Below are positions 1-64,000 of a stretch of 64,000 nt of DNA, piece by piece. The position numbers and the translations under genes are program-made. Numbering within the stretch: the first letter of the stretch is position 1; every line of letters begins with the position of its first letter. The stretch covers positions 1 to 64,000 of IMG/VR virus record IMGVR_UViG_3300017776_000001; one strand, 5' to 3'. The notes under the pieces were generated by a model, which worked only from the letters and a program-made list of their open reading frames with translations, was not told the DNA's origin and made no database searches. This stretch comes from a virus.

Positions 1-246
1 GAACCAAGTATTCCTTTACACCTTTTTGATGGTAGAGGTCACAACGTCACTCCGTTTAAGACAGTTGACAACGTAAATAATCGTTTAATAGTGTGGTCGA
101 ATACCTTACACCCACCAGCTCTCCATAAACCTGAACAATCTTTTAATTTATTACATCCGAGACGTGTATTTAATTGGAAGTGTTACAATAAATTAGAACC
201 TAAGGGTAAAATGTATGCAGAAATGTATGACCATCATCGAAACTAA
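1..246 (+). CDS. C-terminal fragment of an unknown phage protein
   Basis: The frame is open from the first base to a TAA at 244-246, so the gene begins upstream of the window; 81 residues are visible. They contain NRLIVWSNTLHPPALH, which loosely resembles the distal strand of 2OG-Fe(II) oxygenases (a hydrophobic strand followed by a histidine; compare RLLMFDGSIPH in the oxygenase at 62497). The other iron ligands would lie outside the window, so that assignment is only a guess. It is followed by 41 bases without a gene before the sulfotransferase. Confidence 0.6.
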   Translation, partial: EPSIPLHLFDGRGHNVTPFKTVDNVNNRLIVWSNTLHPPALHKPEQSFNLLHPRRVFNWKCYNKLEPKGKMYAEMYDHHRN

Positions 247-287
247 TAAAAAAAATACCGTAATAGTCTCTACGGGACGGTGAATTT

Positions 288-902
288 ATGATTTTATGGG
301 TAAATGACATGGGTGAATTCGTTGAATCCGTCTATTGTCAGATACATGCACCCAAAACAGGTGGTACCTTTGTCCGTACATGGTTGTCAGAGAACACCAC
401 ACTTCGTCCTAGGGGATTGTTTGATGTAAATGAGTCACATGGTCACTGGACATGGAAAGATTACTCAGAGAGAGTCTCAGACTTTCCTAGAAGGTATGAC
501 AGTATATCACAAAAAATCCGAATTAGTGGTTTGGTACGACATCCGTATGACAGATTTGTTTCTCAGTTCAGACATTTATTCACTCTACCCTATAAGTATG
601 ACACTGTGTATGACGTTTTATCAACCAGTGAGTATCTTTTAGGGTCTCAGTATGATTATTATTATCTTGACGGACAACAAATGGGATACTGGTATCATTT
701 AAACACAGGAGTCGACCTACCTATCACTCAAAGTATTGCAGTACCCACTAGTAACACTCAAGGATATCGACACAACCACAAGGATGTCAGTGACAAGTAC
801 GGTATGAAACCTATCGACACCTTCGACATACCGCAGTGGATGAAACATATGGTACAAGACTTATACTTAAAAGATTTCGAAACCTTTGGATTTAATCAAT
901 AA
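288..902 (+). CDS. Sulfotransferase-family protein
   Basis: A 204-residue protein with both hallmarks of PAPS-dependent sulfotransferases: a 5'-phosphosulfate loop HAPKTGGTFVRTWL at residues 20-33 and a 3'-phosphate motif GLVRHPYDRFVSQF at 81-94. Such enzymes move sulfate from PAPS to hydroxyl or amino groups of sugars, lipids or peptides; the phage substrate is unknown. The length fits a minimal single domain. The start is uncertain: ATG 288 has no clear Shine-Dalgarno, and ATG 309 (residue 8) would still keep the whole nucleotide site. No signal peptide is seen, so it should act in the infected cytoplasm, perhaps on surface glycans or virion proteins. Confidence 0.8.
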   Translation: MILWVNDMGEFVESVYCQIHAPKTGGTFVRTWLSENTTLRPRGLFDVNESHGHWTWKDYSERVSDFPRRYDSISQKIRISGLVRHPYDRFVSQFRHLFTLPYKYDTVYDVLSTSEYLLGSQYDYYYLDGQQMGYWYHLNTGVDLPITQSIAVPTSNTQGYRHNHKDVSDKYGMKPIDTFDIPQWMKHMVQDLYLKDFETFGFNQ

Positions 903-907
903 ACCTA

Positions 908-937
908 TTGACAATAACCCCCCATATAAGGTATTAT
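908..937 (+). promoter_or_regulatory. Early-type sigma70-like promoter
   Basis: TTGACA (908-913), an 18-base spacer and TATTAT (932-937) lie directly upstream of the ATG at 945. The same TTGACA/18-base design recurs at 8995 and 9356. Expected start of transcription is within a few bases of the ATG, so the leader would be very short or absent. Confidence 0.6.
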
Positions 938-944
938 AGTAGTC

Positions 945-1283
945 ATGGGAATAATTAATCTTAATTCATCTATAAGGTACGGCCCTCACGGTAAGAAACG
1001 TAAGACGAAGGCCTTCTTGCAGAAGAAGAAACCACCTGTAGATTTTACACAGACGTTACAATATAAAGAAACTATTCGTAGACAAGAACAACAGTACAAG
1101 TCTTTGATGGAAGAATATATGAGGTCGGGTGAGTATCACAAGATTAGTGGTGACTGTACCAAACAAGAGTCTCCTGTATACACTGGAACCCTTGTCAAAG
1201 GTATTGCAACCATGCATAAGAGTAATGCAGTCCCTGTTATTTCTCAGAAGGAAGCAGAAGAGATATCTCAAATGAGTAGTTAA
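945..1283 (+). CDS. Small basic protein of unknown function
   Basis: 112 residues, not recognised. The N-terminal third is strongly basic (GPHGKKRKTKAFLQKKKPP, residues 13-31), suggesting nucleic-acid or polyanion contact; the middle is predicted helical (ETIRRQEQQYKSLMEEYM) and the tail is polar. It is the first gene behind the promoter at 908, so it is probably expressed early. No membrane segment or cysteine pair gives a function. Confidence 0.7.
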   Translation: MGIINLNSSIRYGPHGKKRKTKAFLQKKKPPVDFTQTLQYKETIRRQEQQYKSLMEEYMRSGEYHKISGDCTKQESPVYTGTLVKGIATMHKSNAVPVISQKEAEEISQMSS

Positions 1284-1327
1284 ATGATATATATACATTT
1301 TAAATTAAACATGAAAGGAATTAAATA

Positions 1328-1723
1328 ATGGCATCCCCTATTTTAGAAGCAATGACTCGTAAGGCAAACCTTGCAATGGGTATTATCGAGTATGAAATAG
1401 ATAAATTTCAAGAAGAAGGATATAAGTCTTCTTTTAATATGGAGAAATATTTAAATCAAATTGATTTTAAACCTAAGGTCGTACAAATAATAATCGATGA
1501 TTATGAAAGTATGGTCAATGAATTAAAATCTAATGACAAAGATATGGTTGAAGCTTACTCTTATATGACTACTGCAGAGAAACAAAAGTTTACTGCATTT
1601 ATTGAGAAGATAATTAAAGGTGCAAATACCTATCTTAATAAAAATAAAGTTAAATGGGAAAAAGAAAGTGCAAAACGTAAGATGAATAAAACTTTACGTG
1701 CATTAAATAAAAAATACAAATAA
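1328..1723 (+). CDS. Unknown helical, lysine-rich protein
   Basis: 131 residues, almost wholly predicted alpha-helical, with a highly basic C-terminus (KWEKESAKRKMNKTLRALNKKYK splits into several K/R clusters over residues 109-131). I do not recognise a family. AAAGGA at 1314-1319 gives a Shine-Dalgarno. A five-codon frame (MKGIK) starting at 1311 ends in a TAA that overlaps this ATG as TAATG, the same arrangement as before the gene at 3528. It precedes RNase H by 26 bases and is probably co-transcribed with it. Confidence 0.75.
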   Translation: MASPILEAMTRKANLAMGIIEYEIDKFQEEGYKSSFNMEKYLNQIDFKPKVVQIIIDDYESMVNELKSNDKDMVEAYSYMTTAEKQKFTAFIEKIIKGANTYLNKNKVKWEKESAKRKMNKTLRALNKKYK

Positions 1724-1749
1724 CCCACAGGGTTGTTGAGGATAATATT

Positions 1750-2592
1750 ATGATACTAATTGATTTTACTCAGACTATGATAGCAGGTCTGATGGCACAA
1801 CTTAAATATAATGAGGGAGAAATAAATGAACAACTCCTTCGTCATATGATTCTTAATACACTAAAGACATATATCCGTAACCATGGTGAGAACCTAGGTG
1901 AGGTCGTCCTGTGTGCCGATGAGAAGAATAATTGGAGAAAGAAGTACTATCCCTACTATAAGATAAACCGTAAACGTACACGAGATAAGAGTGGACTAGA
2001 CTGGGGTTTATTTTTTGATGCACTCCATAAGGTACGTGAGGAAATAAAAGAAAACTTCCCATGGAAAATGATGCAAGTAGATGCATGTGAAGCTGATGAT
2101 ATTATTGCAGTACTTACTAAACATCATGCACCCGATGAAGATGTATTAATTATTAGTGGTGACAAGGACTTCCAACAACTACAGAAGTATCCTAGTGTTA
2201 CCCAGTGGTCTCCAAACCTAAACAAATATATTAAACCCGAAGACCCAAAATTATTTTTAAAAGAACATATACTCAGAGGAGATAAGTCAGATGGAGTTCC
2301 AAACTTCCTATCACGTGACGATGTCATCTCTGAAAATGTAAGACAGACACCTTTAAGAAAACAAGTTGTCGAAACATATCTTAAAATAGAGATAGATAAA
2401 GAAGATAAATACTATCGTAACTATTTAAGAAATCAAACATTAATTGATTTAGAATGTATTCCACAGGATATTGAAGTGAACATCTTAAAAGAATTTGCTG
2501 ACATTACTGTCCCTAGTGGTAAGGTATATGACTACCTTAGGAAACATCAACTGAATGAGTTAATGACTAACGTTAAGGACTTTAGATTATGA
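1750..2592 (+). CDS. rnh: T4-type RNase H (5'-3' FEN-like exonuclease)
   Basis: 280 residues, the usual size of T4 RNase H (305 aa) homologues. This FEN/Rad2-type nuclease removes RNA primers and adjacent DNA from Okazaki fragments. Acidic metal-binding motifs are in the family order: N-terminal ILIDFTQ, CEADDIIAVL near residue 112, SGDKDFQQL near 137, and RGDKSDGVPNF near 176, the last marking the helix-hairpin and DNA-binding region. It overlaps the next gene by four bases (ATGA), indicating translational coupling. gp32 and gp59, its T4 replication partners, are encoded further along on the same strand. Confidence 0.95.
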   Translation: MILIDFTQTMIAGLMAQLKYNEGEINEQLLRHMILNTLKTYIRNHGENLGEVVLCADEKNNWRKKYYPYYKINRKRTRDKSGLDWGLFFDALHKVREEIKENFPWKMMQVDACEADDIIAVLTKHHAPDEDVLIISGDKDFQQLQKYPSVTQWSPNLNKYIKPEDPKLFLKEHILRGDKSDGVPNFLSRDDVISENVRQTPLRKQVVETYLKIEIDKEDKYYRNYLRNQTLIDLECIPQDIEVNILKEFADITVPSGKVYDYLRKHQLNELMTNVKDFRL

Positions 2593-3098
2593 CAGAGAAA
2601 AAAGGAAGAGGTAGACCAAAAGGTTCTACCAATAAACCACTAATGAAGTTAGCTACTGAAAGAGTTAGACTTCCAAACGATGCAAGTGTATTTGCAATTC
2701 TAGAACAATGCAATCTTGTCGAGAATGATGAGAAAGCTGCACATGGATTGAAACACTATGCAGAAAGAAACGGTGCAGTATTACCTGTACTACAATGGAT
2801 ATTCGATAAGAATATTGAATCACGTTTACCCGAAGGTAAAACACCTTACACTCCAAATCCAGCACCTGCTGATGATTTAACAGAGAGTTCATTAAGGTTT
2901 GAGTTTAAGAAATTTAAATATTTCGTAAACGATGAGTTGCAAGAATTAAAACGTGAAGCTATGTGGATTGAATTATTGGAATCTATTCCAACGAAAGAAG
3001 CAGAGATGATTGATTTGGTTAAGGATAAAAAGAATCCTTTTAAAAGAATTACAAAAGATTTAGTAGATATTGCTTTTCCCGAAGTGATTAGTGACTAA
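2589..3098 (+). CDS. DUF6433-family phage protein
   Basis: 169 residues, resembling the DUF6433 family of marine T4-like phages, whose function is not established. The N-terminus has an AT-hook-like GRGRPKGSTNKP (residues 6-17). The middle has LPEGKTPYTPNP, and the C-terminal helix pair carries REAMWIELLESIPTKEAEM and KDKKNPFKRITKDLVDIAFPEV, which I recognise from cyanophage members. The AT-hook and its coupling to RNase H suggest a DNA-associated replication accessory role (inference). It starts inside the end of rnh. Confidence 0.8.
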   Translation: MTEKKGRGRPKGSTNKPLMKLATERVRLPNDASVFAILEQCNLVENDEKAAHGLKHYAERNGAVLPVLQWIFDKNIESRLPEGKTPYTPNPAPADDLTESSLRFEFKKFKYFVNDELQELKREAMWIELLESIPTKEAEMIDLVKDKKNPFKRITKDLVDIAFPEVISD

Positions 3099-3101
3099 AT
3101 A
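3094..3101 (+). promoter_or_regulatory. Possible late promoter box ACTAAATA, leaderless geometry
   Basis: ACTAAATA overlaps the stop codon of the previous gene and ends five bases before the ATG at 3107. By T4 late-promoter spacing (+1 is six bases after the box), transcription would start on the A of the ATG. The box differs from TATAAATA at two positions, so this is tentative; the identical geometry at 28951 and 49090 supports it. Confidence 0.35.
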
Positions 3102-3106
3102 ATCGT

Positions 3107-3403
3107 ATGGTAGTTAATAAATTAAATTTGAATGCAAAAGACAGACAATGTTTCTACAGACGTGGAGACATTGAATGCATTGGTGAGGTTAGACAGTTCG
3201 ACCCTATCACTGGTTTCATTCTTATCTATGATTACTTCAGAGAAGAAACTATAGAAATGATTTATGATTACGATACAAATAAATATCGTGGTACTGGTGA
3301 CACTCGTAAGTGGACATGTGAATGGAATGTGAACAGTGACGAAGTACCAACCACAAACAGAACTGAAATTAAAGTGACGGCTAGTACTACTAGTCGTTTA
3401 TAA
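3107..3403 (+). CDS. Unknown small protein
   Basis: 98 residues, not recognised. Predicted mainly beta: RRGDIECIGEVRQFDPITGF then ILIYDYFREETIEMIYDYD, suggesting a small beta-barrel, followed by a Ser/Thr-rich tail. No Shine-Dalgarno is visible before the ATG; with the upstream ACTAAATA box this could be a leaderless message. It is the last gene before the structured RNA at 3419. Confidence 0.7.
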   Translation: MVVNKLNLNAKDRQCFYRRGDIECIGEVRQFDPITGFILIYDYFREETIEMIYDYDTNKYRGTGDTRKWTCEWNVNSDEVPTTNRTEIKVTASTTSRL

Positions 3404-3405
3404 TT

Positions 3406-3413
3406 ACTAAATA
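3406..3413 (+). promoter_or_regulatory. Possible late promoter box upstream of structured RNA
   Basis: ACTAAATA at 3406-3413. Applying T4 late spacing puts +1 at G3419, exactly the first base of the outer helix of the folded RNA. The precise match of box position and RNA 5' end is the main support; the box is a variant of TATAAATA. Confidence 0.4.
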
Positions 3414-3418
3414 TTTAA

Positions 3419-3504
3419 GGTCACACTAGAGACTATACATAAAAAAAAATATGGAAAGGATTATCACTTTCCGATATGTAAACCTTTCTAGTCGAGCTGT
3501 GACC
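3419..3504 (+). ncRNA. Structured leader RNA candidate
   Basis: Four nested helices can be drawn over 86 bases: P1 GGTCACA 3419-3425 with TGTGACC 3498-3504; P2 CTAGA 3426-3430 with TCTAG 3487-3491; P3 TACATA 3436-3441 with TATGTA 3475-3480; P4 GGAAAG 3453-3458 with CTTTCC 3467-3472, loop GATTATCA. A six-base bulge TCGAGC separates P1 and P2 on the 3' side. It lies in the leader of the gene at 3528, 23 bases before the ATG. It is not a tRNA: no T-arm or anticodon arm is present. Candidates are a riboswitch-like leader, an RNA-stabilising 5' structure, or an independent small RNA. Confidence 0.55.
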
Positions 3505-3527
3505 ACCTATAGGATGGAAATTAAATA

Positions 3528-4715
3528 ATGGATACAAAATATATAACACCCGAGCATTTAAAGACGCTCATCACAGTAATTGATATGGTAACAGAGAGAG
3601 GTGCCCTCAAGGGTAACGAACTCATGACTGTATCAGAACTCAGAAACAATCTAACACTAGAACTAGAATTCTTCGTACAAGAACAACAGAGACTAGAACA
3701 AGAACGTATGATTAAACTTCAAGCAGAAGAGTCAGCACGTAAACTCAAAGAGGAACAAGATGCATTCTTACTGAAGAAGAAGTTTGCAGACGAAAGACTC
3801 AAACGAAGAGAACTAGAGAAAGAACTTGCAACAGTTAAACTAACACCACAACCAATAGTGGATGAGCAAGAGATTGCAGAACTAAACACACTTACCCAAG
3901 CTAGAAGTGTAGAGGATGTAAAATCATCTGATACAGGACAAGTTATGGAATTCAAATTTATTGAAAATGAATTAGAACAAGAGAAAGTCAAAGTACAACA
4001 ACCTCAACTGGAAACCCAACAAGTAGAATCACAACCTAGTGATTTTTCTATTCCAACTGAAGAGACCGTACAGAAACCTAGAAGTAAAGCACGTGAGATG
4101 GCAAACTTAGTCAGTGGTAGGGTCACTGGTAGTGAACCATCAGTCACATCATCTAACATCCCACAAGAAGAGAGTCCCGTCTCTGAAGTGGAAGATGACA
4201 AGTTTGACTTCAACGAAGTAGGTGGAGACTGGGTTGGTGAACATGTCAAAGAAGAGAACGTAGGTCTACAAGATAAAGAACACGATGAGTGGTTAGAGAA
4301 ACATGGTACAGATGATGTTAACGAAGCTTTATCTAACATTGCAGACGAACTAGAAAAAGAAGACACACTATCAGAAGTAGACGATACAACTGAAGTAGTG
4401 AACGACCCCCTATTAAGTCTTGCACAAGATTTAGAAGTTAACACATATGAATCAGTAGAAGAACTAGAACAAAAGATTGCAGACAAGAATGCAAGTGCAG
4501 AAGAAGAGTATGAAGAGTTTGAAGAAATAGTAATTCCCGATGCAGACGATTTGCAAGGAATGACTAAAGCACAGATTCAAAAATCTGCAGATGAACTAGG
4601 ATTTGAAGTTGATTCTAAAAAGACCAAACAAATTATGATGGTCGATTTCCAAAGACAAGCAGATAGTCTCATTGCCGAACTCACAGAGCAAGGTGCAGAG
4701 ATATCAACTGAGTAG
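3528..4715 (+). CDS. Acidic coiled-coil protein with C-terminal HeH/SAP-like helices, unknown
   Basis: 395 residues, not recognised. Residues 45-115 form a long charged coiled coil. Residues 130-345 are very acidic and low in complexity (many E, D, Q, S). The last 45 residues, with MTKAQIQKSADELGFEVDSK, resemble the HeH/SAP/Rho-N helix-extended-loop-helix fold that often binds nucleic acid (inference). The gene follows the structured RNA. A four-codon frame (MEIK, 3514) ends in TAA overlapping its ATG. Its stop overlaps the GTG of the radical SAM gene by one base, so the two are probably translated together. Confidence 0.75.
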   Translation: MDTKYITPEHLKTLITVIDMVTERGALKGNELMTVSELRNNLTLELEFFVQEQQRLEQERMIKLQAEESARKLKEEQDAFLLKKKFADERLKRRELEKELATVKLTPQPIVDEQEIAELNTLTQARSVEDVKSSDTGQVMEFKFIENELEQEKVKVQQPQLETQQVESQPSDFSIPTEETVQKPRSKAREMANLVSGRVTGSEPSVTSSNIPQEESPVSEVEDDKFDFNEVGGDWVGEHVKEENVGLQDKEHDEWLEKHGTDDVNEALSNIADELEKEDTLSEVDDTTEVVNDPLLSLAQDLEVNTYESVEELEQKIADKNASAEEEYEEFEEIVIPDADDLQGMTKAQIQKSADELGFEVDSKKTKQIMMVDFQRQADSLIAELTEQGAEISTE

Positions 4716-5671
4716 TGAAGAACACGGAGAAGATTCCTGTAGTAGACCAATACGATTTCTTAGAACATCGTAGACAACAGGAAAAGAACCATTGGGAAAA
4801 ACAAAACGATGAGGACTTAAGTCCTCTATCGTCCATCCTAACAGTAGAAGTTAATACAACAGAGTTGTGTAACAGAACCTGTGTATTTTGTCCTAGACAT
4901 GACCCCAAGGTTTTTCCCAACAGGAATCTTCACCTTACCGTAAAAGGTGCAAACATCATTGCAGAAGAATTGAGTGCAAATGATTACAAAGGTAAAATTA
5001 GTTTTAGTGGGTTTGGTGAGAATTTACTGAACCCCGTTTTCCCCGACATCGTTCATGCATTCAGACAACACTTACCCAATGCAACACTAGAGTGTAATAC
5101 CAATGGAGATAAGTTAACTGTAGAATATGCAAGAAGTCTAATACACGAAAAGGGATTGGACTTACTCTACATCAATCTATATGATGGTGATTTTCAAATG
5201 GATACATTCAATCCTATGATGGAAGAAGCAGGTGTCCCTCTTGACCGTTACAAATATAGAATGCATTGGAGTGAAGCTGTAAAAGAACACGGACTAATAC
5301 TTAATAATAGAAGTGGTGTTGTAGATTGGGTTGGAATAGAAGAAACTAACATTACATCTCTCAAGGGTAAACCGTGTCACTATCCGTTCTACAAAATGTT
5401 TGTAGATTGGAACGGAGATGTTCTATTCTGTTCAAACGATTGGGGTAGAGAACACGTAGTAGGTAATTTACTTTCACAGTCATTGTATGATGTGTGGTTC
5501 TCTAAACCTATGACAAGAATTAGAAAGAAACTTATGAAGGGAGATAGAAGTATGTCCCCTTGTAATAAGTGTAGTGTAGATGGTTCACTATTTGGAAAAC
5601 CATCATTTGATATTGTGACAAAACATTATGATGACCTTCAACAAGCCAGACGTTCAAATAAGACAACTTAG
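4715..5671 (+). CDS. Radical SAM enzyme with SPASM-like C-terminal cysteines
   Basis: 318 residues. The CNRTCVFC motif (Cys 52, 56, 59) binds the 4Fe-4S cluster that cleaves S-adenosylmethionine; SFSGFGENLL and ECNTNGD fit core-strand motifs. The C-terminal third has more cysteines (KPCHYPF, VLFCSND, SPCNKC), typical of SPASM domains that hold auxiliary clusters in peptide- and sugar-modifying enzymes. The start is GTG, overlapping the previous TAG by one base. It begins an overlapping set with an FkbM methyltransferase, an SDR-like protein and a glutaredoxin, suggesting a shared modification pathway. The substrate cannot be read from the sequence. Confidence 0.88.
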   Translation: MKNTEKIPVVDQYDFLEHRRQQEKNHWEKQNDEDLSPLSSILTVEVNTTELCNRTCVFCPRHDPKVFPNRNLHLTVKGANIIAEELSANDYKGKISFSGFGENLLNPVFPDIVHAFRQHLPNATLECNTNGDKLTVEYARSLIHEKGLDLLYINLYDGDFQMDTFNPMMEEAGVPLDRYKYRMHWSEAVKEHGLILNNRSGVVDWVGIEETNITSLKGKPCHYPFYKMFVDWNGDVLFCSNDWGREHVVGNLLSQSLYDVWFSKPMTRIRKKLMKGDRSMSPCNKCSVDGSLFGKPSFDIVTKHYDDLQQARRSNKTT

Positions 5672-6488
5672 TATCGAAGAGATACAAGAAGTATACAATG
5701 GTTTTAATTTTGAAAAGAAAATAAAAGACCCCGATTGGGAAAACTTTTTTCCGTGGGGAATCGAAGAACGTATCGAAACAGAAACAGGTGTAAAGATTCT
5801 CTTTGCATATCCTAAGGACATGTTGAACCATTTGGTTCGTGGACGTAGTCAATCTATATACAAGAAAGAACCATGGACTACTCTATGGTTACAAAACGTT
5901 ATTGAGAAGGATAGTGTCTTCTATGACATAGGTGCAAACTGTGGTCAGTATAGTTTGTATGCATCTCAGTTAGGTTGTGACAGTATCTATGCATTTGAAC
6001 CTCATGTAAGAAACTTTGGTTTCCTTGTAGACAACATTGTGATGAATGATTGCAGTAATGTAATTTTTCCAATGAACGTACCAGTGTCAGATGAAGTGTC
6101 GTATAAGATATGGAATCAAGGTATGAGAGGTGGAGAAGGTGTATCCAGTGAGATAACTTCTAAAAATAAATCAGTCAAGACAAGACTAGTACAAGAGACA
6201 CTAGATAATTTAGTTTACAAACACGGACTACAATCACCCACTATTTTAAAGATAGATGTAGACGGAACAAATGATACGTCAATTATTGACGGTGGATGGA
6301 AGTGTATAGGTGCAAGTGTAAAACACATCATGATTGAAGTGTTTAAAGATAATCCTAGATTCGAAGTTGCAAAAGAATTGTTAACTGGTATGGGATTTAA
6401 AATTAACCACGAAATGACAGACTCTGTTTATGAGTATAGACAGAACTCAAATAGAGGTGGTCAAACGGAGATATTTTTCGAAAGATGA
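5628..6488 (+). CDS. FkbM-family SAM-dependent methyltransferase
   Basis: 286 residues. FYDIGANCGQYSLYA is the SAM-binding glycine loop of FkbM methyltransferases and IYAFEPHVRNFGFL the acidic strand-2 motif; LKIDVDGTND follows as motif IV. The family O-methylates sugars or polyketide hydroxyls and is common in marine phages. The ATG lies 44 bases inside the radical SAM gene, so they are closely coupled. About 70 N-terminal residues precede the Rossmann domain and may confer substrate specificity. Confidence 0.88.
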   Translation: MMTFNKPDVQIRQLSIEEIQEVYNGFNFEKKIKDPDWENFFPWGIEERIETETGVKILFAYPKDMLNHLVRGRSQSIYKKEPWTTLWLQNVIEKDSVFYDIGANCGQYSLYASQLGCDSIYAFEPHVRNFGFLVDNIVMNDCSNVIFPMNVPVSDEVSYKIWNQGMRGGEGVSSEITSKNKSVKTRLVQETLDNLVYKHGLQSPTILKIDVDGTNDTSIIDGGWKCIGASVKHIMIEVFKDNPRFEVAKELLTGMGFKINHEMTDSVYEYRQNSNRGGQTEIFFER

Positions 6489-7093
6489 TAGTAGGAATAA
6501 CAGGTAAAGAAGACAGAGGATTATCAAGTATAATCGGTAAGACACTTATGGAAACACCCCACAAGGGTGAGACCATTACAGTGAAGTATATGCACACTGA
6601 TGATATTATTATGAACGGAGTAGGGGCATGGGTGTTTGACGAAAGTAACCCAAACCACTTAGACGTACTAATTAATAATGCACATCAAGATTTTGACCAA
6701 ACAAAAATTGTAGATATTGTATACAATTCAAGTTGGAGACATGACCCTAGTAAATACTTAATCAACATTGGTAGTCGTGCATCACAACCAAACATATCTA
6801 AGGGATACCTCTATGCGGCACAGAAAGCCTCTCTAACACATTTTTGTAATAACTTGACATACAACTCAGATAAAAAGTTTAAGATGTCTACAGTCAATCT
6901 AGGACTCCTGAATCACAATGATTTACCTAGTCTTAGACAACAAGACATTGCTGGTATGATTTACCATTTAGTTACATCATATCCATCAATAGAGATACCC
7001 GAAATTACAATACAAGCACATGCAAACTATAGTGATGTGCAAAGTGATAAAGCAATGTTATTAGACTTGGAAAGGAATGGACTTCTTAAATAA
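6485..7093 (+). CDS. SDR-like (short-chain dehydrogenase) protein
   Basis: 202 residues. DVLINNAH corresponds to the NNAG motif, INIGSRAS to the catalytic serine strand, and GYLYAAQKASLTHF carries the YxxxK catalytic pair of short-chain dehydrogenases/reductases. The N-terminal MIVGITGKEDRGLSSIIG is a degenerate version of the TGxxxGxG dinucleotide loop. At about 200 residues it is shorter than typical SDRs (~250). It likely oxidises or reduces a hydroxyl or keto group using NAD(P). It overlaps the methyltransferase by four bases (ATGA), supporting a joint pathway. Confidence 0.72.
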   Translation: MIVGITGKEDRGLSSIIGKTLMETPHKGETITVKYMHTDDIIMNGVGAWVFDESNPNHLDVLINNAHQDFDQTKIVDIVYNSSWRHDPSKYLINIGSRASQPNISKGYLYAAQKASLTHFCNNLTYNSDKKFKMSTVNLGLLNHNDLPSLRQQDIAGMIYHLVTSYPSIEIPEITIQAHANYSDVQSDKAMLLDLERNGLLK

Positions 7094-7496
7094 AAAATAT
7101 ACACACACCCGACAAGCTAGCAATGAAGACGAATGGTGTTGTAGGGTTCCGTGGAAAGAGACAAACCTGATGGGTATGAGAGAATCACCAAGTGTGTTGT
7201 TTTCCTTTATCATAAACAATGATGACCACTTATGTGTCTTCACACATGACGAATGGTATATTCATGAAGATTTATTTAACCCTAGAGAAAACTGGAAAAT
7301 GACTTTTGGTCTTTGGGATAACACTAAACAGATGTTTAGTATAGATAATTTTCATGCAGAACCGATGGGATTATATGTACCCAAGAAACCCTTACGAAAT
7401 TTAGGTTATGTAGTAGGTGATAGTCTTAATATGACTTATCATACTGATACTATAAATAATGAGAGAAATCTCAAGATATGGAGAAAAGAAATATGA
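7077..7496 (+). CDS. Unknown protein in the modification operon
   Basis: 139 residues, not recognised. Rich in aromatic residues and histidine (WCCRVPWKETNLM, FTHDEWYIHEDLF, MTYHTDTINNER), predicted beta-rich, with a Cys-Cys pair near residue 22. It overlaps the SDR gene by 17 bases and the glutaredoxin by four. Its position suggests an accessory in the same pathway, but no catalytic motif is evident. Confidence 0.7.
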   Translation: MDFLNKKYTHTRQASNEDEWCCRVPWKETNLMGMRESPSVLFSFIINNDDHLCVFTHDEWYIHEDLFNPRENWKMTFGLWDNTKQMFSIDNFHAEPMGLYVPKKPLRNLGYVVGDSLNMTYHTDTINNERNLKIWRKEI

Positions 7497-7735
7497 TAGA
7501 AATATACGGTAAACCAAGTTGTCCTTTCTGTGACAAAGCAAAGAGTCTTTGTGAGAGAGAAGGATATTCTTACGAATACAAATCGTTAGGACAAGACTAT
7601 ACAACTGAACAGTTGTTTGAGGTATTTCCAACTGCAAGAACATTTCCACAAATACGTGTGGATGATATAAATATAGGTGGATACACAGAACTTGCCGCAT
7701 GGCATCAAGGACGTGTTGGAGCAATAGATGTATAA
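7493..7735 (+). CDS. Glutaredoxin
   Basis: 80 residues from ATG 7493, chosen over ATG 7478 because GGAG at 7481-7484 is correctly spaced and the gene then overlaps its neighbour as ATGA. MIEIYGKPSCPFCDKAK holds the CPFC redox site (Cys 10 and 13); RTFPQIRVDDINIGGYTEL contains the cis-proline TFPQ and the glutathione-binding GG. In T4-like phages glutaredoxins usually serve ribonucleotide reductase; here it sits in a radical SAM/SDR operon and may instead reduce a thiol or cluster of that pathway (inference). Confidence 0.92.
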   Translation: MIEIYGKPSCPFCDKAKSLCEREGYSYEYKSLGQDYTTEQLFEVFPTARTFPQIRVDDINIGGYTELAAWHQGRVGAIDV

Positions 7736-8013
7736 TGGATGATTTTAATTACAACGATTTTGGTTTTACTGCAGTAGACAGTGATGACCTTATAAAGTTA
7801 GATGAGAAAGTTAGTAAGACAGCTGCATCTAGTGAAGAGAACCAAGAACTAGTAGATGTATTATCTACAAAGTTAACTAAACTGGATGAGTTTATTAGAC
7901 CACTTCTTGAAAACCTTGCAAAGGATTCAGACAAGGATTATATCTATTGGCCAAACAGAATCGACATAGTTCGTAAACAAATAGATTATCTAAATAGTAT
8001 CATAGAGGGATAA
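7735..8013 (+). CDS. Small acidic coiled-coil protein
   Basis: 92 residues from the ATG that overlaps the glutaredoxin stop (TAATG); a longer frame reaching back to 7699 is not credible. N-terminal MDDFNYNDFGFTAVD is acidic and aromatic, the middle is a short coiled coil (EENQELVDVLSTKLTKLDEFI), and the C-terminus has YWPNRIDIVRKQIDYL. I recall similar small proteins from marine myoviruses without a function. Co-translated with glutaredoxin. Confidence 0.75.
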   Translation: MDDFNYNDFGFTAVDSDDLIKLDEKVSKTAASSEENQELVDVLSTKLTKLDEFIRPLLENLAKDSDKDYIYWPNRIDIVRKQIDYLNSIIEG

Positions 8014-8016
8014 CAT

Positions 8017-8682
8017 ATGGCAATTACATTTACAGAAAAACTTTACCCGTTAGTCAACCAAAGCGTAGAAGGACTAAAGGTTAATATAGATAATGAAATC
8101 TTTAATGATGATGGGAACATGAAATTCAACGATTGGAGTGTTCTTTCATTAAAACCAGGCTACTTTACTAATACAGTTATAAACAATAACTTAGTAAGTG
8201 TAAATACTGTTCAAGAAGATGACCATGTAAAAATTAATCATGTCTTTGCAGACGGTGGTGAGTTTATGTTGAAACATTGTCTAATGACTGGTTGGCATAA
8301 CCAAAATATGCCTGATGATGTCGAAATAGTAGATGTATCTTCAAACTACACATGGTTTGATTCAGAGCAATCTCTTAGTATTCAAATGTATAACATCGAT
8401 GAATCAGCAGGTGACCATGTCAGTGGAAACTCTCGTGGTATGGTTGAAATGGGTGAGTACATGCATACAAGAAGAAATATGCAAATTGAAGTTAGTGATG
8501 TAAACAATGCACACTACCAAGAATGGTTAACTCATTACAAAGCTGCAATCACAGCAGGTAAGTGTTCTAAATCTCTCCTACACGAATCAGACCCCGACCA
8601 TGCAAATGACGCTCCATGGGCATATGATGTAGACATTGCATCTTTGTTTGAAACGATGCGTGAAGAAGCACCAACAGAATAA
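8017..8682 (+). CDS. Conserved-looking unknown protein
   Basis: 221 residues, not recognised. A predicted beta-rich N-terminal two thirds (residues 20-150, with FADGGEFMLKHCLMTGWHN and SIQMYNIDESAGDHVSG) is followed by a helical tail. No signal peptide or membrane segment. Three bases separate it from the previous gene, and it ends the overlapping operon that starts at 3528. Confidence 0.7.
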   Translation: MAITFTEKLYPLVNQSVEGLKVNIDNEIFNDDGNMKFNDWSVLSLKPGYFTNTVINNNLVSVNTVQEDDHVKINHVFADGGEFMLKHCLMTGWHNQNMPDDVEIVDVSSNYTWFDSEQSLSIQMYNIDESAGDHVSGNSRGMVEMGEYMHTRRNMQIEVSDVNNAHYQEWLTHYKAAITAGKCSKSLLHESDPDHANDAPWAYDVDIASLFETMREEAPTE

Positions 8683-8705
8683 TTTAATTTATTTTCAAAA
8701 ACCCC

Positions 8706-8735
8706 TTTACAATAGACTGCATAATTTAGTATTAT
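8706..8735 (+). promoter_or_regulatory. Early-type promoter
   Basis: TTTACA (8706-8711), 18-base spacer, TATTAT (8730-8735), eight bases before the ATG at 8743. No Shine-Dalgarno lies between the expected start and the ATG, so the message is nearly leaderless. It opens the block of small early genes. Confidence 0.6.
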
Positions 8736-8742
8736 ACAATCT

Positions 8743-8991
8743 ATGAAAACAAAATATATAATTAAACTCGGTCAAGATATGATTGACCAACTAGAATATC
8801 ACGGACTCTTCTCTGAGGACGATACTAAATGGAATGATTCAGTCGTACTAGGAAACAAACTTGTTTCTATTGGTATGCCGTGGGGTCTCCAAAGTATAAA
8901 TGATTTAACCCAAAATGAAAAAGACATAGTCATGGAGTATCTTGAGATGAGACGTATCGAACGTCAAATCAATGAAGAATTATCACTCTGA
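8743..8991 (+). CDS. Small unknown early protein
   Basis: 82 residues, not recognised. Acidic and helical, with KYIIKLGQDMIDQLEYHG at the N-terminus and EKDIVMEYLEMRRIERQI at the C-terminus. It is directly behind an early-type promoter and separated from the next gene by another, as expected for host-takeover genes; a takeover role is inference from context only. Confidence 0.7.
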   Translation: MKTKYIIKLGQDMIDQLEYHGLFSEDDTKWNDSVVLGNKLVSIGMPWGLQSINDLTQNEKDIVMEYLEMRRIERQINEELSL

Positions 8992-8994
8992 GAC

Positions 8995-9024
8995 TTGACA
9001 ATGGGTCTCACTTTTTAGTATACT
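8995..9024 (+). promoter_or_regulatory. Early promoter, copy 1 of a duplicated cassette
   Basis: TTGACA (8995-9000), 18 bases, TATACT (9019-9024). About 38 bases from GACTTGACAATGGG to TACTATAAGA recur almost unchanged at 9354-9390 (one substitution in the spacer). The identity extends beyond the -35 and -10 boxes, so this is a duplicated element, not just a consensus match. Confidence 0.75.
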
Positions 9025-9030
9025 ATAAGA

Positions 9031-9129
9031 ATGATAGATATATTAAAAAAGAACGGTCTACTAGATTCTGATTTCATTCAGCCTTTAGTGGTTTTATTAG
9101 TGTTAATAATTATAGGAGAAGTGATATGA
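9031..9129 (+). CDS. Possible 32-residue membrane peptide
   Basis: ATG 9031 opens 32 codons ending in TGA 9127-9129: polar MIDILKKNGLLDSDF then a hydrophobic run PLVVLLVLIIIGEVI that could cross a membrane once. Its ATG is seven bases after the -10 box, so it would be leaderless, and its stop overlaps the next ATG by four bases. Short membrane peptides are common among phage early genes. Size alone makes this uncertain; it may only be leader for the next gene. Confidence 0.4.
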   Translation: MIDILKKNGLLDSDFIQPLVVLLVLIIIGEVI

Positions 9130-9353
9130 TAAATGGTATCATGGGTGAACACATAGCATCATCCCAACCAATAGAAATTCCTCTAAACAGTAAAGAAATG
9201 CAACTTGCACTATACAATGGTGATGGTAACATCATGAATTGGTGTTGGGAACAGATGTGTGAGTCTGTTATGCATAGAGAAGGTATACAGATTATAGGTG
9301 CAATTGATATCGACTTCATTGTTATCAATGGTGAGAAAAAAAGATTCCATTAG
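9126..9353 (+). CDS. Small unknown early protein
   Basis: 75 residues, unrecognised. AGGAG at 9114-9118 is well placed for ATG 9126. Notable for Trp, Cys and Met (NIMNWCWEQMCESVMH) and a hydrophobic C-terminal strand IGAIDIDFIVIN. It lies between the two copies of the duplicated promoter, so promoter plus gene may form a modular early cassette. Confidence 0.65.
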   Translation: MINGIMGEHIASSQPIEIPLNSKEMQLALYNGDGNIMNWCWEQMCESVMHREGIQIIGAIDIDFIVINGEKKRFH

Positions 9354-9355
9354 AC

Positions 9356-9385
9356 TTGACAATGGGTATCACTTTTTAGTATACT
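9356..9385 (+). promoter_or_regulatory. Early promoter, copy 2 of a duplicated cassette
   Basis: TTGACA (9356-9361), 18 bases, TATACT (9380-9385), nearly identical to the element at 8995 across about 38 bases. Here a leader of about 22 bases with AGGAG (9404-9408) precedes the ATG at 9414. Confidence 0.75.
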
Positions 9386-9413
9386 ATAAGAGTAATAGAT
9401 TAAAGGAGAAATT

Positions 9414-9806
9414 ATGACATATTTAAATCACATCAAGAACGGGACTTCAAGAACTTATGTTGTCACTACTCAGAATTTAGAAGAGTATGGTGAGAACTTT
9501 CATAAGTTCAAGGGTGGTTCAGTCTACTCTGTACACTTCAGTGTAGAGAAACTCATCTTTGAAGAAAATGCATATGGTGAGGGTCAACACTCTTATTACG
9601 AGAACCCTAGTTTGACTGAGGCAAGTGTGGCTGCATTGGTTATGAAACATGTGAACAGGTTCAATGGAATGAATGGTTCATTTGACTACATTACCAATAT
9701 CGAGGTTGTGGAGAGTCCGTTTGATACTCCCGACCATCCCGAATGGAACGGTCATGCAGACCAACTTATTTCAGAGATTGCAGAATCTCAGTTGGAGGTT
9801 GCATAA
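9414..9806 (+). CDS. Unknown early protein
   Basis: 130 residues with good Shine-Dalgarno AGGAG five bases upstream. Not recognised. Predicted alpha/beta, with YVVTTQNLEEYGENFHKFKG, a Ser/Tyr-rich loop, and a C-terminal acidic helix DQLISEIAESQLEV. Its last bases carry GGAGG for the next gene, whose ATG overlaps this stop (TAATG). Confidence 0.72.
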   Translation: MTYLNHIKNGTSRTYVVTTQNLEEYGENFHKFKGGSVYSVHFSVEKLIFEENAYGEGQHSYYENPSLTEASVAALVMKHVNRFNGMNGSFDYITNIEVVESPFDTPDHPEWNGHADQLISEIAESQLEVA

Positions 9807-10195
9807 TGATTATTAAAGATTACGAAGTGTGTTCTCCCGATATGACATCGGGTGGAACTTCCCTACAGGGATACAAAACAACAACCTATGATAGGTTGAT
9901 TGAGGTTCTTGGCCCACCTACATTCACAAGTGCAGACCCAAATGATAAGGTCAATTGTGAGTGGGTCATCGATGCAAAGTATTACGATGCAGACACCATC
10001 GATGGAATCGACAAAGACGACTGGGAATATGAAACAGTCACAATTTATAATTGGAAGGATGGAAGAGTTCCTTTAGAAGAATATGATTGGCACGTTGGTG
10101 GTAAATCAATATGGGCAACTGATGTAGTTGACTTGATTCTAGACAGTTATAACAAAAATGGATATAATTACAATGGAGAAAGATATGTCGCTTAA
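9806..10195 (+). CDS. Unknown phage protein, early cluster
   Basis: 129 residues; ATG 9806 chosen because it has a GGAGG site and overlaps the previous stop, whereas the longer frame from 9743 would bury it. The pattern GTSLQGYKTTTYDRLIEVLG, then a polar W-containing strand EWVIDAKYY and TVTIYNWKDGR, is seen in small proteins of many phages, where it has no assigned role. Acidic overall, no cysteine pair for metal binding. Confidence 0.75.
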   Translation: MIIKDYEVCSPDMTSGGTSLQGYKTTTYDRLIEVLGPPTFTSADPNDKVNCEWVIDAKYYDADTIDGIDKDDWEYETVTIYNWKDGRVPLEEYDWHVGGKSIWATDVVDLILDSYNKNGYNYNGERYVA

Positions 10196-10397
10196 TTATG
10201 AAAGTGCAAAATTAATTGCACAATGTACAGACGGTAAGTTATCAGCAGATGACGTTTTTAATCTTGCAACTTATGGAACAACTAATGCACAGGACATGAA
10301 TCCTAATCAAGGTGAACTTGACTTAGAGAAAAACTCATGTGTCTGTGGAGAAGAAGATTGTCCCGATGAGTATGCACATACAACGAGTGGGTATTAA
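10185..10397 (+). CDS. Small protein with C-terminal Cys cluster
   Basis: 70 residues from ATG 10185 (GGAG at 10175-10178). It overlaps the previous gene by 11 bases. A helical N-terminus (SAKLIAQCTDGKLSADDVFNLA) is followed by CVCGEEDCPDEYAH, whose three cysteines and histidine could bind one metal ion. Function unknown. Confidence 0.65.
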   Translation: MSLNYESAKLIAQCTDGKLSADDVFNLATYGTTNAQDMNPNQGELDLEKNSCVCGEEDCPDEYAHTTSGY

Positions 10398-10398
10398 T

Positions 10399-10542
10399 AT
10401 GGAACAGGAAGTAGTACAGATTAGTGCAATTGGTGGGTTTTTATTATGTGTGATTATGATATCATTAACCTTCGCAGGTTTACATATCAACAAACCCTTT
10501 CCATGGGAAAAACGAAAAGATGGAGATGATGTTGAAAAGTAA
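10399..10542 (+). CDS. Small single-pass membrane protein
   Basis: 47 residues; the ATG at 10399 follows the previous stop by one base. Residues 8-27 (ISAIGGFLLCVIMISLTFAG) form a clear membrane segment, followed by a basic then acidic tail (PWEKRKDGDDVEK), suggesting an inner-membrane protein with a cytoplasmic C-terminus. It overlaps the cell-wall hydrolase start and, by context, could be a spanin- or holin-like lysis partner; the sequence does not prove this. Confidence 0.6.
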   Translation: MEQEVVQISAIGGFLLCVIMISLTFAGLHINKPFPWEKRKDGDDVEK

Positions 10543-11092
10543 GTGGGGTGATGCTATTGACAGTCAAATGAAATACAATGGTAAGAATATGTTTAAGTCA
10601 TTCTTAACTGGTATGATGTTTGGTGCAATGCTCATGTCACTATTACTGTTTCCACAAACGGTAAAGGCATATGATGCTAACGGAGAAGTTTTTTGCATGG
10701 CAAAGAACATATACTTTGAAGCTGGTAACCAACCTGTAGCAGGTAAGGTTGCAGTTTCACTTGTTGTATTAAACAGGGTTGAACATAACTCTTATCCCGA
10801 CAATGTGTGTGATGTTATCTATCAGGCACTATGGAAGGAAAACTGGAAAGGTAATCTTACACCAGTTAGACATAAGTGTCAGTTCAGTTGGTTCTGTGAT
10901 GGTAAATCAGACGACCCTGTTGATAGTGCAACGTGGATGTTTTCACTTGCAACTGCATCAAGAGTTTTAAATGGAGACTTTGCAGACTTCACTGAAGGTG
11001 CAACACACTATCATGCAGATACGGTATATCCATATTGGGCAGACTCATTGAATGAGACTGTAATTATTAACAACCACATATTTTATAAATGA
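10520..11092 (+). CDS. SleB-type cell wall hydrolase (secreted endolysin candidate)
   Basis: 190 residues. A hydrophobic segment FLTGMMFGAMLMSLLLFP (about residues 28-45) ending in TVKAYD looks like a signal peptide or signal anchor. The mature part matches the SleB/CwlJ Hydrolase_2 family: IYFEAGNQPVAGKVAVSLVVLNRV carries the catalytic glutamate, followed by CQFSWFCDGKSD and GATHYHAD. These enzymes cut peptidoglycan glycan strands. It may be the lytic enzyme, exported by the host Sec system, since the gp5 here lacks a lysozyme domain. The start is uncertain: ATGs at 10520, 10526, 10529, 10568 and 10589 all keep the signal region. Confidence 0.87.
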   Translation: MEMMLKSKWGDAIDSQMKYNGKNMFKSFLTGMMFGAMLMSLLLFPQTVKAYDANGEVFCMAKNIYFEAGNQPVAGKVAVSLVVLNRVEHNSYPDNVCDVIYQALWKENWKGNLTPVRHKCQFSWFCDGKSDDPVDSATWMFSLATASRVLNGDFADFTEGATHYHADTVYPYWADSLNETVIINNHIFYK

Positions 11093-11361
11093 TGTATGAT
11101 ACAGTAGAAAAATTTAGAGAGTTCCTTTCAGATACGGACTATATTAATAATGGTGTTCAACATAAGTATGCATTTCCAAATGGTTATGGTGCAAGTGTAG
11201 TAAAACACGATTTCAGTTATGGTGGTAAGAATGGATTATGGGAACTTGCAGTTCTCAACGAAGGTGAGTTGGATTTCTCAACCGTTATAACACATGATGT
11301 TATTGGACACCTCTCATGGAAAGAAGTAGAAAAAGTTTTAGAAAATATAAAAAACCTCTAG
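11089..11361 (+). CDS. Unknown small protein coupled to the hydrolase
   Basis: 90 residues, ATGA overlap with the cell-wall hydrolase. Predicted alpha/beta with central YAFPNGYGASVVKHDFSYGG and a C-terminal helix HLSWKEVEKVLENIKNL. Not recognised; no signal peptide. Context would allow a regulator of lysis, but nothing in the sequence shows this. Confidence 0.68.
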   Translation: MMYDTVEKFREFLSDTDYINNGVQHKYAFPNGYGASVVKHDFSYGGKNGLWELAVLNEGELDFSTVITHDVIGHLSWKEVEKVLENIKNL

Positions 11362-11387
11362 ACAATCTTAGAGTTTTATATTATACT
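11359..11387 (+). promoter_or_regulatory. Early-type promoter with overlapping ACTAAATA box
   Basis: TAGACA (11359-11364), 17 bases, TATACT (11382-11387). ACTAAATA at 11385-11392 overlaps the -10 box and could be a late-type element. The leader contains a small hairpin: GAGGA 11408-11412 with TCCTC 11425-11429, extended by GG/CC. GGAG follows before ATG 11449. Confidence 0.5.
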
Positions 11388-11448
11388 AAATATATTATAG
11401 TAAATCAGAGGAAGGCAAACACCGTCCTCACCAAAAACAGGAGAATTT

Positions 11449-12594
11449 ATGATTGACTTAATCGTCCCCTTGGACAAATCAAACCCGTTCACTGAAGAAC
11501 ACTTAAAACTTCACGTTGAACATTTTCAAAAAACAAGATACCCAATCCTTTCTAAGGAATTCGATTCTATCGAACTATCGGGTAACTCACCACGTATTCT
11601 ATCTAGAAGTATTGTCAATAACCAATTAGGTGATGATACCTTTGGACAGGAATCAAGAGCAGGTGGAGCTCACACTAAACAAGAAGAGAATGACCTCTAC
11701 TCTAGTTTCGATGATGGGTTCGACTTACTAGAACCACTTTCATGTGTGTTTCAACCCGACCCTAGTGTAGAGTATTATGAATACATTACAGGTCACGGTA
11801 GAGATAGAGTCTTCGATAAAAAGTTTATTGATGACATCATGGCATACGTGTTTGTACCTAAGGTAGGTGCATCCGATTCTAGAATCAAAGATAACTTATC
11901 AGTAGCAGGTCAGTTGTCACAAGATAAGAAAAGAACTTACACTCCAATCAAGACTCAAGATATCAAGACTGAGTGTCTTAGAGCAGTCAAGAATGGATGG
12001 ATATCATTCAAAGGTAAGAATGAGAGACAAGCATTCGACACTGTAATGAGTAGGATAGATGAGATGTGTGAGAGACGACCATTCAGTAATAGAGATGCAA
12101 CACTGGTTGCACTATCAGTAATGATGCAATCAGAAAGTTATGAAGGATTGAGAGCAATACCTTTTGATAACAACCAAGCAAAAGGATGGTGTAAGGAAAA
12201 CAACTATGTCCCTGTATATGAAAAAGGTATAGACATAACAGATGATACAAAGATTATCTACTTCCCTACATCTTATGACCTTGCACACAAACACTTACTT
12301 GCATCTTGTAAGATAGCAGTCGACAATGATGTTGAAGTAAGGATGGTTTTTCACGCAGGGGTATTGACATCAGACCCCGAAGAACAGTATAATAAAAGAA
12401 CACTAAAATGTCACATCGATGTTAAGGAATCAATTGAGAATGTACGTTCATGTTTCAACGAAGGTGGAAAGTTGAAGAGAGGTAAAGTTAAGATGTATGG
12501 TATGATACCAGCAATCGAGAAACTTCACAACTTAGATAAACTAAACATCTTTGATAGAACTTCGAATGACGGTACATTCAAGGTATTTAAATAA
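11449..12594 (+). CDS. Unknown protein, weak ParB-like signature
   Basis: 381 residues, not recognised with confidence. Residues 100-135 include YYEYITGHGRDRVFDKK, which resembles the GxxR nucleotide-binding box of ParB/Srx-fold proteins; KNERQAFDTVMSRIDEM and SNRDATLVALSVMMQSES are predicted helical. Later parts are mixed alpha/beta (DDTKIIYFPTSYDLAHKHLL). It has its own promoter and a hairpin leader, and heads the replication/late-transcription gene block. A DNA-related role is only a contextual guess. Confidence 0.75.
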   Translation: MIDLIVPLDKSNPFTEEHLKLHVEHFQKTRYPILSKEFDSIELSGNSPRILSRSIVNNQLGDDTFGQESRAGGAHTKQEENDLYSSFDDGFDLLEPLSCVFQPDPSVEYYEYITGHGRDRVFDKKFIDDIMAYVFVPKVGASDSRIKDNLSVAGQLSQDKKRTYTPIKTQDIKTECLRAVKNGWISFKGKNERQAFDTVMSRIDEMCERRPFSNRDATLVALSVMMQSESYEGLRAIPFDNNQAKGWCKENNYVPVYEKGIDITDDTKIIYFPTSYDLAHKHLLASCKIAVDNDVEVRMVFHAGVLTSDPEEQYNKRTLKCHIDVKESIENVRSCFNEGGKLKRGKVKMYGMIPAIEKLHNLDKLNIFDRTSNDGTFKVFK

Positions 12595-12596
12595 TT

Positions 12597-13136
12597 ATGA
12601 ATATATTTTATCTGAACGAAGACCCTGTAGTCTCATCACACTTACACTGTGACAAACATGTAGTCAAGATGGTTATCGAGTATGCACAAATGTTATCGAC
12701 TGCACATCGTATACTAGACGGTGAGGAGTACCTAGACAAGACTGCAAATGGTAGAAACATTAAACGTTATCGTTTGCAAGACAGAAAAATGCAGAGTGTA
12801 TTATACAAAGCTTCACACATCAAACACCCAAGTGCAATATGGGTTCGTGAAAATGCAATCCAGTATCAATACATGTACGATATGTTTATTGCACTATGTG
12901 ATGAGTATACTTACCGTTATGGTAGAGTACATGAAACAGATAGAAAACTTAGAGTGTTACTCGACCAACTACCCATGAATATTGAATTGGGTAGTTGGAG
13001 AGAACCTCCACAGTGTATGCCCGATGATGTTAAGACTGATAAGTCTATTGATGCATACCATAAATACTATCAGGTCTACAAGAAAGATTTTGCAAAGTGG
13101 ACTGATAGACCAATACCTAATTTTATGAGCAAGTGA
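12597..13136 (+). CDS. Conserved large-phage protein of unknown function
   Basis: 179 residues. The N-terminus MNIFYLNEDP followed by HCDKHVVKMVIEYAQMLSTAH is a signature I associate with a family shared by marine T4-like phages and other large DNA viruses, still without a solid function. Conserved His, Cys, Asp and Lys residues suggest an enzyme or metal protein. The middle has KHPSAIWVRENAIQYQYM and the C-terminus RPIPNFMSK. The stop overlaps the next ATG (TGATG). Confidence 0.8.
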   Translation: MNIFYLNEDPVVSSHLHCDKHVVKMVIEYAQMLSTAHRILDGEEYLDKTANGRNIKRYRLQDRKMQSVLYKASHIKHPSAIWVRENAIQYQYMYDMFIALCDEYTYRYGRVHETDRKLRVLLDQLPMNIELGSWREPPQCMPDDVKTDKSIDAYHKYYQVYKKDFAKWTDRPIPNFMSK

Positions 13137-13444
13137 TGCCCCTATACGATTTTTTAAATAATGAAACAAGTGAGATTGAAGAACATTCAATGTCATATAC
13201 TAAACTTGACCAGTTCAAGTTAGACAACCCACACCTTAAACAAGTAATACTTGGAACACCTTCCATCGTAGGTGGTCATGGTGACAGAGTAAAAGCAGAC
13301 GATGGTTTCAAAGAAGTGTTAAGTAAAGTTGCAGATGCAAACAAAGGTTCTAACCTAGACCAGTATCGTAAACGTAGTGCAAAAGAAATAAAGAGTAAGG
13401 AAATTATTCAAAAACATATTGACTTACAGTCGAGGAAGAAGTAA
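13136..13444 (+). CDS. Conserved T4-like small protein with FmdB-like N-terminus
   Basis: 102 residues from ATG 13136; the frame also has a GTG one codon earlier. MPLYDFLNNETSEIEEHSMS resembles the start of FmdB-type zinc-ribbon proteins but lacks their cysteines. It continues with PSIVGGHGDRVKADDGFKEV and LSKVADANKG, a pattern I recall from many T4-superfamily genomes, followed by a basic tail (RKRSAKEIKSKEIIQKH). Function unknown. It sits immediately before the exonuclease. Confidence 0.75.
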   Translation: MPLYDFLNNETSEIEEHSMSYTKLDQFKLDNPHLKQVILGTPSIVGGHGDRVKADDGFKEVLSKVADANKGSNLDQYRKRSAKEIKSKEIIQKHIDLQSRKK

Positions 13445-13445
13445 A

Positions 13446-14129
13446 ATGATAGAACCAATGAGATATTATTACGACATACATGACCTAGAACATATCGAAA
13501 ATGTTTATTCGGAACAAACCGATGGTGGTCAAAGAATGTATAATACACCCGATGGTAACAAGTACCCAAGTGTTACTACTGTAATCGGATTAGAAACAAG
13601 AGAACACATTAAGTTGTGGAGACAACGTATTGGTGAAGAGAAAGCAAACAGGATTACAGCAGGTGCATCGAGACGTGGTACTAAGATGCATAATATCTTT
13701 GAAAATTACTTACGTGCAGAGACAGATGATATCGGTATCGAAAATCCCTTACAACTAGAAATGTTTAATGCAGTGCAACCAGTGTTGGATGAGATTCAAC
13801 CTATTGCACTTGAAGCACCTCTATGGTCTGATGAGTTACGTATGGCAGGTCGTGTAGACTGTATCGGTGTGTTCCAAGATGAACTATGTATCATTGACTT
13901 CAAGACAAGTGCAAAACACAAAGATGAGAAATACATCAAATCATACTTTATGCAAGAGACAGCTTATGCATGTATGGTAAACGAATTGACGGGTGAACAA
14001 CCAACTAATCTTGTGACTATCGTTGCAATCGAAGGTGGGTATTCACAAATGTTTATGACAGAACCTTACGGATACATTAACGACTTAGTTAAGTTACGTG
14101 GGAGATATGAATCTTTATACGGAGTATAG
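13446..14129 (+). CDS. PD-(D/E)XK (RecB/MGME1-like) exonuclease
   Basis: 227 residues from ATG 13446 (AGGA at 13433-13436). The core fits PD-(D/E)XK nucleases of the RecB/MGME1 type: TRRGTKMHNIFENYL-like helix (here ASRRGTKMHNIFENYL), LEAPLWSDELRMAGRVDCIG supplying the Asp, then ELCIIDFKTSAK with the D-x-K catalytic strand, and YFMQETAYACMVNEL as the QxxxY helix. Such phage exonucleases degrade DNA ends in recombination or recycling of host DNA. It lies just before gp33 and gp59. Confidence 0.88.
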   Translation: MIEPMRYYYDIHDLEHIENVYSEQTDGGQRMYNTPDGNKYPSVTTVIGLETREHIKLWRQRIGEEKANRITAGASRRGTKMHNIFENYLRAETDDIGIENPLQLEMFNAVQPVLDEIQPIALEAPLWSDELRMAGRVDCIGVFQDELCIIDFKTSAKHKDEKYIKSYFMQETAYACMVNELTGEQPTNLVTIVAIEGGYSQMFMTEPYGYINDLVKLRGRYESLYGV

Positions 14130-14130
14130 T

Positions 14131-14364
14131 ATGATAACAAAAAAAGAATTCTCAAATGAGGTCGAAGAAATCCTAGGTAGGAGTAGAGATGCAAGTAAAG
14201 ATGTGATGGGTGCAATTATTAAAGTATGTGAAACCAATAACATTGAACCCGAAAGTGCAAAGAGACTTTTAACCCCGACACTAAAAGAACGGTTAGAGGC
14301 AGAAGCAAACAAACTTAGATTAATTAATCGAGGAACATCCAGTCAAGGTGTTCTTCCAGTATAG
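14131..14364 (+). CDS. 33: gp33-like late transcription coactivator
   Basis: 77 residues from ATG 14131 (GGAG at 14121-14124). The sequence KEFSNEVEEILGR, AIIKVCETNNIEPESAKRLLTPTLKERLEAEANKLRLI matches my memory of gp33 from T4-like cyanophages, and the position next to gp59 and gp32 is as in T4. gp33 bridges host RNA polymerase and the sliding clamp so that gp55-bound polymerase fires TATAAATA promoters, many of which occur later in this window. The assignment rests on short-sequence similarity plus synteny. Confidence 0.7.
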   Translation: MITKKEFSNEVEEILGRSRDASKDVMGAIIKVCETNNIEPESAKRLLTPTLKERLEAEANKLRLINRGTSSQGVLPV

Positions 14365-14373
14365 GAGTATATT

Positions 14374-14670
14374 ATGGATAAAGGTGACATCGTCACAATA
14401 GTGACAACAAGTGGAGAGTATGTAGGTAAGTTAAATGCATTGAACGAAGATGGTTCTGTGCAAATTACAGACCCACGTATGATTCTATCGAATCCCGAAA
14501 CAGGTCAGATGGGATTTGCAAAAGGTATTGCAGTAACAGGAGAAGAGAATCCTAACGATGTAGTATTTTCTTCGATAGTGTTTATGACCCCAACTAATGA
14601 AAAAGTTGCAGACGCTTTCAAAGAATCAACAGGACAAATTCAAGTACCAAAATCTAAGATTATATCCTAG
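14374..14670 (+). CDS. Sm-like small beta protein, unknown
   Basis: 98 residues. GDIVTIVTTSGEYVGKLNAL and DGSVQITDPRMILSN have the bent-beta pattern of Sm/LSm domains (Sm1 G-x-x-x-x-G and acidic D-P), as noted for small proteins of marine T4-like phages; RNA binding is inference. The C-terminus is a flexible polar tail. It abuts gp59 without a gap. Confidence 0.7.
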   Translation: MDKGDIVTIVTTSGEYVGKLNALNEDGSVQITDPRMILSNPETGQMGFAKGIAVTGEENPNDVVFSSIVFMTPTNEKVADAFKESTGQIQVPKSKIIS

Positions 14671-15264
14671 ATGACAAGTCGTGAAGGATATGATGCATAT
14701 CAACTTTATCTTGGAATAAAGTTACACTTCTATTCAGACTACGACTTTGTAAAGTATAATGGTAAAGTAAGAGGAGACATCAATGCATTTCTTAAAAGAA
14801 AAGATAAGTATCATTTTGGAAAACTGTTCAAACTATATGGGCAAAACTTACAGGACTTTTATGTTGCAAATCTTTGTCTTAAAGATTCGTATGCAGTCGA
14901 CTTGGTTAATGACGAAACATCAATCAAAGTTTATAAGGACTGGAAGAAACGTAATCAAAAGTTGTCGTACTTATTTGAACAAGAAATATCAGACCTTCTA
15001 CTTAAGTTTAAAATCCAAACACAACTTAAAGTAGTTGATGGACAACACCCTAGGTTACTAAGGTCTTACTTAGCAGGTGATGTTTCTATTGAGACAATGT
15101 GTATACTGGATGATGTTACACACTACAGTGATGACTGGTTAAAACTAATAAACGAAAACATAGTGTATCCCGATGTACATAGAAGGATACAAAAATATAA
15201 AACATTCATGTCATACAACATCAACACTATGAAACAAAAACTTTTAGAATTATGCTCACAATAG
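14671..15264 (+). CDS. 59: gp59 helicase loader
   Basis: 197 residues (T4 gp59 is 217). The opening GYDAYQLYLGIKLHF, YDFVKYNGKVRG and KRKDKYHFGKLF parallels T4 gp59 (YKLYLMIKQH, YDVIKYN, RRDKYFFQKL), and the remainder is all helical as expected of its two-domain fold. It loads the replicative helicase gp41 on gp32-coated forks. gp32 lies one gene downstream, as in T4. It overlaps the next gene by 13 bases. Confidence 0.87.
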   Translation: MTSREGYDAYQLYLGIKLHFYSDYDFVKYNGKVRGDINAFLKRKDKYHFGKLFKLYGQNLQDFYVANLCLKDSYAVDLVNDETSIKVYKDWKKRNQKLSYLFEQEISDLLLKFKIQTQLKVVDGQHPRLLRSYLAGDVSIETMCILDDVTHYSDDWLKLINENIVYPDVHRRIQKYKTFMSYNINTMKQKLLELCSQ

Positions 15265-16052
15265 TAGGAAACGGTAAGAGTAGAATCATCCCCGAATCCA
15301 ATTGGTGGGGATGTAATGCAATCTATAGAGATGGTTATACACCCGACCTACTATTCAGTATCGACATAACTATGCATAGAGAGATAGTTCATAATGGATA
15401 CTATAAAGAGAACAAGTTCGTTGTAGGTGATATGAGTTTCATACCCATGCAACATGTCGACATGTTACGACTAGGACATGAAGGACAAGAAGTCATTGAA
15501 GAGATACATGACGATGATGATTTACTAGTCATACAGGGTGACTTAGAGATAGACAAGTATGTGTCTTTTCTAGGTGTCAACTCTAAACACGTAGACAACA
15601 TTGTTATCTACAATAACGACATAATGAAGAACTTAATGTCGGGGCCTTCTGCAATTGCATATGCATTTCAGAATGGTCATGATGAGATAACACTAACAGG
15701 TTTCGATGCATTGTTTACCGATGATGTGTCAAATGTATATGAAGGTTCAGTAAATTACAAACCTAAATATGAGGAGTGGATGGGTGTCAAAGACATTCAG
15801 AGAGCTCAGTTCCTTGCACTATGTGAGGAATATAAAGATAAGAAGATTTATTTCAAAAAGTCTATTGACGAAATGGAAGAAATCGATTATACTAAACTCT
15901 CTTATTATGAAAGTAGTGAGAGATGGATATTAGGAGAGGGTTACTTACCACATCTTTTGAAGTGGACTAAAGGAACCCCCGACTATGACCGTTATGATAA
16001 AATGACTAATACAATTGTTAATAAAATAGGAGAATACAATGCCAAACGATAG
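15252..16052 (+). CDS. Unknown phage protein between gp59 and gp32
   Basis: 266 residues. MLTIVGNGKSRIIPESNWWGCNAIYRD and TPDLLFSIDITMHREI suggest a Rossmann-like nucleotide or nucleotide-sugar binding fold, reminiscent of DUF115-type proteins, and SGPSAIAYAFQNGHDEITLTG continues that pattern. I recall similar hypothetical proteins in marine phages, but no activity is established. It is inserted between gp59 and gp32, which are adjacent in T4, and overlaps both. Confidence 0.75.
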   Translation: MLTIVGNGKSRIIPESNWWGCNAIYRDGYTPDLLFSIDITMHREIVHNGYYKENKFVVGDMSFIPMQHVDMLRLGHEGQEVIEEIHDDDDLLVIQGDLEIDKYVSFLGVNSKHVDNIVIYNNDIMKNLMSGPSAIAYAFQNGHDEITLTGFDALFTDDVSNVYEGSVNYKPKYEEWMGVKDIQRAQFLALCEEYKDKKIYFKKSIDEMEEIDYTKLSYYESSERWILGEGYLPHLLKWTKGTPDYDRYDKMTNTIVNKIGEYNAKR

Positions 16053-16935
16053 TCTAGATAAATTAAGAGCAGCAATGAACGCTGCATCTACATCACCTAA
16101 AAGTGATAATCTTAAAAACGAAACCGAAAACTACTGGAAACCTGAACTCGACAAGAGTGGAAATGGTTATGCAGTAATTAGGTTTCTTCCTACACCCGAT
16201 GGTGAAGAGATGCCATGGGTATCTTACTTTGACCATGGGTTCCAAGGGCCAGGTGGATGGTATATTGAGAAATCATTAACCACCATTGGTAAACAAGACC
16301 CTGTGTCTGAATACAACACTCAGTTATGGAACACTGGGATTGAAGCAAACAAAGAAATTGCACGTAAACAAAAAAGACGTTTACACTATGTGTCCAATAT
16401 CCATGTTATTTCAGACCCAAAAAATCCACACAACGAAGGTAAAGTGTTCAAATACAGATATGGCAAAAAAATCTTTGAGATGTTGAAAGAAGCAATTTCT
16501 CCAGCATTCGAAGATGAAAAAGCAATCAATCCTTTCGACTTGAGAGATGAAGGTGCAAACTTCAAAATCAAAATAAGAAAAGTTGACGGTTATTGGAACT
16601 ATGATAAATCAGAATTTGATTCACTTTCTGCATTATCAACAGATGAGAATGAACTAAATAGTATCTACGAGTCTGTGTTCCCTTTACAAGAAATTGTAGC
16701 ACCTGAAAACTTCAAATCTTATGAAGAGTTGAAAGAAAGACTCGATAGAACACTAGGACTTACTGGTAATGTTGCAACATCAACTGCAGAGACAATCTCA
16801 GAAGATACAGTAACAGCACCATGGGAAGGTGTCAATAACAATGTCACTGAAGAACCTGCTATCCCTACTGCAGACACTTCAGTAGATGAAGATGATGCAA
16901 TGAGTTACTTTAAGAAACTCGCTGCAGACTCCTAA
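16039..16935 (+). CDS. 32: gp32 single-stranded DNA-binding protein
   Basis: 298 residues (T4 gp32 is 301). N-terminal LDKLRAAMNAAS is the basic cooperative domain; YAVIRFLPTPDGEEMPW, HGFQGPGGWYIEKSLTTIG and KRRLHYVSNIHVISDP are the OB-fold core; the C-terminal 40 residues are acidic, ending DEDDAMSYFKKLAADS, the tail that contacts gp59 and other partners. There is not a single cysteine in the protein, and the usual CPVC region reads DPVSEYN, so the T4 zinc site is absent. TAGGAG provides a strong ribosome site. Confidence 0.95.
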   Translation: MPNDSLDKLRAAMNAASTSPKSDNLKNETENYWKPELDKSGNGYAVIRFLPTPDGEEMPWVSYFDHGFQGPGGWYIEKSLTTIGKQDPVSEYNTQLWNTGIEANKEIARKQKRRLHYVSNIHVISDPKNPHNEGKVFKYRYGKKIFEMLKEAISPAFEDEKAINPFDLRDEGANFKIKIRKVDGYWNYDKSEFDSLSALSTDENELNSIYESVFPLQEIVAPENFKSYEELKERLDRTLGLTGNVATSTAETISEDTVTAPWEGVNNNVTEEPAIPTADTSVDEDDAMSYFKKLAADS

Positions 16936-16949
16936 TCGAGTTTTGAGGG

Positions 16950-17148
16950 GTTGATACTTCTAAGTATATGATGAAACATGTGAAGGTATCAACGAACTAT
17001 GGACGAGGTTGCGACGTGGATGCGATTGTCTTGGGGTCACATAGTAAGGGAAAAACAAACTGGTAACATTAGTATTGTTGGGTTACTAAAATTACGCGGA
17101 GTTTGTTGGTATAGAGCGGGAATGCTGTAAAAGACGGGGCGACTATAC
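16950..17148 (+). ncRNA. Large structured RNA candidate between gp32 and bS21
   Basis: The 233-base gap is G-rich and folds into four consecutive helices. Pa: GTTGATACTTC 16950-16960 with GAAGGTATCAAC 16982-16993 (one bulge). Pb: ACTATGGAC 16996-17004 with GTC-A-CATAGT 17036-17045, closing a wobble-rich inner stem 17007-17013/17021-17027. Pc: AACAAACT 17054-17061 with AGTTTGTT 17100-17107, stacked on GGTAAC 17062-17067 with GTTACT 17082-17087. Pd: GTATAG 17109-17114 with CTATAC 17143-17148. No frame is open. No T-arm, so not a tRNA or complete tmRNA. It ends 20 bases before the bS21 start and may be its leader or a separate stable RNA. Confidence 0.6.
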
Positions 17149-17168
17149 ATTTTAATAGAAACTAATAT

Positions 17169-17414
17169 ATGAAAAATACAAAAAGAGATTTCAGAAAAGA
17201 TTTCAATAAGAAACAAGAACGTAGACCTGAAACCTTTGATATGATATTCCGTAAGTTCAAGAAGAAAGCTGAACGAGATGGAACTGTGAAAGAAGTTCGT
17301 GATAGAAGATACTACATTAAACCTAATGAAGAAAGAAACATCATTAACAATCAGTTGAAACGTAGAAAGAAACTAAACAAACTACAAGCAAAGAATACAT
17401 ACAGAAGAAAGTAA
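17169..17414 (+). CDS. rpsU: Ribosomal protein bS21 homologue
   Basis: 81 residues. Residues 20-65 match bS21: ETFDMIFRKFKKKAERDG, VKEVRDRRYYIKPNEER, then a basic helix QLKRRKKLNKLQAKN. The F-D-x-x-x-R-x-F-K and YY-x-KP signatures are those of cellular S21. An extra basic N-terminus (MKNTKRDFRKDFNKKQERRP) is longer than in E. coli (71 aa). bS21 sits near the 3' end of 16S rRNA and aids initiation; phage copies could replace the host protein and bias translation (inference). No Shine-Dalgarno is visible before its ATG, which follows the folded RNA. Confidence 0.87.
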   Translation: MKNTKRDFRKDFNKKQERRPETFDMIFRKFKKKAERDGTVKEVRDRRYYIKPNEERNIINNQLKRRKKLNKLQAKNTYRRK

Positions 17415-17623
17415 TGTCTAAACAATGGCACGGTGGAAAAGGTTCCAAGAGACGGAACTCAGACGAACAATCTTATGCAGATAATTGGGAGAAAATCTTT
17501 GGTAAGAAAGAACCCGAAATAAAAGTCAGAAAAGTAACACCAAAAGGTGCCTCATCAAAAGTCCATTCGGACAAAACCAAAATCATACCTAGAAAAACAA
17601 AGTACTACGATAAGATAGATTAA
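17414..17623 (+). CDS. Small basic protein, marine T4-like family
   Basis: 69 residues. SKQWHGGKGSKRRNSDEQSYADNWEKIFGKK is a pattern I recall from cyanophage hypothetical proteins; the rest is basic and probably disordered (KVRKVTPKGASSK). Its ATG overlaps the bS21 stop (TAATG), so it is translated with bS21 and may share a ribosome- or RNA-related role (inference). It converges with the minus-strand gene; the two stops overlap by four bases with no terminator between. Confidence 0.75.
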   Translation: MSKQWHGGKGSKRRNSDEQSYADNWEKIFGKKEPEIKVRKVTPKGASSKVHSDKTKIIPRKTKYYDKID

Positions 17624-19965
17624 GTGTATGCAGCTCCTTGAGCTCTATCTATATCATTATCGTATTGTCTTGGATTTGCACTAGTAATCGTAGTACTATT
17701 ATTGATAACACTATTATCAGTTGTTACCATAGCTGGAGGTTGTATGTTCTTCAACATGTTCTCACCTAACACTTCAAAGTCGTAATACTTACCTAACTCT
17801 TCAAGTGTAACTCTTTCACCTGTCTCTGATTGCATGTCTTCTAATTGTTTCTGTGCAGCTGTTTGTGCATCTCTGAGTTCTTGGTCTAATTGTTTTCTAT
17901 CTTCTTTTGATAAATCATCACCAATCAAATCATCTGCAGCCATTAACTGGTCTAAACGTAGAAGTGCATCATCTTGATTAAGTTTGTCAAAGTATATTTC
18001 TGATGACCCCTGTAAGAGATTACCTACAGTATCAAAAAAACCTTGACCACCCTCGTAGGTGTTATCATCGATGATACTCTTTGCAGTGATTTTTTGCATA
18101 CCGAGGAAGTTGGTTTCATCACCTTGTAACTCAGTTCTCTTTAGGTCTAATTCTTCTTTCTTTCTTTTTGCATAATCAGTATCACCTTCACCTTTGTCTT
18201 CATCTGTATTAGCAATGTTACTGTCACGTTTCTCTATTCCAAGGATACCCGCCCCTGCGACTACAAGACCTACTAGAGTTGCAATACCACCAGCACCACC
18301 AAGAAATCCCGTTACTGCAGTACGTAAACCTGTTAAGAGACCACCACCAGCTCTTACTGCAGTACCCTTAGGTGTAGTGGTTCCTTTTGGTTGTTTTGGT
18401 GGAATATTTGAGGGTTTTTGACCACCAAAGTCACCCGACTTACCTATCTTTTTTTGAATAGCTTGACTACCAGCACCAAAACCAGCACCCTGTACAACTG
18501 AATCAAATAAACTACGTCCACCATCTTTAAGTGCATCTTGAAAACCACCCATAGGAGATTTAAAATCTTCTGATGATATAGGATTACCATCTTTATCAAC
18601 TATACTACCTGTTTTCTTTTGACCACCAAATAATTTATCTTTTTGGTCTTCATCCATATCAAGTTGGTCTTGTAGAACTGCAAGGATAGGAGGAAGATTC
18701 GAAAGGAAATCCATCATTGTCTGAGTTTGTTCATCGTCTACATTCTCAGACTTGAAATTTTGTTGTTGTTGCAGTTCTTGTTGTAAGTTTTCTTGTTGCA
18801 CTGGAGTATCGAAACTCCTAGAAAAAGTATTTCTTAACACTTCAACACTTTCTACAGTATTACTTGATATTGCATCAACAGCTTTCTGAGCATCACCATA
18901 AGAATCTATGAAGTCATCTGTAATACCAAAAGTTTGTAACAATGTTTTCTTTGATTCATCTGAGAGGTCTTTAAATTGTTTTTTTTCATCATTTAATTCT
19001 TCTCCAGCTTTGTCATTTAATCCTTCTAGAATACCCTTAGGGTTTTCTGCAAACTCACCCCCATCCATTAATCTAAAACCACCAAAGTTCGGATTCAATG
19101 CATCTTCTACTAATTGTCCATCAGGATTCAAATCTACAGACCTTAGTTCATATGCAAGTCTACTTGAGTTTTCTAAAAAGTCTTTCAAGGTGTCCTCAAA
19201 ACCTGAGGTTTCAAGCATCTCTGCCATATCTTCTGTGATACCAAGAGACTCTTTTAAATTTGCATATGCCTCATCTTTAATTGCTTTTCTCTGTTGTTTA
19301 TCTTGAGAAAGATTACCCTCATCATCAAAAGAGAGTGCTTTACCTTCTGCAAAATTCTTAATTGCACCACCCAAGTCCTTCGTTAAGATTGCATCAAGTT
19401 CTTCACTAGTAGCACTAGTGACTATCGATAAATCTTCTTTTATTTTTTCAACATTGATGGGTTGTTCTTTCTGTATCCTTGATGCAACTTCAGACTTTCT
19501 TTCTTTCTCACCAAGTCTATTTTGTTTATCAATAGACTTTTTTAATTGTTCAGTTACACTAAGTTCTTGTTTAGCTATGTCAACTGCTTTAAATTCTGCA
19601 AAAGCTCCAGTTCCTTCTGCAATACCTTGAAATTTTAATAATTTACCAAACCCTTTGAAGATGTTACCAAGGTCACCTACTTTATCTTTGAGGTCACTAA
19701 ACTTACCACCAATGTCAACACCAGTAAGACCCTTGAGACCTTTGTTAATCATTTCACCACCTTCTTTGAAGTTAGAAGACCCTTGGTTTGATATCTTTGC
19801 AAACTCATCTTTAGTTTTCTTTTGGGTGTCTATACTCTCATCATGTTGTTCTTTTTGACGTTCTTCCATATCCTCGAGTTTTTTATCGAGTTCAGGTGTC
19901 ATTATCTGAACATTAACAGTGTTGTTACTGATTACTTTTTTGATTAGGTCTTCTGCTGATGGCAT
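17620..19965 (-). CDS. Probable tail tape-measure / baseplate hub structural protein
   Basis: 781 residues, the last gene of the minus-strand tail operon. N-terminal half: long coiled coils (KKLEDMEERQKEQHDESID). Residues 545-577 are Gly/Ala-rich and hydrophobic (TGFLGGAGGIATLVGLVVAG), like the membrane-active part of tape-measure proteins. The C-terminus is helical, then polar (NSVINNSTTITSANPRQYD). In T4 the genes after gp26 and gp51 are 27, 28 and the tape measure 29 (590 aa), so position and composition fit a gp29 equivalent; I see no decisive sequence match. Confidence 0.55.
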   Translation of the reverse strand: MPSAEDLIKKVISNNTVNVQIMTPELDKKLEDMEERQKEQHDESIDTQKKTKDEFAKISNQGSSNFKEGGEMINKGLKGLTGVDIGGKFSDLKDKVGDLGNIFKGFGKLLKFQGIAEGTGAFAEFKAVDIAKQELSVTEQLKKSIDKQNRLGEKERKSEVASRIQKEQPINVEKIKEDLSIVTSATSEELDAILTKDLGGAIKNFAEGKALSFDDEGNLSQDKQQRKAIKDEAYANLKESLGITEDMAEMLETSGFEDTLKDFLENSSRLAYELRSVDLNPDGQLVEDALNPNFGGFRLMDGGEFAENPKGILEGLNDKAGEELNDEKKQFKDLSDESKKTLLQTFGITDDFIDSYGDAQKAVDAISSNTVESVEVLRNTFSRSFDTPVQQENLQQELQQQQNFKSENVDDEQTQTMMDFLSNLPPILAVLQDQLDMDEDQKDKLFGGQKKTGSIVDKDGNPISSEDFKSPMGGFQDALKDGGRSLFDSVVQGAGFGAGSQAIQKKIGKSGDFGGQKPSNIPPKQPKGTTTPKGTAVRAGGGLLTGLRTAVTGFLGGAGGIATLVGLVVAGAGILGIEKRDSNIANTDEDKGEGDTDYAKRKKEELDLKRTELQGDETNFLGMQKITAKSIIDDNTYEGGQGFFDTVGNLLQGSSEIYFDKLNQDDALLRLDQLMAADDLIGDDLSKEDRKQLDQELRDAQTAAQKQLEDMQSETGERVTLEELGKYYDFEVLGENMLKNIQPPAMVTTDNSVINNSTTITSANPRQYDNDIDRAQGAAYT

Positions 19966-19968
19966 GAT

Positions 19969-20358
19969 TTATTTCCCGAATGCTTTTCCTGCTTCTGATA
20001 TTCCAAATGCACCCAATGTAATAACTACAAAGGAAGTGTAGATAGTGTCAGAGATGAGTAAGTCCATACCCCAAAATGCAGTGATTAGGTCACATAATCC
20101 AAACACTACCATGATTCCAAATGATGTAAAACCAATGATAGATTTCTCATTGATATCATTCTCATCACGGAACAATGCACCAAATGAAAATCTCTCGACT
20201 GGTTTTGCAGCTGCAGTTGCAATCTTGAGTTCCTTGGACATCTTTTCCATTTCTCTAATTTTGTCTTGTGCTTCATCCACCTTTAATACAAGTTCAGTAT
20301 ACTTCTCAAGGTTTACCTTGACTTCTCCACTTCCTTGTTTGACTGTATCGTCTGCCAT
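19969..20358 (-). CDS. Two-segment membrane protein with coiled coil
   Basis: 129 residues; AGGAG precedes the ATG. N-terminal coiled coil (KYTELVLKVDEAQDKIREMEK), then two hydrophobic segments, IIGFTSFGIMVVFGLCDLIT (about residues 74-95) and YTSFVVITLGAFGISEAG (about 107-126), separated by a short loop. This could be a holin-like or membrane-anchoring protein, but its place between gp51 and the tape measure also allows a tail-assembly role. Not recognised. Confidence 0.7.
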   Translation of the reverse strand: MADDTVKQGSGEVKVNLEKYTELVLKVDEAQDKIREMEKMSKELKIATAAAKPVERFSFGALFRDENDINEKSIIGFTSFGIMVVFGLCDLITAFWGMDLLISDTIYTSFVVITLGAFGISEAGKAFGK

Positions 20359-20360
20359 TT

Positions 20361-20549
20361 TTATCTCCTGTTTTGTCTTTGCTTCATCTTTTCGTTTTCG
20401 TCTTTAAGATGTTGTACTAAGAGACTCGTATAGATATCTCTTTCCCATGGTAACATATTTTCCAATTCTGATAATGAATACTTATGATGTTGCATTAATT
20501 GAAAGTTTGTTTGATAGTATGTGTTTATACTGTCATGAGAAAGAGCCAC
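20361..20549 (-). CDS. 51: gp51-like baseplate hub assembly protein
   Basis: 62 residues, GTG start overlapping the gp26 stop by one base (TAGTG). YYQTNFQLMQHHKYSLSELE and MLPWERDIYTSLLVQHLKDE match the small proteins annotated as hub assembly catalyst in T4-like cyanophages, which always follow gp26, as here. Entirely helical. It is proposed to help assemble the central hub without being a virion part. Confidence 0.65.
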   Translation of the reverse strand: MALSHDSINTYYQTNFQLMQHHKYSLSELENMLPWERDIYTSLLVQHLKDENEKMKQRQNRR

Positions 20550-21259
20550 TAAAAAAAATTAGATAGACCCTTCAATTCTCTTTCACCTTTTGTCTTACAC
20601 GTAGAACACTCATATTCTACTTTGTGTGAAACGAAAGGCATACCCATAAAGAATGATTGTATATCATTTGAGTTCTCTATGGTTAAACTCTCATAAAATG
20701 TTTTCATTTCATCTTCTTCTACATCAGATAAATCGTATACATTGTCTTCATCATAGATTGTGTCACCACATAATCTAATCATTTGAAATACCTGTTCTTG
20801 TGTATCAGGTATTCCACTTACTTTTTGTAGTACTTCAATGTTAGGATACGTAAATGTAATTCCAACACCTTCACTTACTTTGATATCATTCGACTTTTCG
20901 TTTTCTCTACTAACAACAATTTCACTTAAGTCTATGTTAACGTCAGCAGAACCATTTTCACATTCCTCATTTTGACAGTAGAACCTCAGTTGAATAGTTT
21001 CACCAACTGATTTTGCTCTTACTTGAATAAACAAATATTCAATATCAAAACTTGGTAGTCTTCTAATATCAAGTTTTGTATAGACAACCGATTCCAAGAG
21101 TTGTCTTACAGTTTCCAAGATTGCAATCTCGGTCTCTCCTTCTTTCATCATTAAAAGAAGTTTCTGTTCTTTGACCAAGAAAGGTCGAAACTCTACTGTT
21201 TCTCCTGTACTTGGTAGTTCACATTGATACCTTGGTGTATCTAAAACGGGTAATCCCAT
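20549..21259 (-). CDS. 26: gp26 baseplate hub subunit
   Basis: 236 residues (T4 gp26 is 208). The sequence fits the T4 baseplate hub family: FRPFLVKEQKLLLMMKEGE near residue 26, LPSFDIEYLFIQVRAKSVGE near 85, a zinc-ribbon-like pair CQNEEC and CSTCK, and an acidic middle. AGGAG precedes its ATG. It forms part of the central hub during baseplate assembly. Followed by the gp51-like gene in translational overlap. Confidence 0.87.
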   Translation of the reverse strand: MGLPVLDTPRYQCELPSTGETVEFRPFLVKEQKLLLMMKEGETEIAILETVRQLLESVVYTKLDIRRLPSFDIEYLFIQVRAKSVGETIQLRFYCQNEECENGSADVNIDLSEIVVSRENEKSNDIKVSEGVGITFTYPNIEVLQKVSGIPDTQEQVFQMIRLCGDTIYDEDNVYDLSDVEEDEMKTFYESLTIENSNDIQSFFMGMPFVSHKVEYECSTCKTKGERELKGLSNFF

Positions 21260-21284
21260 AATATAGTTCTCCTATTATATAATA

Positions 21285-22103
21285 TTAATCACCACCCAAC
21301 AGGTTATTAATCCTGTCGATTGTTGATGTTCCACGGTTAACTTGTCCTTCGATTCTGTTAACTCTTCCAAGAATGTCTGCAGCTCTATCACTAAACGATG
21401 ATGCACCACTCAACAATTCTTTAAATCTGTCTAATGCAGAAGGTTCTGTTAATCTTCTTGCATTAATAATATCGTCTCTTGTTCTTTGTTTTGACACCAT
21501 CTCGTTGTATATTTCTTCATACTTACTATCTCTTACTGTAATATTCATTGGTGTCTTTTTCTGATAAGTGAATGAGAAATCTACAGTTACTAGTAGAGGT
21601 GTATCGACATTAGTTTGGTCTAATGCAACTGTTTGTATAGATACTGGGAAACACTCTTCTAACTCAGTCTTGTAAGTTATTTGTCCATTTCTAGTAAAAG
21701 TCATTACTTCTATCTTACCGATGTAATCTTTTTTAAAATTAAAGATTGGTGCCTTTTCCGTGTCTCCTGTAAGAGGACTGTAAACTAGTTCTTGCCATAA
21801 TTGTATAAGTGATATATCTTCCCATGAATTATCTACCATGAAAGATAGTGTGGTTTGACCACCATTGTTATCTACACCACTAGGATATTTTCTTAACACT
21901 CCATATGTTGAGTGTTCAGATGTGGTAATCGTTGTTGCTGGTATCTCTGCAGTTACACACCGAATACCTTCGATACCGAATGAAGTTTCTAATCCATTTA
22001 TTTTAGGGCCAAATAAGTTAACCACAAACAGATTAGGTTTTGCAACACCATACTGCATTGCAGATTTAATCTTGTTAGGGCCTCCCATTTCTACTTTTGC
22101 CAT
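21285..22103 (-). CDS. 54: gp54-like baseplate tail-tube initiator
   Basis: 272 residues. The tube-protein fold is suggested by PNLFVVNLFGPK, EIPATTITTSEHS, LSFMVDNSWEDISLIQLWQEL (which parallels T4 gp54 ISFRMD...MQDWVNAV) and ECFPVSIQTVALDQT then VTVDFSFTYQK (T4: CVPVSCGAPELTYE...DVTFAYR). gp54 caps the baseplate and starts tail-tube growth. The C-terminal 70 residues are predicted helical and unlike T4. gp48, its partner, is encoded on the opposite strand at 23169. Confidence 0.68.
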   Translation of the reverse strand: MAKVEMGGPNKIKSAMQYGVAKPNLFVVNLFGPKINGLETSFGIEGIRCVTAEIPATTITTSEHSTYGVLRKYPSGVDNNGGQTTLSFMVDNSWEDISLIQLWQELVYSPLTGDTEKAPIFNFKKDYIGKIEVMTFTRNGQITYKTELEECFPVSIQTVALDQTNVDTPLLVTVDFSFTYQKKTPMNITVRDSKYEEIYNEMVSKQRTRDDIINARRLTEPSALDRFKELLSGASSFSDRAADILGRVNRIEGQVNRGTSTIDRINNLLGGD

Positions 22104-22693
22104 TACATTGCCTCTATTGTTTTTCTACTATCTGAATAAACAGTGTTTGCATTTACTGTAAACATCTGTGATGGTAACATGGTAATAAGTTCCCACTTAT
22201 CCACGGGTACCTCTACTATCTTACTTTGCACTTGACTGTACAAGTATTGTTTAAAACAGGGTTTGAAGAATCTTAGTCGTCTTATACCCTCTAACAAATC
22301 GTATTTTAATCTAAACTTAGTGTTCTCGTCCATATTTCTATCAGACATAAACTCATCTATTCTGTTTATAAACTCTACTCTCATTCTTGGTGGAAGATAG
22401 TGTAGATTCAATCCTGTAAAGTGAGTAGGTTTTCTATCTAAAGTTATAATTAATGGAAATCTATCGTAGTAGGGAAGTTTTTCTTTATGTTTTGCATCGT
22501 AGAAAAACATATGAATCTTTCCTTCTTCCATGTTTGCAACTTTTCTACCTTCAGTAAGTAAGTTTTTTCTACCTGTCTCAGTCAAACGAATTTGTCTAAG
22601 ATTATCCTTGAACCATTCTATACTTTCTCTAGTATGTTCTTCAATCTCTACAGGTTTAAGTGCTAAATATCTTGCTACTAAGTTTATTGCCAT
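22103..22693 (-). CDS. Conserved T4-like protein, possible DNA end protector (gp2-like)
   Basis: 196 residues. EHTRESIEWFKDNLRQIR, MFFYDAKHKEKLPYYDRFPL, and GLNLHYLPPRMRVEFINRI are features of a protein family found in most marine T4-like phages, labelled in some genomes as DNA end protector. Synteny agrees: in T4, genes 2, 4 and 53 are neighbours, and here the next genes are gp4, gp48 and gp53. Direct similarity to T4 gp2 cannot be judged by eye. Its stop overlaps the gp54 ATG (TAATG). Confidence 0.55.
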   Translation of the reverse strand: MAINLVARYLALKPVEIEEHTRESIEWFKDNLRQIRLTETGRKNLLTEGRKVANMEEGKIHMFFYDAKHKEKLPYYDRFPLIITLDRKPTHFTGLNLHYLPPRMRVEFINRIDEFMSDRNMDENTKFRLKYDLLEGIRRLRFFKPCFKQYLYSQVQSKIVEVPVDKWELITMLPSQMFTVNANTVYSDSRKTIEAM

Positions 22694-22701
22694 AATACTA
22701 T

Positions 22702-23139
22702 TTATGACTTTACTAACTCATCTTCTGTAAGAATTCTAAAATTAAATTTCCTGTCTTTACACCACTCTTCTGCAGCTTTAAATTTTGCTTGGTTCACTGC
22801 ATAGGTTTTGATTTCTGTAAGATATCGTTTAGTTCTACGTTTAGGTTTTTTGGGGGGTGATAGTTGACCTTTAGGTTTGACTTCTATAATCTCACGTATG
22901 ATTTGACCTTTTGCATTTTGATATTTGATATAGAAGTCAGGAAAGTATCTGTGGACTCTCTTATCTACAGGCGAACGGTATGGTATGATAACCTCTTCAG
23001 AGTTCCATTCTATAATTTTATCATTGTTATCCAAGTAGACCATGAATCGTCTTTCCCATAAAGAACGATAGATTATCTTCGTTGGGTCACCTTTATATTT
23101 TTTATAGTTCTTTGGTTTGAACCTTCCACTGTATGACAT
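22702..23139 (-). CDS. 4: gp4 head completion protein (TnsA-like nuclease fold)
   Basis: 145 residues from the ATG at 23139, preferred over a start at 23175 because the protein then begins MSYSGRFKPKN like relatives and a late promoter lies just upstream. IIYRSLWERRFMVYLD, IIEWNSEEVIIPYRSP, HRYFPDFYIKY and REIIEVKPK carry the E-D-x-K pattern of the TnsA/PD-(D/E)XK fold. T4 gp4 completes DNA-filled heads before tail joining. First gene of the leftward operon. Confidence 0.88.
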   Translation of the reverse strand: MSYSGRFKPKNYKKYKGDPTKIIYRSLWERRFMVYLDNNDKIIEWNSEEVIIPYRSPVDKRVHRYFPDFYIKYQNAKGQIIREIIEVKPKGQLSPPKKPKRRTKRYLTEIKTYAVNQAKFKAAEEWCKDRKFNFRILTEDELVKS

Positions 23140-23144
23140 AAATA
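23137..23144 (+). promoter_or_regulatory. Late promoter CATAAATA (rightward)
   Basis: CATAAATA matches the T4 gp55 late box. Expected +1 is about 23150, giving a 19-base leader to gp48 with AAGG before ATG 23169. The first bases of the box (CAT) are also the complement of the gp4 start codon. Confidence 0.7.
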
Positions 23145-23159
23145 GATGTATAGTTAAGG

Positions 23160-23167
23160 TATTTATA
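23160..23167 (-). promoter_or_regulatory. Late promoter TATAAATA (leftward)
   Basis: On the minus strand 23167-23160 reads TATAAATA. Expected +1 is about 23154, 15 bases before the gp4 ATG. It lies downstream of the rightward box, so the two promoters face each other and each transcript crosses the other's box. Confidence 0.7.
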
Positions 23168-23168
23168 T

Positions 23169-24248
23169 ATGGCAAACGTAATAGACAAAATAATCAAGAA
23201 AGTCAATCAGGCAGAAGACATCATTGATACTATCAAAGGTATAGGTTCTTTATTTGAGGATAAAGACTTATCTAGAGACCCAGCTGCACAAACAGAAAAT
23301 CGGGGTGAGGTAAATATTGATGCAATCCAACTGCAAGCTGCAAATACAACCAAGAAATTGGATGCAAGAAGGAAGAAAGTAGCTGCTGAAGCCTCTGCAA
23401 AGTATGGGCCTATCATGGCACGTGTTAAAAACCCACCAAAGGGTAGAACATTATTTTTAACATACCCTTTAGAGAATTCATTTGAGACACCATCCTTCTT
23501 GAGGTTCAATTCTAATCATAAGAGTAGGGGTACATTAGCAGGAGATGCTACATCTGAAGTACAAGATTTAGATTATCCAACAATGGACAATTTTGATATT
23601 GATATTGCATTGTATTTACCCGATAACTTTCAAAACTCTCAGACGGTTTCTTACAAACAGGAAAAGTTAAGTGGATTAGCTGCAAAATATGCTGATGGAA
23701 ATACAGACATGTTTTATGGTATGTATAAAAGTTTATTAGAATCTACTGATTTGGGTAAAGTGCAAAACAAAAAACTAGGGATTGCACTCAATCCATTAGA
23801 GGAAAAACTTTTTGATACTGTACAATTTAGAAACCACACATTTGATTTTGAATTCTATCCCGAATCAGAATCTGAGGCAAGAGAAGTAAACAGAATTATA
23901 TACTGGTTTAAGATGGGTATGTTACCTAACTTTGGTACTGCACCAAGGTCTTCAGTCTTTAACACTCCAAACACTTGGGATATAACAGTTAATGGTATGT
24001 CTGAAAAAGTATTAGAAGGATTTGAAGAATCTGTACTTACTGGAGTGACAGTAAACTATGGTGGTGGGCAAAAGTTTGCAATATTCAATCAAGGCACACC
24101 AGTCAAAACCACACTTAACTTACAATTTTCAGAAACAAAGATTATCACTCAGGGTAATTATCATAAGAAAGTTGCATCACCAAGTATGAGAGCTCTTGCA
24201 GAATCTGATACAAAACCAGTTAGAGATAGTAACAACGGAGCAGGATAA
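23169..24248 (+). CDS. 48: gp48 baseplate tail-tube cap
   Basis: 359 residues (T4 gp48 is 364). Recognisable T4-like gp48 pattern: helical N-terminus, then LFLTYPLENSFETPSFLRFN, MDNFDIDIALYLPDNFQNS, FRNHTFDFEFYPESESEAREV and a C-terminal tube-like strand set LEGFEESVLTGVTVNYG. It sits on the hub and, with gp54, templates the tail tube. First gene of the rightward baseplate operon; it overlaps gp53 by one base. Confidence 0.88.
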   Translation: MANVIDKIIKKVNQAEDIIDTIKGIGSLFEDKDLSRDPAAQTENRGEVNIDAIQLQAANTTKKLDARRKKVAAEASAKYGPIMARVKNPPKGRTLFLTYPLENSFETPSFLRFNSNHKSRGTLAGDATSEVQDLDYPTMDNFDIDIALYLPDNFQNSQTVSYKQEKLSGLAAKYADGNTDMFYGMYKSLLESTDLGKVQNKKLGIALNPLEEKLFDTVQFRNHTFDFEFYPESESEAREVNRIIYWFKMGMLPNFGTAPRSSVFNTPNTWDITVNGMSEKVLEGFEESVLTGVTVNYGGGQKFAIFNQGTPVKTTLNLQFSETKIITQGNYHKKVASPSMRALAESDTKPVRDSNNGAG

Positions 24249-24976
24249 TGAGTAATTATTTCGATAACTTCCCCGAATTAGTTTACACTTTTGATTCAGG
24301 TGTAACAGTGTATGTTAAAGATATATTTAAGAAAGTAGGTATATCTCAGAAAAATTTCAACAACGTTATCTCATACGAAAAATACAATATCAAAGAAGGT
24401 GAAAGACCCGATGTAGTTGCATCTAAGTTATATAAAAATTCAGACCTATATTGGACGTTTTACCTTGTCAACGACTTTGATAACTTTGATGATTGGTTTA
24501 AAGACACACAAGAGTTTGAAAAACATTTAGATAAAGTATATAAAGGTAAATGGTTGGTTGCATCATCTTCTTCAGATGTTGTATCATATAATTTTACAAG
24601 TAATCCACCTAAATCAGAAAAGTTTGTATTGGGTGAAAAGGTTACAGTTGGGTCAAAGAGTGGAACTGTTCTTAAAGTAGACCCTACATATAATAGAATC
24701 TTAGTAGATACTGATTCAAAATTCAATGCATCTGAAACAATAACAGGTGCAGTCAGTTCCAAATCTTTCACCATGTCTAGTGTACAAGATGCAAGAGACG
24801 GTGTGTGTTATTATGAAAATGATAATGGTTTAAGAACCAATGTTCCTACATCAGGTTATACATCTGTAACTTTTTATGAGAAAGAGTTAAATGAAAACGA
24901 GGAAAAAAGGTCTATCAAAGTTATCAACCCATCTCTAATGGGTAGAGTGATTGATGAGTTTGAAAGACTAATCTAA
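24248..24976 (+). CDS. 53: gp53 baseplate wedge protein
   Basis: 242 residues (T4 gp53 is 196). NYFDNFPELVY, FKKVGISQKNFNNVISYEKY, and GERPDVVASKLYKNSDLYWTF are typical of gp53, with the LysM-like segment that helps lock neighbouring wedges together. Residues 110-185 form an additional beta insertion (SEKFVLGEKVTVGSKSGTV) not found in T4, like small barrel modules in the gp7-like protein at 31831. Confidence 0.87.
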   Translation: MSNYFDNFPELVYTFDSGVTVYVKDIFKKVGISQKNFNNVISYEKYNIKEGERPDVVASKLYKNSDLYWTFYLVNDFDNFDDWFKDTQEFEKHLDKVYKGKWLVASSSSDVVSYNFTSNPPKSEKFVLGEKVTVGSKSGTVLKVDPTYNRILVDTDSKFNASETITGAVSSKSFTMSSVQDARDGVCYYENDNGLRTNVPTSGYTSVTFYEKELNENEEKRSIKVINPSLMGRVIDEFERLI

Positions 24977-24978
24977 TA

Positions 24979-26442
24979 ATGTCAGGTAATCAAAATATAC
25001 AACCCAAAACTATTTCTATAGGTGGGGTAATTTTAGTAAATCAGTTTGGGGACTCGGTTGATTTATCAGAAGTGTTTACAACACTGTATCTTCAAGAAAG
25101 TATCCATTCCAAGTTTGTATCGGGACAGATACAAATTATGGATTCACTAAACTTACTCAGAAGTTTTAGAATGACAGGTCAGGAATACATCACTTTAGAA
25201 ATTGCACAATTTGAAGGTAATGAAGAAGTATCGAAAGATAGTAAGATTACAAAAAACTTTAGAGTGTTCAAAGCTGTCAAAGAACAAAGAGTTGACCTTG
25301 CAAGTACAAGTTATACATTACACATATGTGACCCTATGTTGATGAGAGGATTGAAGAAACGAGTATCCAAAGTGTATAGAGGTTCCATGACAAGTATTCT
25401 TGCAAATCTTATGGTGGATGAATTAGATGCAAAACAAGATGAGTTAGATTTGTTTGTTGATTCAGAACCAAAGAATGTTCAGTTTATTAGTCCTAATTGG
25501 AATGTCAATAGTGTATTAGAGTTTTGTAAAGATAATGCAGATATCTCAGACAAACGAGTTGCATATAAAAATTCATTCTTTTTATTCTCTACACTCACGG
25601 GTGGGATAAGATTCATGCCCTTACATGAAATGATAAAGTTGAATGCACCTGTCAAATTTACATACAGAGATAGGTCTTCGATTGATAGTAGAGAGTTATC
25701 TAGAGAAGAACAACAGGTAGGTTTAAATACTCAAATAATCAAGTATCACCGACCCTCACATTTCAATACTTTAAGAGGGTTACAAAATGGTGGTTTTGCA
25801 TCAACACTAAAAACATTAAATCCTGTATCTAAGATTGTAAAGAGTAGTGTATTTGATATCGATAAACACTTTAGTGAAACAAGAAGAGACCACGTATCGG
25901 GTTATCACATGATTAAGTCAGGGCCTGAGAAAATATTAAAAGGTAAAATGTTACAAGACCAAGATGTGTCACCCGAAGTTGTTTCACTTGGAGAAGAAGA
26001 TGGTCTGAATGAATCACACAATTCAGTAGTTAAGTATGATTACTTAATGCCTCATGCATATGACAATAGAAAAAAGGTAGATGATAAGGAAGTGTTCGTA
26101 TCATATAATGCAGACAACAATGAAAATAATTGTTTACAAAGACGAGCAATGTTGGAACAACTACAACAAAACACTGTTATAGTAGAAGTATCTGCAAGGT
26201 CAGATATATCTGTGGGTACAGTTGTAGAATTAGACATTCCAGCAGCTGAGGTTGCACATGACGATGGTATGATGCCTAGAGATGAAAAAACAGATGATAG
26301 ATATTTGATTACTGATATGACACTAGAGATAGGAAACAAAGATTTTAGTAAGTTAATATTAGAGTGTGTGAAGGAATCATTTGCAAAACCTATAGAACAG
26401 GTGAAAGTAGATGATACACCAACGAGAGGTAGGAGAGCATGA
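24979..26442 (+). CDS. Baseplate hub protein (gp27-like)
   Basis: 487 residues. Its N-terminus (VDLSEVFTTLYLQESIHSKFVSGQIQIMDS) is the barrel-like start found in gp27/gpD-type hub proteins; FISPNWNVNSVLEFCKDNA is the conserved link before the second domain. It precedes the gp5-like spike, as hub and spike proteins usually do, and should form the trimeric ring on which gp5 sits. The assignment is by fold pattern and order; identity with T4 gp27 is low by eye. Confidence 0.72.
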   Translation: MSGNQNIQPKTISIGGVILVNQFGDSVDLSEVFTTLYLQESIHSKFVSGQIQIMDSLNLLRSFRMTGQEYITLEIAQFEGNEEVSKDSKITKNFRVFKAVKEQRVDLASTSYTLHICDPMLMRGLKKRVSKVYRGSMTSILANLMVDELDAKQDELDLFVDSEPKNVQFISPNWNVNSVLEFCKDNADISDKRVAYKNSFFLFSTLTGGIRFMPLHEMIKLNAPVKFTYRDRSSIDSRELSREEQQVGLNTQIIKYHRPSHFNTLRGLQNGGFASTLKTLNPVSKIVKSSVFDIDKHFSETRRDHVSGYHMIKSGPEKILKGKMLQDQDVSPEVVSLGEEDGLNESHNSVVKYDYLMPHAYDNRKKVDDKEVFVSYNADNNENNCLQRRAMLEQLQQNTVIVEVSARSDISVGTVVELDIPAAEVAHDDGMMPRDEKTDDRYLITDMTLEIGNKDFSKLILECVKESFAKPIEQVKVDDTPTRGRRA

Positions 26443-27458
26443 TAAATTTTTATGGAGTAGTTGAAGATAGACATGACCCTCTAAAGATAGGAAGGGTTCG
26501 TGTTCGTATTCATGGGTATCACACTCATGACAAACAAATGATATCAACACCCGACTTACCATGGTGTCAAGTAATTCTTCCAACTACATCTACAGGTCAT
26601 TCAGGTTTTGGTACACAACATGGTTTGACTGAGGGTACAAACGTTGTAGGTTTCTTTAGAGATAAATCTATGCAAGACCCAGTCATAACAGGTGTGGTTG
26701 CTGGTATCTCACCCGAACATTCTAGAGAAGATGATAACCAAAAATACAGACCTAAAACATCTGAAGGATTCAATGACCCAAGACTTTTGTCGAAGGGAGA
26801 ATACAAAAATACACCCGATGGTGAGAATCCTAAACACTCATCACAAAGAGGATTTGGACTAGACGTATCAATCGAAGAGTCACCTAAGTTACCAAAGAAA
26901 GTTAAAATAGATTACGAAGGTGAGGGGTCAGAAGTAGACTATGATAAAGTAAGTAAATCTGATTTACCATATTATCCACTAGAAAGAGGTGAGAGTGATT
27001 TAGGTAAATACCATACAGGTGAAAAACCAAACTACAAAGATAGAGAGATACCTCTAGACAATTTTAAAGACAAAGATATTGGTGTAAAAAGAGAACCTAA
27101 GTATCCTTACAATAAAACAACATTCACAGAATCAGGTCATTTACTAGAAGTAGATGATACACTTGAACATGAAAGAATTGCAGTTCAACACAGGTCAGGA
27201 ACATTCCATGAGATTCATCATGATGGTTCTGAGGTAACTAGGATTGTCAATGACAGATACACAGTTGTCTGTAAAGATGATGAGGTGTACATCGGTGGTA
27301 AAGTAAATGTCAAGATTTTAGGTGATGCAAAATTAGACGTGGGTGGTGATGCACAAATTGATGTGACAGGTGAAACAGATATCACATCTATCAAAGACTT
27401 AACAGTCACTGCACCCACTATCGGTCTTTACGCAAACGAAATTAAACTTAACTCATAA
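26439..27458 (+). CDS. 5: gp5-like baseplate spike without lysozyme domain
   Basis: 339 residues. Residues 1-90 form the OB domain (YGVVEDRHDPLKIGRVRVRIHG, then PWCQVILPTTS, GTNVVGFFRDKSMQDPVITG). Residues 95-225 are a polar linker with no lysozyme motifs. The C-terminus is a VgrG/gp5-type beta-helix: LEVDDTLEHERIAVQHRSGT, then repeated V-x-G/D strands (KVNVKILGDAKLDVGGDAQI). The needle pierces the outer membrane, but peptidoglycan cutting must come from elsewhere. It overlaps both neighbours (ATGA, TAATG). Confidence 0.85.
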   Translation: MINFYGVVEDRHDPLKIGRVRVRIHGYHTHDKQMISTPDLPWCQVILPTTSTGHSGFGTQHGLTEGTNVVGFFRDKSMQDPVITGVVAGISPEHSREDDNQKYRPKTSEGFNDPRLLSKGEYKNTPDGENPKHSSQRGFGLDVSIEESPKLPKKVKIDYEGEGSEVDYDKVSKSDLPYYPLERGESDLGKYHTGEKPNYKDREIPLDNFKDKDIGVKREPKYPYNKTTFTESGHLLEVDDTLEHERIAVQHRSGTFHEIHHDGSEVTRIVNDRYTVVCKDDEVYIGGKVNVKILGDAKLDVGGDAQIDVTGETDITSIKDLTVTAPTIGLYANEIKLNS

Positions 27459-28948
27459 TGGCATTTACAGTACAAGTTCCAACATCTTTTGGATGTTCAC
27501 CCGATACGATATTTTCTTTACCAACTAAGGAAGACTTAGTCAATGCACTTAATCAGATTGCACAGATACCAAGTCAACTCAGAGTTGCACTTGTTACTAT
27601 GGCAGATGAACTTACAGAAGACTTACGTAATGAGATAAAGGAACTTATAAAGACTATAGAAGATTTTATTGACAAGTTACAAAAACTTCTGAGTCCATAT
27701 TGGGAGAAACTCAAGGTCAGGGATTGGCAGAAAGAAATTAATGATGCAATCACTGAACTGATTCAGGAGTTTCATATTTACATACCAAGAAAGATTGCAG
27801 AAATTATATCAAAGTTAATACCAATAGAATTAGTATTTAAGTTTGCTGGTCTTGCAATAGATATCGTTAGAATTTTTGACCCCACATATCAATCAGAGAT
27901 AAGAGCTCAGATACTTGCAAACATTGATAAGTTCTTTTCTGCAATACCCGAAAAGTTTAGGTCGTGGAGAGCTGAGTTTGGTGTATTGTGTGATGAGTGG
28001 AAAGCAAAGGTAACTTGGCAATATATTAAAACAGAGATACAGGGATTTCTAACTAATGGACTACATGGTGTCTTCGGTAAATTGATTGATAAATTTGATA
28101 AGATATGGGATGCATTAGGATTACCTTCACTGGTGAAATTATTCACAATGCCTGATATCGGTGCATTGATTGATAATGCAATTCAATCATTCATGGAAAG
28201 AAGAAAAGAGTTACTCAAAAAACTTCAAGACCTCAATCTTGCTGAAGAGGCAAAGAAAGCTATCAGGGAAGAACTAAAAAAAATTAGTGAAAAGATTGAT
28301 GAAGTGTTAAACAATTTATCGGTGTTTGGATTTGACATACTATCAATCATCGGTGGTAAGATAAAAACAACTGTACAGTCATTAGAACAAAAGATTATGG
28401 AAATCAAAATTGCATTTCAAGAATTTTGTCAGAACTGGCAGAAGAAATTGTTATTTGATTGGGTCAAGATTGTCAAGAAGTTTTTCAGTGCAATCGGATT
28501 AGGAAAGTTATTTGATTTATTAACAATTACATTTTGTGATTTCTTAAAACTAATAGGATTCCCACCAGCAATTCCAACCATTGTTGGTATCAGTGGTGTA
28601 ATAAGTGTACAACAAGTTACACCTAATAATGATAATTCAGATAGAATACAAAAGATTGATTCAGAAACACAAAGTCAATCATCAGATACCATTGTTGATG
28701 GAAAATTAGTACAGAGATTCATAAGGTTTAATGATGCTGGAAGTGATGAGGGTGTTTCAAGTTTTACTGCAAACGGAGTGACAGATACCTTTGCTATACC
28801 ATCAGGTGACGGTACCCTAATGGTCTTCATAGATGGAGAAGAACAAGTTGGACTTCCACTTGTAGGAACATATACAACCAGTTCAGGTAACGTTGTTTTC
28901 AATAGTACACCTGTTTTAGGAAGTAGTGTTTCAATTATCAAAGTTTAG
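27458..28948 (+). CDS. Unknown virion-associated helical protein with beta C-terminus
   Basis: 496 residues. Residues 25-390 are long amphipathic helices rich in Leu, Ile, Lys and Phe with conspicuous Trp pairs (REWQKEI-like repeats, WKAKVTWQYIKTEIQGF), ending in a hydrophobic stretch (LTITFCDFLKLIGFPPAIPTIVGISG). The last 70 residues are a small beta module (VSSFTANGVTDTFAIPSGDG, MVFIDGEEQV) related to ones in neighbouring tail proteins. Its place between gp5 and gp25 in a late operon points to a baseplate component; not recognised. Confidence 0.72.
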   Translation: MAFTVQVPTSFGCSPDTIFSLPTKEDLVNALNQIAQIPSQLRVALVTMADELTEDLRNEIKELIKTIEDFIDKLQKLLSPYWEKLKVRDWQKEINDAITELIQEFHIYIPRKIAEIISKLIPIELVFKFAGLAIDIVRIFDPTYQSEIRAQILANIDKFFSAIPEKFRSWRAEFGVLCDEWKAKVTWQYIKTEIQGFLTNGLHGVFGKLIDKFDKIWDALGLPSLVKLFTMPDIGALIDNAIQSFMERRKELLKKLQDLNLAEEAKKAIREELKKISEKIDEVLNNLSVFGFDILSIIGGKIKTTVQSLEQKIMEIKIAFQEFCQNWQKKLLFDWVKIVKKFFSAIGLGKLFDLLTITFCDFLKLIGFPPAIPTIVGISGVISVQQVTPNNDNSDRIQKIDSETQSQSSDTIVDGKLVQRFIRFNDAGSDEGVSSFTANGVTDTFAIPSGDGTLMVFIDGEEQVGLPLVGTYTTSSGNVVFNSTPVLGSSVSIIKV

Positions 28949-28950
28949 TG

Positions 28951-28958
28951 TATAAATA
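28951..28958 (+). promoter_or_regulatory. Late promoter TATAAATA, leaderless geometry
   Basis: A perfect TATAAATA follows the previous stop codon and ends five bases before ATG 28964. T4-type spacing puts +1 on the A of the ATG, so gp25 mRNA from this promoter would have no leader. Confidence 0.8.
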
Positions 28959-28963
28959 GTATT

Positions 28964-29389
28964 ATGGCATATGAAAAAATCAAATCAAGTGGTAAAACAG
29001 TAGCAGAAAAAGTCTATGCAGACTTGGATTTGTTTTTCAGACCACATCCTATTACAGGTGATATATCATTGAAATATGATACCGATGCAATCAAGAGAGC
29101 TGTACGTAATATTATGATGACTAACTATTATGAGAGACCGTTCAAGCCAGGATTTGGTAGTAATATAAGGGAGATGTTATTTGAATTAGATAACCCTAGA
29201 TTTCATTACAAGTATGCAGAAGATATTAAAAAAACTATTTTAGATTTTGAACCAAGAGTTACAGGAGTAGAAGTAAATTTCGGAGAAGTAACAAGTAGAG
29301 GAGAAGTGGACGTGAAAATATCTTACAAAATTAGACAAACGAATTTAGATAAACAACAATTAACAGTTACTTTAAGTAGGGTAAGATAA
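28964..29389 (+). CDS. 25: gp25 baseplate wedge protein
   Basis: 141 residues (T4 gp25 is 132). FFRPHPITGDISLKYDTDAI, VRNIMMTNYYERPFKPGFGS and IREMLFELDNP are the conserved signatures of gp25/GpW-type wedge proteins. gp25 sits at the inner baseplate and nucleates the sheath. It overlaps gp6 by one base. Confidence 0.95.
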   Translation: MAYEKIKSSGKTVAEKVYADLDLFFRPHPITGDISLKYDTDAIKRAVRNIMMTNYYERPFKPGFGSNIREMLFELDNPRFHYKYAEDIKKTILDFEPRVTGVEVNFGEVTSRGEVDVKISYKIRQTNLDKQQLTVTLSRVR

Positions 29390-31260
29390 TGGCAAAAGTA
29401 AAAAGTTCAACACTCAACGTTACAGACATAGGTTTCGATGACATATCCGATAACCTCAAAAACTTCCTAAAAGGACAAGATGCATTTAAGGATTATAACT
29501 TCGAAGGTTCTAACCTTGCAACACTGATTGACCTTCTTGCATATTCATCTCATATTTCTGCATTCAATACTAACCTTGCAGCTAGTGAGATGTTTTTAGA
29601 TTCTGCACAAATCAGAAAGAATGTAGTATCACGTGCAAAAGATTTAGGTTTCACACCTTCAAGTGTATCAAGTGCAACATCAGTTTTTGATATAGAGTTG
29701 GTAGGAGTCAGGAATGCAGATTCAACCATTCCATCGTCTGCAGCTATGACAATACCTAGAGGACAAAGATTCTCAACTGTTTACAACGGAACAACATACG
29801 AGTTTGTGTGTACTGCATCTGTAACCCCTACTCAGAATGGTACTACTTTCTCGTACCCTAGTATTAATGTAAAACAAGGTGTGTATGTAACTGATACATT
29901 TGTTTATGATTCAACAGAACAGAATCCAAAGTTTGTATTGTCTAATCTTAGAGCAGATGTTATAACACTAGGTGTAAAATTAATCAGTGATGGAAAACCA
30001 TCAAACTATACTAAGGCAGATAATGTATCATCCATCACTACCACTGCAAAGGTTTACTTCACTCAGGAAAACGAAGATGGTTACACAGAATTTTATTTTG
30101 GAGATGATACACTAGGTGCAAAACCTTTCGATGGTGATATCATTCAGGTCACATATCTTGTAACAGATGTGATACATGCAAACGGTGCTTTAAACTTTGC
30201 ACTAGTAGATAACATCAATGGGTTTTCAGATGCATCAATACAAAATGTTACACCTGCTTACGGTGGTGCAGAAAAAGAATCTATCGAATCAATTAAATTT
30301 AAAGCATCTAAATCATATGCATCACAGAACAGATTAGTAACACTTGATGACTACAAATCTAAAGTGTCAGAGTTCTATCCGAATGCAGATGCAATTGCAA
30401 TATGGGGTGGTGAAGATAATAACCCACCCGAATATGGTAAGATATTCTTATCATTAAAACCAGTTAACAGTAATTACCTCTCAGAAGCTGAGAAGGCAAA
30501 TGTAGTTTCAAAATTGAGAGACCTCAATATGTTAACTGTAAGACCAGTCATCGTAGATGCAAAAGTAATTGACATCGTACTTGATGTTGTTTTCAAATAC
30601 AATCCAAGAGAAGCAACAGTTAGTTTGGGTGAACTGGAAAGTGCAGTAGAAACTGCAGTAGAAAATTATGATAGTAACTTCCTAAATGGATTTGATTCTA
30701 TCTTTAGGTATTCTAAGTTTTCTAATGCAATAGATATTGCAAACTCATCTATACTATCAAGTATATCAAGAGTCAAATTAAAATATGAACAAATTATTAC
30801 CAAGAATAAATCATTAGGTTATACTATTAATTTTGGTAATGGATTATATCATCCTCATGATGGACACAATTCAATGGGTGGTGGTATATTACAAACAACA
30901 GGTTTTAAAATTTCAGGAGATAGTGTAAATACACAGTTCTTTGATGATGATGGTAAAGGTAATTTAAGACGTTACTATCAGTCAGGTGCAAACAGAGTTT
31001 ATGTAGACTCTGAGGCAGGAACTGTTAACTATGGTACTGGAGAAATAAAGATTGATGGAATTAACATAACTGATACAAGTAATGCTGATTCTACCATAGC
31101 CTTCACTATAACACCAGTCAGTAATGACATCGTTTCATCTAGAGGTCAATTAATTGACATCAAGTTGAGTAACACAACGGTTAAAGGTGAGGCAGACACC
31201 ATCGCAAGTGGTGAATCGAGTGCTGGAGTTGGATTTAGTTCAACCCCAACATACTCATAA
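29389..31260 (+). CDS. 6: gp6 baseplate wedge protein
   Basis: 623 residues (T4 gp6 is 660). The N-terminus (FDDISDNLKNFLKGQDAFKD, NLATLIDLLAYSSHISAFNT, AASEMFLDSAQIRKNVVSRA) is the typical gp6/gpJ-like core; NRLVTLDDYKSKVSEFYP is the conserved hinge in the middle. gp6 dimers form the ring that holds wedges together. Coupled to gp25 by a one-base overlap. Confidence 0.93.
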   Translation: MAKVKSSTLNVTDIGFDDISDNLKNFLKGQDAFKDYNFEGSNLATLIDLLAYSSHISAFNTNLAASEMFLDSAQIRKNVVSRAKDLGFTPSSVSSATSVFDIELVGVRNADSTIPSSAAMTIPRGQRFSTVYNGTTYEFVCTASVTPTQNGTTFSYPSINVKQGVYVTDTFVYDSTEQNPKFVLSNLRADVITLGVKLISDGKPSNYTKADNVSSITTTAKVYFTQENEDGYTEFYFGDDTLGAKPFDGDIIQVTYLVTDVIHANGALNFALVDNINGFSDASIQNVTPAYGGAEKESIESIKFKASKSYASQNRLVTLDDYKSKVSEFYPNADAIAIWGGEDNNPPEYGKIFLSLKPVNSNYLSEAEKANVVSKLRDLNMLTVRPVIVDAKVIDIVLDVVFKYNPREATVSLGELESAVETAVENYDSNFLNGFDSIFRYSKFSNAIDIANSSILSSISRVKLKYEQIITKNKSLGYTINFGNGLYHPHDGHNSMGGGILQTTGFKISGDSVNTQFFDDDGKGNLRRYYQSGANRVYVDSEAGTVNYGTGEIKIDGINITDTSNADSTIAFTITPVSNDIVSSRGQLIDIKLSNTTVKGEADTIASGESSAGVGFSSTPTYS

Positions 31261-31331
31261 TGATGAAAAACGTGACGCGAGTCCCGCGAGTAGTTTCCCG
31301 TTAACTCGGATTATATTTTTAGGAGAAAAAA
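31261..31331 (+). other. GC-rich intergenic element with alternative hairpins
   Basis: This 71-base gap is unusually GC-rich. CGCGAGT occurs twice nine bases apart (within 31276-31292), and ACTCG lies downstream at about 31305, so either copy could pair with it; a T-rich run and AGGAG follow before ATG 31332. It could be an inefficient terminator, an RNA processing site, or a leader structure. No late promoter box is present. Confidence 0.35.
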
Positions 31332-31817
31332 ATGGCAGATAAAAAAATAACAGCATTGTCACCAATTGCTTCAACAGAAGTTCAATCGGATGACCTATTG
31401 CACATCGTAGATAACCCCGGCGGTACACCAGTAAACAAAAAAATGTCACTGGCAACTTTGTTCCAAAACATCCCAAGTACTATAGCTTGTGATTCAATTG
31501 AAACAGAAACAACTGCACAAACTAATTTGGGTAGTAATGACACATTAGTAACTAAGATTGATATCTCAGGTTCTAACACAGACATTGCATACACATTGGA
31601 TAATGGTAACCATGTCGGACAGTTAAAAATTATTATCATGACAACAGACCCAGGCGATGCAGCTGCAGACGCAAACATCACAGTAACTAGTTGGGGTTCA
31701 TCCTCAGCATCTTCAAACCAAATCATCTTAGATGGTAAAGGTGAGTCAGTTATTTGTTTATGGGATGGTTCTGCATGGTATTCAATTGCTGAATCTGGCG
31801 GTGCGACAGTAGCTTAG
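31332..31817 (+). CDS. Small virion structural protein
   Basis: 161 residues with AGGAG before the ATG. KKITALSPIASTEVQSDDLLHIVDNPGGTPVNKKMS is a common N-terminal module of phage tail and fibre proteins; the remainder is beta-rich (NDTLVTKIDISGSNTDIAYT, GKGESVICLWDGSAWYSIA), like small trimeric fibre or decoration domains. Inserted between gp6 and the gp7-like gene; probably part of the baseplate periphery. Confidence 0.75.
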   Translation: MADKKITALSPIASTEVQSDDLLHIVDNPGGTPVNKKMSLATLFQNIPSTIACDSIETETTAQTNLGSNDTLVTKIDISGSNTDIAYTLDNGNHVGQLKIIIMTTDPGDAAADANITVTSWGSSSASSNQIILDGKGESVICLWDGSAWYSIAESGGATVA

Positions 31818-31830
31818 TAGGTAACTATTA

Positions 31831-34800
31831 ATGAAAACATATAAGACGGTACACAATTTATCGGATAGATTAGTAAATCTCTTACCCGATTACGTAAGGG
31901 ACGAATCACCCGAATTTGTTGCTTTCTTAGATGCATATTTTGATTTTCTAGAGTCGGACATTCTGACTCTAGAATCTCAAGGTGAACTTCAAACCTTAGG
32001 GTTAGAAGATGGTGGTGGAAGTATCATTCAAGAAACTGAAACTGCTAAACCAACCCCTATGGTGGACAATAAGTTCACTGTATGGGACGGTGCTAATCTC
32101 GACTTATCTAATACTCAACCTTTTGAAGTCGGTGAGTATCTTGTTGGTAAGACATCGGGTGCATTAGCAAAGATAAAAGTAATCAATGATAAGGTCATGT
32201 ATCTAGACATGATTACTGATTACAATTTTAGAGAGGGTGAACAAGTCCTCGGAAGAACCAGTAATCAAACTGGTAAAGTAAAAACACATAGACAGAATTC
32301 TATACTTGCAAATAACAAGTTATTAGATTATTCTGATATCGACAGAACAACAGAAGAGTTTCTTGCATATTTCCAAAAAGACTTCATGCCTTCGATTGAT
32401 TTCTTGATTGAGGCAGACAAGAAACTTATTATAAAACATATTAAAGATTTATACAAGACTAAGGGTACAAAAGAATCCCTAGAGTTCTTGTTCAGAATTC
32501 TTTACAAAGAGAATGCAGAAGTTGTGTATCCTATTGATAACACACTGCATGTATCAGACTCAGGTTGGAAACAAAAGAACTTTATACAAGTTAGAATGGA
32601 TGAACCTAGATTTCAACCACCATCACATGGTAAAATTGTACAAAAGGATTCACTAGGTAATAAGGTTGCAGAAGCTGTAATCGAAGGTGTATTCTTTGAC
32701 CCCAACTCTGAGATTAATTACAAAGTACAAATATCAGATTTTCACTTTGGTGAGTTTACAGTAGATGGTTTGATAGAAGTTGAAAACCGTAAAACTAAAG
32801 AAATACAAACAGGAATACTTAGAGGTGTAATATCAGGTACAACTACAGATGTAGGTTATTCTAATACATTTATACTTGAAGATAACTCAGGGGATTTGTT
32901 ATTAGAAGATGGAACAGGGTTCATTAATGAAGATGACACTCCAACACTTGGTTCACTTTATACATTAACTGATAATGTAATTTTTGAATCAGGTAAAGGT
33001 GATGACGCAACTGATGCTACAGGTCAAGTGGATGGTTTGACATCAGGGTCTGTTACAGAAGTTTATGTATCCGAACAGGGTAGTGGATTTAAGGATGGTG
33101 ACTTAGTTATATTTGATAACTCAGGAACTGGTGGTTCAGGTGCATTAGGTAGAATCGAAGCTGTAGGTGACATTATGTTATCTGAATCAGGTGTACACTT
33201 TGGACACTTCGAATATACTGCAACGTCAGGACAAACAGTGGTATCAGGATTAGATGATAACAATCTATTCATGGCATTCGATGAAAACACTGTAAGAATT
33301 GATGTTAATGGTATAACCAAAACAACAGGGTTCACCATAAATGACAATCTTGATACAATAACATTTACCACTGCATTGAATGGTGGAGATTTTGTAGAAG
33401 TATTTGGACAGTTTAATAGTATACTTGCTGAAGACGGAACACCACTAACATATGATAGTGTAGACGGACTATCTGCACCCACAGGAATTAGAAAAGTAAC
33501 TATACTCAATCAGGGTGCTGGGTACAACTCATTACCAATCGCTGCACCTGGCGGTTACATTTATATGAGTGCAACACACTTATCAGGATTCCAAGTAGGT
33601 GAAACAATTACAGGAGCAGGTGGTGGAACTAGTAAAATCGTCTACATTGATAATGACAGGAATAGATTAGAAGTTCAAAGAAGACCTGAGGATTCAGGGT
33701 CATTTAACACCAACGAAACAATCACAGGTTTACAGTCTACTGCAACAGGTACAATAACACAACACAATGTACCATCAGGAACTAATGCAAAAATTCTTAC
33801 TTACTCAACAACTATAGGTGGGGTTGGTTCACTTCGAATGACAGAAGTGGGTAATAAGTATAACACACATGGTACAATAAAGTCAAGTAGTACTTTCCCA
33901 ATGTTAATTACAGTACCATCAAATGTACTTGCACGTGGAACTACCATTACAGGTAATACAACAGGTGCAACAGGTATTGTTATAGATTACAATACAACAA
34001 CAAGTGTTTTAAAATTTAAAGACCTCACAGGTTATTTCAAAGAAGGAGAACAACTAAACTATAGTGGTGGAACTTCTAAGGTTGCAAAGTTCAATCCTAT
34101 TAGAGCAATGGGTAACTTTGTCGGTGAGGCAATAGAAGATGGAAACTTTGCAAATGACTACGGTTACCTAGATGCATCTGCAATGAACATCTTTGATAGT
34201 AAGTATTATCAAACACATTCATATGTAATCAAGGTTGGTGAATCTATCAACAAATGGAGGTCTATTGTTAAGAACCTCATTCACCCAGCAGGACATATAT
34301 TCTTTGGTGAGGTTGCAATTAGAACAAACGTTAATGCAACTGCAGATGTATATAACAGGACATTCGATAGTACTGAAACAACAAGAGCATTTATACCTAC
34401 ACTTATTATTGGTTCAAAAGTAGATTCAATAGATTTACTATGGGAAGATGAAACATGGAATACAGAAGATGACAATGCAGTTAATAATTATTATCCTGTA
34501 GAACTTGAAGATTCATTAGACGGTAAACTAAAAGCTGAAAGGTATATCAACGGTGTTGTTTATGACAGTGAAAATGATACAAATGTAACAGGTATCATTG
34601 ACCAAATAACAGGTCAAGGATATGTCATAGGTACAGAGATTTCTGAAAGTGATGATAGTTTTGTTTCTAGGGTATTAGAAGTAGAAGCTAAGATTAACTC
34701 AACACACAAAGTGTTTGTCATCATGGAGACTAGAGAAGACGAACTCAATGATGATGTAATAGTATTAAGAGAAGCAGGTATACCGAGTGCAACTACAGAC

Positions 34801-35700
34801 CCAAGAACAGGTAGTGCAATCAAACCAACAACTTATGATATTGTAAGTGTATCAAACCCAGCAGGTGCAAAATCAGGTGCATTTACTGAGGTTGGTGATA
34901 GTTCACATAGAGCAAGACACTTAAACTTGTTTGTCATCAATTCATTTGCATCATCGTTTACACAAGTAGGATTGAGACAAGAGGGTGGTATATCGGGTGA
35001 CATTGCAAAGACATCATTATCACTTGATTTCAATAACAATGAATATCAAACAAGAGAAGACTTAATCACAGGTGGTAGTTTTAGACCATCAGACAAGGGT
35101 AAGGTTATTCAGTTTGATTCATATGCAGAAGAGTTTTTAATAATGGAAGATGGTTTTAAACTGATTCAAGAACCTGTAGATAACTTCTTGGTACAAGAAC
35201 CACCATCAAATGAATTCCAACAAGACCATGTAGACGATGAACAATCATATCCTAATCAATCACATGACCAACATGATGGTGATGGATTACTATTTGAAAC
35301 TGCAACAATCAATACCGATGGAGTTAATATCGGTAATGATAAATGGATATTAGAAGATGCAACACTAACAGTCAGGGATGATTACTTTATCACTGAAAGA
35401 AGTTTAGGTGTATCATCTACAGTTTCAAGTGCAAGATTAGGCCCTACTTTACGAAGTATAAATATAATATCAAATCAAAGAGCATTTGACATAGCATATT
35501 ATATCCATCATTACGGAGATGACGATGGAATATTATTAGAAAATGAAGGTGGAAAGGTTATGGATGAGAGAAGTAATCTCGAAGGACTTAGAGTCCGAGA
35601 CTTAAATGATTACTATTCTTCCTTCTTAGTACCCGATTTTGAGCAAAAAGCAAACAGAAAATCAAATATTACACTTTCTTCCTATGTTAGCTCAGGTTGA
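31831..35700 (+). CDS. gp7-like baseplate wedge initiator (by position)
   Basis: 1289 residues. N-terminus SDRLVNLLPDYVRDESPEFVAFLDAYFDFLES opens a helical domain seen in large wedge proteins of marine T4-like phages; residues 85-150, 570-650 and 700-760 carry repeated small barrels (EYLVGKTSGALAKIKV, GETITGAGGGTSKIV, TTITGNTTGATGIVID). Residues 460-535 hold a fibre-type beta module. The C-terminal part is polar, with repeated I-L-E-D acid strands. It lies between gp6 and gp8 as gene 7 does in T4 (1032 aa). Direct similarity to T4 gp7 was not evident. Confidence 0.7.
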   Translation: MKTYKTVHNLSDRLVNLLPDYVRDESPEFVAFLDAYFDFLESDILTLESQGELQTLGLEDGGGSIIQETETAKPTPMVDNKFTVWDGANLDLSNTQPFEVGEYLVGKTSGALAKIKVINDKVMYLDMITDYNFREGEQVLGRTSNQTGKVKTHRQNSILANNKLLDYSDIDRTTEEFLAYFQKDFMPSIDFLIEADKKLIIKHIKDLYKTKGTKESLEFLFRILYKENAEVVYPIDNTLHVSDSGWKQKNFIQVRMDEPRFQPPSHGKIVQKDSLGNKVAEAVIEGVFFDPNSEINYKVQISDFHFGEFTVDGLIEVENRKTKEIQTGILRGVISGTTTDVGYSNTFILEDNSGDLLLEDGTGFINEDDTPTLGSLYTLTDNVIFESGKGDDATDATGQVDGLTSGSVTEVYVSEQGSGFKDGDLVIFDNSGTGGSGALGRIEAVGDIMLSESGVHFGHFEYTATSGQTVVSGLDDNNLFMAFDENTVRIDVNGITKTTGFTINDNLDTITFTTALNGGDFVEVFGQFNSILAEDGTPLTYDSVDGLSAPTGIRKVTILNQGAGYNSLPIAAPGGYIYMSATHLSGFQVGETITGAGGGTSKIVYIDNDRNRLEVQRRPEDSGSFNTNETITGLQSTATGTITQHNVPSGTNAKILTYSTTIGGVGSLRMTEVGNKYNTHGTIKSSSTFPMLITVPSNVLARGTTITGNTTGATGIVIDYNTTTSVLKFKDLTGYFKEGEQLNYSGGTSKVAKFNPIRAMGNFVGEAIEDGNFANDYGYLDASAMNIFDSKYYQTHSYVIKVGESINKWRSIVKNLIHPAGHIFFGEVAIRTNVNATADVYNRTFDSTETTRAFIPTLIIGSKVDSIDLLWEDETWNTEDDNAVNNYYPVELEDSLDGKLKAERYINGVVYDSENDTNVTGIIDQITGQGYVIGTEISESDDSFVSRVLEVEAKINSTHKVFVIMETREDELNDDVIVLREAGIPSATTDPRTGSAIKPTTYDIVSVSNPAGAKSGAFTEVGDSSHRARHLNLFVINSFASSFTQVGLRQEGGISGDIAKTSLSLDFNNNEYQTREDLITGGSFRPSDKGKVIQFDSYAEEFLIMEDGFKLIQEPVDNFLVQEPPSNEFQQDHVDDEQSYPNQSHDQHDGDGLLFETATINTDGVNIGNDKWILEDATLTVRDDYFITERSLGVSSTVSSARLGPTLRSINIISNQRAFDIAYYIHHYGDDDGILLENEGGKVMDERSNLEGLRVRDLNDYYSSFLVPDFEQKANRKSNITLSSYVSSG

Positions 35701-35703
35701 TTG

Positions 35704-35711
35704 TATAAATA
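35704..35711 (+). promoter_or_regulatory. Late promoter TATAAATA
   Basis: A perfect box; expected +1 about 35717, leaving a 22-base leader with GGAG (35725-35728) before ATG 35739. Drives gp8 and the genes beyond. Confidence 0.8.
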
Positions 35712-35738
35712 GTTTATATCAATTGGAGATTTTAAAAA

Positions 35739-37193
35739 ATGGCAGCTATAATTACAGAAAAGTTTAGGATTAATAATGCTAAACAATTTAAAGAAGATTT
35801 TGGGGAAGCAGGTTCCTCAACATACCTCTTTATAGGACGACCTTATCTTTGGGGAACAGATGATACTGTAGAAACCCCAATCAATGCGATTGGAGATGAG
35901 ATTGATGCTTATGAAGATATGGTTTCACTTAAAAAAGTGAACACTGCAGACGTATCACACGGTCTTGCAAGAAGAGATTGGACATCAGGTACAATCTATG
36001 ACGAATATGCACACGATTATTCATCATCAAACACAGCTCCTTCAGGTGCAACAGGTTTGTATGATTCAAAATTCTATGTTATCACAGATGAATACAATGT
36101 ATACAAGTGTATTAGAACTGGAAGAAACACTTCAGGTACTGCAGTTGCATCAACTGTAAAACCAACAGGTGTTGACCCCGACAACCTAGTAGCAACAACA
36201 GATACTGGTGCTGGTTCAGGTAGAGGATACCTTTGGAAATACATATACACTGTAAGTGCATCAGATGTTATCAAATTCGTAACAAACGATTTTATCCCAG
36301 TTAAAACATTGGGAGCTCAAACAGAAGTAAACGGAGAGACAGGACTCGGTTCAGCTGCCGGTGACGATGGTTCTGCTCAATGGGATGTTGAAAACAACGC
36401 AGACGATGGTGAAGTACTACACGTCAGAGTCACTAATGGTGGTTCAGGTTACACTAATGGTACATACACAAGTGTTCCTATCAAAGGAGATGGTTCAAGT
36501 GGTACATGTACAGTTGTTGTAGCTTCAAATGCAATCAAATACGTCACAATAACAAACGAAGGAAGTGGTTACAGAAGAGCATCAATTAATATCGGTGATA
36601 TCTCAGGTATCGGTTCAGGTTCAGGTGGTTCATTAACACCAATCATATCTCCAATTTATGGTCATGGTGCAGACCCAGTTTCTGAACTAGGTGGAAACTA
36701 TGTAATCGTCAACTCTAGATTAGAGTTTGCAGAAGGTGAGGGAGATTTCCCAACAGACAACGATTTTAGAAGAATCGGATTAGTTAAAGACCCATTCGAA
36801 GATGGAACAACAACAGTTGCAACTGCACCTACACTAGCTGCATACGATAAGATAACACTATCGAGTGTATCAGGTCTTGCAATTGACGACATCATTAGAA
36901 ATGCATCATCAGATGGTGCTGGTGTTGCAAACGGAAGAGTCGTATCAATCGACACAACAAATAAAATAGTATCTTACTTGAAAGTTGCAAATAATGATAA
37001 TACATATCATGCATTCTCAAGTACAAATACAGTGTTTGTCGGTTCAGGTACAATTGGTACAGTATCGGCAGTTGATGAAAACTATCCCGAAGTTGAAAGA
37101 CATTCAGGTAATGTTACCTACATTGAAAACAGGGGTGCAGTATCAAGAGCTGCAGACCAAATAGAAGACATTAAACTCATTATTGAGATGTAA
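35739..37193 (+). CDS. 8: gp8 baseplate wedge protein
   Basis: 484 residues (T4 gp8 is 334). ITEKFRINNAKQFKEDFGE, STYLFIGRPYLWGTDDT and WTSGTIYDEYAHDYSS, then FYVITDEYNVYKCIR and GRGYLWKYIYTVSASDVIKF are typical of gp8 in marine T4-like phages. It is longer than T4 gp8 owing to Gly/Ser-rich beta insertions in the second half (NGGSGYTNGTYTSVPIKGDG). A peripheral wedge component with its own late promoter. Confidence 0.9.
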   Translation: MAAIITEKFRINNAKQFKEDFGEAGSSTYLFIGRPYLWGTDDTVETPINAIGDEIDAYEDMVSLKKVNTADVSHGLARRDWTSGTIYDEYAHDYSSSNTAPSGATGLYDSKFYVITDEYNVYKCIRTGRNTSGTAVASTVKPTGVDPDNLVATTDTGAGSGRGYLWKYIYTVSASDVIKFVTNDFIPVKTLGAQTEVNGETGLGSAAGDDGSAQWDVENNADDGEVLHVRVTNGGSGYTNGTYTSVPIKGDGSSGTCTVVVASNAIKYVTITNEGSGYRRASINIGDISGIGSGSGGSLTPIISPIYGHGADPVSELGGNYVIVNSRLEFAEGEGDFPTDNDFRRIGLVKDPFEDGTTTVATAPTLAAYDKITLSSVSGLAIDDIIRNASSDGAGVANGRVVSIDTTNKIVSYLKVANNDNTYHAFSSTNTVFVGSGTIGTVSAVDENYPEVERHSGNVTYIENRGAVSRAADQIEDIKLIIEM

Positions 37194-37235
37194 TCAAGTT
37201 CTTAGAACTTTAAACTAAAATATTGGTAGAAATTT

Positions 37236-40200
37236 ATGACAGAGAAGACAGACCTTAATGTAACCCCGTATCACGATGATTTTTCTGAAGACAAGAAGTT
37301 TCATAAAGTATTATTCCGTGCTGGGAGACCATTACAAGCTAGAGAATTAACTCAGTCTCAATCTATATTACAGAATCAAGTCGAAAGATTTGCTGGACAT
37401 ATATTTGAGGAAGGGTCTCTTGTGGATGGAGCTCAAACAGACGTAGTGTATGATTACGGTTATGTAAAGGTTGATAATGTCAATCCGAACAGTGTTGGTG
37501 GTTCAGTTTCTACATACTTAGATTCATTTAAAGACAAATACATTCAGGGTAAAACTTCAGGTGCAGTTGCAAGAGTATACTTAACAGTTGCAGAAACATC
37601 TGATGACCCAACAACTCTTGTTGTAAAATACTTAGCAGGTGGAACAGATTCATCAAACTCTTTTTACTTTGATGCAAATGAAGAATTAGAAGAAGTAAAT
37701 GTTGATGAGAATGGTAACCCAACATCTGCAAGTAATAATAATGAATTCAAAGTGCAAACAATTGATAAAAGTCCAGTTGGTCGTTCATCCGTTGCAAGTA
37801 TCACAGAAGGTGTAGTATATCTTAGAGGTTTCTTTGTAAAGGTTGACGCTGCACAATTAATTTTAGAAAAGTATTCAGGACAACCATCATATAGAGTTGG
37901 TTTAGATATCTCAGAACAATTAATATCTTCTGCAGATGACGACTCATTATTAGACAATGCACAGGGAACAACAAACGAAAACGCACCTGGCGCAGACAGA
38001 TTTAAGATTCAAACAACTTTTGTTAAGAAGTTATTGGATACAACAGATGATACTAATTTCATCGAATTATACAGAGTAGTAAATGGTACCACAGAACTAA
38101 AAGTATCTTCTGCAAATTATAGTAATTTTGAAAATTCACTTGCAAGAAGAACATACGACCAATCAGGTGACTTTACAGTTAGACAGTTCATTCCAACTCT
38201 CAGAGAACACTTACAAGAAAATGACAACCTAGGATATTACACTGCATCACAAGGTGGAGATGTTGGTAAGTTCGTATTACAAGTTTCGCCAGGCAAGGCA
38301 TATGTCAGAGGACATGAAATTGATAAGATAGGTACAACACCTATATCATTACCTAAAGCAAGAACAGTTGCAGAGTTATCAGGAACATCTACTTCTGCAA
38401 GACTTGGTAACTATTTAAAAGTAACTAACATTCATTCAGTCCCCGAGTTTGGTAATGAGGGTGGAGAAGATTCACTAAAACCAAATCACTTAATTAAATT
38501 ATATGATAGTACAGTTTCATTAGGGACTGAACCATCAAGTGGTCAAATCGGTTTTGCAAGAGTACGAAACTTTGATGAACTAGAGAGTGTTGATGTAGAT
38601 AACAATAAAGTACTAGACCCTACATCTAAACATGCATTATACCTATTCGACATTAAGATGTTTACCAAGATTGGTATTACTGCATTATCTAATGCAAGTC
38701 CAATAAATGTTGGTGATAGAGTAGATGACACAGTAACAGGAGCTCATGGTATAGTAGCAGACGTTGACTATTCTAATGACTTTATTTTAGTTCATGACGT
38801 ACAGGGTACATTTGTAGTTGGTAATACTATTCAAAGTACAGGGTCTACTAACACAACATATAACAATGCTATTGCATCTGTTAGAAATTATAACATCGAT
38901 AGAGTGAGAGGTGTATCACAAACACCTAGTAATGCAAGTAGAGAAAAATTTACTGGTAATGTAATAGTCGATGGTGTAAAGGTTTTATCAGGAACAGTAT
39001 CACTTACAGCAGGTAGTGATACTGTAGTTGGTTTTGGAACAAGATTCCAAGACGAATTGAAAGAGGGTGATGTTATAGTCAACCCTATTGATGGTGGAGA
39101 ACACATTGTACAAACAGTTGGTGGTGCAACATCCGTTACCCTTACAGCTAATGTAGGTAGTGGTAAAACTTTCCAAGGTAATGTTACACGAAGACGAGTT
39201 AAGTTATACGACCAAAACCAAACTGCAAATATTTTTGCATTCAGTAGAGATTTTATAAAATCATTTACACCCGATAGTTGTCAAGTTAGAAGACAGACAA
39301 CAGTCGAAGTAGCTAGTCAGGCATTCACTATATCAGCAGGTTCAGGAAATACGTTCCCAGCTATTACTGCATCAAATGTAAATCAATTTGTTGAGATGGC
39401 AGTTATCGAACAATCATCAGGTTCACCAACATACTTAAATGGTGACGTATTAGACCCAAGAGATTTCTTCACTAGTTTATCAGGAGATAGTAGTACACTA
39501 TCATTTGGTAGTCTTGCAACTGCAAATAACGGTGCAATTTTAAAAGTATCATATACAGTTAACATCGGTTCACCTGTTCAAAGAGATAAAACATTAAGAG
39601 AAGGTAAGATGTTAAAAGTCGGTTCTCCTTCTTCACAAAATAGTTTTTACGGAACTGGTTATGACGACAAAGAAATTTCATTAGGTCTTGCCGATGTATT
39701 TAAAATCAGAGGAATATATGAGGCAGAGGATGGAAGTAATCCTTTACCCCCTAGTGCAACTATTGACCAATTAAATGCTGGAATACCTTTTGTAGATAAA
39801 GAGATTATTAAAGGTCAGACAACAGGTGCAAGAGCAAAAATCATTAACTACGCAGGTGATGATAATACAACATACTTCTACTATTTGTCAAGTACACAAT
39901 TCAATTCATCAGAATCTGTAGTTGGAGAGACATCTACTGCAACAGGAACATTATCGAATGTGTCATCAGGTAGTAAAGAAATTAAGAACAGATACTTCTT
40001 TGATGATGGTCAAAGAGATGGTTTCTATGACTATGCAAAATTACAATTGAAGCCTGGTGAACCAGCTCCAAACAATTCAATACTAATTGTATTTGATTAC
40101 TTTACACATGGTGCTGGTAACTTCTTTGATGTGTCATCATATGACAACCAAGTTTCTTATCAAGAGATTCCAAAGTATATACCAAACAAAGTAGACCTAG

Positions 40201-43200
40201 GTGGTTTAGAACCCGATGGTCAATTTGAGTTATCAGATGCAGTTGACTTTAGACCAGTAGCAGACCAGTTAATTGGTCTCTCAGGTTTTCCAACACAAGA
40301 CATAGACCCAACAGATTCAAATCTAGTAGACATTAGTGATAGTTCTACAGGTATTACTGCAGCTCCATTTAAATATGAGAGTACAGGATTTACTGCATCT
40401 GCATTAGATGTACCAGTAACGAATAGTGCAATTCAAGGTGACATTACTTTCTATGTACCTAGAATCGATAAAGTATTCTTACATAAAGCTGGTAACTTCC
40501 AAGTAAATAGTGGTGTACCATCTTTATCACCAACTAAACCAAAGGTCATGGATGATGCAATTGAAATGTTTGAATTGTTCATTCCACCGTTTACTGCAAA
40601 CCTAAAGAAAATTAAGATTAAGAGTATCGACCATAGAAGATATACCATGAAGGATATCGGTAGGATACAAAACAGAGTTGCAAACCTAGAAAGACTTACA
40701 ACACTATCTCTCTTAGAAAGAGATACACAAAACATGCAAATCCAAGATGCAGACGGATTCGATAGATTCAAATCAGGATTTGTTGTTGATTCATTTAAGG
40801 GTCATGGTATCGGTGATGTTTCTCATCCTGATTATGGTGTTGCAATTGATACTAAACTAGGTACACTTAGACCACAAGTTTACACTTCATTCTTTGACTT
40901 AGGTCTAAATGAAGCTTCATCATCTAGTTATCAGAAGACTGGTGATTTACTAACACTACCATATTCAGAAAAGACATATGTAAATCAAGATAAAGCATCT
41001 AGAACAATTAATGTCAACCCATATAACGTATTTGCATTTATCGGTAACCTTAAGTTATCTCCAAATTCAGATGTATGGAATGATTCAGAAAGATTACCCG
41101 AAGTTAGAATTAACAGAGAAGGTAACTATGATGCAGTATTAGCTGAGAATACAAACTCACTAGGTACTGTATGGAATGCATGGCAAACAACATGGGTCGG
41201 TGAACCTAATGTTGTAAATGAAGAAGTTGTTTCATCAAGGCCTGGTTCATGGTCAGGAGACCCAGCACAAGGTGGTGAATGGATACCTGGCGAAGATGTT
41301 ACAAGAGTTATTACAGAAACACCCGAGACACAAACAAGAAATGGTGTTAAGACTACAGTAGTCGAAGATTTTGTAGAAGACAGAAGAGACAGGATTGTAA
41401 GTGTAAGTATTATACCTTTCATCCGTTCTAGAAGAGTAGAACTAGATGCACAAAACTTACAACCGAATAGAAAACACTATGTGTTCTTTGATGGTATTAA
41501 CGTCAATGCACATGTTACACCTTTCAGTTCAACATTCGGAGACGGTGGTGCAACTGCAAAAGGAACTGTAATTAAATCAAACAGAAATGGAAGACTTCGT
41601 GCATATTTTGATATACCAAATAACAATGCACAAAGATTCCCAACAGGTCAAAGAGAAGTCAAGATAACTGCAAGTGAAAGTAATCTTTCTAATCCACCTT
41701 CTTATGCAAGTAATGTATATCAGGCACAAGGATTATTGCAGTCATCACAAACAGAAATTATATCTACAAAGAATGGTAGAGTTATTAGAGAAAATCTAAC
41801 AGCAGGTAGAAGTATTGAAAGGTCAGGAGAGTTCTTTAACAGAACTGCAACCGATTTGGATGCACCTCCATTACCACCAGTACCACCAGCTGAAGACCCA
41901 CCATTACCACCTCCACCACCTCCGCCGCCTGACCCACCACCACCAATCGTGACACCACCAGTGGATGAGGCACCAATTATTCCAAATAATATATTTGATG
42001 TCCCCGATGTATGGGAGTTCAGAGGATGGCAAGACCCATTAGCAGAATCTTTCTTAGTAGAGAGTCGTGGTGGTATGTTTATAACATCTATAGATTTATA
42101 CTTTAATACTAAAGATGAAAGTTTACCAGTAACAGTTGAAATTAGAAACATGGTAAATGGTTACCCTGGCCAGATAGTACTTCCGTATTCAGAAGTAACT
42201 AAAAATCCTAATCTGATAAACATCTCAGAGGATGGTTCAGTTGCAACTACATTTACATTTGATTCACCAGTATATGTTGAAGAAGGACAAGAATATTGTT
42301 TCGTAGTATTATCAAACTCTAACAAGTATGAAACATTCATTTCAACTATGGGTGAAGAAGACATTAAAACTGGTCAATTGATATCAGGACAACCGTACGC
42401 AGGTTCATTATTCAAATCACAAAATGCATCAACATGGACTGCAGAACAAACACAAGACCTTAAGTTCCATATGAAAACTGCAAAGTTTGATACAACAAAA
42501 ATTGCAAACATTATATTTGAGAATGGTGATTTAGAAAATGATACACTACAAGTTAACCCTATTCAAACAACATCAGGTTCAAGTAATGTTAAGGTTTATC
42601 ATTATACACATGGTATGTATGATGCAACATCAAATGTAACTTTATCAGGTATACAAGGTGATAGAGAAAACGGTGTAACAAATATAGGTGAAGGAAGTGC
42701 AACATTATTATCAGGGGCATTACCTTCAAATAGTACTTACAATGATATTGCAACTACATCTAGTGGAAGTGGAACTGGGTGTAAACTCAAGTTCGTAGTA
42801 GCTGGTGGTGCAATATCAGATATAGAAATTCAAGATTGTGGTAGTAATTATAGTGTCTCAGATACTTTAACTGTAACAAACTTGGGTAGTACAACTAATA
42901 GTATACAGATTAATATTGATGCTGTAACAGATACTATCGGTGGAGTACCAATTAATCTATTAAATAAAACACATACTGCAATTGCAAATCCAAAACTAGA
43001 CAGTTACGAAGTTGTTGTAGATTGGGATTCAACAGATATTGACGGTGCATCTGCACCATCTGTGTCATCATCTGTGGGTGGAGGAACATCAGTAATAGGT
43101 ACAAGAAACTATTACTTTGATTCAATCCACACAATGATTCCATCATTGACATTGAGAGATACAAGATTAACATGTAACTTACAATTGTGTGCAATGAATT

Positions 43201-43862
43201 CACCCGAAAGTTATGTGAAAGGAACACCGTATGCAATGAGAAACTCTTCTCAATATGTTACACTTAATGACAATGTATTCTTAGACGCACCAAGTATTGT
43301 TGCATCAAGAATTAATGAAGTAAATCAATCATCATTATCAGGTACAAGGTCATTTAAAACACAAGTATCATACATCACTTTGAATGAAAACGTATCACCA
43401 GTAATTGATATGTCTTCAATGGGTGTTATCTGTAATGCAAACAGAGTAAATGGTATGAGTTCAACTAATGAGCAAACAATCACCCCAACAGAAAATGCAG
43501 AAGGTGAGATGAATGCAATGACATATGTAACTAAGAGAGTTAACTTAAAAGAACCAGCATCTTCAATTAAGGTTATGTTAGATGGATTTAGTCCATTAAG
43601 TACAGACCTAAAAGTTATGTACAAGGTTCTATTGAATGACGAATCTACTCCTTTTGATGATGTAGGATACAACTTCTTTAACACCGATGGTTCACCTGAT
43701 ATTATCGTAGATAAAGATGGTAAGAATTTTAAAGAGTACGAATATAGTATAGAAGACTTACCCGAGTTTACATCTTTTGCAATTAAGATTGTAGGACAAG
43801 CACATAATACTTCTGTAGTTCCATTAGTGTCTAACCTTAGAGCAATAGCGTTAGCAACGTAA
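37236..43862 (+). CDS. Giant baseplate/fibre protein with DUF4815-type N-terminus
   Basis: 2208 residues, the largest gene here. LNVTPYHDDFSEDKKFHKVLFRAG, LQARELTQSQSILQNQVERF and HIFEEGSLVDG match the DUF4815-type proteins of marine phages. The middle repeats small barrels. Residues 1545-1580 are a proline-rich hinge (PPLPPPPPPPPDPPPP). After it come VWEFRGWQDPLAESFLVES and a beta region (SIDLYFNTKDESLPVTVEIR) like carbohydrate-binding or fibre domains. It likely replaces T4 gp10 and other peripheral wedge or fibre-attachment proteins (inference from position after gp8). Confidence 0.8.
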   Translation: MTEKTDLNVTPYHDDFSEDKKFHKVLFRAGRPLQARELTQSQSILQNQVERFAGHIFEEGSLVDGAQTDVVYDYGYVKVDNVNPNSVGGSVSTYLDSFKDKYIQGKTSGAVARVYLTVAETSDDPTTLVVKYLAGGTDSSNSFYFDANEELEEVNVDENGNPTSASNNNEFKVQTIDKSPVGRSSVASITEGVVYLRGFFVKVDAAQLILEKYSGQPSYRVGLDISEQLISSADDDSLLDNAQGTTNENAPGADRFKIQTTFVKKLLDTTDDTNFIELYRVVNGTTELKVSSANYSNFENSLARRTYDQSGDFTVRQFIPTLREHLQENDNLGYYTASQGGDVGKFVLQVSPGKAYVRGHEIDKIGTTPISLPKARTVAELSGTSTSARLGNYLKVTNIHSVPEFGNEGGEDSLKPNHLIKLYDSTVSLGTEPSSGQIGFARVRNFDELESVDVDNNKVLDPTSKHALYLFDIKMFTKIGITALSNASPINVGDRVDDTVTGAHGIVADVDYSNDFILVHDVQGTFVVGNTIQSTGSTNTTYNNAIASVRNYNIDRVRGVSQTPSNASREKFTGNVIVDGVKVLSGTVSLTAGSDTVVGFGTRFQDELKEGDVIVNPIDGGEHIVQTVGGATSVTLTANVGSGKTFQGNVTRRRVKLYDQNQTANIFAFSRDFIKSFTPDSCQVRRQTTVEVASQAFTISAGSGNTFPAITASNVNQFVEMAVIEQSSGSPTYLNGDVLDPRDFFTSLSGDSSTLSFGSLATANNGAILKVSYTVNIGSPVQRDKTLREGKMLKVGSPSSQNSFYGTGYDDKEISLGLADVFKIRGIYEAEDGSNPLPPSATIDQLNAGIPFVDKEIIKGQTTGARAKIINYAGDDNTTYFYYLSSTQFNSSESVVGETSTATGTLSNVSSGSKEIKNRYFFDDGQRDGFYDYAKLQLKPGEPAPNNSILIVFDYFTHGAGNFFDVSSYDNQVSYQEIPKYIPNKVDLGGLEPDGQFELSDAVDFRPVADQLIGLSGFPTQDIDPTDSNLVDISDSSTGITAAPFKYESTGFTASALDVPVTNSAIQGDITFYVPRIDKVFLHKAGNFQVNSGVPSLSPTKPKVMDDAIEMFELFIPPFTANLKKIKIKSIDHRRYTMKDIGRIQNRVANLERLTTLSLLERDTQNMQIQDADGFDRFKSGFVVDSFKGHGIGDVSHPDYGVAIDTKLGTLRPQVYTSFFDLGLNEASSSSYQKTGDLLTLPYSEKTYVNQDKASRTINVNPYNVFAFIGNLKLSPNSDVWNDSERLPEVRINREGNYDAVLAENTNSLGTVWNAWQTTWVGEPNVVNEEVVSSRPGSWSGDPAQGGEWIPGEDVTRVITETPETQTRNGVKTTVVEDFVEDRRDRIVSVSIIPFIRSRRVELDAQNLQPNRKHYVFFDGINVNAHVTPFSSTFGDGGATAKGTVIKSNRNGRLRAYFDIPNNNAQRFPTGQREVKITASESNLSNPPSYASNVYQAQGLLQSSQTEIISTKNGRVIRENLTAGRSIERSGEFFNRTATDLDAPPLPPVPPAEDPPLPPPPPPPPDPPPPIVTPPVDEAPIIPNNIFDVPDVWEFRGWQDPLAESFLVESRGGMFITSIDLYFNTKDESLPVTVEIRNMVNGYPGQIVLPYSEVTKNPNLINISEDGSVATTFTFDSPVYVEEGQEYCFVVLSNSNKYETFISTMGEEDIKTGQLISGQPYAGSLFKSQNASTWTAEQTQDLKFHMKTAKFDTTKIANIIFENGDLENDTLQVNPIQTTSGSSNVKVYHYTHGMYDATSNVTLSGIQGDRENGVTNIGEGSATLLSGALPSNSTYNDIATTSSGSGTGCKLKFVVAGGAISDIEIQDCGSNYSVSDTLTVTNLGSTTNSIQINIDAVTDTIGGVPINLLNKTHTAIANPKLDSYEVVVDWDSTDIDGASAPSVSSSVGGGTSVIGTRNYYFDSIHTMIPSLTLRDTRLTCNLQLCAMNSPESYVKGTPYAMRNSSQYVTLNDNVFLDAPSIVASRINEVNQSSLSGTRSFKTQVSYITLNENVSPVIDMSSMGVICNANRVNGMSSTNEQTITPTENAEGEMNAMTYVTKRVNLKEPASSIKVMLDGFSPLSTDLKVMYKVLLNDESTPFDDVGYNFFNTDGSPDIIVDKDGKNFKEYEYSIEDLPEFTSFAIKIVGQAHNTSVVPLVSNLRAIALAT

Positions 43863-44083
43863 TGAGTACAATGAAAGAACTAGCAAGAGTACAAGGAGAA
43901 CAACATCTTTTTAGAGATGAAGAATCAGGTGCTATAATAAGTAATGATAGTCAAACACTTGCAATTTATAAGAAAAGAAAAACAGTGTTTCAAAATCAAA
44001 TAAATGAAATAAATACTCTTAGAGAAGAGATAAATGAAATTAAAGAATTTTTGAGGAATATAACAAATGGCCAAAACAGTTAG
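43862..44083 (+). CDS. Small coiled-coil fibre-associated protein
   Basis: 73 residues; overlaps the preceding stop by one base and the following fibre gene by 17. MKELARVQGEQHLFRDEESGAI is polar, then a strong trimer-type coiled coil (FQNQINEINTLREEINEIKE). I recall equivalents at this place in marine T4-like phages. It may be a fibre connector or chaperone. Confidence 0.75.
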   Translation: MSTMKELARVQGEQHLFRDEESGAIISNDSQTLAIYKKRKTVFQNQINEINTLREEINEIKEFLRNITNGQNS

Positions 44084-46820
44084 TCAACATAGTACACTCG
44101 AAGAGTGGAGACAGTCGTATAACGAACTAGCATCAGATGTTGGGGATATTGGTGGTTTACGTACTCAAGATAAAACTACACTTGTTGATGCAGTAAACGA
44201 TTTAAGAGATAGAGAATTCTTTTTCCAAGGATTTATTTACACTGCAACTGGTGGTCAAACAGTATTCGAAGGTGCAGACAGTTCATCCGACCAAAATGAA
44301 TTAGAGTTTAGAGACCATAGATTCCTCGTATTCAAAAACGGTGAATTACAACAACTCTCAACAGATTTCACAATATCAAATGTAAATGCAAACGGTAATC
44401 ACACTAGAGTTACACTTACATCGGGTGCAACTAATAATGATATTATCAGAGTGGTTGCATTTACAGGTTCATTCCTTGATGTCGCAGGTCAAGCTGCAGT
44501 ACAAACGTTTTGGACTGAAACATTAGAGAACACAATTTACAATAACAACGATAGTGGTGTTATTATTAATGGTGACATCGGTTCAGTTGTCACAGAATTA
44601 CAATCAGGTTACGTAGTTCAGATAGAAGGTAAAACATTCATCAATGGTGATGTAGACCTTGATACAGGTCATACCCTATCTGCACCTACACTTACAGACA
44701 ACACACTATCAATTAATCAAGGAAACGTCACAGGGGGTGTCACAGGAGACTTCAGTGGTGATTTCAACGTAGGTAATTTAGATGTCGGTGGTGGTTTCAA
44801 TTCAACAGGAGTATCGATTACATCTACTGGTAACATCAATGCAAACGGTAGTGCAGAGATTGATGGAAACCTAAACGTAGATGGTTTAACAACATTAGAT
44901 GGAACAACAATTGATGGTAATCTAGACCTTAATGGTAATCTAGATGCATCAGGAACAGGACACATCGGTGGTAACTTTGATGTCAATACTGATAAGTTTA
45001 CAGTTGCATCAGCAACAGGTAACACTGCAGTAGCAGGAAGATTAGATGTAACTGGTAATCTAGATGTTGATGGTGCAACAACTACAGATGGAATACACAA
45101 CGTAGGTTCTTTAAATCAAGATGGAAGTGTGGACATTTCAACTACACTAGAGGTACATGGAGCTGTAGATTTTAACTCTACTCTAACTGTAGATGGTCAA
45201 TCTAATCTCAATGGTCATGTAAACTTGGGTAATGCATCTACTGATACAGTTACATTCAATGGTGTACTTGATAGTGACATCGTTCCCGATGGAGATAGTT
45301 CAAGAGACTTAGGTACAAACAGTGTTAGATTTTCAAATGCATATATCGATACTACAACAGGTAACCTAGTCGGTAATGCAAGTACAGCTACAACTTTAGA
45401 AACTGCAAGAGATATAGGTGGTGTATCCTTTGACGGAAGTGCAAGTATCAATTTGCCTGGCGTCAACCAATCAGGTAATCAGGACACATCAGGAAACGCT
45501 GCAAGTGCAACTGTATTAGAGACTGCAAGAAATATATCAGGTGTATCTTTTGATGGAAGTGCAGACATAGAATTAAATACTTCTCACATTGATGAAAACG
45601 TTGCAAACCTTTATTTTACAAATGCAAGAGCAGATGCAAGAATAACAAATGCTATTGATACAGACAATACTTTTGCAGATGCATCAAACACTTTAGTTCC
45701 TTCACAGTTAGCAGTCAAATCATACGTTGATTCACAATTAGATTTACAAGACGAACTAAGTGAGATGAGTGGAGACTCAAGTGATATTACAGAACACGCA
45801 ACAACAAATTTATTCTTTACAAATGCAAGAGCAGATGCAAGGATAACAGCTGCAAGTGTTGGAGATTTAAGTGATGTGGACATTACAGGTGTTGCAGCTG
45901 GTCAAGCACTTACATGGAGTGCAAGTAATAATAGGTTCGAACCCACAACACTTGGTAGTTCTACCGACAGTTTTGCAGAAGGGTCATCAAACCTTTACTT
46001 CACAAATGAAAGAGCAAGAGATGCTGTTGCAAGTTTAATAGTAAATTCAAACAGTGTTAGCAATGGTCTTAATGCAACATATAACGATAATGATAATGCT
46101 GAAGGTACATTAGAACTCGATGTTGACCCCGAATATATCAGAGACACAACTGCATCATTCATCACTGGTGGAACACATAGTGGTATCTCATTTACTCACG
46201 ATGATAATAATGATAAATTAAATGCATCTATATCAATAAGTGGTTTTGACACAAATGATTTAAGCGAAGGTGAAACTAATCTTTACTTTACAAATGCAAG
46301 AGCAGATGCTAGAATCGCAGCTGCTAATACAAGTGACTTGTCAGAAGACCCCGATGCAACTGGTTCAAGTGGTACAATGTACTTCACAGACGAAAGAGCT
46401 CGTGACGCTGCAGCTGCAATGATTACTAGTGGTACACACAGTAACATTACAGTCAATTATAATGACACTGCAAATACACTTTCGTTCTCTGCAGCTGCAC
46501 AATACGCAGACTCAGATGCAAGAGGAGCTTTATCAGGTGGGCCAGGTATTGATTACAATACATCAACTGGTAAAATTTCTGCAGACCTAAATGCAAGTGG
46601 TGGATTAGAGTTCCATGCAGCTGGTGATGGTGGTGAGATAAGATTGAAATCTTCAGTGGCAGGTAATGGTCTTGCACATAGTAGTGGTGTTCTCTCTATA
46701 AATACAAGGAAAGGTGTAAAAATAGATTCAGATTTTGTTGAATCAGATTATGAAGTAGTTTCAACAGCACCCTCAAGTGTCAGTGGTACAAACGATGGAC
46801 ATTTGTGGTATGTGGTGTAA
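44067..46820 (+). CDS. Tail fibre-like protein with NLYFTNARADAR repeats
   Basis: 917 residues. After a helical N-terminus and a beta module (residues 54-135), residues 215-370 are a beta-helix-like series of N-x-D-L-N-G-N repeats. Five copies of the N-L-Y-F-T-N-x-R-A-D-A-R-I type motif (for example TNLFFTNARADARI) follow in residues 500-830; this motif is typical of cyanophage fibres. It ends SSVSGTNDGHLWYVV, a common fibre tip. Probable receptor-contacting fibre; the first repeat protein follows after 23 bases. Confidence 0.83.
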   Translation: MAKTVSQHSTLEEWRQSYNELASDVGDIGGLRTQDKTTLVDAVNDLRDREFFFQGFIYTATGGQTVFEGADSSSDQNELEFRDHRFLVFKNGELQQLSTDFTISNVNANGNHTRVTLTSGATNNDIIRVVAFTGSFLDVAGQAAVQTFWTETLENTIYNNNDSGVIINGDIGSVVTELQSGYVVQIEGKTFINGDVDLDTGHTLSAPTLTDNTLSINQGNVTGGVTGDFSGDFNVGNLDVGGGFNSTGVSITSTGNINANGSAEIDGNLNVDGLTTLDGTTIDGNLDLNGNLDASGTGHIGGNFDVNTDKFTVASATGNTAVAGRLDVTGNLDVDGATTTDGIHNVGSLNQDGSVDISTTLEVHGAVDFNSTLTVDGQSNLNGHVNLGNASTDTVTFNGVLDSDIVPDGDSSRDLGTNSVRFSNAYIDTTTGNLVGNASTATTLETARDIGGVSFDGSASINLPGVNQSGNQDTSGNAASATVLETARNISGVSFDGSADIELNTSHIDENVANLYFTNARADARITNAIDTDNTFADASNTLVPSQLAVKSYVDSQLDLQDELSEMSGDSSDITEHATTNLFFTNARADARITAASVGDLSDVDITGVAAGQALTWSASNNRFEPTTLGSSTDSFAEGSSNLYFTNERARDAVASLIVNSNSVSNGLNATYNDNDNAEGTLELDVDPEYIRDTTASFITGGTHSGISFTHDDNNDKLNASISISGFDTNDLSEGETNLYFTNARADARIAAANTSDLSEDPDATGSSGTMYFTDERARDAAAAMITSGTHSNITVNYNDTANTLSFSAAAQYADSDARGALSGGPGIDYNTSTGKISADLNASGGLEFHAAGDGGEIRLKSSVAGNGLAHSSGVLSINTRKGVKIDSDFVESDYEVVSTAPSSVSGTNDGHLWYVV

Positions 46821-46843
46821 TGGGACACAGAGGTGAACATTAA

Positions 46844-49084
46844 ATGTCAAATGAAACATATATTAATACAGGGACTAGTTTTCAACAACCCTTCAATGAT
46901 AGAAGACCTGTACAACAAAGTTACCAATATAACAATCAAGAAAATAGACAGAGACCTGTACAACAAAATTATCAGTACAACAACGTAGAGAATAGACAGA
47001 GACCTGCTAGACAATCGTATCAATACAATAACGTAGAGAACAGACAAAGACCAGCTAGACAGTCATATCAATACAATAACGTAGAGAGCAGACAGAGACC
47101 AACAAGACAGTCTTATCAGTACCATAATAGAGTACAACAAAATACTCAACAAGATTACACTTATCATAATAGGACACAACAACCGAATCAGCAGAACTAT
47201 ACCTATCATAATAGAGTAGATAGACAACGTCCTGTACAACAAAATTATCAGTATCATAATAGAGTAAATAGACAAAGACCTGCTCGACAACCTTACACTT
47301 ATCACAACCGTGTTCAACAAGATACTCAGCAAACTTATCAGTATCATAATAGGATTCCAACCACTACTCAACAAGAATACACTTATCACAATCGTGTTCA
47401 ACAAAATACTCAACAAACGTATGTGTACCATAATAGAATACAAGAAAGCACTCAGCAAAATTATCAGTACAACAACGTAGAGTCAAAACAAAGACCTGTT
47501 AGGAATCAAGCACACCAAAATTACATTCATTACATGCAAGTTTATGGGGGTTCAGGAGATACAGCTGCTATTAAGATGGAAACACCATATGGTCAGGTAA
47601 CTAATACGATACCATCTTTTGAGTTCATGGGGTTTCCAATGCAAGAACAACGTACCGTAAGTGGAAGTCAATATACGTTCCAAGCAAGACAAGCATCGGG
47701 TAATGCACATGAAGGAGACTCATTTAGGGGTGCAATGTTCTTCAGAGGGCCACAGTATAGCTTACAAGGAACTCAGTCACCATACTATGAAGGTGCGGGG
47801 CCACAGGGAAATCATACAAATTATACACAGTGGGAGATGCAAGGATTTTCTTTTGAGGGACAGTTCCAAAGACAATGGACAGGACGTTTAAGATACACAG
47901 GAAAGAATACTAAGTTTGCAGCTCACATGGAAGCTACTGATACTGTGCAAAACCAAACCGTCCCCAATCCTCAAAGACAAGGACATCCTCAGGGACAGGG
48001 GAATCAAGGACTTGAATTTCTTTCTCAACATCCAAATAATTCTCAATATGGAATTACAATTACCAGTGGTCAGTATACAAGATTGGGGTGGGAACATGAG
48101 GGGTCATTTAATTCTCAGGTTCAATCACCAGTTAACCCCCGAAATATTCCTCAAACAGCGTTGAGAAATAAAGGAACCTTTGTAAGAGTGAGACCCCGTG
48201 GTTATGCAAGACAAGAACAATTTACTACAGGTGTTGCTTTAGATTTTGCATCAGTAGCTGCACAAGGTCTTGATTATCAGGTACCTACTGCAAATCTTAA
48301 TGATAAACAACAACCTGCTCAACAAACTTATTCATACCATAATCAATTACCTAGAAGAAGACCCGTTAGAACTCAACGAAACGAAGATTCAGATAGACAA
48401 AGACCAGTAAGAGTACAAACACTTTCATCTGAAACAAAACGTAGACCAACTACAGTACAACAATTACAACGTGTATCTAGACGAAGACCAGTTAGAAATC
48501 AAGTCAATCAGGCTAATGAACAACAAAGAAATATACAACAAACATATCAGTATAATAATATTGTAACTAAACAACGTCCTGTACAACAAACTTATCCATA
48601 TAATAATGTTGAGACTAGACAAAGACCTGTTAGAAATCAAGTTAATGAAGATGTGACTAGACAAAGACCTGCTAGGGTTGCAGTATTACAAAGAGTTTCT
48701 AGACAAAAGAATTTGCAACAAACATATTCTTATCACAATCAGGTTCCTAGAAGAAAATCTGTACAACAGACTTATAGTTATCATAACAGAGTAACAAGAC
48801 AAAAGAATTTACAACAGACTTATAGTTATCATAATCAGGTTCCAAGACGTAGACCAGTACAACAGACTTATAATTATCATAATCAGGTTCCAAGACGTAG
48901 ACCAGTGAGACAACCATTCCCTTCAACAAGACCTATAGGGCCTCTTGCAAAGGTTAAACAAATTTGGATTAATGAAGGTGGAGTGTTAAGAAAAATGGAT
49001 GAAGTGTACTTAAATGATAGTGGAACATTGAAAAAGACTCATCAAAGTGTACCAACTTCTCAATTAACAGACCCGAACACTTAA
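46844..49084 (+). CDS. Gln/Arg/Tyr-rich repeat protein A with central domain
   Basis: 746 residues in four parts. Residues 19-218 and 487-690 are tandem repeats of 14 or 16 residues built as (R/Q)RP(V/A)-QQ-x-Y-x-Y-(H/N)-N-(R/N)-V. Residues 219-485 are a non-repeat domain (VYGGSGDTAAIKMETPYGQ, IPSFEFMGFPMQ, GDSFRGAMFFRGPQYSLQGT, RNKGTFVRVRPRG) shared with the protein at 56278. The C-terminus (KQIWINEGGVLRKMDEVYLN) resembles a fibre-tip module. The repeats are strongly basic and have almost no Cys, Trp or acidic residues. Function unknown; it follows a fibre gene in the late region, so probably virion-associated. Family not recognised. Confidence 0.85.
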   Translation: MSNETYINTGTSFQQPFNDRRPVQQSYQYNNQENRQRPVQQNYQYNNVENRQRPARQSYQYNNVENRQRPARQSYQYNNVESRQRPTRQSYQYHNRVQQNTQQDYTYHNRTQQPNQQNYTYHNRVDRQRPVQQNYQYHNRVNRQRPARQPYTYHNRVQQDTQQTYQYHNRIPTTTQQEYTYHNRVQQNTQQTYVYHNRIQESTQQNYQYNNVESKQRPVRNQAHQNYIHYMQVYGGSGDTAAIKMETPYGQVTNTIPSFEFMGFPMQEQRTVSGSQYTFQARQASGNAHEGDSFRGAMFFRGPQYSLQGTQSPYYEGAGPQGNHTNYTQWEMQGFSFEGQFQRQWTGRLRYTGKNTKFAAHMEATDTVQNQTVPNPQRQGHPQGQGNQGLEFLSQHPNNSQYGITITSGQYTRLGWEHEGSFNSQVQSPVNPRNIPQTALRNKGTFVRVRPRGYARQEQFTTGVALDFASVAAQGLDYQVPTANLNDKQQPAQQTYSYHNQLPRRRPVRTQRNEDSDRQRPVRVQTLSSETKRRPTTVQQLQRVSRRRPVRNQVNQANEQQRNIQQTYQYNNIVTKQRPVQQTYPYNNVETRQRPVRNQVNEDVTRQRPARVAVLQRVSRQKNLQQTYSYHNQVPRRKSVQQTYSYHNRVTRQKNLQQTYSYHNQVPRRRPVQQTYNYHNQVPRRRPVRQPFPSTRPIGPLAKVKQIWINEGGVLRKMDEVYLNDSGTLKKTHQSVPTSQLTDPNT
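46898..47502 (+). repeat. Coding repeats, protein A block 1 (42/48 bp)
   Basis: About a dozen 42- or 48-base units encoding motifs such as NRQRPVQQNYQYNN and HNRVQQNTQQTY. NN-E-(N/S)-RQRP units come first and HNR-V-QQ units later. Adjacent units are nearly identical at DNA level. Confidence 0.85.
48305..48912 (+). repeat. Coding repeats, protein A block 2
   Basis: Units here include the 14-residue class with LQRVSRRRPVRNQVNQ as well as HNQVPRRRPVQQTY. Several 48-base copies around 48714-48900 differ by only a few bases. Confidence 0.85.
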
Positions 49085-49089
49085 AGTTG

Positions 49090-49097
49090 TATAAATA
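49090..49097 (+). promoter_or_regulatory. Late promoter TATAAATA, leaderless geometry
   Basis: A perfect box between the stop of repeat protein A and ATG 49103. The expected +1 is exactly A49103, the same geometry as before gp25. Confidence 0.8.
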
Positions 49098-49102
49098 GTT
49101 AT

Positions 49103-49435
49103 ATGGCAATCATAGCAAACATATTTATAGACCAAGGTACCGATTTCGAAGTTACTATCGATGTCTCTGATACCAGTGACAATATCATAGACTTATCAGG
49201 GTACACTGCCTCTGCACAAATAAGAAAAACATATGGTTCTGAAACCATTGCAGAAACTTTTGGTACATCCATAACTGCATCAACTGGTAAGGTAACACTT
49301 ACTCTTACGGATACTCAAACCACTGGTTTGAAAAGTGGTAGATATGTTTATGATTTAGTAATAACAGATGCCTCAGGAACAAAGACTAGAGTCATTGAGG
49401 GACAAGCAATAATAACACCCGGCGTAACAAGGTAG
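49103..49435 (+). CDS. Small Ig-like virion protein
   Basis: 110 residues. FIDQGTDFEVTIDVSD, IIDLSGYTASAQIRKTYGS, GKVTLTLTDTQTTGLKSGRYVYDL form an Ig-like beta sandwich as in N-terminal domains of phage baseplate-upper or fibre proteins. Stand-alone copies occur in marine T4-like phages. First gene behind a late promoter; eleven bases before the next gene. Confidence 0.75.
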   Translation: MAIIANIFIDQGTDFEVTIDVSDTSDNIIDLSGYTASAQIRKTYGSETIAETFGTSITASTGKVTLTLTDTQTTGLKSGRYVYDLVITDASGTKTRVIEGQAIITPGVTR

Positions 49436-49445
49436 GGTTTATAAA

Positions 49446-49697
49446 ATGGCTATAAAAGCAAAGATATCAGGGAACGCAAGTAACGTGACATTAAAATCAA
49501 GACTATTACAATCAACAGGCATTAAAGCAAAGCAAGTTGCAATCGGAGACTCTTCTACTGGAGGAGGTAGTAGTGTAAATTCGATAAGTGATATCGCAGA
49601 CGTGAATGCAACAGAAACCGATAAAGGTTTACTAAACTATAATGCTGAAACAGATAGATGGGAAACCACTACAGTTATTGATGGTGGAACATTCTAG
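49446..49697 (+). CDS. Small fibre accessory protein ending in IDGGTF
   Basis: 83 residues. Basic N-terminus (KAKISGNASNVTLKSRLLQ), Gly/Ser linker, then SDIADVNATETDKGLLNYNA, a common fibre joint motif, and RWETTTVIDGGTF. The last six residues recur at the ends of the proteins at 49847 and 53625 (there VDGGTF). Confidence 0.75.
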   Translation: MAIKAKISGNASNVTLKSRLLQSTGIKAKQVAIGDSSTGGGSSVNSISDIADVNATETDKGLLNYNAETDRWETTTVIDGGTF

Positions 49698-49700
49698 TAT

Positions 49701-49708
49701 TATAAATA
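49701..49708 (+). promoter_or_regulatory. Late promoter TATAAATA
   Basis: A perfect box four bases after a stop codon. Expected +1 about 49714, giving an unusually long leader of about 133 bases before ATG 49847. Confidence 0.8.
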
Positions 49709-49713
49709 CTTAC

Positions 49714-49846
49714 ACAAATCAAGGTGTCAGACAGTGAGACACGACCCACATTGTGAGTGGACTGCAATATAATGATAATCTAATTCTATACAAATAGAAT
49801 TTACGTAAATTTTAAAACAATATATTAATTTTTTCAGGAGAAAAAA
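49714..49846 (+). other. Long structured late leader
   Basis: Three small hairpins are visible: GTGTC 49724-49728 with GACAC 49738-49742; CCAC/GTGG around 49747-49760; and ATTCTAT 49783-49789 with ATAGAAT 49794-49800. AGGAG lies before ATG 49847. Other late leaders here are 0-25 bases, so this one stands out. It may raise mRNA stability for an abundant virion protein. Confidence 0.45.
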
Positions 49847-51448
49847 ATGGCAACAGTAATTCAAATTAAAAGGTCTACTGGTAGTGCTAATCCCGCAATT
49901 TCTGATTTAGCAGAAAGTGAATTAGCCTACGTTCAGGATAGGTCAGGAACTGGTGCGAACGCAACTCTCTTCATAGAATCACATGACGGTACAAGTGCAG
50001 TTATTCACGAAATCGGTGGTAAGTACTATACAGACATGTTGGCTGGTTCAACACCAACACCTTCAGACTTCATAGTAGGTAACGGTGCAACAGCTGGTGC
50101 ATCTATTAAGTTGAGAGAAGATTCAGACAACGGAACAAATTTCGTTGCTCTAAAATCACCCGACACATTGGGTTCAAACCTCACATTAACATTACCATCT
50201 TCAGATGGTTCAAACGGACAAGTACTTGGAACCGATGGTTCAGGAGCATTGTCTTTCGTATCAACAACTTCATCAATCGCAGGTGCATCTGATACAGATA
50301 TTTCAGCACCAGCATCAGGACACATTCTTGTCCATGACGGTTCAGACTCATTTGATAACGTAGCAGTTTCAGGTGACGTAACACTTGCATCTAATGGTGC
50401 AATGACAATCGGTTCAGGTGTAGTTGAAAATGGCATGATAGCTGCAGACGCAGTAACAGGTGCTAAAATCGCAGACGACGCTATTGATTCAGAACATCTT
50501 GCAGATGGTTCAATCGATACAGCTCACATTGCAAATGGACAAGTAACATTTGGTAAACTTGCAGCTGCAGCGGTTGTAATCGAATCAGAAGGTATCGGTT
50601 CAAACGATAACGACACAACAATTCCTACTTCAGCGGCAGTAAAAAACTATGTTGATACTAACGTAACAGCACAAGATGTAGACTTTGCTGGTGATTCAGG
50701 AACAGGTGCAGTCGATTTAGATTCACAATCACTTACAATTCAAGGTACAAATAACGAAATTGAAACAAGTGCAAGTGGACAAACTTTAACAGTTGGTCTA
50801 CCTAACGATGTAACTATTTCAAATAACTTAACAGTTTCAGGAAACTTAATATCAGACGATATTACAACTGCAACATTAACAACTTCAGGTAACCTTACAG
50901 TAACAGGTAACTTAAGTGTTAACGGTACAACAACAACTGTTAATTCAACAACAGTATCAATTGCAGACCCAATTTTTGAAATTGGTGATGATAGTTCAGA
51001 TGATAATCTAGACAGAGGTATCAAATTTAAGTACAACTCAGGTGGTACTAAACTTGGGTTCTTTGGTATGGACGATACAGATGCTAAATTTAAGTTTATT
51101 GCAGATGCAACAGACACAAGTTCAGTATTCTCAGGTTCACTAGGTAACGTTGCATTCGGTAATGCCGAAGTAGCAGCTTTATCATTAAGTGGTTCTATCT
51201 CATCATACGCAGGGTCAGCTCCAACAGACGGTCAAATCTTAATTGGTGACACTTCAGGTGGAGTATTCGATGCAGCTACATTGACAGCTGGTGAAGCAAT
51301 AACTATTACTAATGGTGCTGGTGCAATTACACTAGCTGCTGAAGACGCAACTACATCTAATAAAGGTGTTGCATCTTTCTCAAGTAATAACTTCACTGTT
51401 TCAAGTGGTGCTGTAACCGTTACTGCAATTGACGGTGGTACATTTTAA
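49847..51448 (+). CDS. Fibre-type structural protein ending in IDGGTF
   Basis: 533 residues. MATVIQIKRSTGSANPAISDLAESELAYVQD is the N-terminal module common to cyanophage fibre proteins. Middle: Gly/Ser/Asp-rich beta repeats (GSNGQVLGTDGSGALSF, DIDSEHLADGSIDTAHIANG-like A-D-x-I motifs), then ISNNLTVSGNLISDDIT and TSGNLTVTGNLSVNGTTTTV, a repeat found near fibre ends. C-terminus TVTAIDGGTF. Strong AGGAG and a dedicated late promoter suggest high expression. Confidence 0.8.
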   Translation: MATVIQIKRSTGSANPAISDLAESELAYVQDRSGTGANATLFIESHDGTSAVIHEIGGKYYTDMLAGSTPTPSDFIVGNGATAGASIKLREDSDNGTNFVALKSPDTLGSNLTLTLPSSDGSNGQVLGTDGSGALSFVSTTSSIAGASDTDISAPASGHILVHDGSDSFDNVAVSGDVTLASNGAMTIGSGVVENGMIAADAVTGAKIADDAIDSEHLADGSIDTAHIANGQVTFGKLAAAAVVIESEGIGSNDNDTTIPTSAAVKNYVDTNVTAQDVDFAGDSGTGAVDLDSQSLTIQGTNNEIETSASGQTLTVGLPNDVTISNNLTVSGNLISDDITTATLTTSGNLTVTGNLSVNGTTTTVNSTTVSIADPIFEIGDDSSDDNLDRGIKFKYNSGGTKLGFFGMDDTDAKFKFIADATDTSSVFSGSLGNVAFGNAEVAALSLSGSISSYAGSAPTDGQILIGDTSGGVFDAATLTAGEAITITNGAGAITLAAEDATTSNKGVASFSSNNFTVSSGAVTVTAIDGGTF

Positions 51449-51473
51449 TTAGTAGTTATAACTTGGAGGAAGC

Positions 51474-52298
51474 ATGGCAACAGTAATTCAGTTTAAACGT
51501 TCAGCTACTCAGAACGCTGTTCCTAATACTGGTGATTTATCACTAGGGGAATTAGCTGTAAACACTTATCACGGTAGGTTTTACACTGAGAAGAATGACG
51601 GTTCTGCATCTGTAGTCGAATTAGGTTCAAACCCAACGAGTTTGACACTCAATGATGCTTACTCTTTTCCAACCAGTGATGGTTCGGCAAACCAAGTACT
51701 TAAAACCGATGGAAGTGGTACATTAACATTTGCTAACGCAGGTAATGTGTATTCCACGTTCACATATAGTGTAACAGGAAACCAAACAGTATTTACTGGA
51801 AATGATGACAATGGTAATTCATTATCATATACATCAGGTGGTGAAAACGTATACTTAAACGGTGTTAAGTTGATTGGGGGTGGTACAGATTATACAACTA
51901 CTAACTCAACCACTATCACTTTAACAGAAAACGCAGTAAGTGGAGATACATTAGTAATTAATAATATCTCTAACACTAGTGATTTAGTTGAAGGTAACCA
52001 TACAGAATCATCGTTCACTGCAACGACAGCTGACCAACTTTTACAGTCAGTTTCAACATCAATTAAGAGTATAAGATTTTTTGTGACAGCAACACACGCT
52101 TCAGCAGGAACTCACTCTTGTGATGTTATCATTGCAAATGATGGTACTAATGCATATTATTCACAGTTTGGTGATGTCCATACTGGTAACTCTTTGTTTA
52201 CATTGAGTGTAGATGTTAATTCAGGAAATATGAGATTACTCGTAACTCCTGCTAACACTAATACCACAATAGACACGTTCCAAATTAGACATTCATAA
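51474..52298 (+). CDS. Fibre-type protein with shared C-terminal domain
   Basis: 274 residues; GGAGG before the ATG. N-terminus ATVIQFKRSATQNAVP as in the upstream protein; residues 94-165 carry the FTYSVTGNQTVFTGND beta module; the last 95 residues (SIKSIRFFVTATHASAG, SGNMRLLVTPANTNTT) are a domain repeated in the next two proteins. Probably a distal fibre or decoration component. Confidence 0.78.
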   Translation: MATVIQFKRSATQNAVPNTGDLSLGELAVNTYHGRFYTEKNDGSASVVELGSNPTSLTLNDAYSFPTSDGSANQVLKTDGSGTLTFANAGNVYSTFTYSVTGNQTVFTGNDDNGNSLSYTSGGENVYLNGVKLIGGGTDYTTTNSTTITLTENAVSGDTLVINNISNTSDLVEGNHTESSFTATTADQLLQSVSTSIKSIRFFVTATHASAGTHSCDVIIANDGTNAYYSQFGDVHTGNSLFTLSVDVNSGNMRLLVTPANTNTTIDTFQIRHS

Positions 52299-52311
52299 GG
52301 AGGATTAGAAC

Positions 52312-52722
52312 ATGGCAAAATCAAATGCATTTAAATTAGCTGAACTAATCCGTGGGATTCAATTCGATGTTGACAATGATAAAATTGTTACAGCGAAAAA
52401 AGTTGAAACCAAAAATACTAAGAGAGAGTCATCTACGACAACATCGACAGATGCATTCTCATTAGATACCTTTGCAAAAGCAACCTACAGGGCTGCAAGA
52501 TATATTGTAGTAATGTCTAAAGGTACGGATTACCATTCTACAGAAGTTATGTTAGTACATGATGGTACTACAGTTACTTTAACTCAGTACGGTACATTGA
52601 AGTCAACACCGTTAGCTACATTTGACGCAGATATTTCGGGAGATGACGTAAGATTACGTGTGACCCCAGCATCAAATGCTAGTACAACGTTCAAATTTGA
52701 CAGAACAGTAGTAGACGCGTAA
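52312..52722 (+). CDS. Small virion protein with shared C-terminal domain
   Basis: 136 residues with AGGA upstream. After a 45-residue N-terminus (KLAELIRGIQFDVDNDKIVT) comes the shared domain: YRAARYIVVMSKGTDYHSTE, VMLVHDGTTVTLTQYGT, SGDDVRLRVTPASNASTTF. It is followed by a clear terminator, closing the transcription unit that starts at 49701. Confidence 0.78.
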   Translation: MAKSNAFKLAELIRGIQFDVDNDKIVTAKKVETKNTKRESSTTTSTDAFSLDTFAKATYRAARYIVVMSKGTDYHSTEVMLVHDGTTVTLTQYGTLKSTPLATFDADISGDDVRLRVTPASNASTTFKFDRTVVDA

Positions 52723-52742
52723 CAGTTCAGAGAACTAATTAA

Positions 52743-52769
52743 GGGGGAACTTAGGTTCCCCTTTTTTTT
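52743..52769 (+). terminator. Rho-independent terminator
   Basis: GGGGAAC (52744-52750), loop TTAG, GTTCCCC (52755-52761), then eight T (52762-52769). It is the clearest terminator in the window and lies directly before a late promoter. Confidence 0.92.
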
Positions 52770-52783
52770 GCCCTTACAAAATG

Positions 52784-52791
52784 CATAAATA
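52784..52791 (+). promoter_or_regulatory. Late promoter CATAAATA
   Basis: CATAAATA just after the terminator; expected +1 about 52797. A seven-codon frame (ATG 52809) out of frame with the gene precedes ATG 52823. Confidence 0.7.
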
Positions 52792-52822
52792 GTATTAGAT
52801 TCAACATTATGGATTATATTAA

Positions 52823-53569
52823 ATGGGAATAAAGAAGAAATTTTTAGCAGACTACGGTGAAGAAATACATGGTGACTTAGATGTTACTGGAGATGTTTCT
52901 GTGTCAGGTGGTTTGACAATATTAGGAACAACGACTACTATAGATTCGGTTACCAAATCGGTTGATACATCTATGTTTGAACTTGCTAATGCAAATACAT
53001 CCCAAGACTTGATTGACTTTGGTATATACGGTAACTATAATGACGGTCTATCAGATGGAGGTGCAAGTGAGTTTTCAGGTTTGTTTAGAGATGCAACTGA
53101 TTCCACATGGAAATTATTTGATGGACTAGAAATAGAACCGACAACAACAGTAGACACTGAAGGAACTGGATGGTCTTTTGCAGACCTAAAGGTAGGTGAT
53201 TTAGAATCGACAGGAACATTAACTGCAGTAGGGCCACTCAACTTACAGAATTTAAGAATGGATGCAAACAATACATTGACTACTACTGCAACAGATGAGG
53301 TAGAACTAGATAGTTTTCCATTGTTATCATATAGAAGTGGAAAATATCATGTACAAGCTTCACAAGGAACAAATTTTCATGCATGTGAAATTATGGTAAT
53401 ACATGATTCATCAAGTGCATCACACCAAGTGTATGGAAGTGTAACCACAAATGGAGAGTTGTTTACAACATCAGTAGATACAAATTCAGGAGATGTCAGA
53501 GTCAAAGTTACACCATCATCATCGAGTTCAACAGTATTCAAAATAAGTAGAAATTTATTAACAGTATGA
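52823..53569 (+). CDS. Fibre-type protein, third copy of shared domain
   Basis: 248 residues. KKKFLADYGEEIHGDLDVTGDVSVSGGLTILG is an N-terminal fibre module; TSMFELANANTSQDLIDFGIYGNYND and SEFSGLFRDATDSTWKLFDGLE are typical of cyanophage fibre proteins. The C-terminal 90 residues (YRSGKYHVQASQGTNFHACE, SGDVRVKVTPSSSSST) repeat the domain of the two preceding genes. Confidence 0.8.
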   Translation: MGIKKKFLADYGEEIHGDLDVTGDVSVSGGLTILGTTTTIDSVTKSVDTSMFELANANTSQDLIDFGIYGNYNDGLSDGGASEFSGLFRDATDSTWKLFDGLEIEPTTTVDTEGTGWSFADLKVGDLESTGTLTAVGPLNLQNLRMDANNTLTTTATDEVELDSFPLLSYRSGKYHVQASQGTNFHACEIMVIHDSSSASHQVYGSVTTNGELFTTSVDTNSGDVRVKVTPSSSSSTVFKISRNLLTV

Positions 53570-53574
53570 TAACC

Positions 53575-53599
53575 TTTAGGGGATTGGTTCTCCTAAATA
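53575..53599 (+). promoter_or_regulatory. Hairpin overlapping a late-type box CCTAAATA
   Basis: TTTAGGGGA (53575-53583), loop TTGGT, TCTCCTAAA (53589-53597) make a 9-bp stem with one G-U. CCTAAATA (53592-53599) overlaps the 3' arm; expected +1 is about 53605 with AGGGGA before ATG 53625. The element may end one unit and start the next. Confidence 0.5.
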
Positions 53600-53624
53600 C
53601 ATTCATACAAACAGGGGATTTTTA

Positions 53625-53960
53625 ATGGCAACAGCAAACTTTACAATCGATTATGGTTTGACAGTTGGTTCATCTGAAGTAATCACATCTAGTGGTAAAG
53701 TAGTGGCAGCTGCAGTATCAACTTTGACAACTGATAATTTAACACAGGGGTCGACAAATCTGTATTTTACAGGTTCACAGTTTAATACATCTTTTGCTTC
53801 TAAAGACACAGACGATTTATCAGAAGGGTCATCAAACCTTTACTTCACAGATACTAGAGCGAGAGGTTCTATATCTTTAGCATCAGGTGAAACCAATTTA
53901 TCTTATAACAGCACAAGTGGTGAACTATCATTACCAACAGTTGATGGAGGTACATTCTAA
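53625..53960 (+). CDS. Short fibre segment protein ending in VDGGTF
   Basis: 111 residues. FTIDYGLTVGSSEVITSSGK is a fibre N-terminal module; two copies of a SEGSSNLYFTDTRARG-type motif follow; the C-terminus is ELSLPTVDGGTF. One-base overlap with the next fibre gene. It looks like a compact version of the fibre proteins beside it. Confidence 0.75.
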   Translation: MATANFTIDYGLTVGSSEVITSSGKVVAAAVSTLTTDNLTQGSTNLYFTGSQFNTSFASKDTDDLSEGSSNLYFTDTRARGSISLASGETNLSYNSTSGELSLPTVDGGTF

Positions 53961-56263
53961 TGGCAGGTGAAAAGAATTTTAACGTCAAGAATGGTCTATC
54001 GGTTGCTGGAACAGAAGTCATTCAAACAGATGGAACTTATGTAGGTTCCATTTCTGCAACTGCACTTAACGAAAGTGTAGACGATAGAGTTGCAAACCTC
54101 TTACAAGCAGGAGCTGGTATTGGATTATCATACGATGATGCAAATAACCAATTAACAATCACAGGTAATGTTGGTGATATCACTGGTGTTAACGCAGGTG
54201 CTGGTTTAACAGGTACTGCAACTTCAGGTGATGCAACATTAAACATTGGTGCTGGTACAGGTATTACTGTAAATGCAGATGACATTGCAATCAACTTTAA
54301 AGACGAAGACAACATGTCTTCAAACAGTGCAATACACGCTGCAACACAACAATCAATTAAAGCATATGTAGATTCCCAAGTATCAAGTAAAGACAACACA
54401 GACGAAATTACAGAAGGAAGTTCAAACCTCTACTATACAAATGAAAGAGTAGATGACAGAGTAAGTTCATTACTTACCGAAGGAAGTGGTATATCATTAA
54501 CATATGATGATACAGCTAACACACTTACAGTTGCAAATACAAACTCTGCAGATATTACAGCAGTAACAGCAGGAAATGGTTTGACTGGTGGTGGAACTTC
54601 AGGTGCAGTGTCACTTGCAGTTCAAGTTGATGACAGTTCATTAGAACTTGCATCAGATACAGTTCAAGTAAAAGCAGGTGGTATCACTAATGATATGTTA
54701 GCAGGTTCTATTGTAAATGGAAAACTTGCAAACAATTCAATATCAGTTAACTCAACTTCCGTATCCCTTGGTGGTTCTGTTACTTTAGACACTGGTGATA
54801 TTTCAGAAAATGGAAATCTATACCATACATCAGAAAGAGTTGACGATAGAGTCAATGCATTAATTACTGCTGGTACCAATATAACAACATCATATGATGA
54901 TGCAGCTGGTACACTTACAATTAACTCTTCAGGTAAAACACAAGAACAAATAGAAGACATCGTAAATGGTTTAGTAGTTGGTGGAACAAACATCACTTCT
55001 ACATACGATGATACAAATGGTACACTTACACTTGCTGGTTTATCAAATGGAGATATCAGAGGTTTATTATCTGCAACTGGAGATTTATCATACAACAGTA
55101 CTACAGGTGCATTCTCATTCACAGAAAGAACAAATGCAGAAGTAAGAGGTTTATTCTCAGCAGGTGGTGACTTAGCATACAACAGCACAACAGGTGCATT
55201 TAGTGTAACAAAATTCACAACTGCAAATGCAAGAAGTTCAATTTCAGCAGGTGGTGATTTAGCATACAATTCAAGTACTGGTGTTATCTCATACAGTGAA
55301 CCTACAATGTATGCAGACTCAGATGCAAGAGGAGCTATATCAGTAACAGACTCAGGTGGAGACGGTTCACTTGCATATAATTCTTCTACTGGTGTTATCA
55401 CATACACAGGCCCAAGTGCATCAGAAGTTCGAGCTCATCTAAGTGCTGGAACTGGTGTTGGATTCTCAGGTGGTGCATTTAGTATCGGTCAGGCAGTCGC
55501 AACAAACAGTAATGTAACATTTGCAGATGTAAATGCAAGTGGTGATTTAGTAGTCACAGGTGACTTAACAGTTAATGGGTCAACAGTTACCAACAGTGCA
55601 TCAAATACAACAATCGAAGATGCATTGATTGAACTTGGTTCAGGTAACACAGGTTCAAACTCTAATGACTTAGGTCTTATCCTCGAAAGAGGTTCAACTG
55701 GTGATAATGTATTCATGGGTTGGGACGAAAGTTCAGATAGAGTTAGATTTGCAACTACAACAGCAACAGGTTCATCCAGTGGTGCATTAACACTTACTAA
55801 TGCAAACATACAAGCAGGAAGACTTTACGGTGCTGTTACAGGTAACGTAACTGGTAATGCAGACACAGCTTCTGCATGGGCAGATGCAAGAACTATCTCT
55901 TTAGGTGGTGACCTTACAGGTTCCGTATCTATAGATGGTAGTGCAAACGCAACACTTAATGCAACAGTTGGTTCAAATGCAGTTGCATTAGGTTCAAACA
56001 CAACAGGAAATTACGTATCAGGAATATCAGGAACCTCAAATGAGATTACAATCTCAGGTTCAGGTAGTGAAAATGCAACAGTAACAATAGGTCTACCCGA
56101 TGATGTAACTATCGGTGATGCATTATCAGTTACTGGTAAAGGTACTACAGATTTTACAACAATCGGTAGTTCAGACGGAGCATTTAGAAATACTTTCATA
56201 CATTCAGCAGGCCCATCAGGAAGTGATGGACAAGTCGGTGATGTATGGATAACTTACTCATAA
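53960..56263 (+). CDS. Tail fibre-like protein with NLYYTNERVDDR repeats
   Basis: 767 residues. N-terminus KNFNVKNGLSVAGTEVIQTDG; repeated units NLYYTNERVDDRVSSLLTEG and D-D-x-x-x-T-L-T; a series of S-A-G-G-D-L-A-Y-N-S-x-T-G repeats (residues 365-470); VTGDLTVNGSTVTNSASNTT; tip SGSDGQVGDVWITYS. This is the same architecture as the fibre at 44067, and it too is followed directly by a repeat protein, suggesting duplication of a fibre-plus-repeat-protein module. Confidence 0.83.
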   Translation: MAGEKNFNVKNGLSVAGTEVIQTDGTYVGSISATALNESVDDRVANLLQAGAGIGLSYDDANNQLTITGNVGDITGVNAGAGLTGTATSGDATLNIGAGTGITVNADDIAINFKDEDNMSSNSAIHAATQQSIKAYVDSQVSSKDNTDEITEGSSNLYYTNERVDDRVSSLLTEGSGISLTYDDTANTLTVANTNSADITAVTAGNGLTGGGTSGAVSLAVQVDDSSLELASDTVQVKAGGITNDMLAGSIVNGKLANNSISVNSTSVSLGGSVTLDTGDISENGNLYHTSERVDDRVNALITAGTNITTSYDDAAGTLTINSSGKTQEQIEDIVNGLVVGGTNITSTYDDTNGTLTLAGLSNGDIRGLLSATGDLSYNSTTGAFSFTERTNAEVRGLFSAGGDLAYNSTTGAFSVTKFTTANARSSISAGGDLAYNSSTGVISYSEPTMYADSDARGAISVTDSGGDGSLAYNSSTGVITYTGPSASEVRAHLSAGTGVGFSGGAFSIGQAVATNSNVTFADVNASGDLVVTGDLTVNGSTVTNSASNTTIEDALIELGSGNTGSNSNDLGLILERGSTGDNVFMGWDESSDRVRFATTTATGSSSGALTLTNANIQAGRLYGAVTGNVTGNADTASAWADARTISLGGDLTGSVSIDGSANATLNATVGSNAVALGSNTTGNYVSGISGTSNEITISGSGSENATVTIGLPDDVTIGDALSVTGKGTTDFTTIGSSDGAFRNTFIHSAGPSGSDGQVGDVWITYS

Positions 56264-56277
56264 GAGTTTAATATAAT

Positions 56278-59200
56278 ATGGCGCAACGAATAAAGAACCC
56301 TACGGGGTGGGTAAACACAACAGGAAGCTGGGTAAAAACATCTCCAACTGAATGGTCGGCAGTAGATTCTATCTATTCAAAGACACCTACTGGGTGGGTA
56401 AAGTCATCAGGACAAATGCCAGCTCAAGTAGTTGCAACAAGACCAGCAGTTGGGACAAGACCTTACAACTTCCAACAATCTTATCAATTCACTGTGCAAC
56501 AGTCGTATCAGTATCATAATAGGGTACAGGCATCTACACAACAGTCATATCAGTATCATAACAGGGTTCAAACAAGTGTTCAACAAGATTACACTTATCA
56601 CAACCGTGTTCAACAAAATACTCAACAGACATATACCTATCATAATAGAGTACAAAGAAGAAGACCAGTACAACAAGCATATACCTATCATAATAGAGTA
56701 CCTAGACGTAGACCAGTACAACAGACTTATAGTTATCACAATCAGGTACCAAGACGTAGACCAGTACAACAGACGTACGTCTATCATAATCAGGTACCAA
56801 GACGTAGACCTACACAACAATCATATCAATACCATAATAGAGTTGGTAGACAACGTGTAGTACAACAGGGTTATACTTATCACAATAGAGGACAAGCTTC
56901 TACCCAACAGACTTACCAGTATCATAACAGAGTTCAAACAAGTACTCAACAACCTTACACTTATCATAATAGGGTACCTAGAAGAAGACCTGTACAACAG
57001 TCGTATCAGTACCATAATAGAGTACAAAGAAGAAGACCTGTTCAACAGACGTATACCTATCATCATAGAATACCAAGACGTAGACCAGTACAACAGGCAT
57101 ACACTTATCACAATAGGATACAAACAAGTACTCAACAGGCATACACTTATCACAATAGGGTACCTAGAAGAAGACCAGTCCAACAGGCATACCAGTACCA
57201 CAATAGGGTGCAGAGAAGAAGACCTGTTCAACAGTCGTATCAGTACCATAATAGAGTACCTAGAAGAAGACCAGTACAACAAGGGTATACTTATCATAAT
57301 AGAGGACAAGCATCAACTCAACAGACTTATCAATATCATAACAGAGTTCAAGCTTCTACTCAACAGAGTTACCAGTATCATAATAGGGTTCAGACTAGTG
57401 TACAACAATCATACCAATACCATAATAGAGTACAGGTAAGTACACAACAGAATTACCAGTACAACAATACTGAATCAAGAAGAAGACCTGTACAACAAAG
57501 TTACCAGTACAACAATCAAGAGTCTAGAAGAAGACCAGTACAACAGGTATACCAGTATCATAATCAGGTACCTAGAAGAAGACCTGTACAACAGACGTAT
57601 ACCTATCATAATCAGGTACCAAGACGTAGACCTGTACAACAAAGTTACCAGTACAATAATCAAGAGACAAGACGTAGACCAGCACAACAGTCTTATACGT
57701 ATCATAATAGACTTCAAGCTAGGTATAGTTACCAACAACCTTATAGTTATCACAATCAGGTACCAAGACGTAGACCTGTGCAACAAGCATACACTTATCA
57801 TAATCAGGTTCCAAGACGTAGACCAGTTCAACAGTCTTATCAGTACAATAATCAAGAGTCAAGACGTAGACCAGTTCAACAGTCTTATCAGTACAATAAT
57901 CAAGAGCCAAGACGTAGACCAACACAACAGTCTTATCAGTTTAACCAACCTACACCTAGAAGAAGACCTGTACAACAAACATACCAGTTTAACCAACCTA
58001 CATCTAGGACAAGACAGACTACAGTAAGGAATAGCGCACACACAGCTTACATCCATTATGGAAATATCTATGGTGGTGGTGGTGATACATCTGTTATTAA
58101 GGTAGAAACTCCATACGGACAAAGAACTTCCTATATACCATCTTTTGAGTTCTCGGGTTTCCCAATGAATGCTCAGAATACAGGTACTGCAAGTCCATTT
58201 GGTTTTGCAGGAAGACCTGATGGAAAAGGACATGAAAGAGATTCCTTTAGAGGAAACATGATGTTCAGAGGGCCTTCGTTACAAATGTCAGGTACACAAT
58301 CACCATTCTTTACTGGTAGTGGCCCACAAAACCAATCAACATCACCGAAGAGTTGGCACTATAGAAGTTACTTTGGTGGACAAAGACAGTGGCAGGGTGT
58401 GTTAAGATTTGTTGGTGCGAACATGGAATTTGGTGCTGATTTCGTTGCAGGGCCAGCTGCTCAATCTGTTCAAAGTATACCTAACCCACAGAGACAAGGT
58501 TCAATACCTATTACAGGACAAGCACCAACTAATTCTCAATATGGTGCAAAAATAACGAGTGGACAGACTGCAACATTTAAATGGTCACAAGATGGTCAGA
58601 TGCAGTCACAATCACCCGGCGGTGGAGGTGGAGGATTCCCACTATTTGTCAGAAACAAAGGTGATGTATTCGTTAGAAGTAGAGATTTGTCTCATGTTCA
58701 CCAAGTAACTTTCAGTAATAGTGCTGGTGTGACATGGCCTCAAGGTCAGATGAACGAGATGCAACAGCCTGGTCAACAGAACCAACCGTACACTTATCAT
58801 AATAGGGTACAAAGACGTAGACCAACACAACAACCGTACACTTATCATAATAGGGTACCTAGAAGAAGACCAGTACAACAGGCATACACTTATCATAATC
58901 AGGTACCTAGAAGAAGACCTGTGCAACAAGCGTACACTTATCATAATCAGGTACCAAGACGTAGACCTGTACAACAAAGTTACCAGTACAACAATCAAGA
59001 GTCTAGAAGAAGACCAGTACAACAAAGTTACCAGTACAATAATACTGAGACTAGGAGAAGACCTGCTAGGTCAGACTATCGAGTCAACCAACCTACTCCT
59101 AGAAGAAGACCAGTACAACAGACGTATACCTATCATAATAGAATACCGAGACGTAGACCAGTGCAACAATCTTATCAGTACAATAATACTGAGACTAGAA

Positions 59201-60426
59201 GAAGACCAGTGCAATCGTCTTATCAGTACAATAATACTGAATCTAGAAGAAGACCAGTTCAACAGACGTATACTTATCATAATAGAATACCAAGACGTAG
59301 ACCTGTACAACAAAGTTATCAGTATCATAATCAGGTACCTAGAAGAAGACCAACTAGAGTACAAACATTACAGAGGGTGTCAAGACAGAGACCAGCAAGA
59401 GTACAAGCTTTACAACGTGTATCAAGACGTAGACCAACAAGAGTACAACAGTTGCAACGTGTCTCTAGACAAAGACCAGCAAGAGTACAGGTTAACATTC
59501 AAGAAACAAGAAGAAGACCAGTACAACAAAGTTACCAGTACAATAATATTGTAACTAGACAACGTCCTGTACAACAAGGTTATCAATATAATAATATTGA
59601 GTCTAGAAGAAGACCAGTGCAACAGGGTTATCAATATAATAATACTGAGACTAGAAGAAGACCAACTAGAGTACAGGTGAACCAACCTTCTCCTAGAAGA
59701 AGACCTGTTCAACAGAGTTATCAGTATAATAGTACTGAGAACAGACAGAGACCAGTACAACAAGGTTATCAGTATAATAATATTGAGACTAGACAACGTC
59801 CTGTACAACAAGGTTACCAGTATAATAATGTTGAGACTAGAAGAAGACCAGCAAGAGTACAACAGTTGCAACGTGTTTCTAGACAAAGACCTGCTAGAGT
59901 TCAGGTAAATATACAAGAAACTAGAAGAAGACCAGCACAGCAAACTTATCAGTACAATAATATTGTAACTAGACAACGTCCAACACAACAGAATTATCAA
60001 TATAATAATACTGAAAATAGACAGAGACCAGTGCAACAAGGTTACCAGTATAATAATACTGAAAACAGACAAAGACCAGTGCAACAGGGTTATCAATATA
60101 ATAATATTGAGTCTAGAAGAAGACCAGTGCAACAGGGTTATCAATATAATAATATTGAGTCTAGACAAAGACCAGCAAGAGTTCAGGTTCTACAGAATGT
60201 AACTAGACAAAGACCTGCTAGAACACAGGTATTGCAGAGAGTTTCAAGACAGAGACCTACTAGGGTACAGGTATTGCAAAGAGTTTCAAGACAGAGACCA
60301 GCACAGTCATCCCGTCAGAAGGTTACAGTTGGTATACAACCATATGCATATCAACAACCGTATAGAAATACAGTTCAGAAATGGGATGGTACAACGTCTT
60401 GGCCTGCACAACCAATATCCTCTTAA
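56278..60426 (+). CDS. Gln/Arg/Tyr-rich repeat protein B with central domain
   Basis: 1382 residues. Residues 1-60 contain two W-V-x-x-x-G-x-W/S units (NPTGWVNTTGSWVKTSPTEW). Residues 62-580 and 835-1345 are tandem 16/14-residue repeats (HNQVPRRRPVQQTYTY; NNTETRRRPVQQSYQY; LQRVSRQRPARVQV). Residues 581-830 are the non-repeat domain shared with protein A: IYGGGGDTSVIKVETPYGQ, IPSFEFSGFPMN, RDSFRGNMMFRGP, GTQSPFFTGSGPQ, NSQYGAKITSGQ, FVRNKGDVFVRSR. Lysine is almost absent from the repeats although the genome is AT-rich. The tail is AYQQPYRNTVQKWDGTT. Unknown; a virion adhesin or a self-associating protein are options (inference). Confidence 0.85.
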   Translation: MAQRIKNPTGWVNTTGSWVKTSPTEWSAVDSIYSKTPTGWVKSSGQMPAQVVATRPAVGTRPYNFQQSYQFTVQQSYQYHNRVQASTQQSYQYHNRVQTSVQQDYTYHNRVQQNTQQTYTYHNRVQRRRPVQQAYTYHNRVPRRRPVQQTYSYHNQVPRRRPVQQTYVYHNQVPRRRPTQQSYQYHNRVGRQRVVQQGYTYHNRGQASTQQTYQYHNRVQTSTQQPYTYHNRVPRRRPVQQSYQYHNRVQRRRPVQQTYTYHHRIPRRRPVQQAYTYHNRIQTSTQQAYTYHNRVPRRRPVQQAYQYHNRVQRRRPVQQSYQYHNRVPRRRPVQQGYTYHNRGQASTQQTYQYHNRVQASTQQSYQYHNRVQTSVQQSYQYHNRVQVSTQQNYQYNNTESRRRPVQQSYQYNNQESRRRPVQQVYQYHNQVPRRRPVQQTYTYHNQVPRRRPVQQSYQYNNQETRRRPAQQSYTYHNRLQARYSYQQPYSYHNQVPRRRPVQQAYTYHNQVPRRRPVQQSYQYNNQESRRRPVQQSYQYNNQEPRRRPTQQSYQFNQPTPRRRPVQQTYQFNQPTSRTRQTTVRNSAHTAYIHYGNIYGGGGDTSVIKVETPYGQRTSYIPSFEFSGFPMNAQNTGTASPFGFAGRPDGKGHERDSFRGNMMFRGPSLQMSGTQSPFFTGSGPQNQSTSPKSWHYRSYFGGQRQWQGVLRFVGANMEFGADFVAGPAAQSVQSIPNPQRQGSIPITGQAPTNSQYGAKITSGQTATFKWSQDGQMQSQSPGGGGGGFPLFVRNKGDVFVRSRDLSHVHQVTFSNSAGVTWPQGQMNEMQQPGQQNQPYTYHNRVQRRRPTQQPYTYHNRVPRRRPVQQAYTYHNQVPRRRPVQQAYTYHNQVPRRRPVQQSYQYNNQESRRRPVQQSYQYNNTETRRRPARSDYRVNQPTPRRRPVQQTYTYHNRIPRRRPVQQSYQYNNTETRRRPVQSSYQYNNTESRRRPVQQTYTYHNRIPRRRPVQQSYQYHNQVPRRRPTRVQTLQRVSRQRPARVQALQRVSRRRPTRVQQLQRVSRQRPARVQVNIQETRRRPVQQSYQYNNIVTRQRPVQQGYQYNNIESRRRPVQQGYQYNNTETRRRPTRVQVNQPSPRRRPVQQSYQYNSTENRQRPVQQGYQYNNIETRQRPVQQGYQYNNVETRRRPARVQQLQRVSRQRPARVQVNIQETRRRPAQQTYQYNNIVTRQRPTQQNYQYNNTENRQRPVQQGYQYNNTENRQRPVQQGYQYNNIESRRRPVQQGYQYNNIESRQRPARVQVLQNVTRQRPARTQVLQRVSRQRPTRVQVLQRVSRQRPAQSSRQKVTVGIQPYAYQQPYRNTVQKWDGTTSWPAQPISS
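56467..58020 (+). repeat. Coding repeats, protein B block 1 (42/48 bp)
   Basis: Roughly thirty-plus units. HNR-V-QASTQQ 14-mers and HN(Q/R)VPRRRPVQQ 16-mers alternate, later joined by NNQESRRRPVQQ units. RRR is spelled AGAAGAAGA in some units and AGACGTAGA in others, in intermixed order. Confidence 0.88.
58777..60312 (+). repeat. Coding repeats, protein B block 2
   Basis: Begins with HNRVPRRRPVQQ 16-mers, then NNTETRRRPVQQ and NNIESRQRPVQQG units interspersed with LQRVSRQRPARVQ 14-mers, and ends with a run of the latter. Antisense frames also stay open for up to 248 codons because of the repeat periodicity. Confidence 0.88.
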
Positions 60427-60445
60427 ATAAAAGGACTAAATATTA

Positions 60446-60474
60446 TTGACTAAAACATGATTAGATGTTATAAT
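60446..60474 (+). promoter_or_regulatory. Sigma70-like promoter with upstream ACTAAATA
   Basis: TTGACT (60446-60451), 17 bases, TATAAT (60469-60474). ACTAAATA at 60435-60442 could be a late-type box. The start expected from TATAAT is about 60481, two bases before ATG 60483, which would exclude the GGAG at 60475-60478 from the transcript; the upstream box would include it. Confidence 0.6.
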
Positions 60475-60482
60475 GGAGTATT

Positions 60483-61937
60483 ATGAAGTATATTGATTTA
60501 CCCGACCCAGTGAGTGTGAAAAGTTCTTTCAACGACCATCTTGGTGGATTGAATAAAACAAAACCCAAGAAAGAAGTGATGATTAAAATCAAAGAAAAGT
60601 TTGATGAAATCTCACGTATATACAAACCTAAAATAGTTTCACTTGGTGACTTGCACAAAAAGTATGGTGTAAGTTACCAAGAAGACTCCTCACATAAAAT
60701 TAGGGATTTCTTTCGTGCATTACAAGTTGGAGAAGCAGCTGTTGATGCAGAAGACTTTGAAAGAATAAATGGTGATGAGAACTCTTCTCGTCTCTATCAT
60801 GCAACTAAATTACATTTCTTAATTCAAGATATCCGAGACAAAGGAATTGAATACGGCCCTCAAGGTGTATTGTATTGGCCTCCTACTGCAGATGCAGATG
60901 AGATTAGATACTTTGTACATCCCGGCACTGGAAGATATTCTGCAATCAAATATTTACAAAAATGGGATACTGAGTGTTTGGTATGGGATGCATATGACGT
61001 ATGTTATGACCATAAACCAATGTCTTACTCTGAATGGATAGTTCACACTTTTAAAAATAATCTATATCCCGATATGAATCATGTGTCTTATTGTTGGAAT
61101 CAAGGTATCATAGAAGCACACCAAAATAGAGACATGAGAGGTGACTATACTGAAGCAAATGACTACTTACATTATACACTATTCAATGGTGAGATACCAA
61201 CTATATACGTTGGATATGATGGTAGACATGGTGAAGTTTCAGATGTTTGTATAAAGAGTATACAACATTCTATTGAAAGATACAATAACAAAATGGGAGA
61301 CTTATCAAGTGTTCCGTGGAATGCATTCGTTAATATTAAAAAACTTGACGTTTCAAAGATTCCCGAGTATACTAGAGAGTATGCAAACCAATCAACAGAG
61401 TTTACGTATAGTAGATTCATGATACCATACTTAGAGAAATATCAAGGTGTCAGTATGTTTGTGGATGATGACTTTATCTTCACAGAAGATATGTTACACT
61501 TATTTTATTCACTAGGACATACTGATTCCGTTGCATGTTTCCATCATGACTTTTCTGATAAAGGTATTACAGAAAAATTAGGTGGAGAAAAGAATGTATG
61601 GTATCCTAAAAAACTATGGTCAAGTCTTATGATATTTAACAACGGTCATAAGGATTGTAGAAAACTAACACCCGAGGTGGTAAACACACAATCGGGTCAA
61701 TATCTACATCAATTTAAATGGACAGATAATGTAGTCAAACTTCAAGACGATTGTTGTTGGACTGAAGGTTACTCTGATGAACCATATAACGTAAAGAAAC
61801 ATAGAATGATTCATTACACAAATGGGGGCCCATGGATTGAAAACTTCAATGATAGTGTTCAACAAATTGGTAGATATAATTATTATAAAAATCTCGTAGA
61901 GATTGACAACAAAAAGGTGAAAGAAAATGGCAAATAG
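60483..61937 (+). CDS. Two-domain protein: ParB-like N-terminus plus GT8-like glycosyltransferase
   Basis: 484 residues. N-terminal half: VSLGDLHKKYGVSYQ and IRYFVHPGTGRYSAIKYLQKW, resembling the GxxR box of ParB-fold proteins (tentative). C-terminal half, from about residue 238: TIYVGYDGRHGEVSDVCIKSI, EFTYSRFMIPYLEKY, FVDDDFIFTED with the D-x-D metal motif, and MIHYTNGGPWIENF, fitting family-8-type glycosyltransferases that use nucleotide sugars and a divalent metal. Likely modifies a virion or host glycan. It follows repeat protein B and overlaps the next gene by 11 bases. Confidence 0.78.
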   Translation: MKYIDLPDPVSVKSSFNDHLGGLNKTKPKKEVMIKIKEKFDEISRIYKPKIVSLGDLHKKYGVSYQEDSSHKIRDFFRALQVGEAAVDAEDFERINGDENSSRLYHATKLHFLIQDIRDKGIEYGPQGVLYWPPTADADEIRYFVHPGTGRYSAIKYLQKWDTECLVWDAYDVCYDHKPMSYSEWIVHTFKNNLYPDMNHVSYCWNQGIIEAHQNRDMRGDYTEANDYLHYTLFNGEIPTIYVGYDGRHGEVSDVCIKSIQHSIERYNNKMGDLSSVPWNAFVNIKKLDVSKIPEYTREYANQSTEFTYSRFMIPYLEKYQGVSMFVDDDFIFTEDMLHLFYSLGHTDSVACFHHDFSDKGITEKLGGEKNVWYPKKLWSSLMIFNNGHKDCRKLTPEVVNTQSGQYLHQFKWTDNVVKLQDDCCWTEGYSDEPYNVKKHRMIHYTNGGPWIENFNDSVQQIGRYNYYKNLVEIDNKKVKENGK

Positions 61938-62493
61938 AGCTTTAATATATGATGCAACTAATACGTTAGTTATTATCAAAGAAACAGGGTTAAGAATTGT
62001 TTATCAAAATGTAGACAAACCCGAATTAGGTTTCGAATACGAAGGACTCGTATACGACCAAGATGAATTCAAAATCTTAGAAGTAAATCCATCTAATTGG
62101 GATGCATCGGAAAAACTTCCGTTAACTGATTCAGACAGAGATAAGATTGAAAAATTTATCGATGATGCAGAAGCACCCGATGGTACAAACCTAAACAACC
62201 AATACATCGATGATTTGTATGATGTTGTTTCAAAAAATGTATATCAATTATGTGTTGAAATGAGAATTGAAAATCTATATGAAGCTACATACATTGGTAG
62301 AGAAGATTCAAATCATCCTTTTAGGTCAGATGCACGAAGAGTGTTAGAATTTGCAGATAGTTCTTACAGTGTACTAGAACAAGTTTGTAGTTCTCTAAGT
62401 AGAACCCGAGAAGACCAACTTAAAGACTTTGAAGATTATTGTGATGACTTGTTGCAGTTACCACCTGTACAACAATTCCAAGGTCAGCAGTAA
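61927..62493 (+). CDS. Unknown protein in the glycosyltransferase operon
   Basis: 188 residues. Beta-rich first 60 residues (ALIYDATNTLVIIKETGLRI, YEGLVYDQDEFKILEVNPSN), then helical and acidic (LYDVVSKNVYQLCVEMRIEN), with a Gln-rich tail PPVQQFQGQQ. Overlaps the glycosyltransferase by 11 bases; three bases before the oxygenase. Not recognised. Confidence 0.72.
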   Translation: MANRALIYDATNTLVIIKETGLRIVYQNVDKPELGFEYEGLVYDQDEFKILEVNPSNWDASEKLPLTDSDRDKIEKFIDDAEAPDGTNLNNQYIDDLYDVVSKNVYQLCVEMRIENLYEATYIGREDSNHPFRSDARRVLEFADSSYSVLEQVCSSLSRTREDQLKDFEDYCDDLLQLPPVQQFQGQQ

Positions 62494-62496
62494 TGT

Positions 62497-63186
62497 ATGG
62501 AAGTTGTATATCTAGATAAACCCTTTAAGATACAGAAATTCCCCTTAGATAAAATCTATGTCTTAGACGATTGGGTAACATACGAAATCATGTATAACAT
62601 GAGGAGACTAACCTCAAGAACTATATGGGCTCAAAACAATCAGGTAAATAGAAACGGTAAGATACGTCATCTGTTTTGGGGTGCAACATTCTATGAGGGC
62701 AAAGATAAAAAAATTAGAGACCATACTTATCATATGCAAGACACCTATCTTATCAGATATCTAGATTGGAAACTTCAATCAGAGTTTGGTTTTAGATGGG
62801 AAAAATTTCAGTATGCTGGTATGAATGGTCAGACCACTGGTCTTCAAGGGACTATACACGAAGATAGTTCTCCTGAAAATACAACTAATATATCTTTCTT
62901 ATGGTACAACACTGAGTATTGGGAAAAAGAATGGGGTGGCCCACTTAAATTTTATAACGAAGAAGCAAAACATATAGATGGTTATAAAGAAGAGTATTTA
63001 AAACATCAGATTGCACAGGTTGATTATAAACCAAATAGATTACTAATGTTTGATGGGAGTATACCACACAATGCAGATGCTCCAAATGATGCATGTGAAT
63101 ATGCATGTAGACAGTCTCTAGTTATACGAGGTGATGCATGTCGACTAGAGAATGAATTAGATTATTATGCCAACGATAGAATTTAA
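62497..63186 (+). CDS. 2OG-Fe(II) oxygenase (prolyl 4-hydroxylase-like)
   Basis: 229 residues. The double-stranded beta-helix ligands are in place: GTIHEDSSPENT gives His121-x-Asp123, RLLMFDGSIPHNADAP gives distal His191, and the 2-oxoglutarate-binding Arg is Arg205 in CRQSLVI; GGPLKFY is the conserved strand between. Such phage enzymes hydroxylate peptides, nucleobases or small molecules with O2 and 2-oxoglutarate. The substrate is unknown; a tail or repeat protein rich in Pro, Tyr and Arg is one option (inference). It overlaps the following gene by 20 bases. Confidence 0.87.
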   Translation: MEVVYLDKPFKIQKFPLDKIYVLDDWVTYEIMYNMRRLTSRTIWAQNNQVNRNGKIRHLFWGATFYEGKDKKIRDHTYHMQDTYLIRYLDWKLQSEFGFRWEKFQYAGMNGQTTGLQGTIHEDSSPENTTNISFLWYNTEYWEKEWGGPLKFYNEEAKHIDGYKEEYLKHQIAQVDYKPNRLLMFDGSIPHNADAPNDACEYACRQSLVIRGDACRLENELDYYANDRI

Positions 63187-64000
63187 CACAACAAACGAAA
63201 AAGCATTTAAAGAATATCGTCCTGTAGTTGCAAAACATATACATCCTAATTGGTGGAAAGAGATGAGTGTTTCAGCTAATGGACGAGACAATATTAAGAT
63301 GTGTCCTTCAATGTTAGATGTGTTGGGTAGTGGTTACTACATTACATGTGTTGAAGATATTAAAATAGAATACCCTAAAAATGATTTAGATGGTTCACCC
63401 AAATATGAACTGGGACAATTTGCAAAGTGTCCACACAATCCTAATTATGAAACTACTGGTCACCCTAGAGAACAATTCCCTAACTTCGAGTATGCAAAGG
63501 CAGATGTAGAAGAAAATCTAGAAAAAAATAATGCAGTCAAAATTAGAGTTCCATGGAGTGTAACAACACCATTGGGTTATTCTTGTTTATATCTAGACCC
63601 ATTTCTATTTCAAAATAGATTCTTTCAGACTTGGCAGGGGGTTATGGACACCGATAAATATACAGGTGGAGACTTAAATGGTTTAATTATTCTGTATCCT
63701 AAGACAAGAGAAGAGTTTGTTATTCCAGCAGGAACACCTATAGCACAGATAGTTCCATATAGAAGAGAGTCGTGGAAAGCTAGTATCGATTTGATTAGTA
63801 CCGAACAATATCAAAAAGACCATGATGCATTTCTATATCATAAGTTTGCAACAGATGATTCAACACCCTTTAAGAAAGGTGGTGGAATAGAAAAGAAATG
63901 GGTTCCAAAATCACCACTCTTTGAAAAGGATATTTTTGACCCATTCAATATTATTCCGACTGAAGAAGAACTTGAACAAGAAAGAAAAATATCAAAAGAA
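63167..64000 (+). CDS. DUF6065-type protein, truncated by the window end
   Basis: 278 codons are visible from ATG 63167 and the frame is still open at the last base. WKEMSVSANGRDNIKMCPSM, GSGYYITCVEDIKIEYP, VKIRVPWSVTTPLGYSCLYL, WQGVMDTDKYTGGDLNGL, and FVIPAGTPIAQIVPYRRESW match what I know of DUF6065 proteins of marine T4-like phages, which have a double-psi/cupin-like beta fold and no proven function. Encoded next to the oxygenase with a 20-base overlap. Confidence 0.82.
   Translation, partial: MPTIEFNTTNEKAFKEYRPVVAKHIHPNWWKEMSVSANGRDNIKMCPSMLDVLGSGYYITCVEDIKIEYPKNDLDGSPKYELGQFAKCPHNPNYETTGHPREQFPNFEYAKADVEENLEKNNAVKIRVPWSVTTPLGYSCLYLDPFLFQNRFFQTWQGVMDTDKYTGGDLNGLIILYPKTREEFVIPAGTPIAQIVPYRRESWKASIDLISTEQYQKDHDAFLYHKFATDDSTPFKKGGGIEKKWVPKSPLFEKDIFDPFNIIPTEEELEQERKISKE

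Follow-up and report, generated by a model that had tools for sequence, protein, structure and literature searches.

The translational operator of T4 gene 32 is a small pseudoknot in the 5' leader of that gene. The element described here is likewise an RNA structure tied to gene 32, but it lies 3' of the gene, is ~200 nt long and, in one of its two forms (type B), has a promoter box of its own. CfrI of cyanophage S-PM2 is a noncoding RNA of ~225 nt, of unknown function, that is antisense to psbA and to the gene of a homing endonuclease (PMC2984593). Both are noncoding RNAs of similar length in marine T4-like phages; the gp32-adjacent RNA, however, is intergenic and has a conserved four-helix fold, and the description of CfrI sets the two apart. 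T4-like cyanophages also encode the RNAs glnA, manA, wcaG, and PhotoRC-II (PMC10665884), which are compact, conserved, structured RNAs of marine T4-like phages as well, but are described as cis-regulatory, whereas the genes downstream of the gp32-adjacent RNA vary or are absent and the RNA has no Rfam match. In the stretch of DNA analyzed here ("the window," the first 64,000 nt of the IMG/VR virus record IMGVR_UViG_3300017776_000001), the RNA lies shortly 5' of a ribosomal protein gene, as do the autoregulatory leaders of ribosomal proteins, although the link to this gene (bS21) is missing from type B and, in the other form, type A, is interrupted where genes or promoters have been inserted. 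Phage tmRNA (alpha_tmRNA, RF01849) is a further phage-encoded structured RNA that can occur near gp32, as in Melnitz and the locus L056, but the window has no tmRNA match by Rfam or ARAGORN. In those two cases the tmRNA is ~2-4 kb upstream of gp32, at L056:1-290 (alpha_tmRNA, E 3.6e-25) and, in Melnitz, at L312:1-157 (annotated SsrA).

At the gathering score, none of the 4227 models of Rfam 15 matched in the window, in the loci L019, L020, L024, L026, L041, and L046, or in the type B loci L053, L058, and L064, and permissive Rfam searches returned only implausible weak matches. ARAGORN and Rfam found no tRNA or tmRNA in the window, and no tRNA-like domain was seen. A DNA search of an isolate phage collection (50,697 records) yielded no relative of the RNA, and when genome contigs were searched with a 15-base pattern from the RNA, none of the matches listed models as the RNA (best 17.3 bits, E 0.05). 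Literature searches, which covered papers outside subscription, turned up nothing that describes the RNA. An earlier note on this DNA had proposed an RNA that it could not match to a known class, and the Rfam searches agree. We consider it likely that the element is a phage-encoded structured noncoding RNA of ~170-215 nt and that it represents a new family, linked in marine T4-like phages to the gp32 locus. If this is right, an undescribed RNA family is present at a core replication locus of a large and common group of marine T4-like phages, where it was overlooked because annotation seeks proteins and known RNAs.

The gp32 locus of the window

The RNA occupies the gap between a gp32-like gene and the gene of a phage bS21 protein, with the following features in the region:

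14098-14364, + strand: gene for a gp33-like late-promoter transcription regulator (PHROG 254, E 5.2e-16)
16039-16935, + strand: gene for a gp32-like single-stranded DNA-binding protein (PHROG 224, E 1.8e-102), the constant upstream neighbor of the RNA
16943-17156, + strand: structured RNA element (type A), whole match of covariance model R1 (99.2 bits, E 2.6e-24)
16947-17156, + strand: gap with the four-helix RNA
17169-17414, + strand: phage bS21 gene (PF01165, E 6.2e-8; PHROG 21469, E 1.2e-9), outside the conserved unit
17414-17623, + strand: orf3, a small basic open reading frame of 69 aa (tblastn synteny), whose counterpart adjoins the 3' side of the RNA in subtype B2

The gp32-like protein has 598 relatives in IMG/VR. 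Profile searches of Pfam and PHROG assigned orf3 to no family, and the gp33-like gene means that a T4-type late transcription gene is present in the window. The earlier note had placed a multi-helix RNA of ~200 nt between gp32 and bS21, and the position, the gene order, and the four helices all bear this out. Its description of the gap also holds: there are only chance open reading frames of 32-43 aa and no conserved open frame, the 3' end of helix P4 at 17148 is 20 nt upstream of bS21, and these 20 nt 5' of the bS21 ATG contain no Shine-Dalgarno sequence in the window. The label "pelagiphage" for the window was an assumption of that note. A model search of the 72,301-base record recovered a single copy of the RNA.

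Fold, covariation, and strand

An IMG/VR scan with gp32 returned 80 loci, the 50 closest of which have 64-81% identity. The covariance model R1, from whose training set the window was left out, nevertheless matches the held-out window with the coordinates and score given above, and it matches all 50 of the closest loci directly 3' of gp32, each with at least 94 bits; the strongest R1 match distant from gp32 reaches 17.3 bits (E 0.05). The parts of the fold in the window are:

16947-16950, + strand: conserved G tract (GGGG) 5' of P1, with conserved G columns in A1/A2
16950-16993, + strand: helix P1 (16950-16959/16983-16993, 10 bp, bulged G16985)
16965-16970/16977-16982, + strand: apical stem of P1, 6 bp
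16996-17045, + strand: helix P2 (16996-17004/17036-17045; 6 bp, bulged A17039, 3 bp)
17005-17035, + strand: lineage-specific apical extension of P2
17033-17036, + strand: conserved GGGG of P2
17046-17053, + strand: conserved, unpaired P2-P3 linker AAGGGAAA, with near-invariant G and A columns
17054-17107, + strand: helix P3, outer stem of 8 bp (17054-17061/17100-17107)
17063-17067/17082-17086, + strand: window-specific apical stem of P3
17096-17099, + strand: conserved GCGG of P3
17109-17148, + strand: helix P4, outer stem of 6 bp, with an inner R-Y covarying pair (G17116-C17140)

When a 251-base region was folded as a single sequence on the + strand, the energy did not stand out from chance (z -0.83; of 200 shuffles, 43 were equally stable), and an argument for structure from this one sequence is therefore weak. 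Among 37 of the 50 closest loci, RNAalifold identified 24 consensus pairs, 16 of which have double changes. An alignment of 57 distinct sequences of type A, the window among them, has 98.4% standard pairs compared to 70.0 +/- 0.7 in shuffles, and its double-change cells number 499 compared to 140 +/- 9; fitting this alignment to the model favors the structure, and the relatives do not count as independent, but the controls are exceeded by a wide margin. Sliding the named structure by 1-3 columns lowers the standard pairs from 98.4% to 28-41%. The covariation test that the earlier note had named as a check came out decisively in favor of the RNA, with compensatory changes at 25 of the 31 pairs in these 57 sequences. 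All 7 modelled pairs of P1 covary (98% of cells paired), and double changes occur at 6 of 9 modelled pairs in P2, 6 of 7 in P3 (99% paired), and 6 of 8 in P4 (99.1% paired). As the compensatory changes go beyond both the shuffled and the slid controls, we regard it as certain, on this comparative evidence, that the element is a structured noncoding RNA.

Conservation extends to unpaired positions. There are 32 near-invariant unpaired columns (at least 95% conserved), 20 of which are G, and the interior of P4 contains a GCGGG...UGCUGUAA...GGGG region. The loop region of P1 has a conserved AUG...UGA motif, which was considered as a mini-ORF and rejected, as its frame and spacing vary among the sequences; it is read as structural. 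A pseudoknot between AGCA in the P3 loop and UGCU in the P4 loop would be possible in many type A sequences, but is not claimed because L014, L019, L026, and others lack AGCA and yet have UGCUGUAA.

The pairs also indicate the strand. G-U cells outnumber A-C cells by 64 to 8 (36 to 8 once the pair richest in G-U is left out), which places the RNA on the sense strand of gp32. The minus strand folds better than its shuffles (z -3.03), but an RNA from that strand is ruled out by the same asymmetry. The asymmetry likewise makes it extremely improbable that selection acts on the DNA, for example on a replication origin or on protein-binding inverted repeats. Such a feature would suit a site that adjoins a replication gene and whose inverted repeats are conserved, but it would not account for the tolerance of G-U over A-C, and at one P3 pair 28 of the 57 sequences have G-U, which a DNA cruciform would not favor.

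Type A loci and the bS21 gene

The type A RNA starts 8-22 nt after the gp32 stop irrespective of which gene comes next. A scan with a short RNA pattern, in which gp32 was not used, found 24 further type A loci, and every one of them lies 8-22 nt 3' of gp32. The RNA is followed by bS21 in most type A loci, with the start of this gene 5-53 nt past the RNA; among the 50 closest loci, the gap from gp32 to bS21 is ~160-235 nt where bS21 comes next. A DNA methylase gene (PF01555, E 1.5e-23) is located between the RNA and bS21 in 12 of the 44 distinct type A gap sequences (L003, L006, L008, L009, L013, L032-L035, L039, L048, and L049); the L049 copy is missing ~100 bases at its 5' end.

Promoter boxes also occur past the RNA and ahead of bS21. 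In L001, L002, L021, L028, L036, and L037, a TATAAT box past the RNA has its end 6-8 nt 5' of the bS21 ATG, and in L029 and L030 a TATAAATA box lies just 5' of this ATG, likewise past the RNA. Initiation at these boxes would result in a bS21 mRNA without the RNA, and the sequence of the six TATAAT loci suggests that their bS21 is made from a leaderless mRNA. Several of these six also have a TAGACA-like box upstream. A GGAG or AGGAG Shine-Dalgarno sequence is present at bS21 in L040, L043, L044, and L047, and its absence in the window is thus not conserved among loci. The type A RNA at L002:4846-5023 has a replaced P1 and lacks the G tract of the P2 loop, and is possibly a decaying copy or a recombinant.

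The earlier note had suggested that the RNA is a 5' leader controlling bS21 and bound by its product, as in the autoregulation of ribosomal proteins. The short distance from the RNA to bS21 in most type A loci is consistent with such a leader, but the RNA tracks the position of gp32 and not that of bS21: the methylase gene intervenes in the 12 gaps listed above, bS21 has its own promoters 3' of the RNA in some lineages, no bS21 follows the RNA in type B, and phages with bS21 exist that have no RNA. In the whole genomes of HTVC008M, Melnitz, and Mosig, bS21 is present and neither R1 nor R2 (a second model, built from subtype B1 below) gives a meaningful match; in HTVC008M, Mosig, and AG-345-L05, and also in Melnitz, gp32 is closed by a plain hairpin and a T run. 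Because of these phages, bS21 was rejected as an obligate partner of the RNA. As a general role for the family, the bS21 leader is already contradicted, and we consider it very unlikely; the earlier reading stands for a real multi-helix RNA outside Rfam and falls for the autoregulatory leader. All of the long RNA-bearing contigs examined also encode a phage bS21. In pelagimyophages, bS21 is a core gene and riboswitches were not found (PMC7029224).

Type B loci, the late-promoter box, and candidate roles

Type B is a diverged form of the RNA at more distant gp32 loci, mostly of 51-62% identity. A pattern from the type B P3 found 62 stretches; this pattern fixed the P3 sequence, and the conservation of P3 in type B is therefore partly selected for. 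Of the type B loci, 58 include the gp32 stop, and all 58 have an exact TATAAATA box in the interval from gp32 to the RNA, compared to 0.52 expected from shuffles, although these loci are related and do not represent 58 independent events. The box is located 6-32 nt past the gp32 stop and 13-26 nt 5' of the first G tract. This motif, as (N/T)ATAAATA, has been reported to be the late promoter both of T4 and of marine T4-like phages (PMC2984593). No TATAAATA box occurs 5' of the RNA in any of the 44 type A gap sequences. Upstream of open reading frames TATAAATA is enriched both in the window (6 of 10, 0.5 expected) and in the type B loci (15 of 48, 2.5 expected). In the window, exact TATAAATA boxes on the + strand at 7451, 7666, 28951, 35704, and 49090, each 5-27 nt 5' of an open reading frame, are candidate late promoters.

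Two subtypes retain the box despite differing spacing and flanks. In B1, the stop of a convergent gene lies 0-18 nt beyond the end of the RNA and no same-strand gene is directly downstream, so the RNA is the only evident product of the promoter, and the two form a natural unit. The RNA of B2 is followed by an orf3-like gene, and the late promoter could serve this gene with the RNA as its leader. In neither case is bS21 downstream of the RNA; where seen in type B, bS21 precedes gp32 by ~1.5 kb. This variety also bears on whether the RNA may be a ligand-sensing riboswitch for whichever gene comes next. A riboswitch would be expected to combine a compact fold with strongly conserved unpaired positions, as here, but it would have no directly following same-strand gene to control in B1, where an aptamer with an expression platform is not found; moreover, the downstream genes are unrelated across branches (bS21, methylase, orf3-like) and no Rfam riboswitch matches. 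We therefore find a riboswitch scarcely credible.

Cross-matches of R2 link the two types: this model reaches E 1e-5 to 1e-12 on B2 and, in the correct place, E 8e-4 on a single type A member, L026; cross-matches of R1 to type B have E values of 0.02-0.25. Both types share the R-Y covarying pair inside P4, the GCGGG...GGGG segment, and GCGG in P3, and GUGUC is found in the P1 loop of many members of both. With modest cross-matches, identical position, and shared motifs, types A and B look like one family.

Taken as a family, the RNA appears to stand on its own in these phages and not to act as a control switch of the bS21 gene. In type B, the promoter box suggests that it would be made as a free-standing late transcript. 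In type A, including the window, the lack of a TATAAATA box would place it on the gp32 transcript, where it is probably released or protected. The second option of the earlier note, a stable RNA processed from the gp32 message, thereby stays a candidate for the lineage of the window. The main rival is a cis role, in which the fold serves the stability or processing of the gp32 message as a 3'-end element that protects against exonucleases or marks the end. The constant distance of the type A RNA from the gp32 stop and the lack of a promoter box of its own in type A are in line with this role, as is the T run that often follows P4 (CTTTTTTT in L011 and L012; CTTTTTT in L020 and L036). On the other hand, the late-promoter box of type B would give transcripts that exclude gp32, the near-invariant loops and linkers exceed the needs of an mRNA-end stem, and HTVC008M, Mosig, and AG-345-L05 manage with a plain hairpin and T run. 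We regard this cis role as a real possibility, but an unlikely one.

The RNA probably acts in trans in its folded form. The argument is one by exclusion: trans action is likeliest because the B1 unit has nothing downstream to act on in cis and because conservation in the loops and linkers extends beyond the paired positions. The conserved G-rich unpaired segments may form a tertiary core or a protein-binding surface, and this core or surface would engage, late in infection, a protein of the host or the phage or else the ribosome. More speculatively, and with considerable doubt on our part, the RNA could be a late trans-acting factor that remodels the host translation or RNA machinery in virion production, alongside the phage bS21, with the G tracts as a core, quadruplex-like or protein-binding, for which known phage RNAs offer no parallel. 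The partner of the RNA, once found, could point to a host function whose control late in infection many marine phages require.

The 3' side of gp32 is occupied by another short element in the cyanophage-like loci L056, L059, L063, L068, and L079, with the pattern AGTAAAGTCC...GTGCAGTAAGTC...GTAACACCACA...GACT, the ends of which could pair. At this site, no Rfam match was obtained in L056, L059, L066, L068, or L079. The loci L066 and L069 have a shorter cousin of this element, GTTGCAG.GTAGAC.CGAACTAAA.
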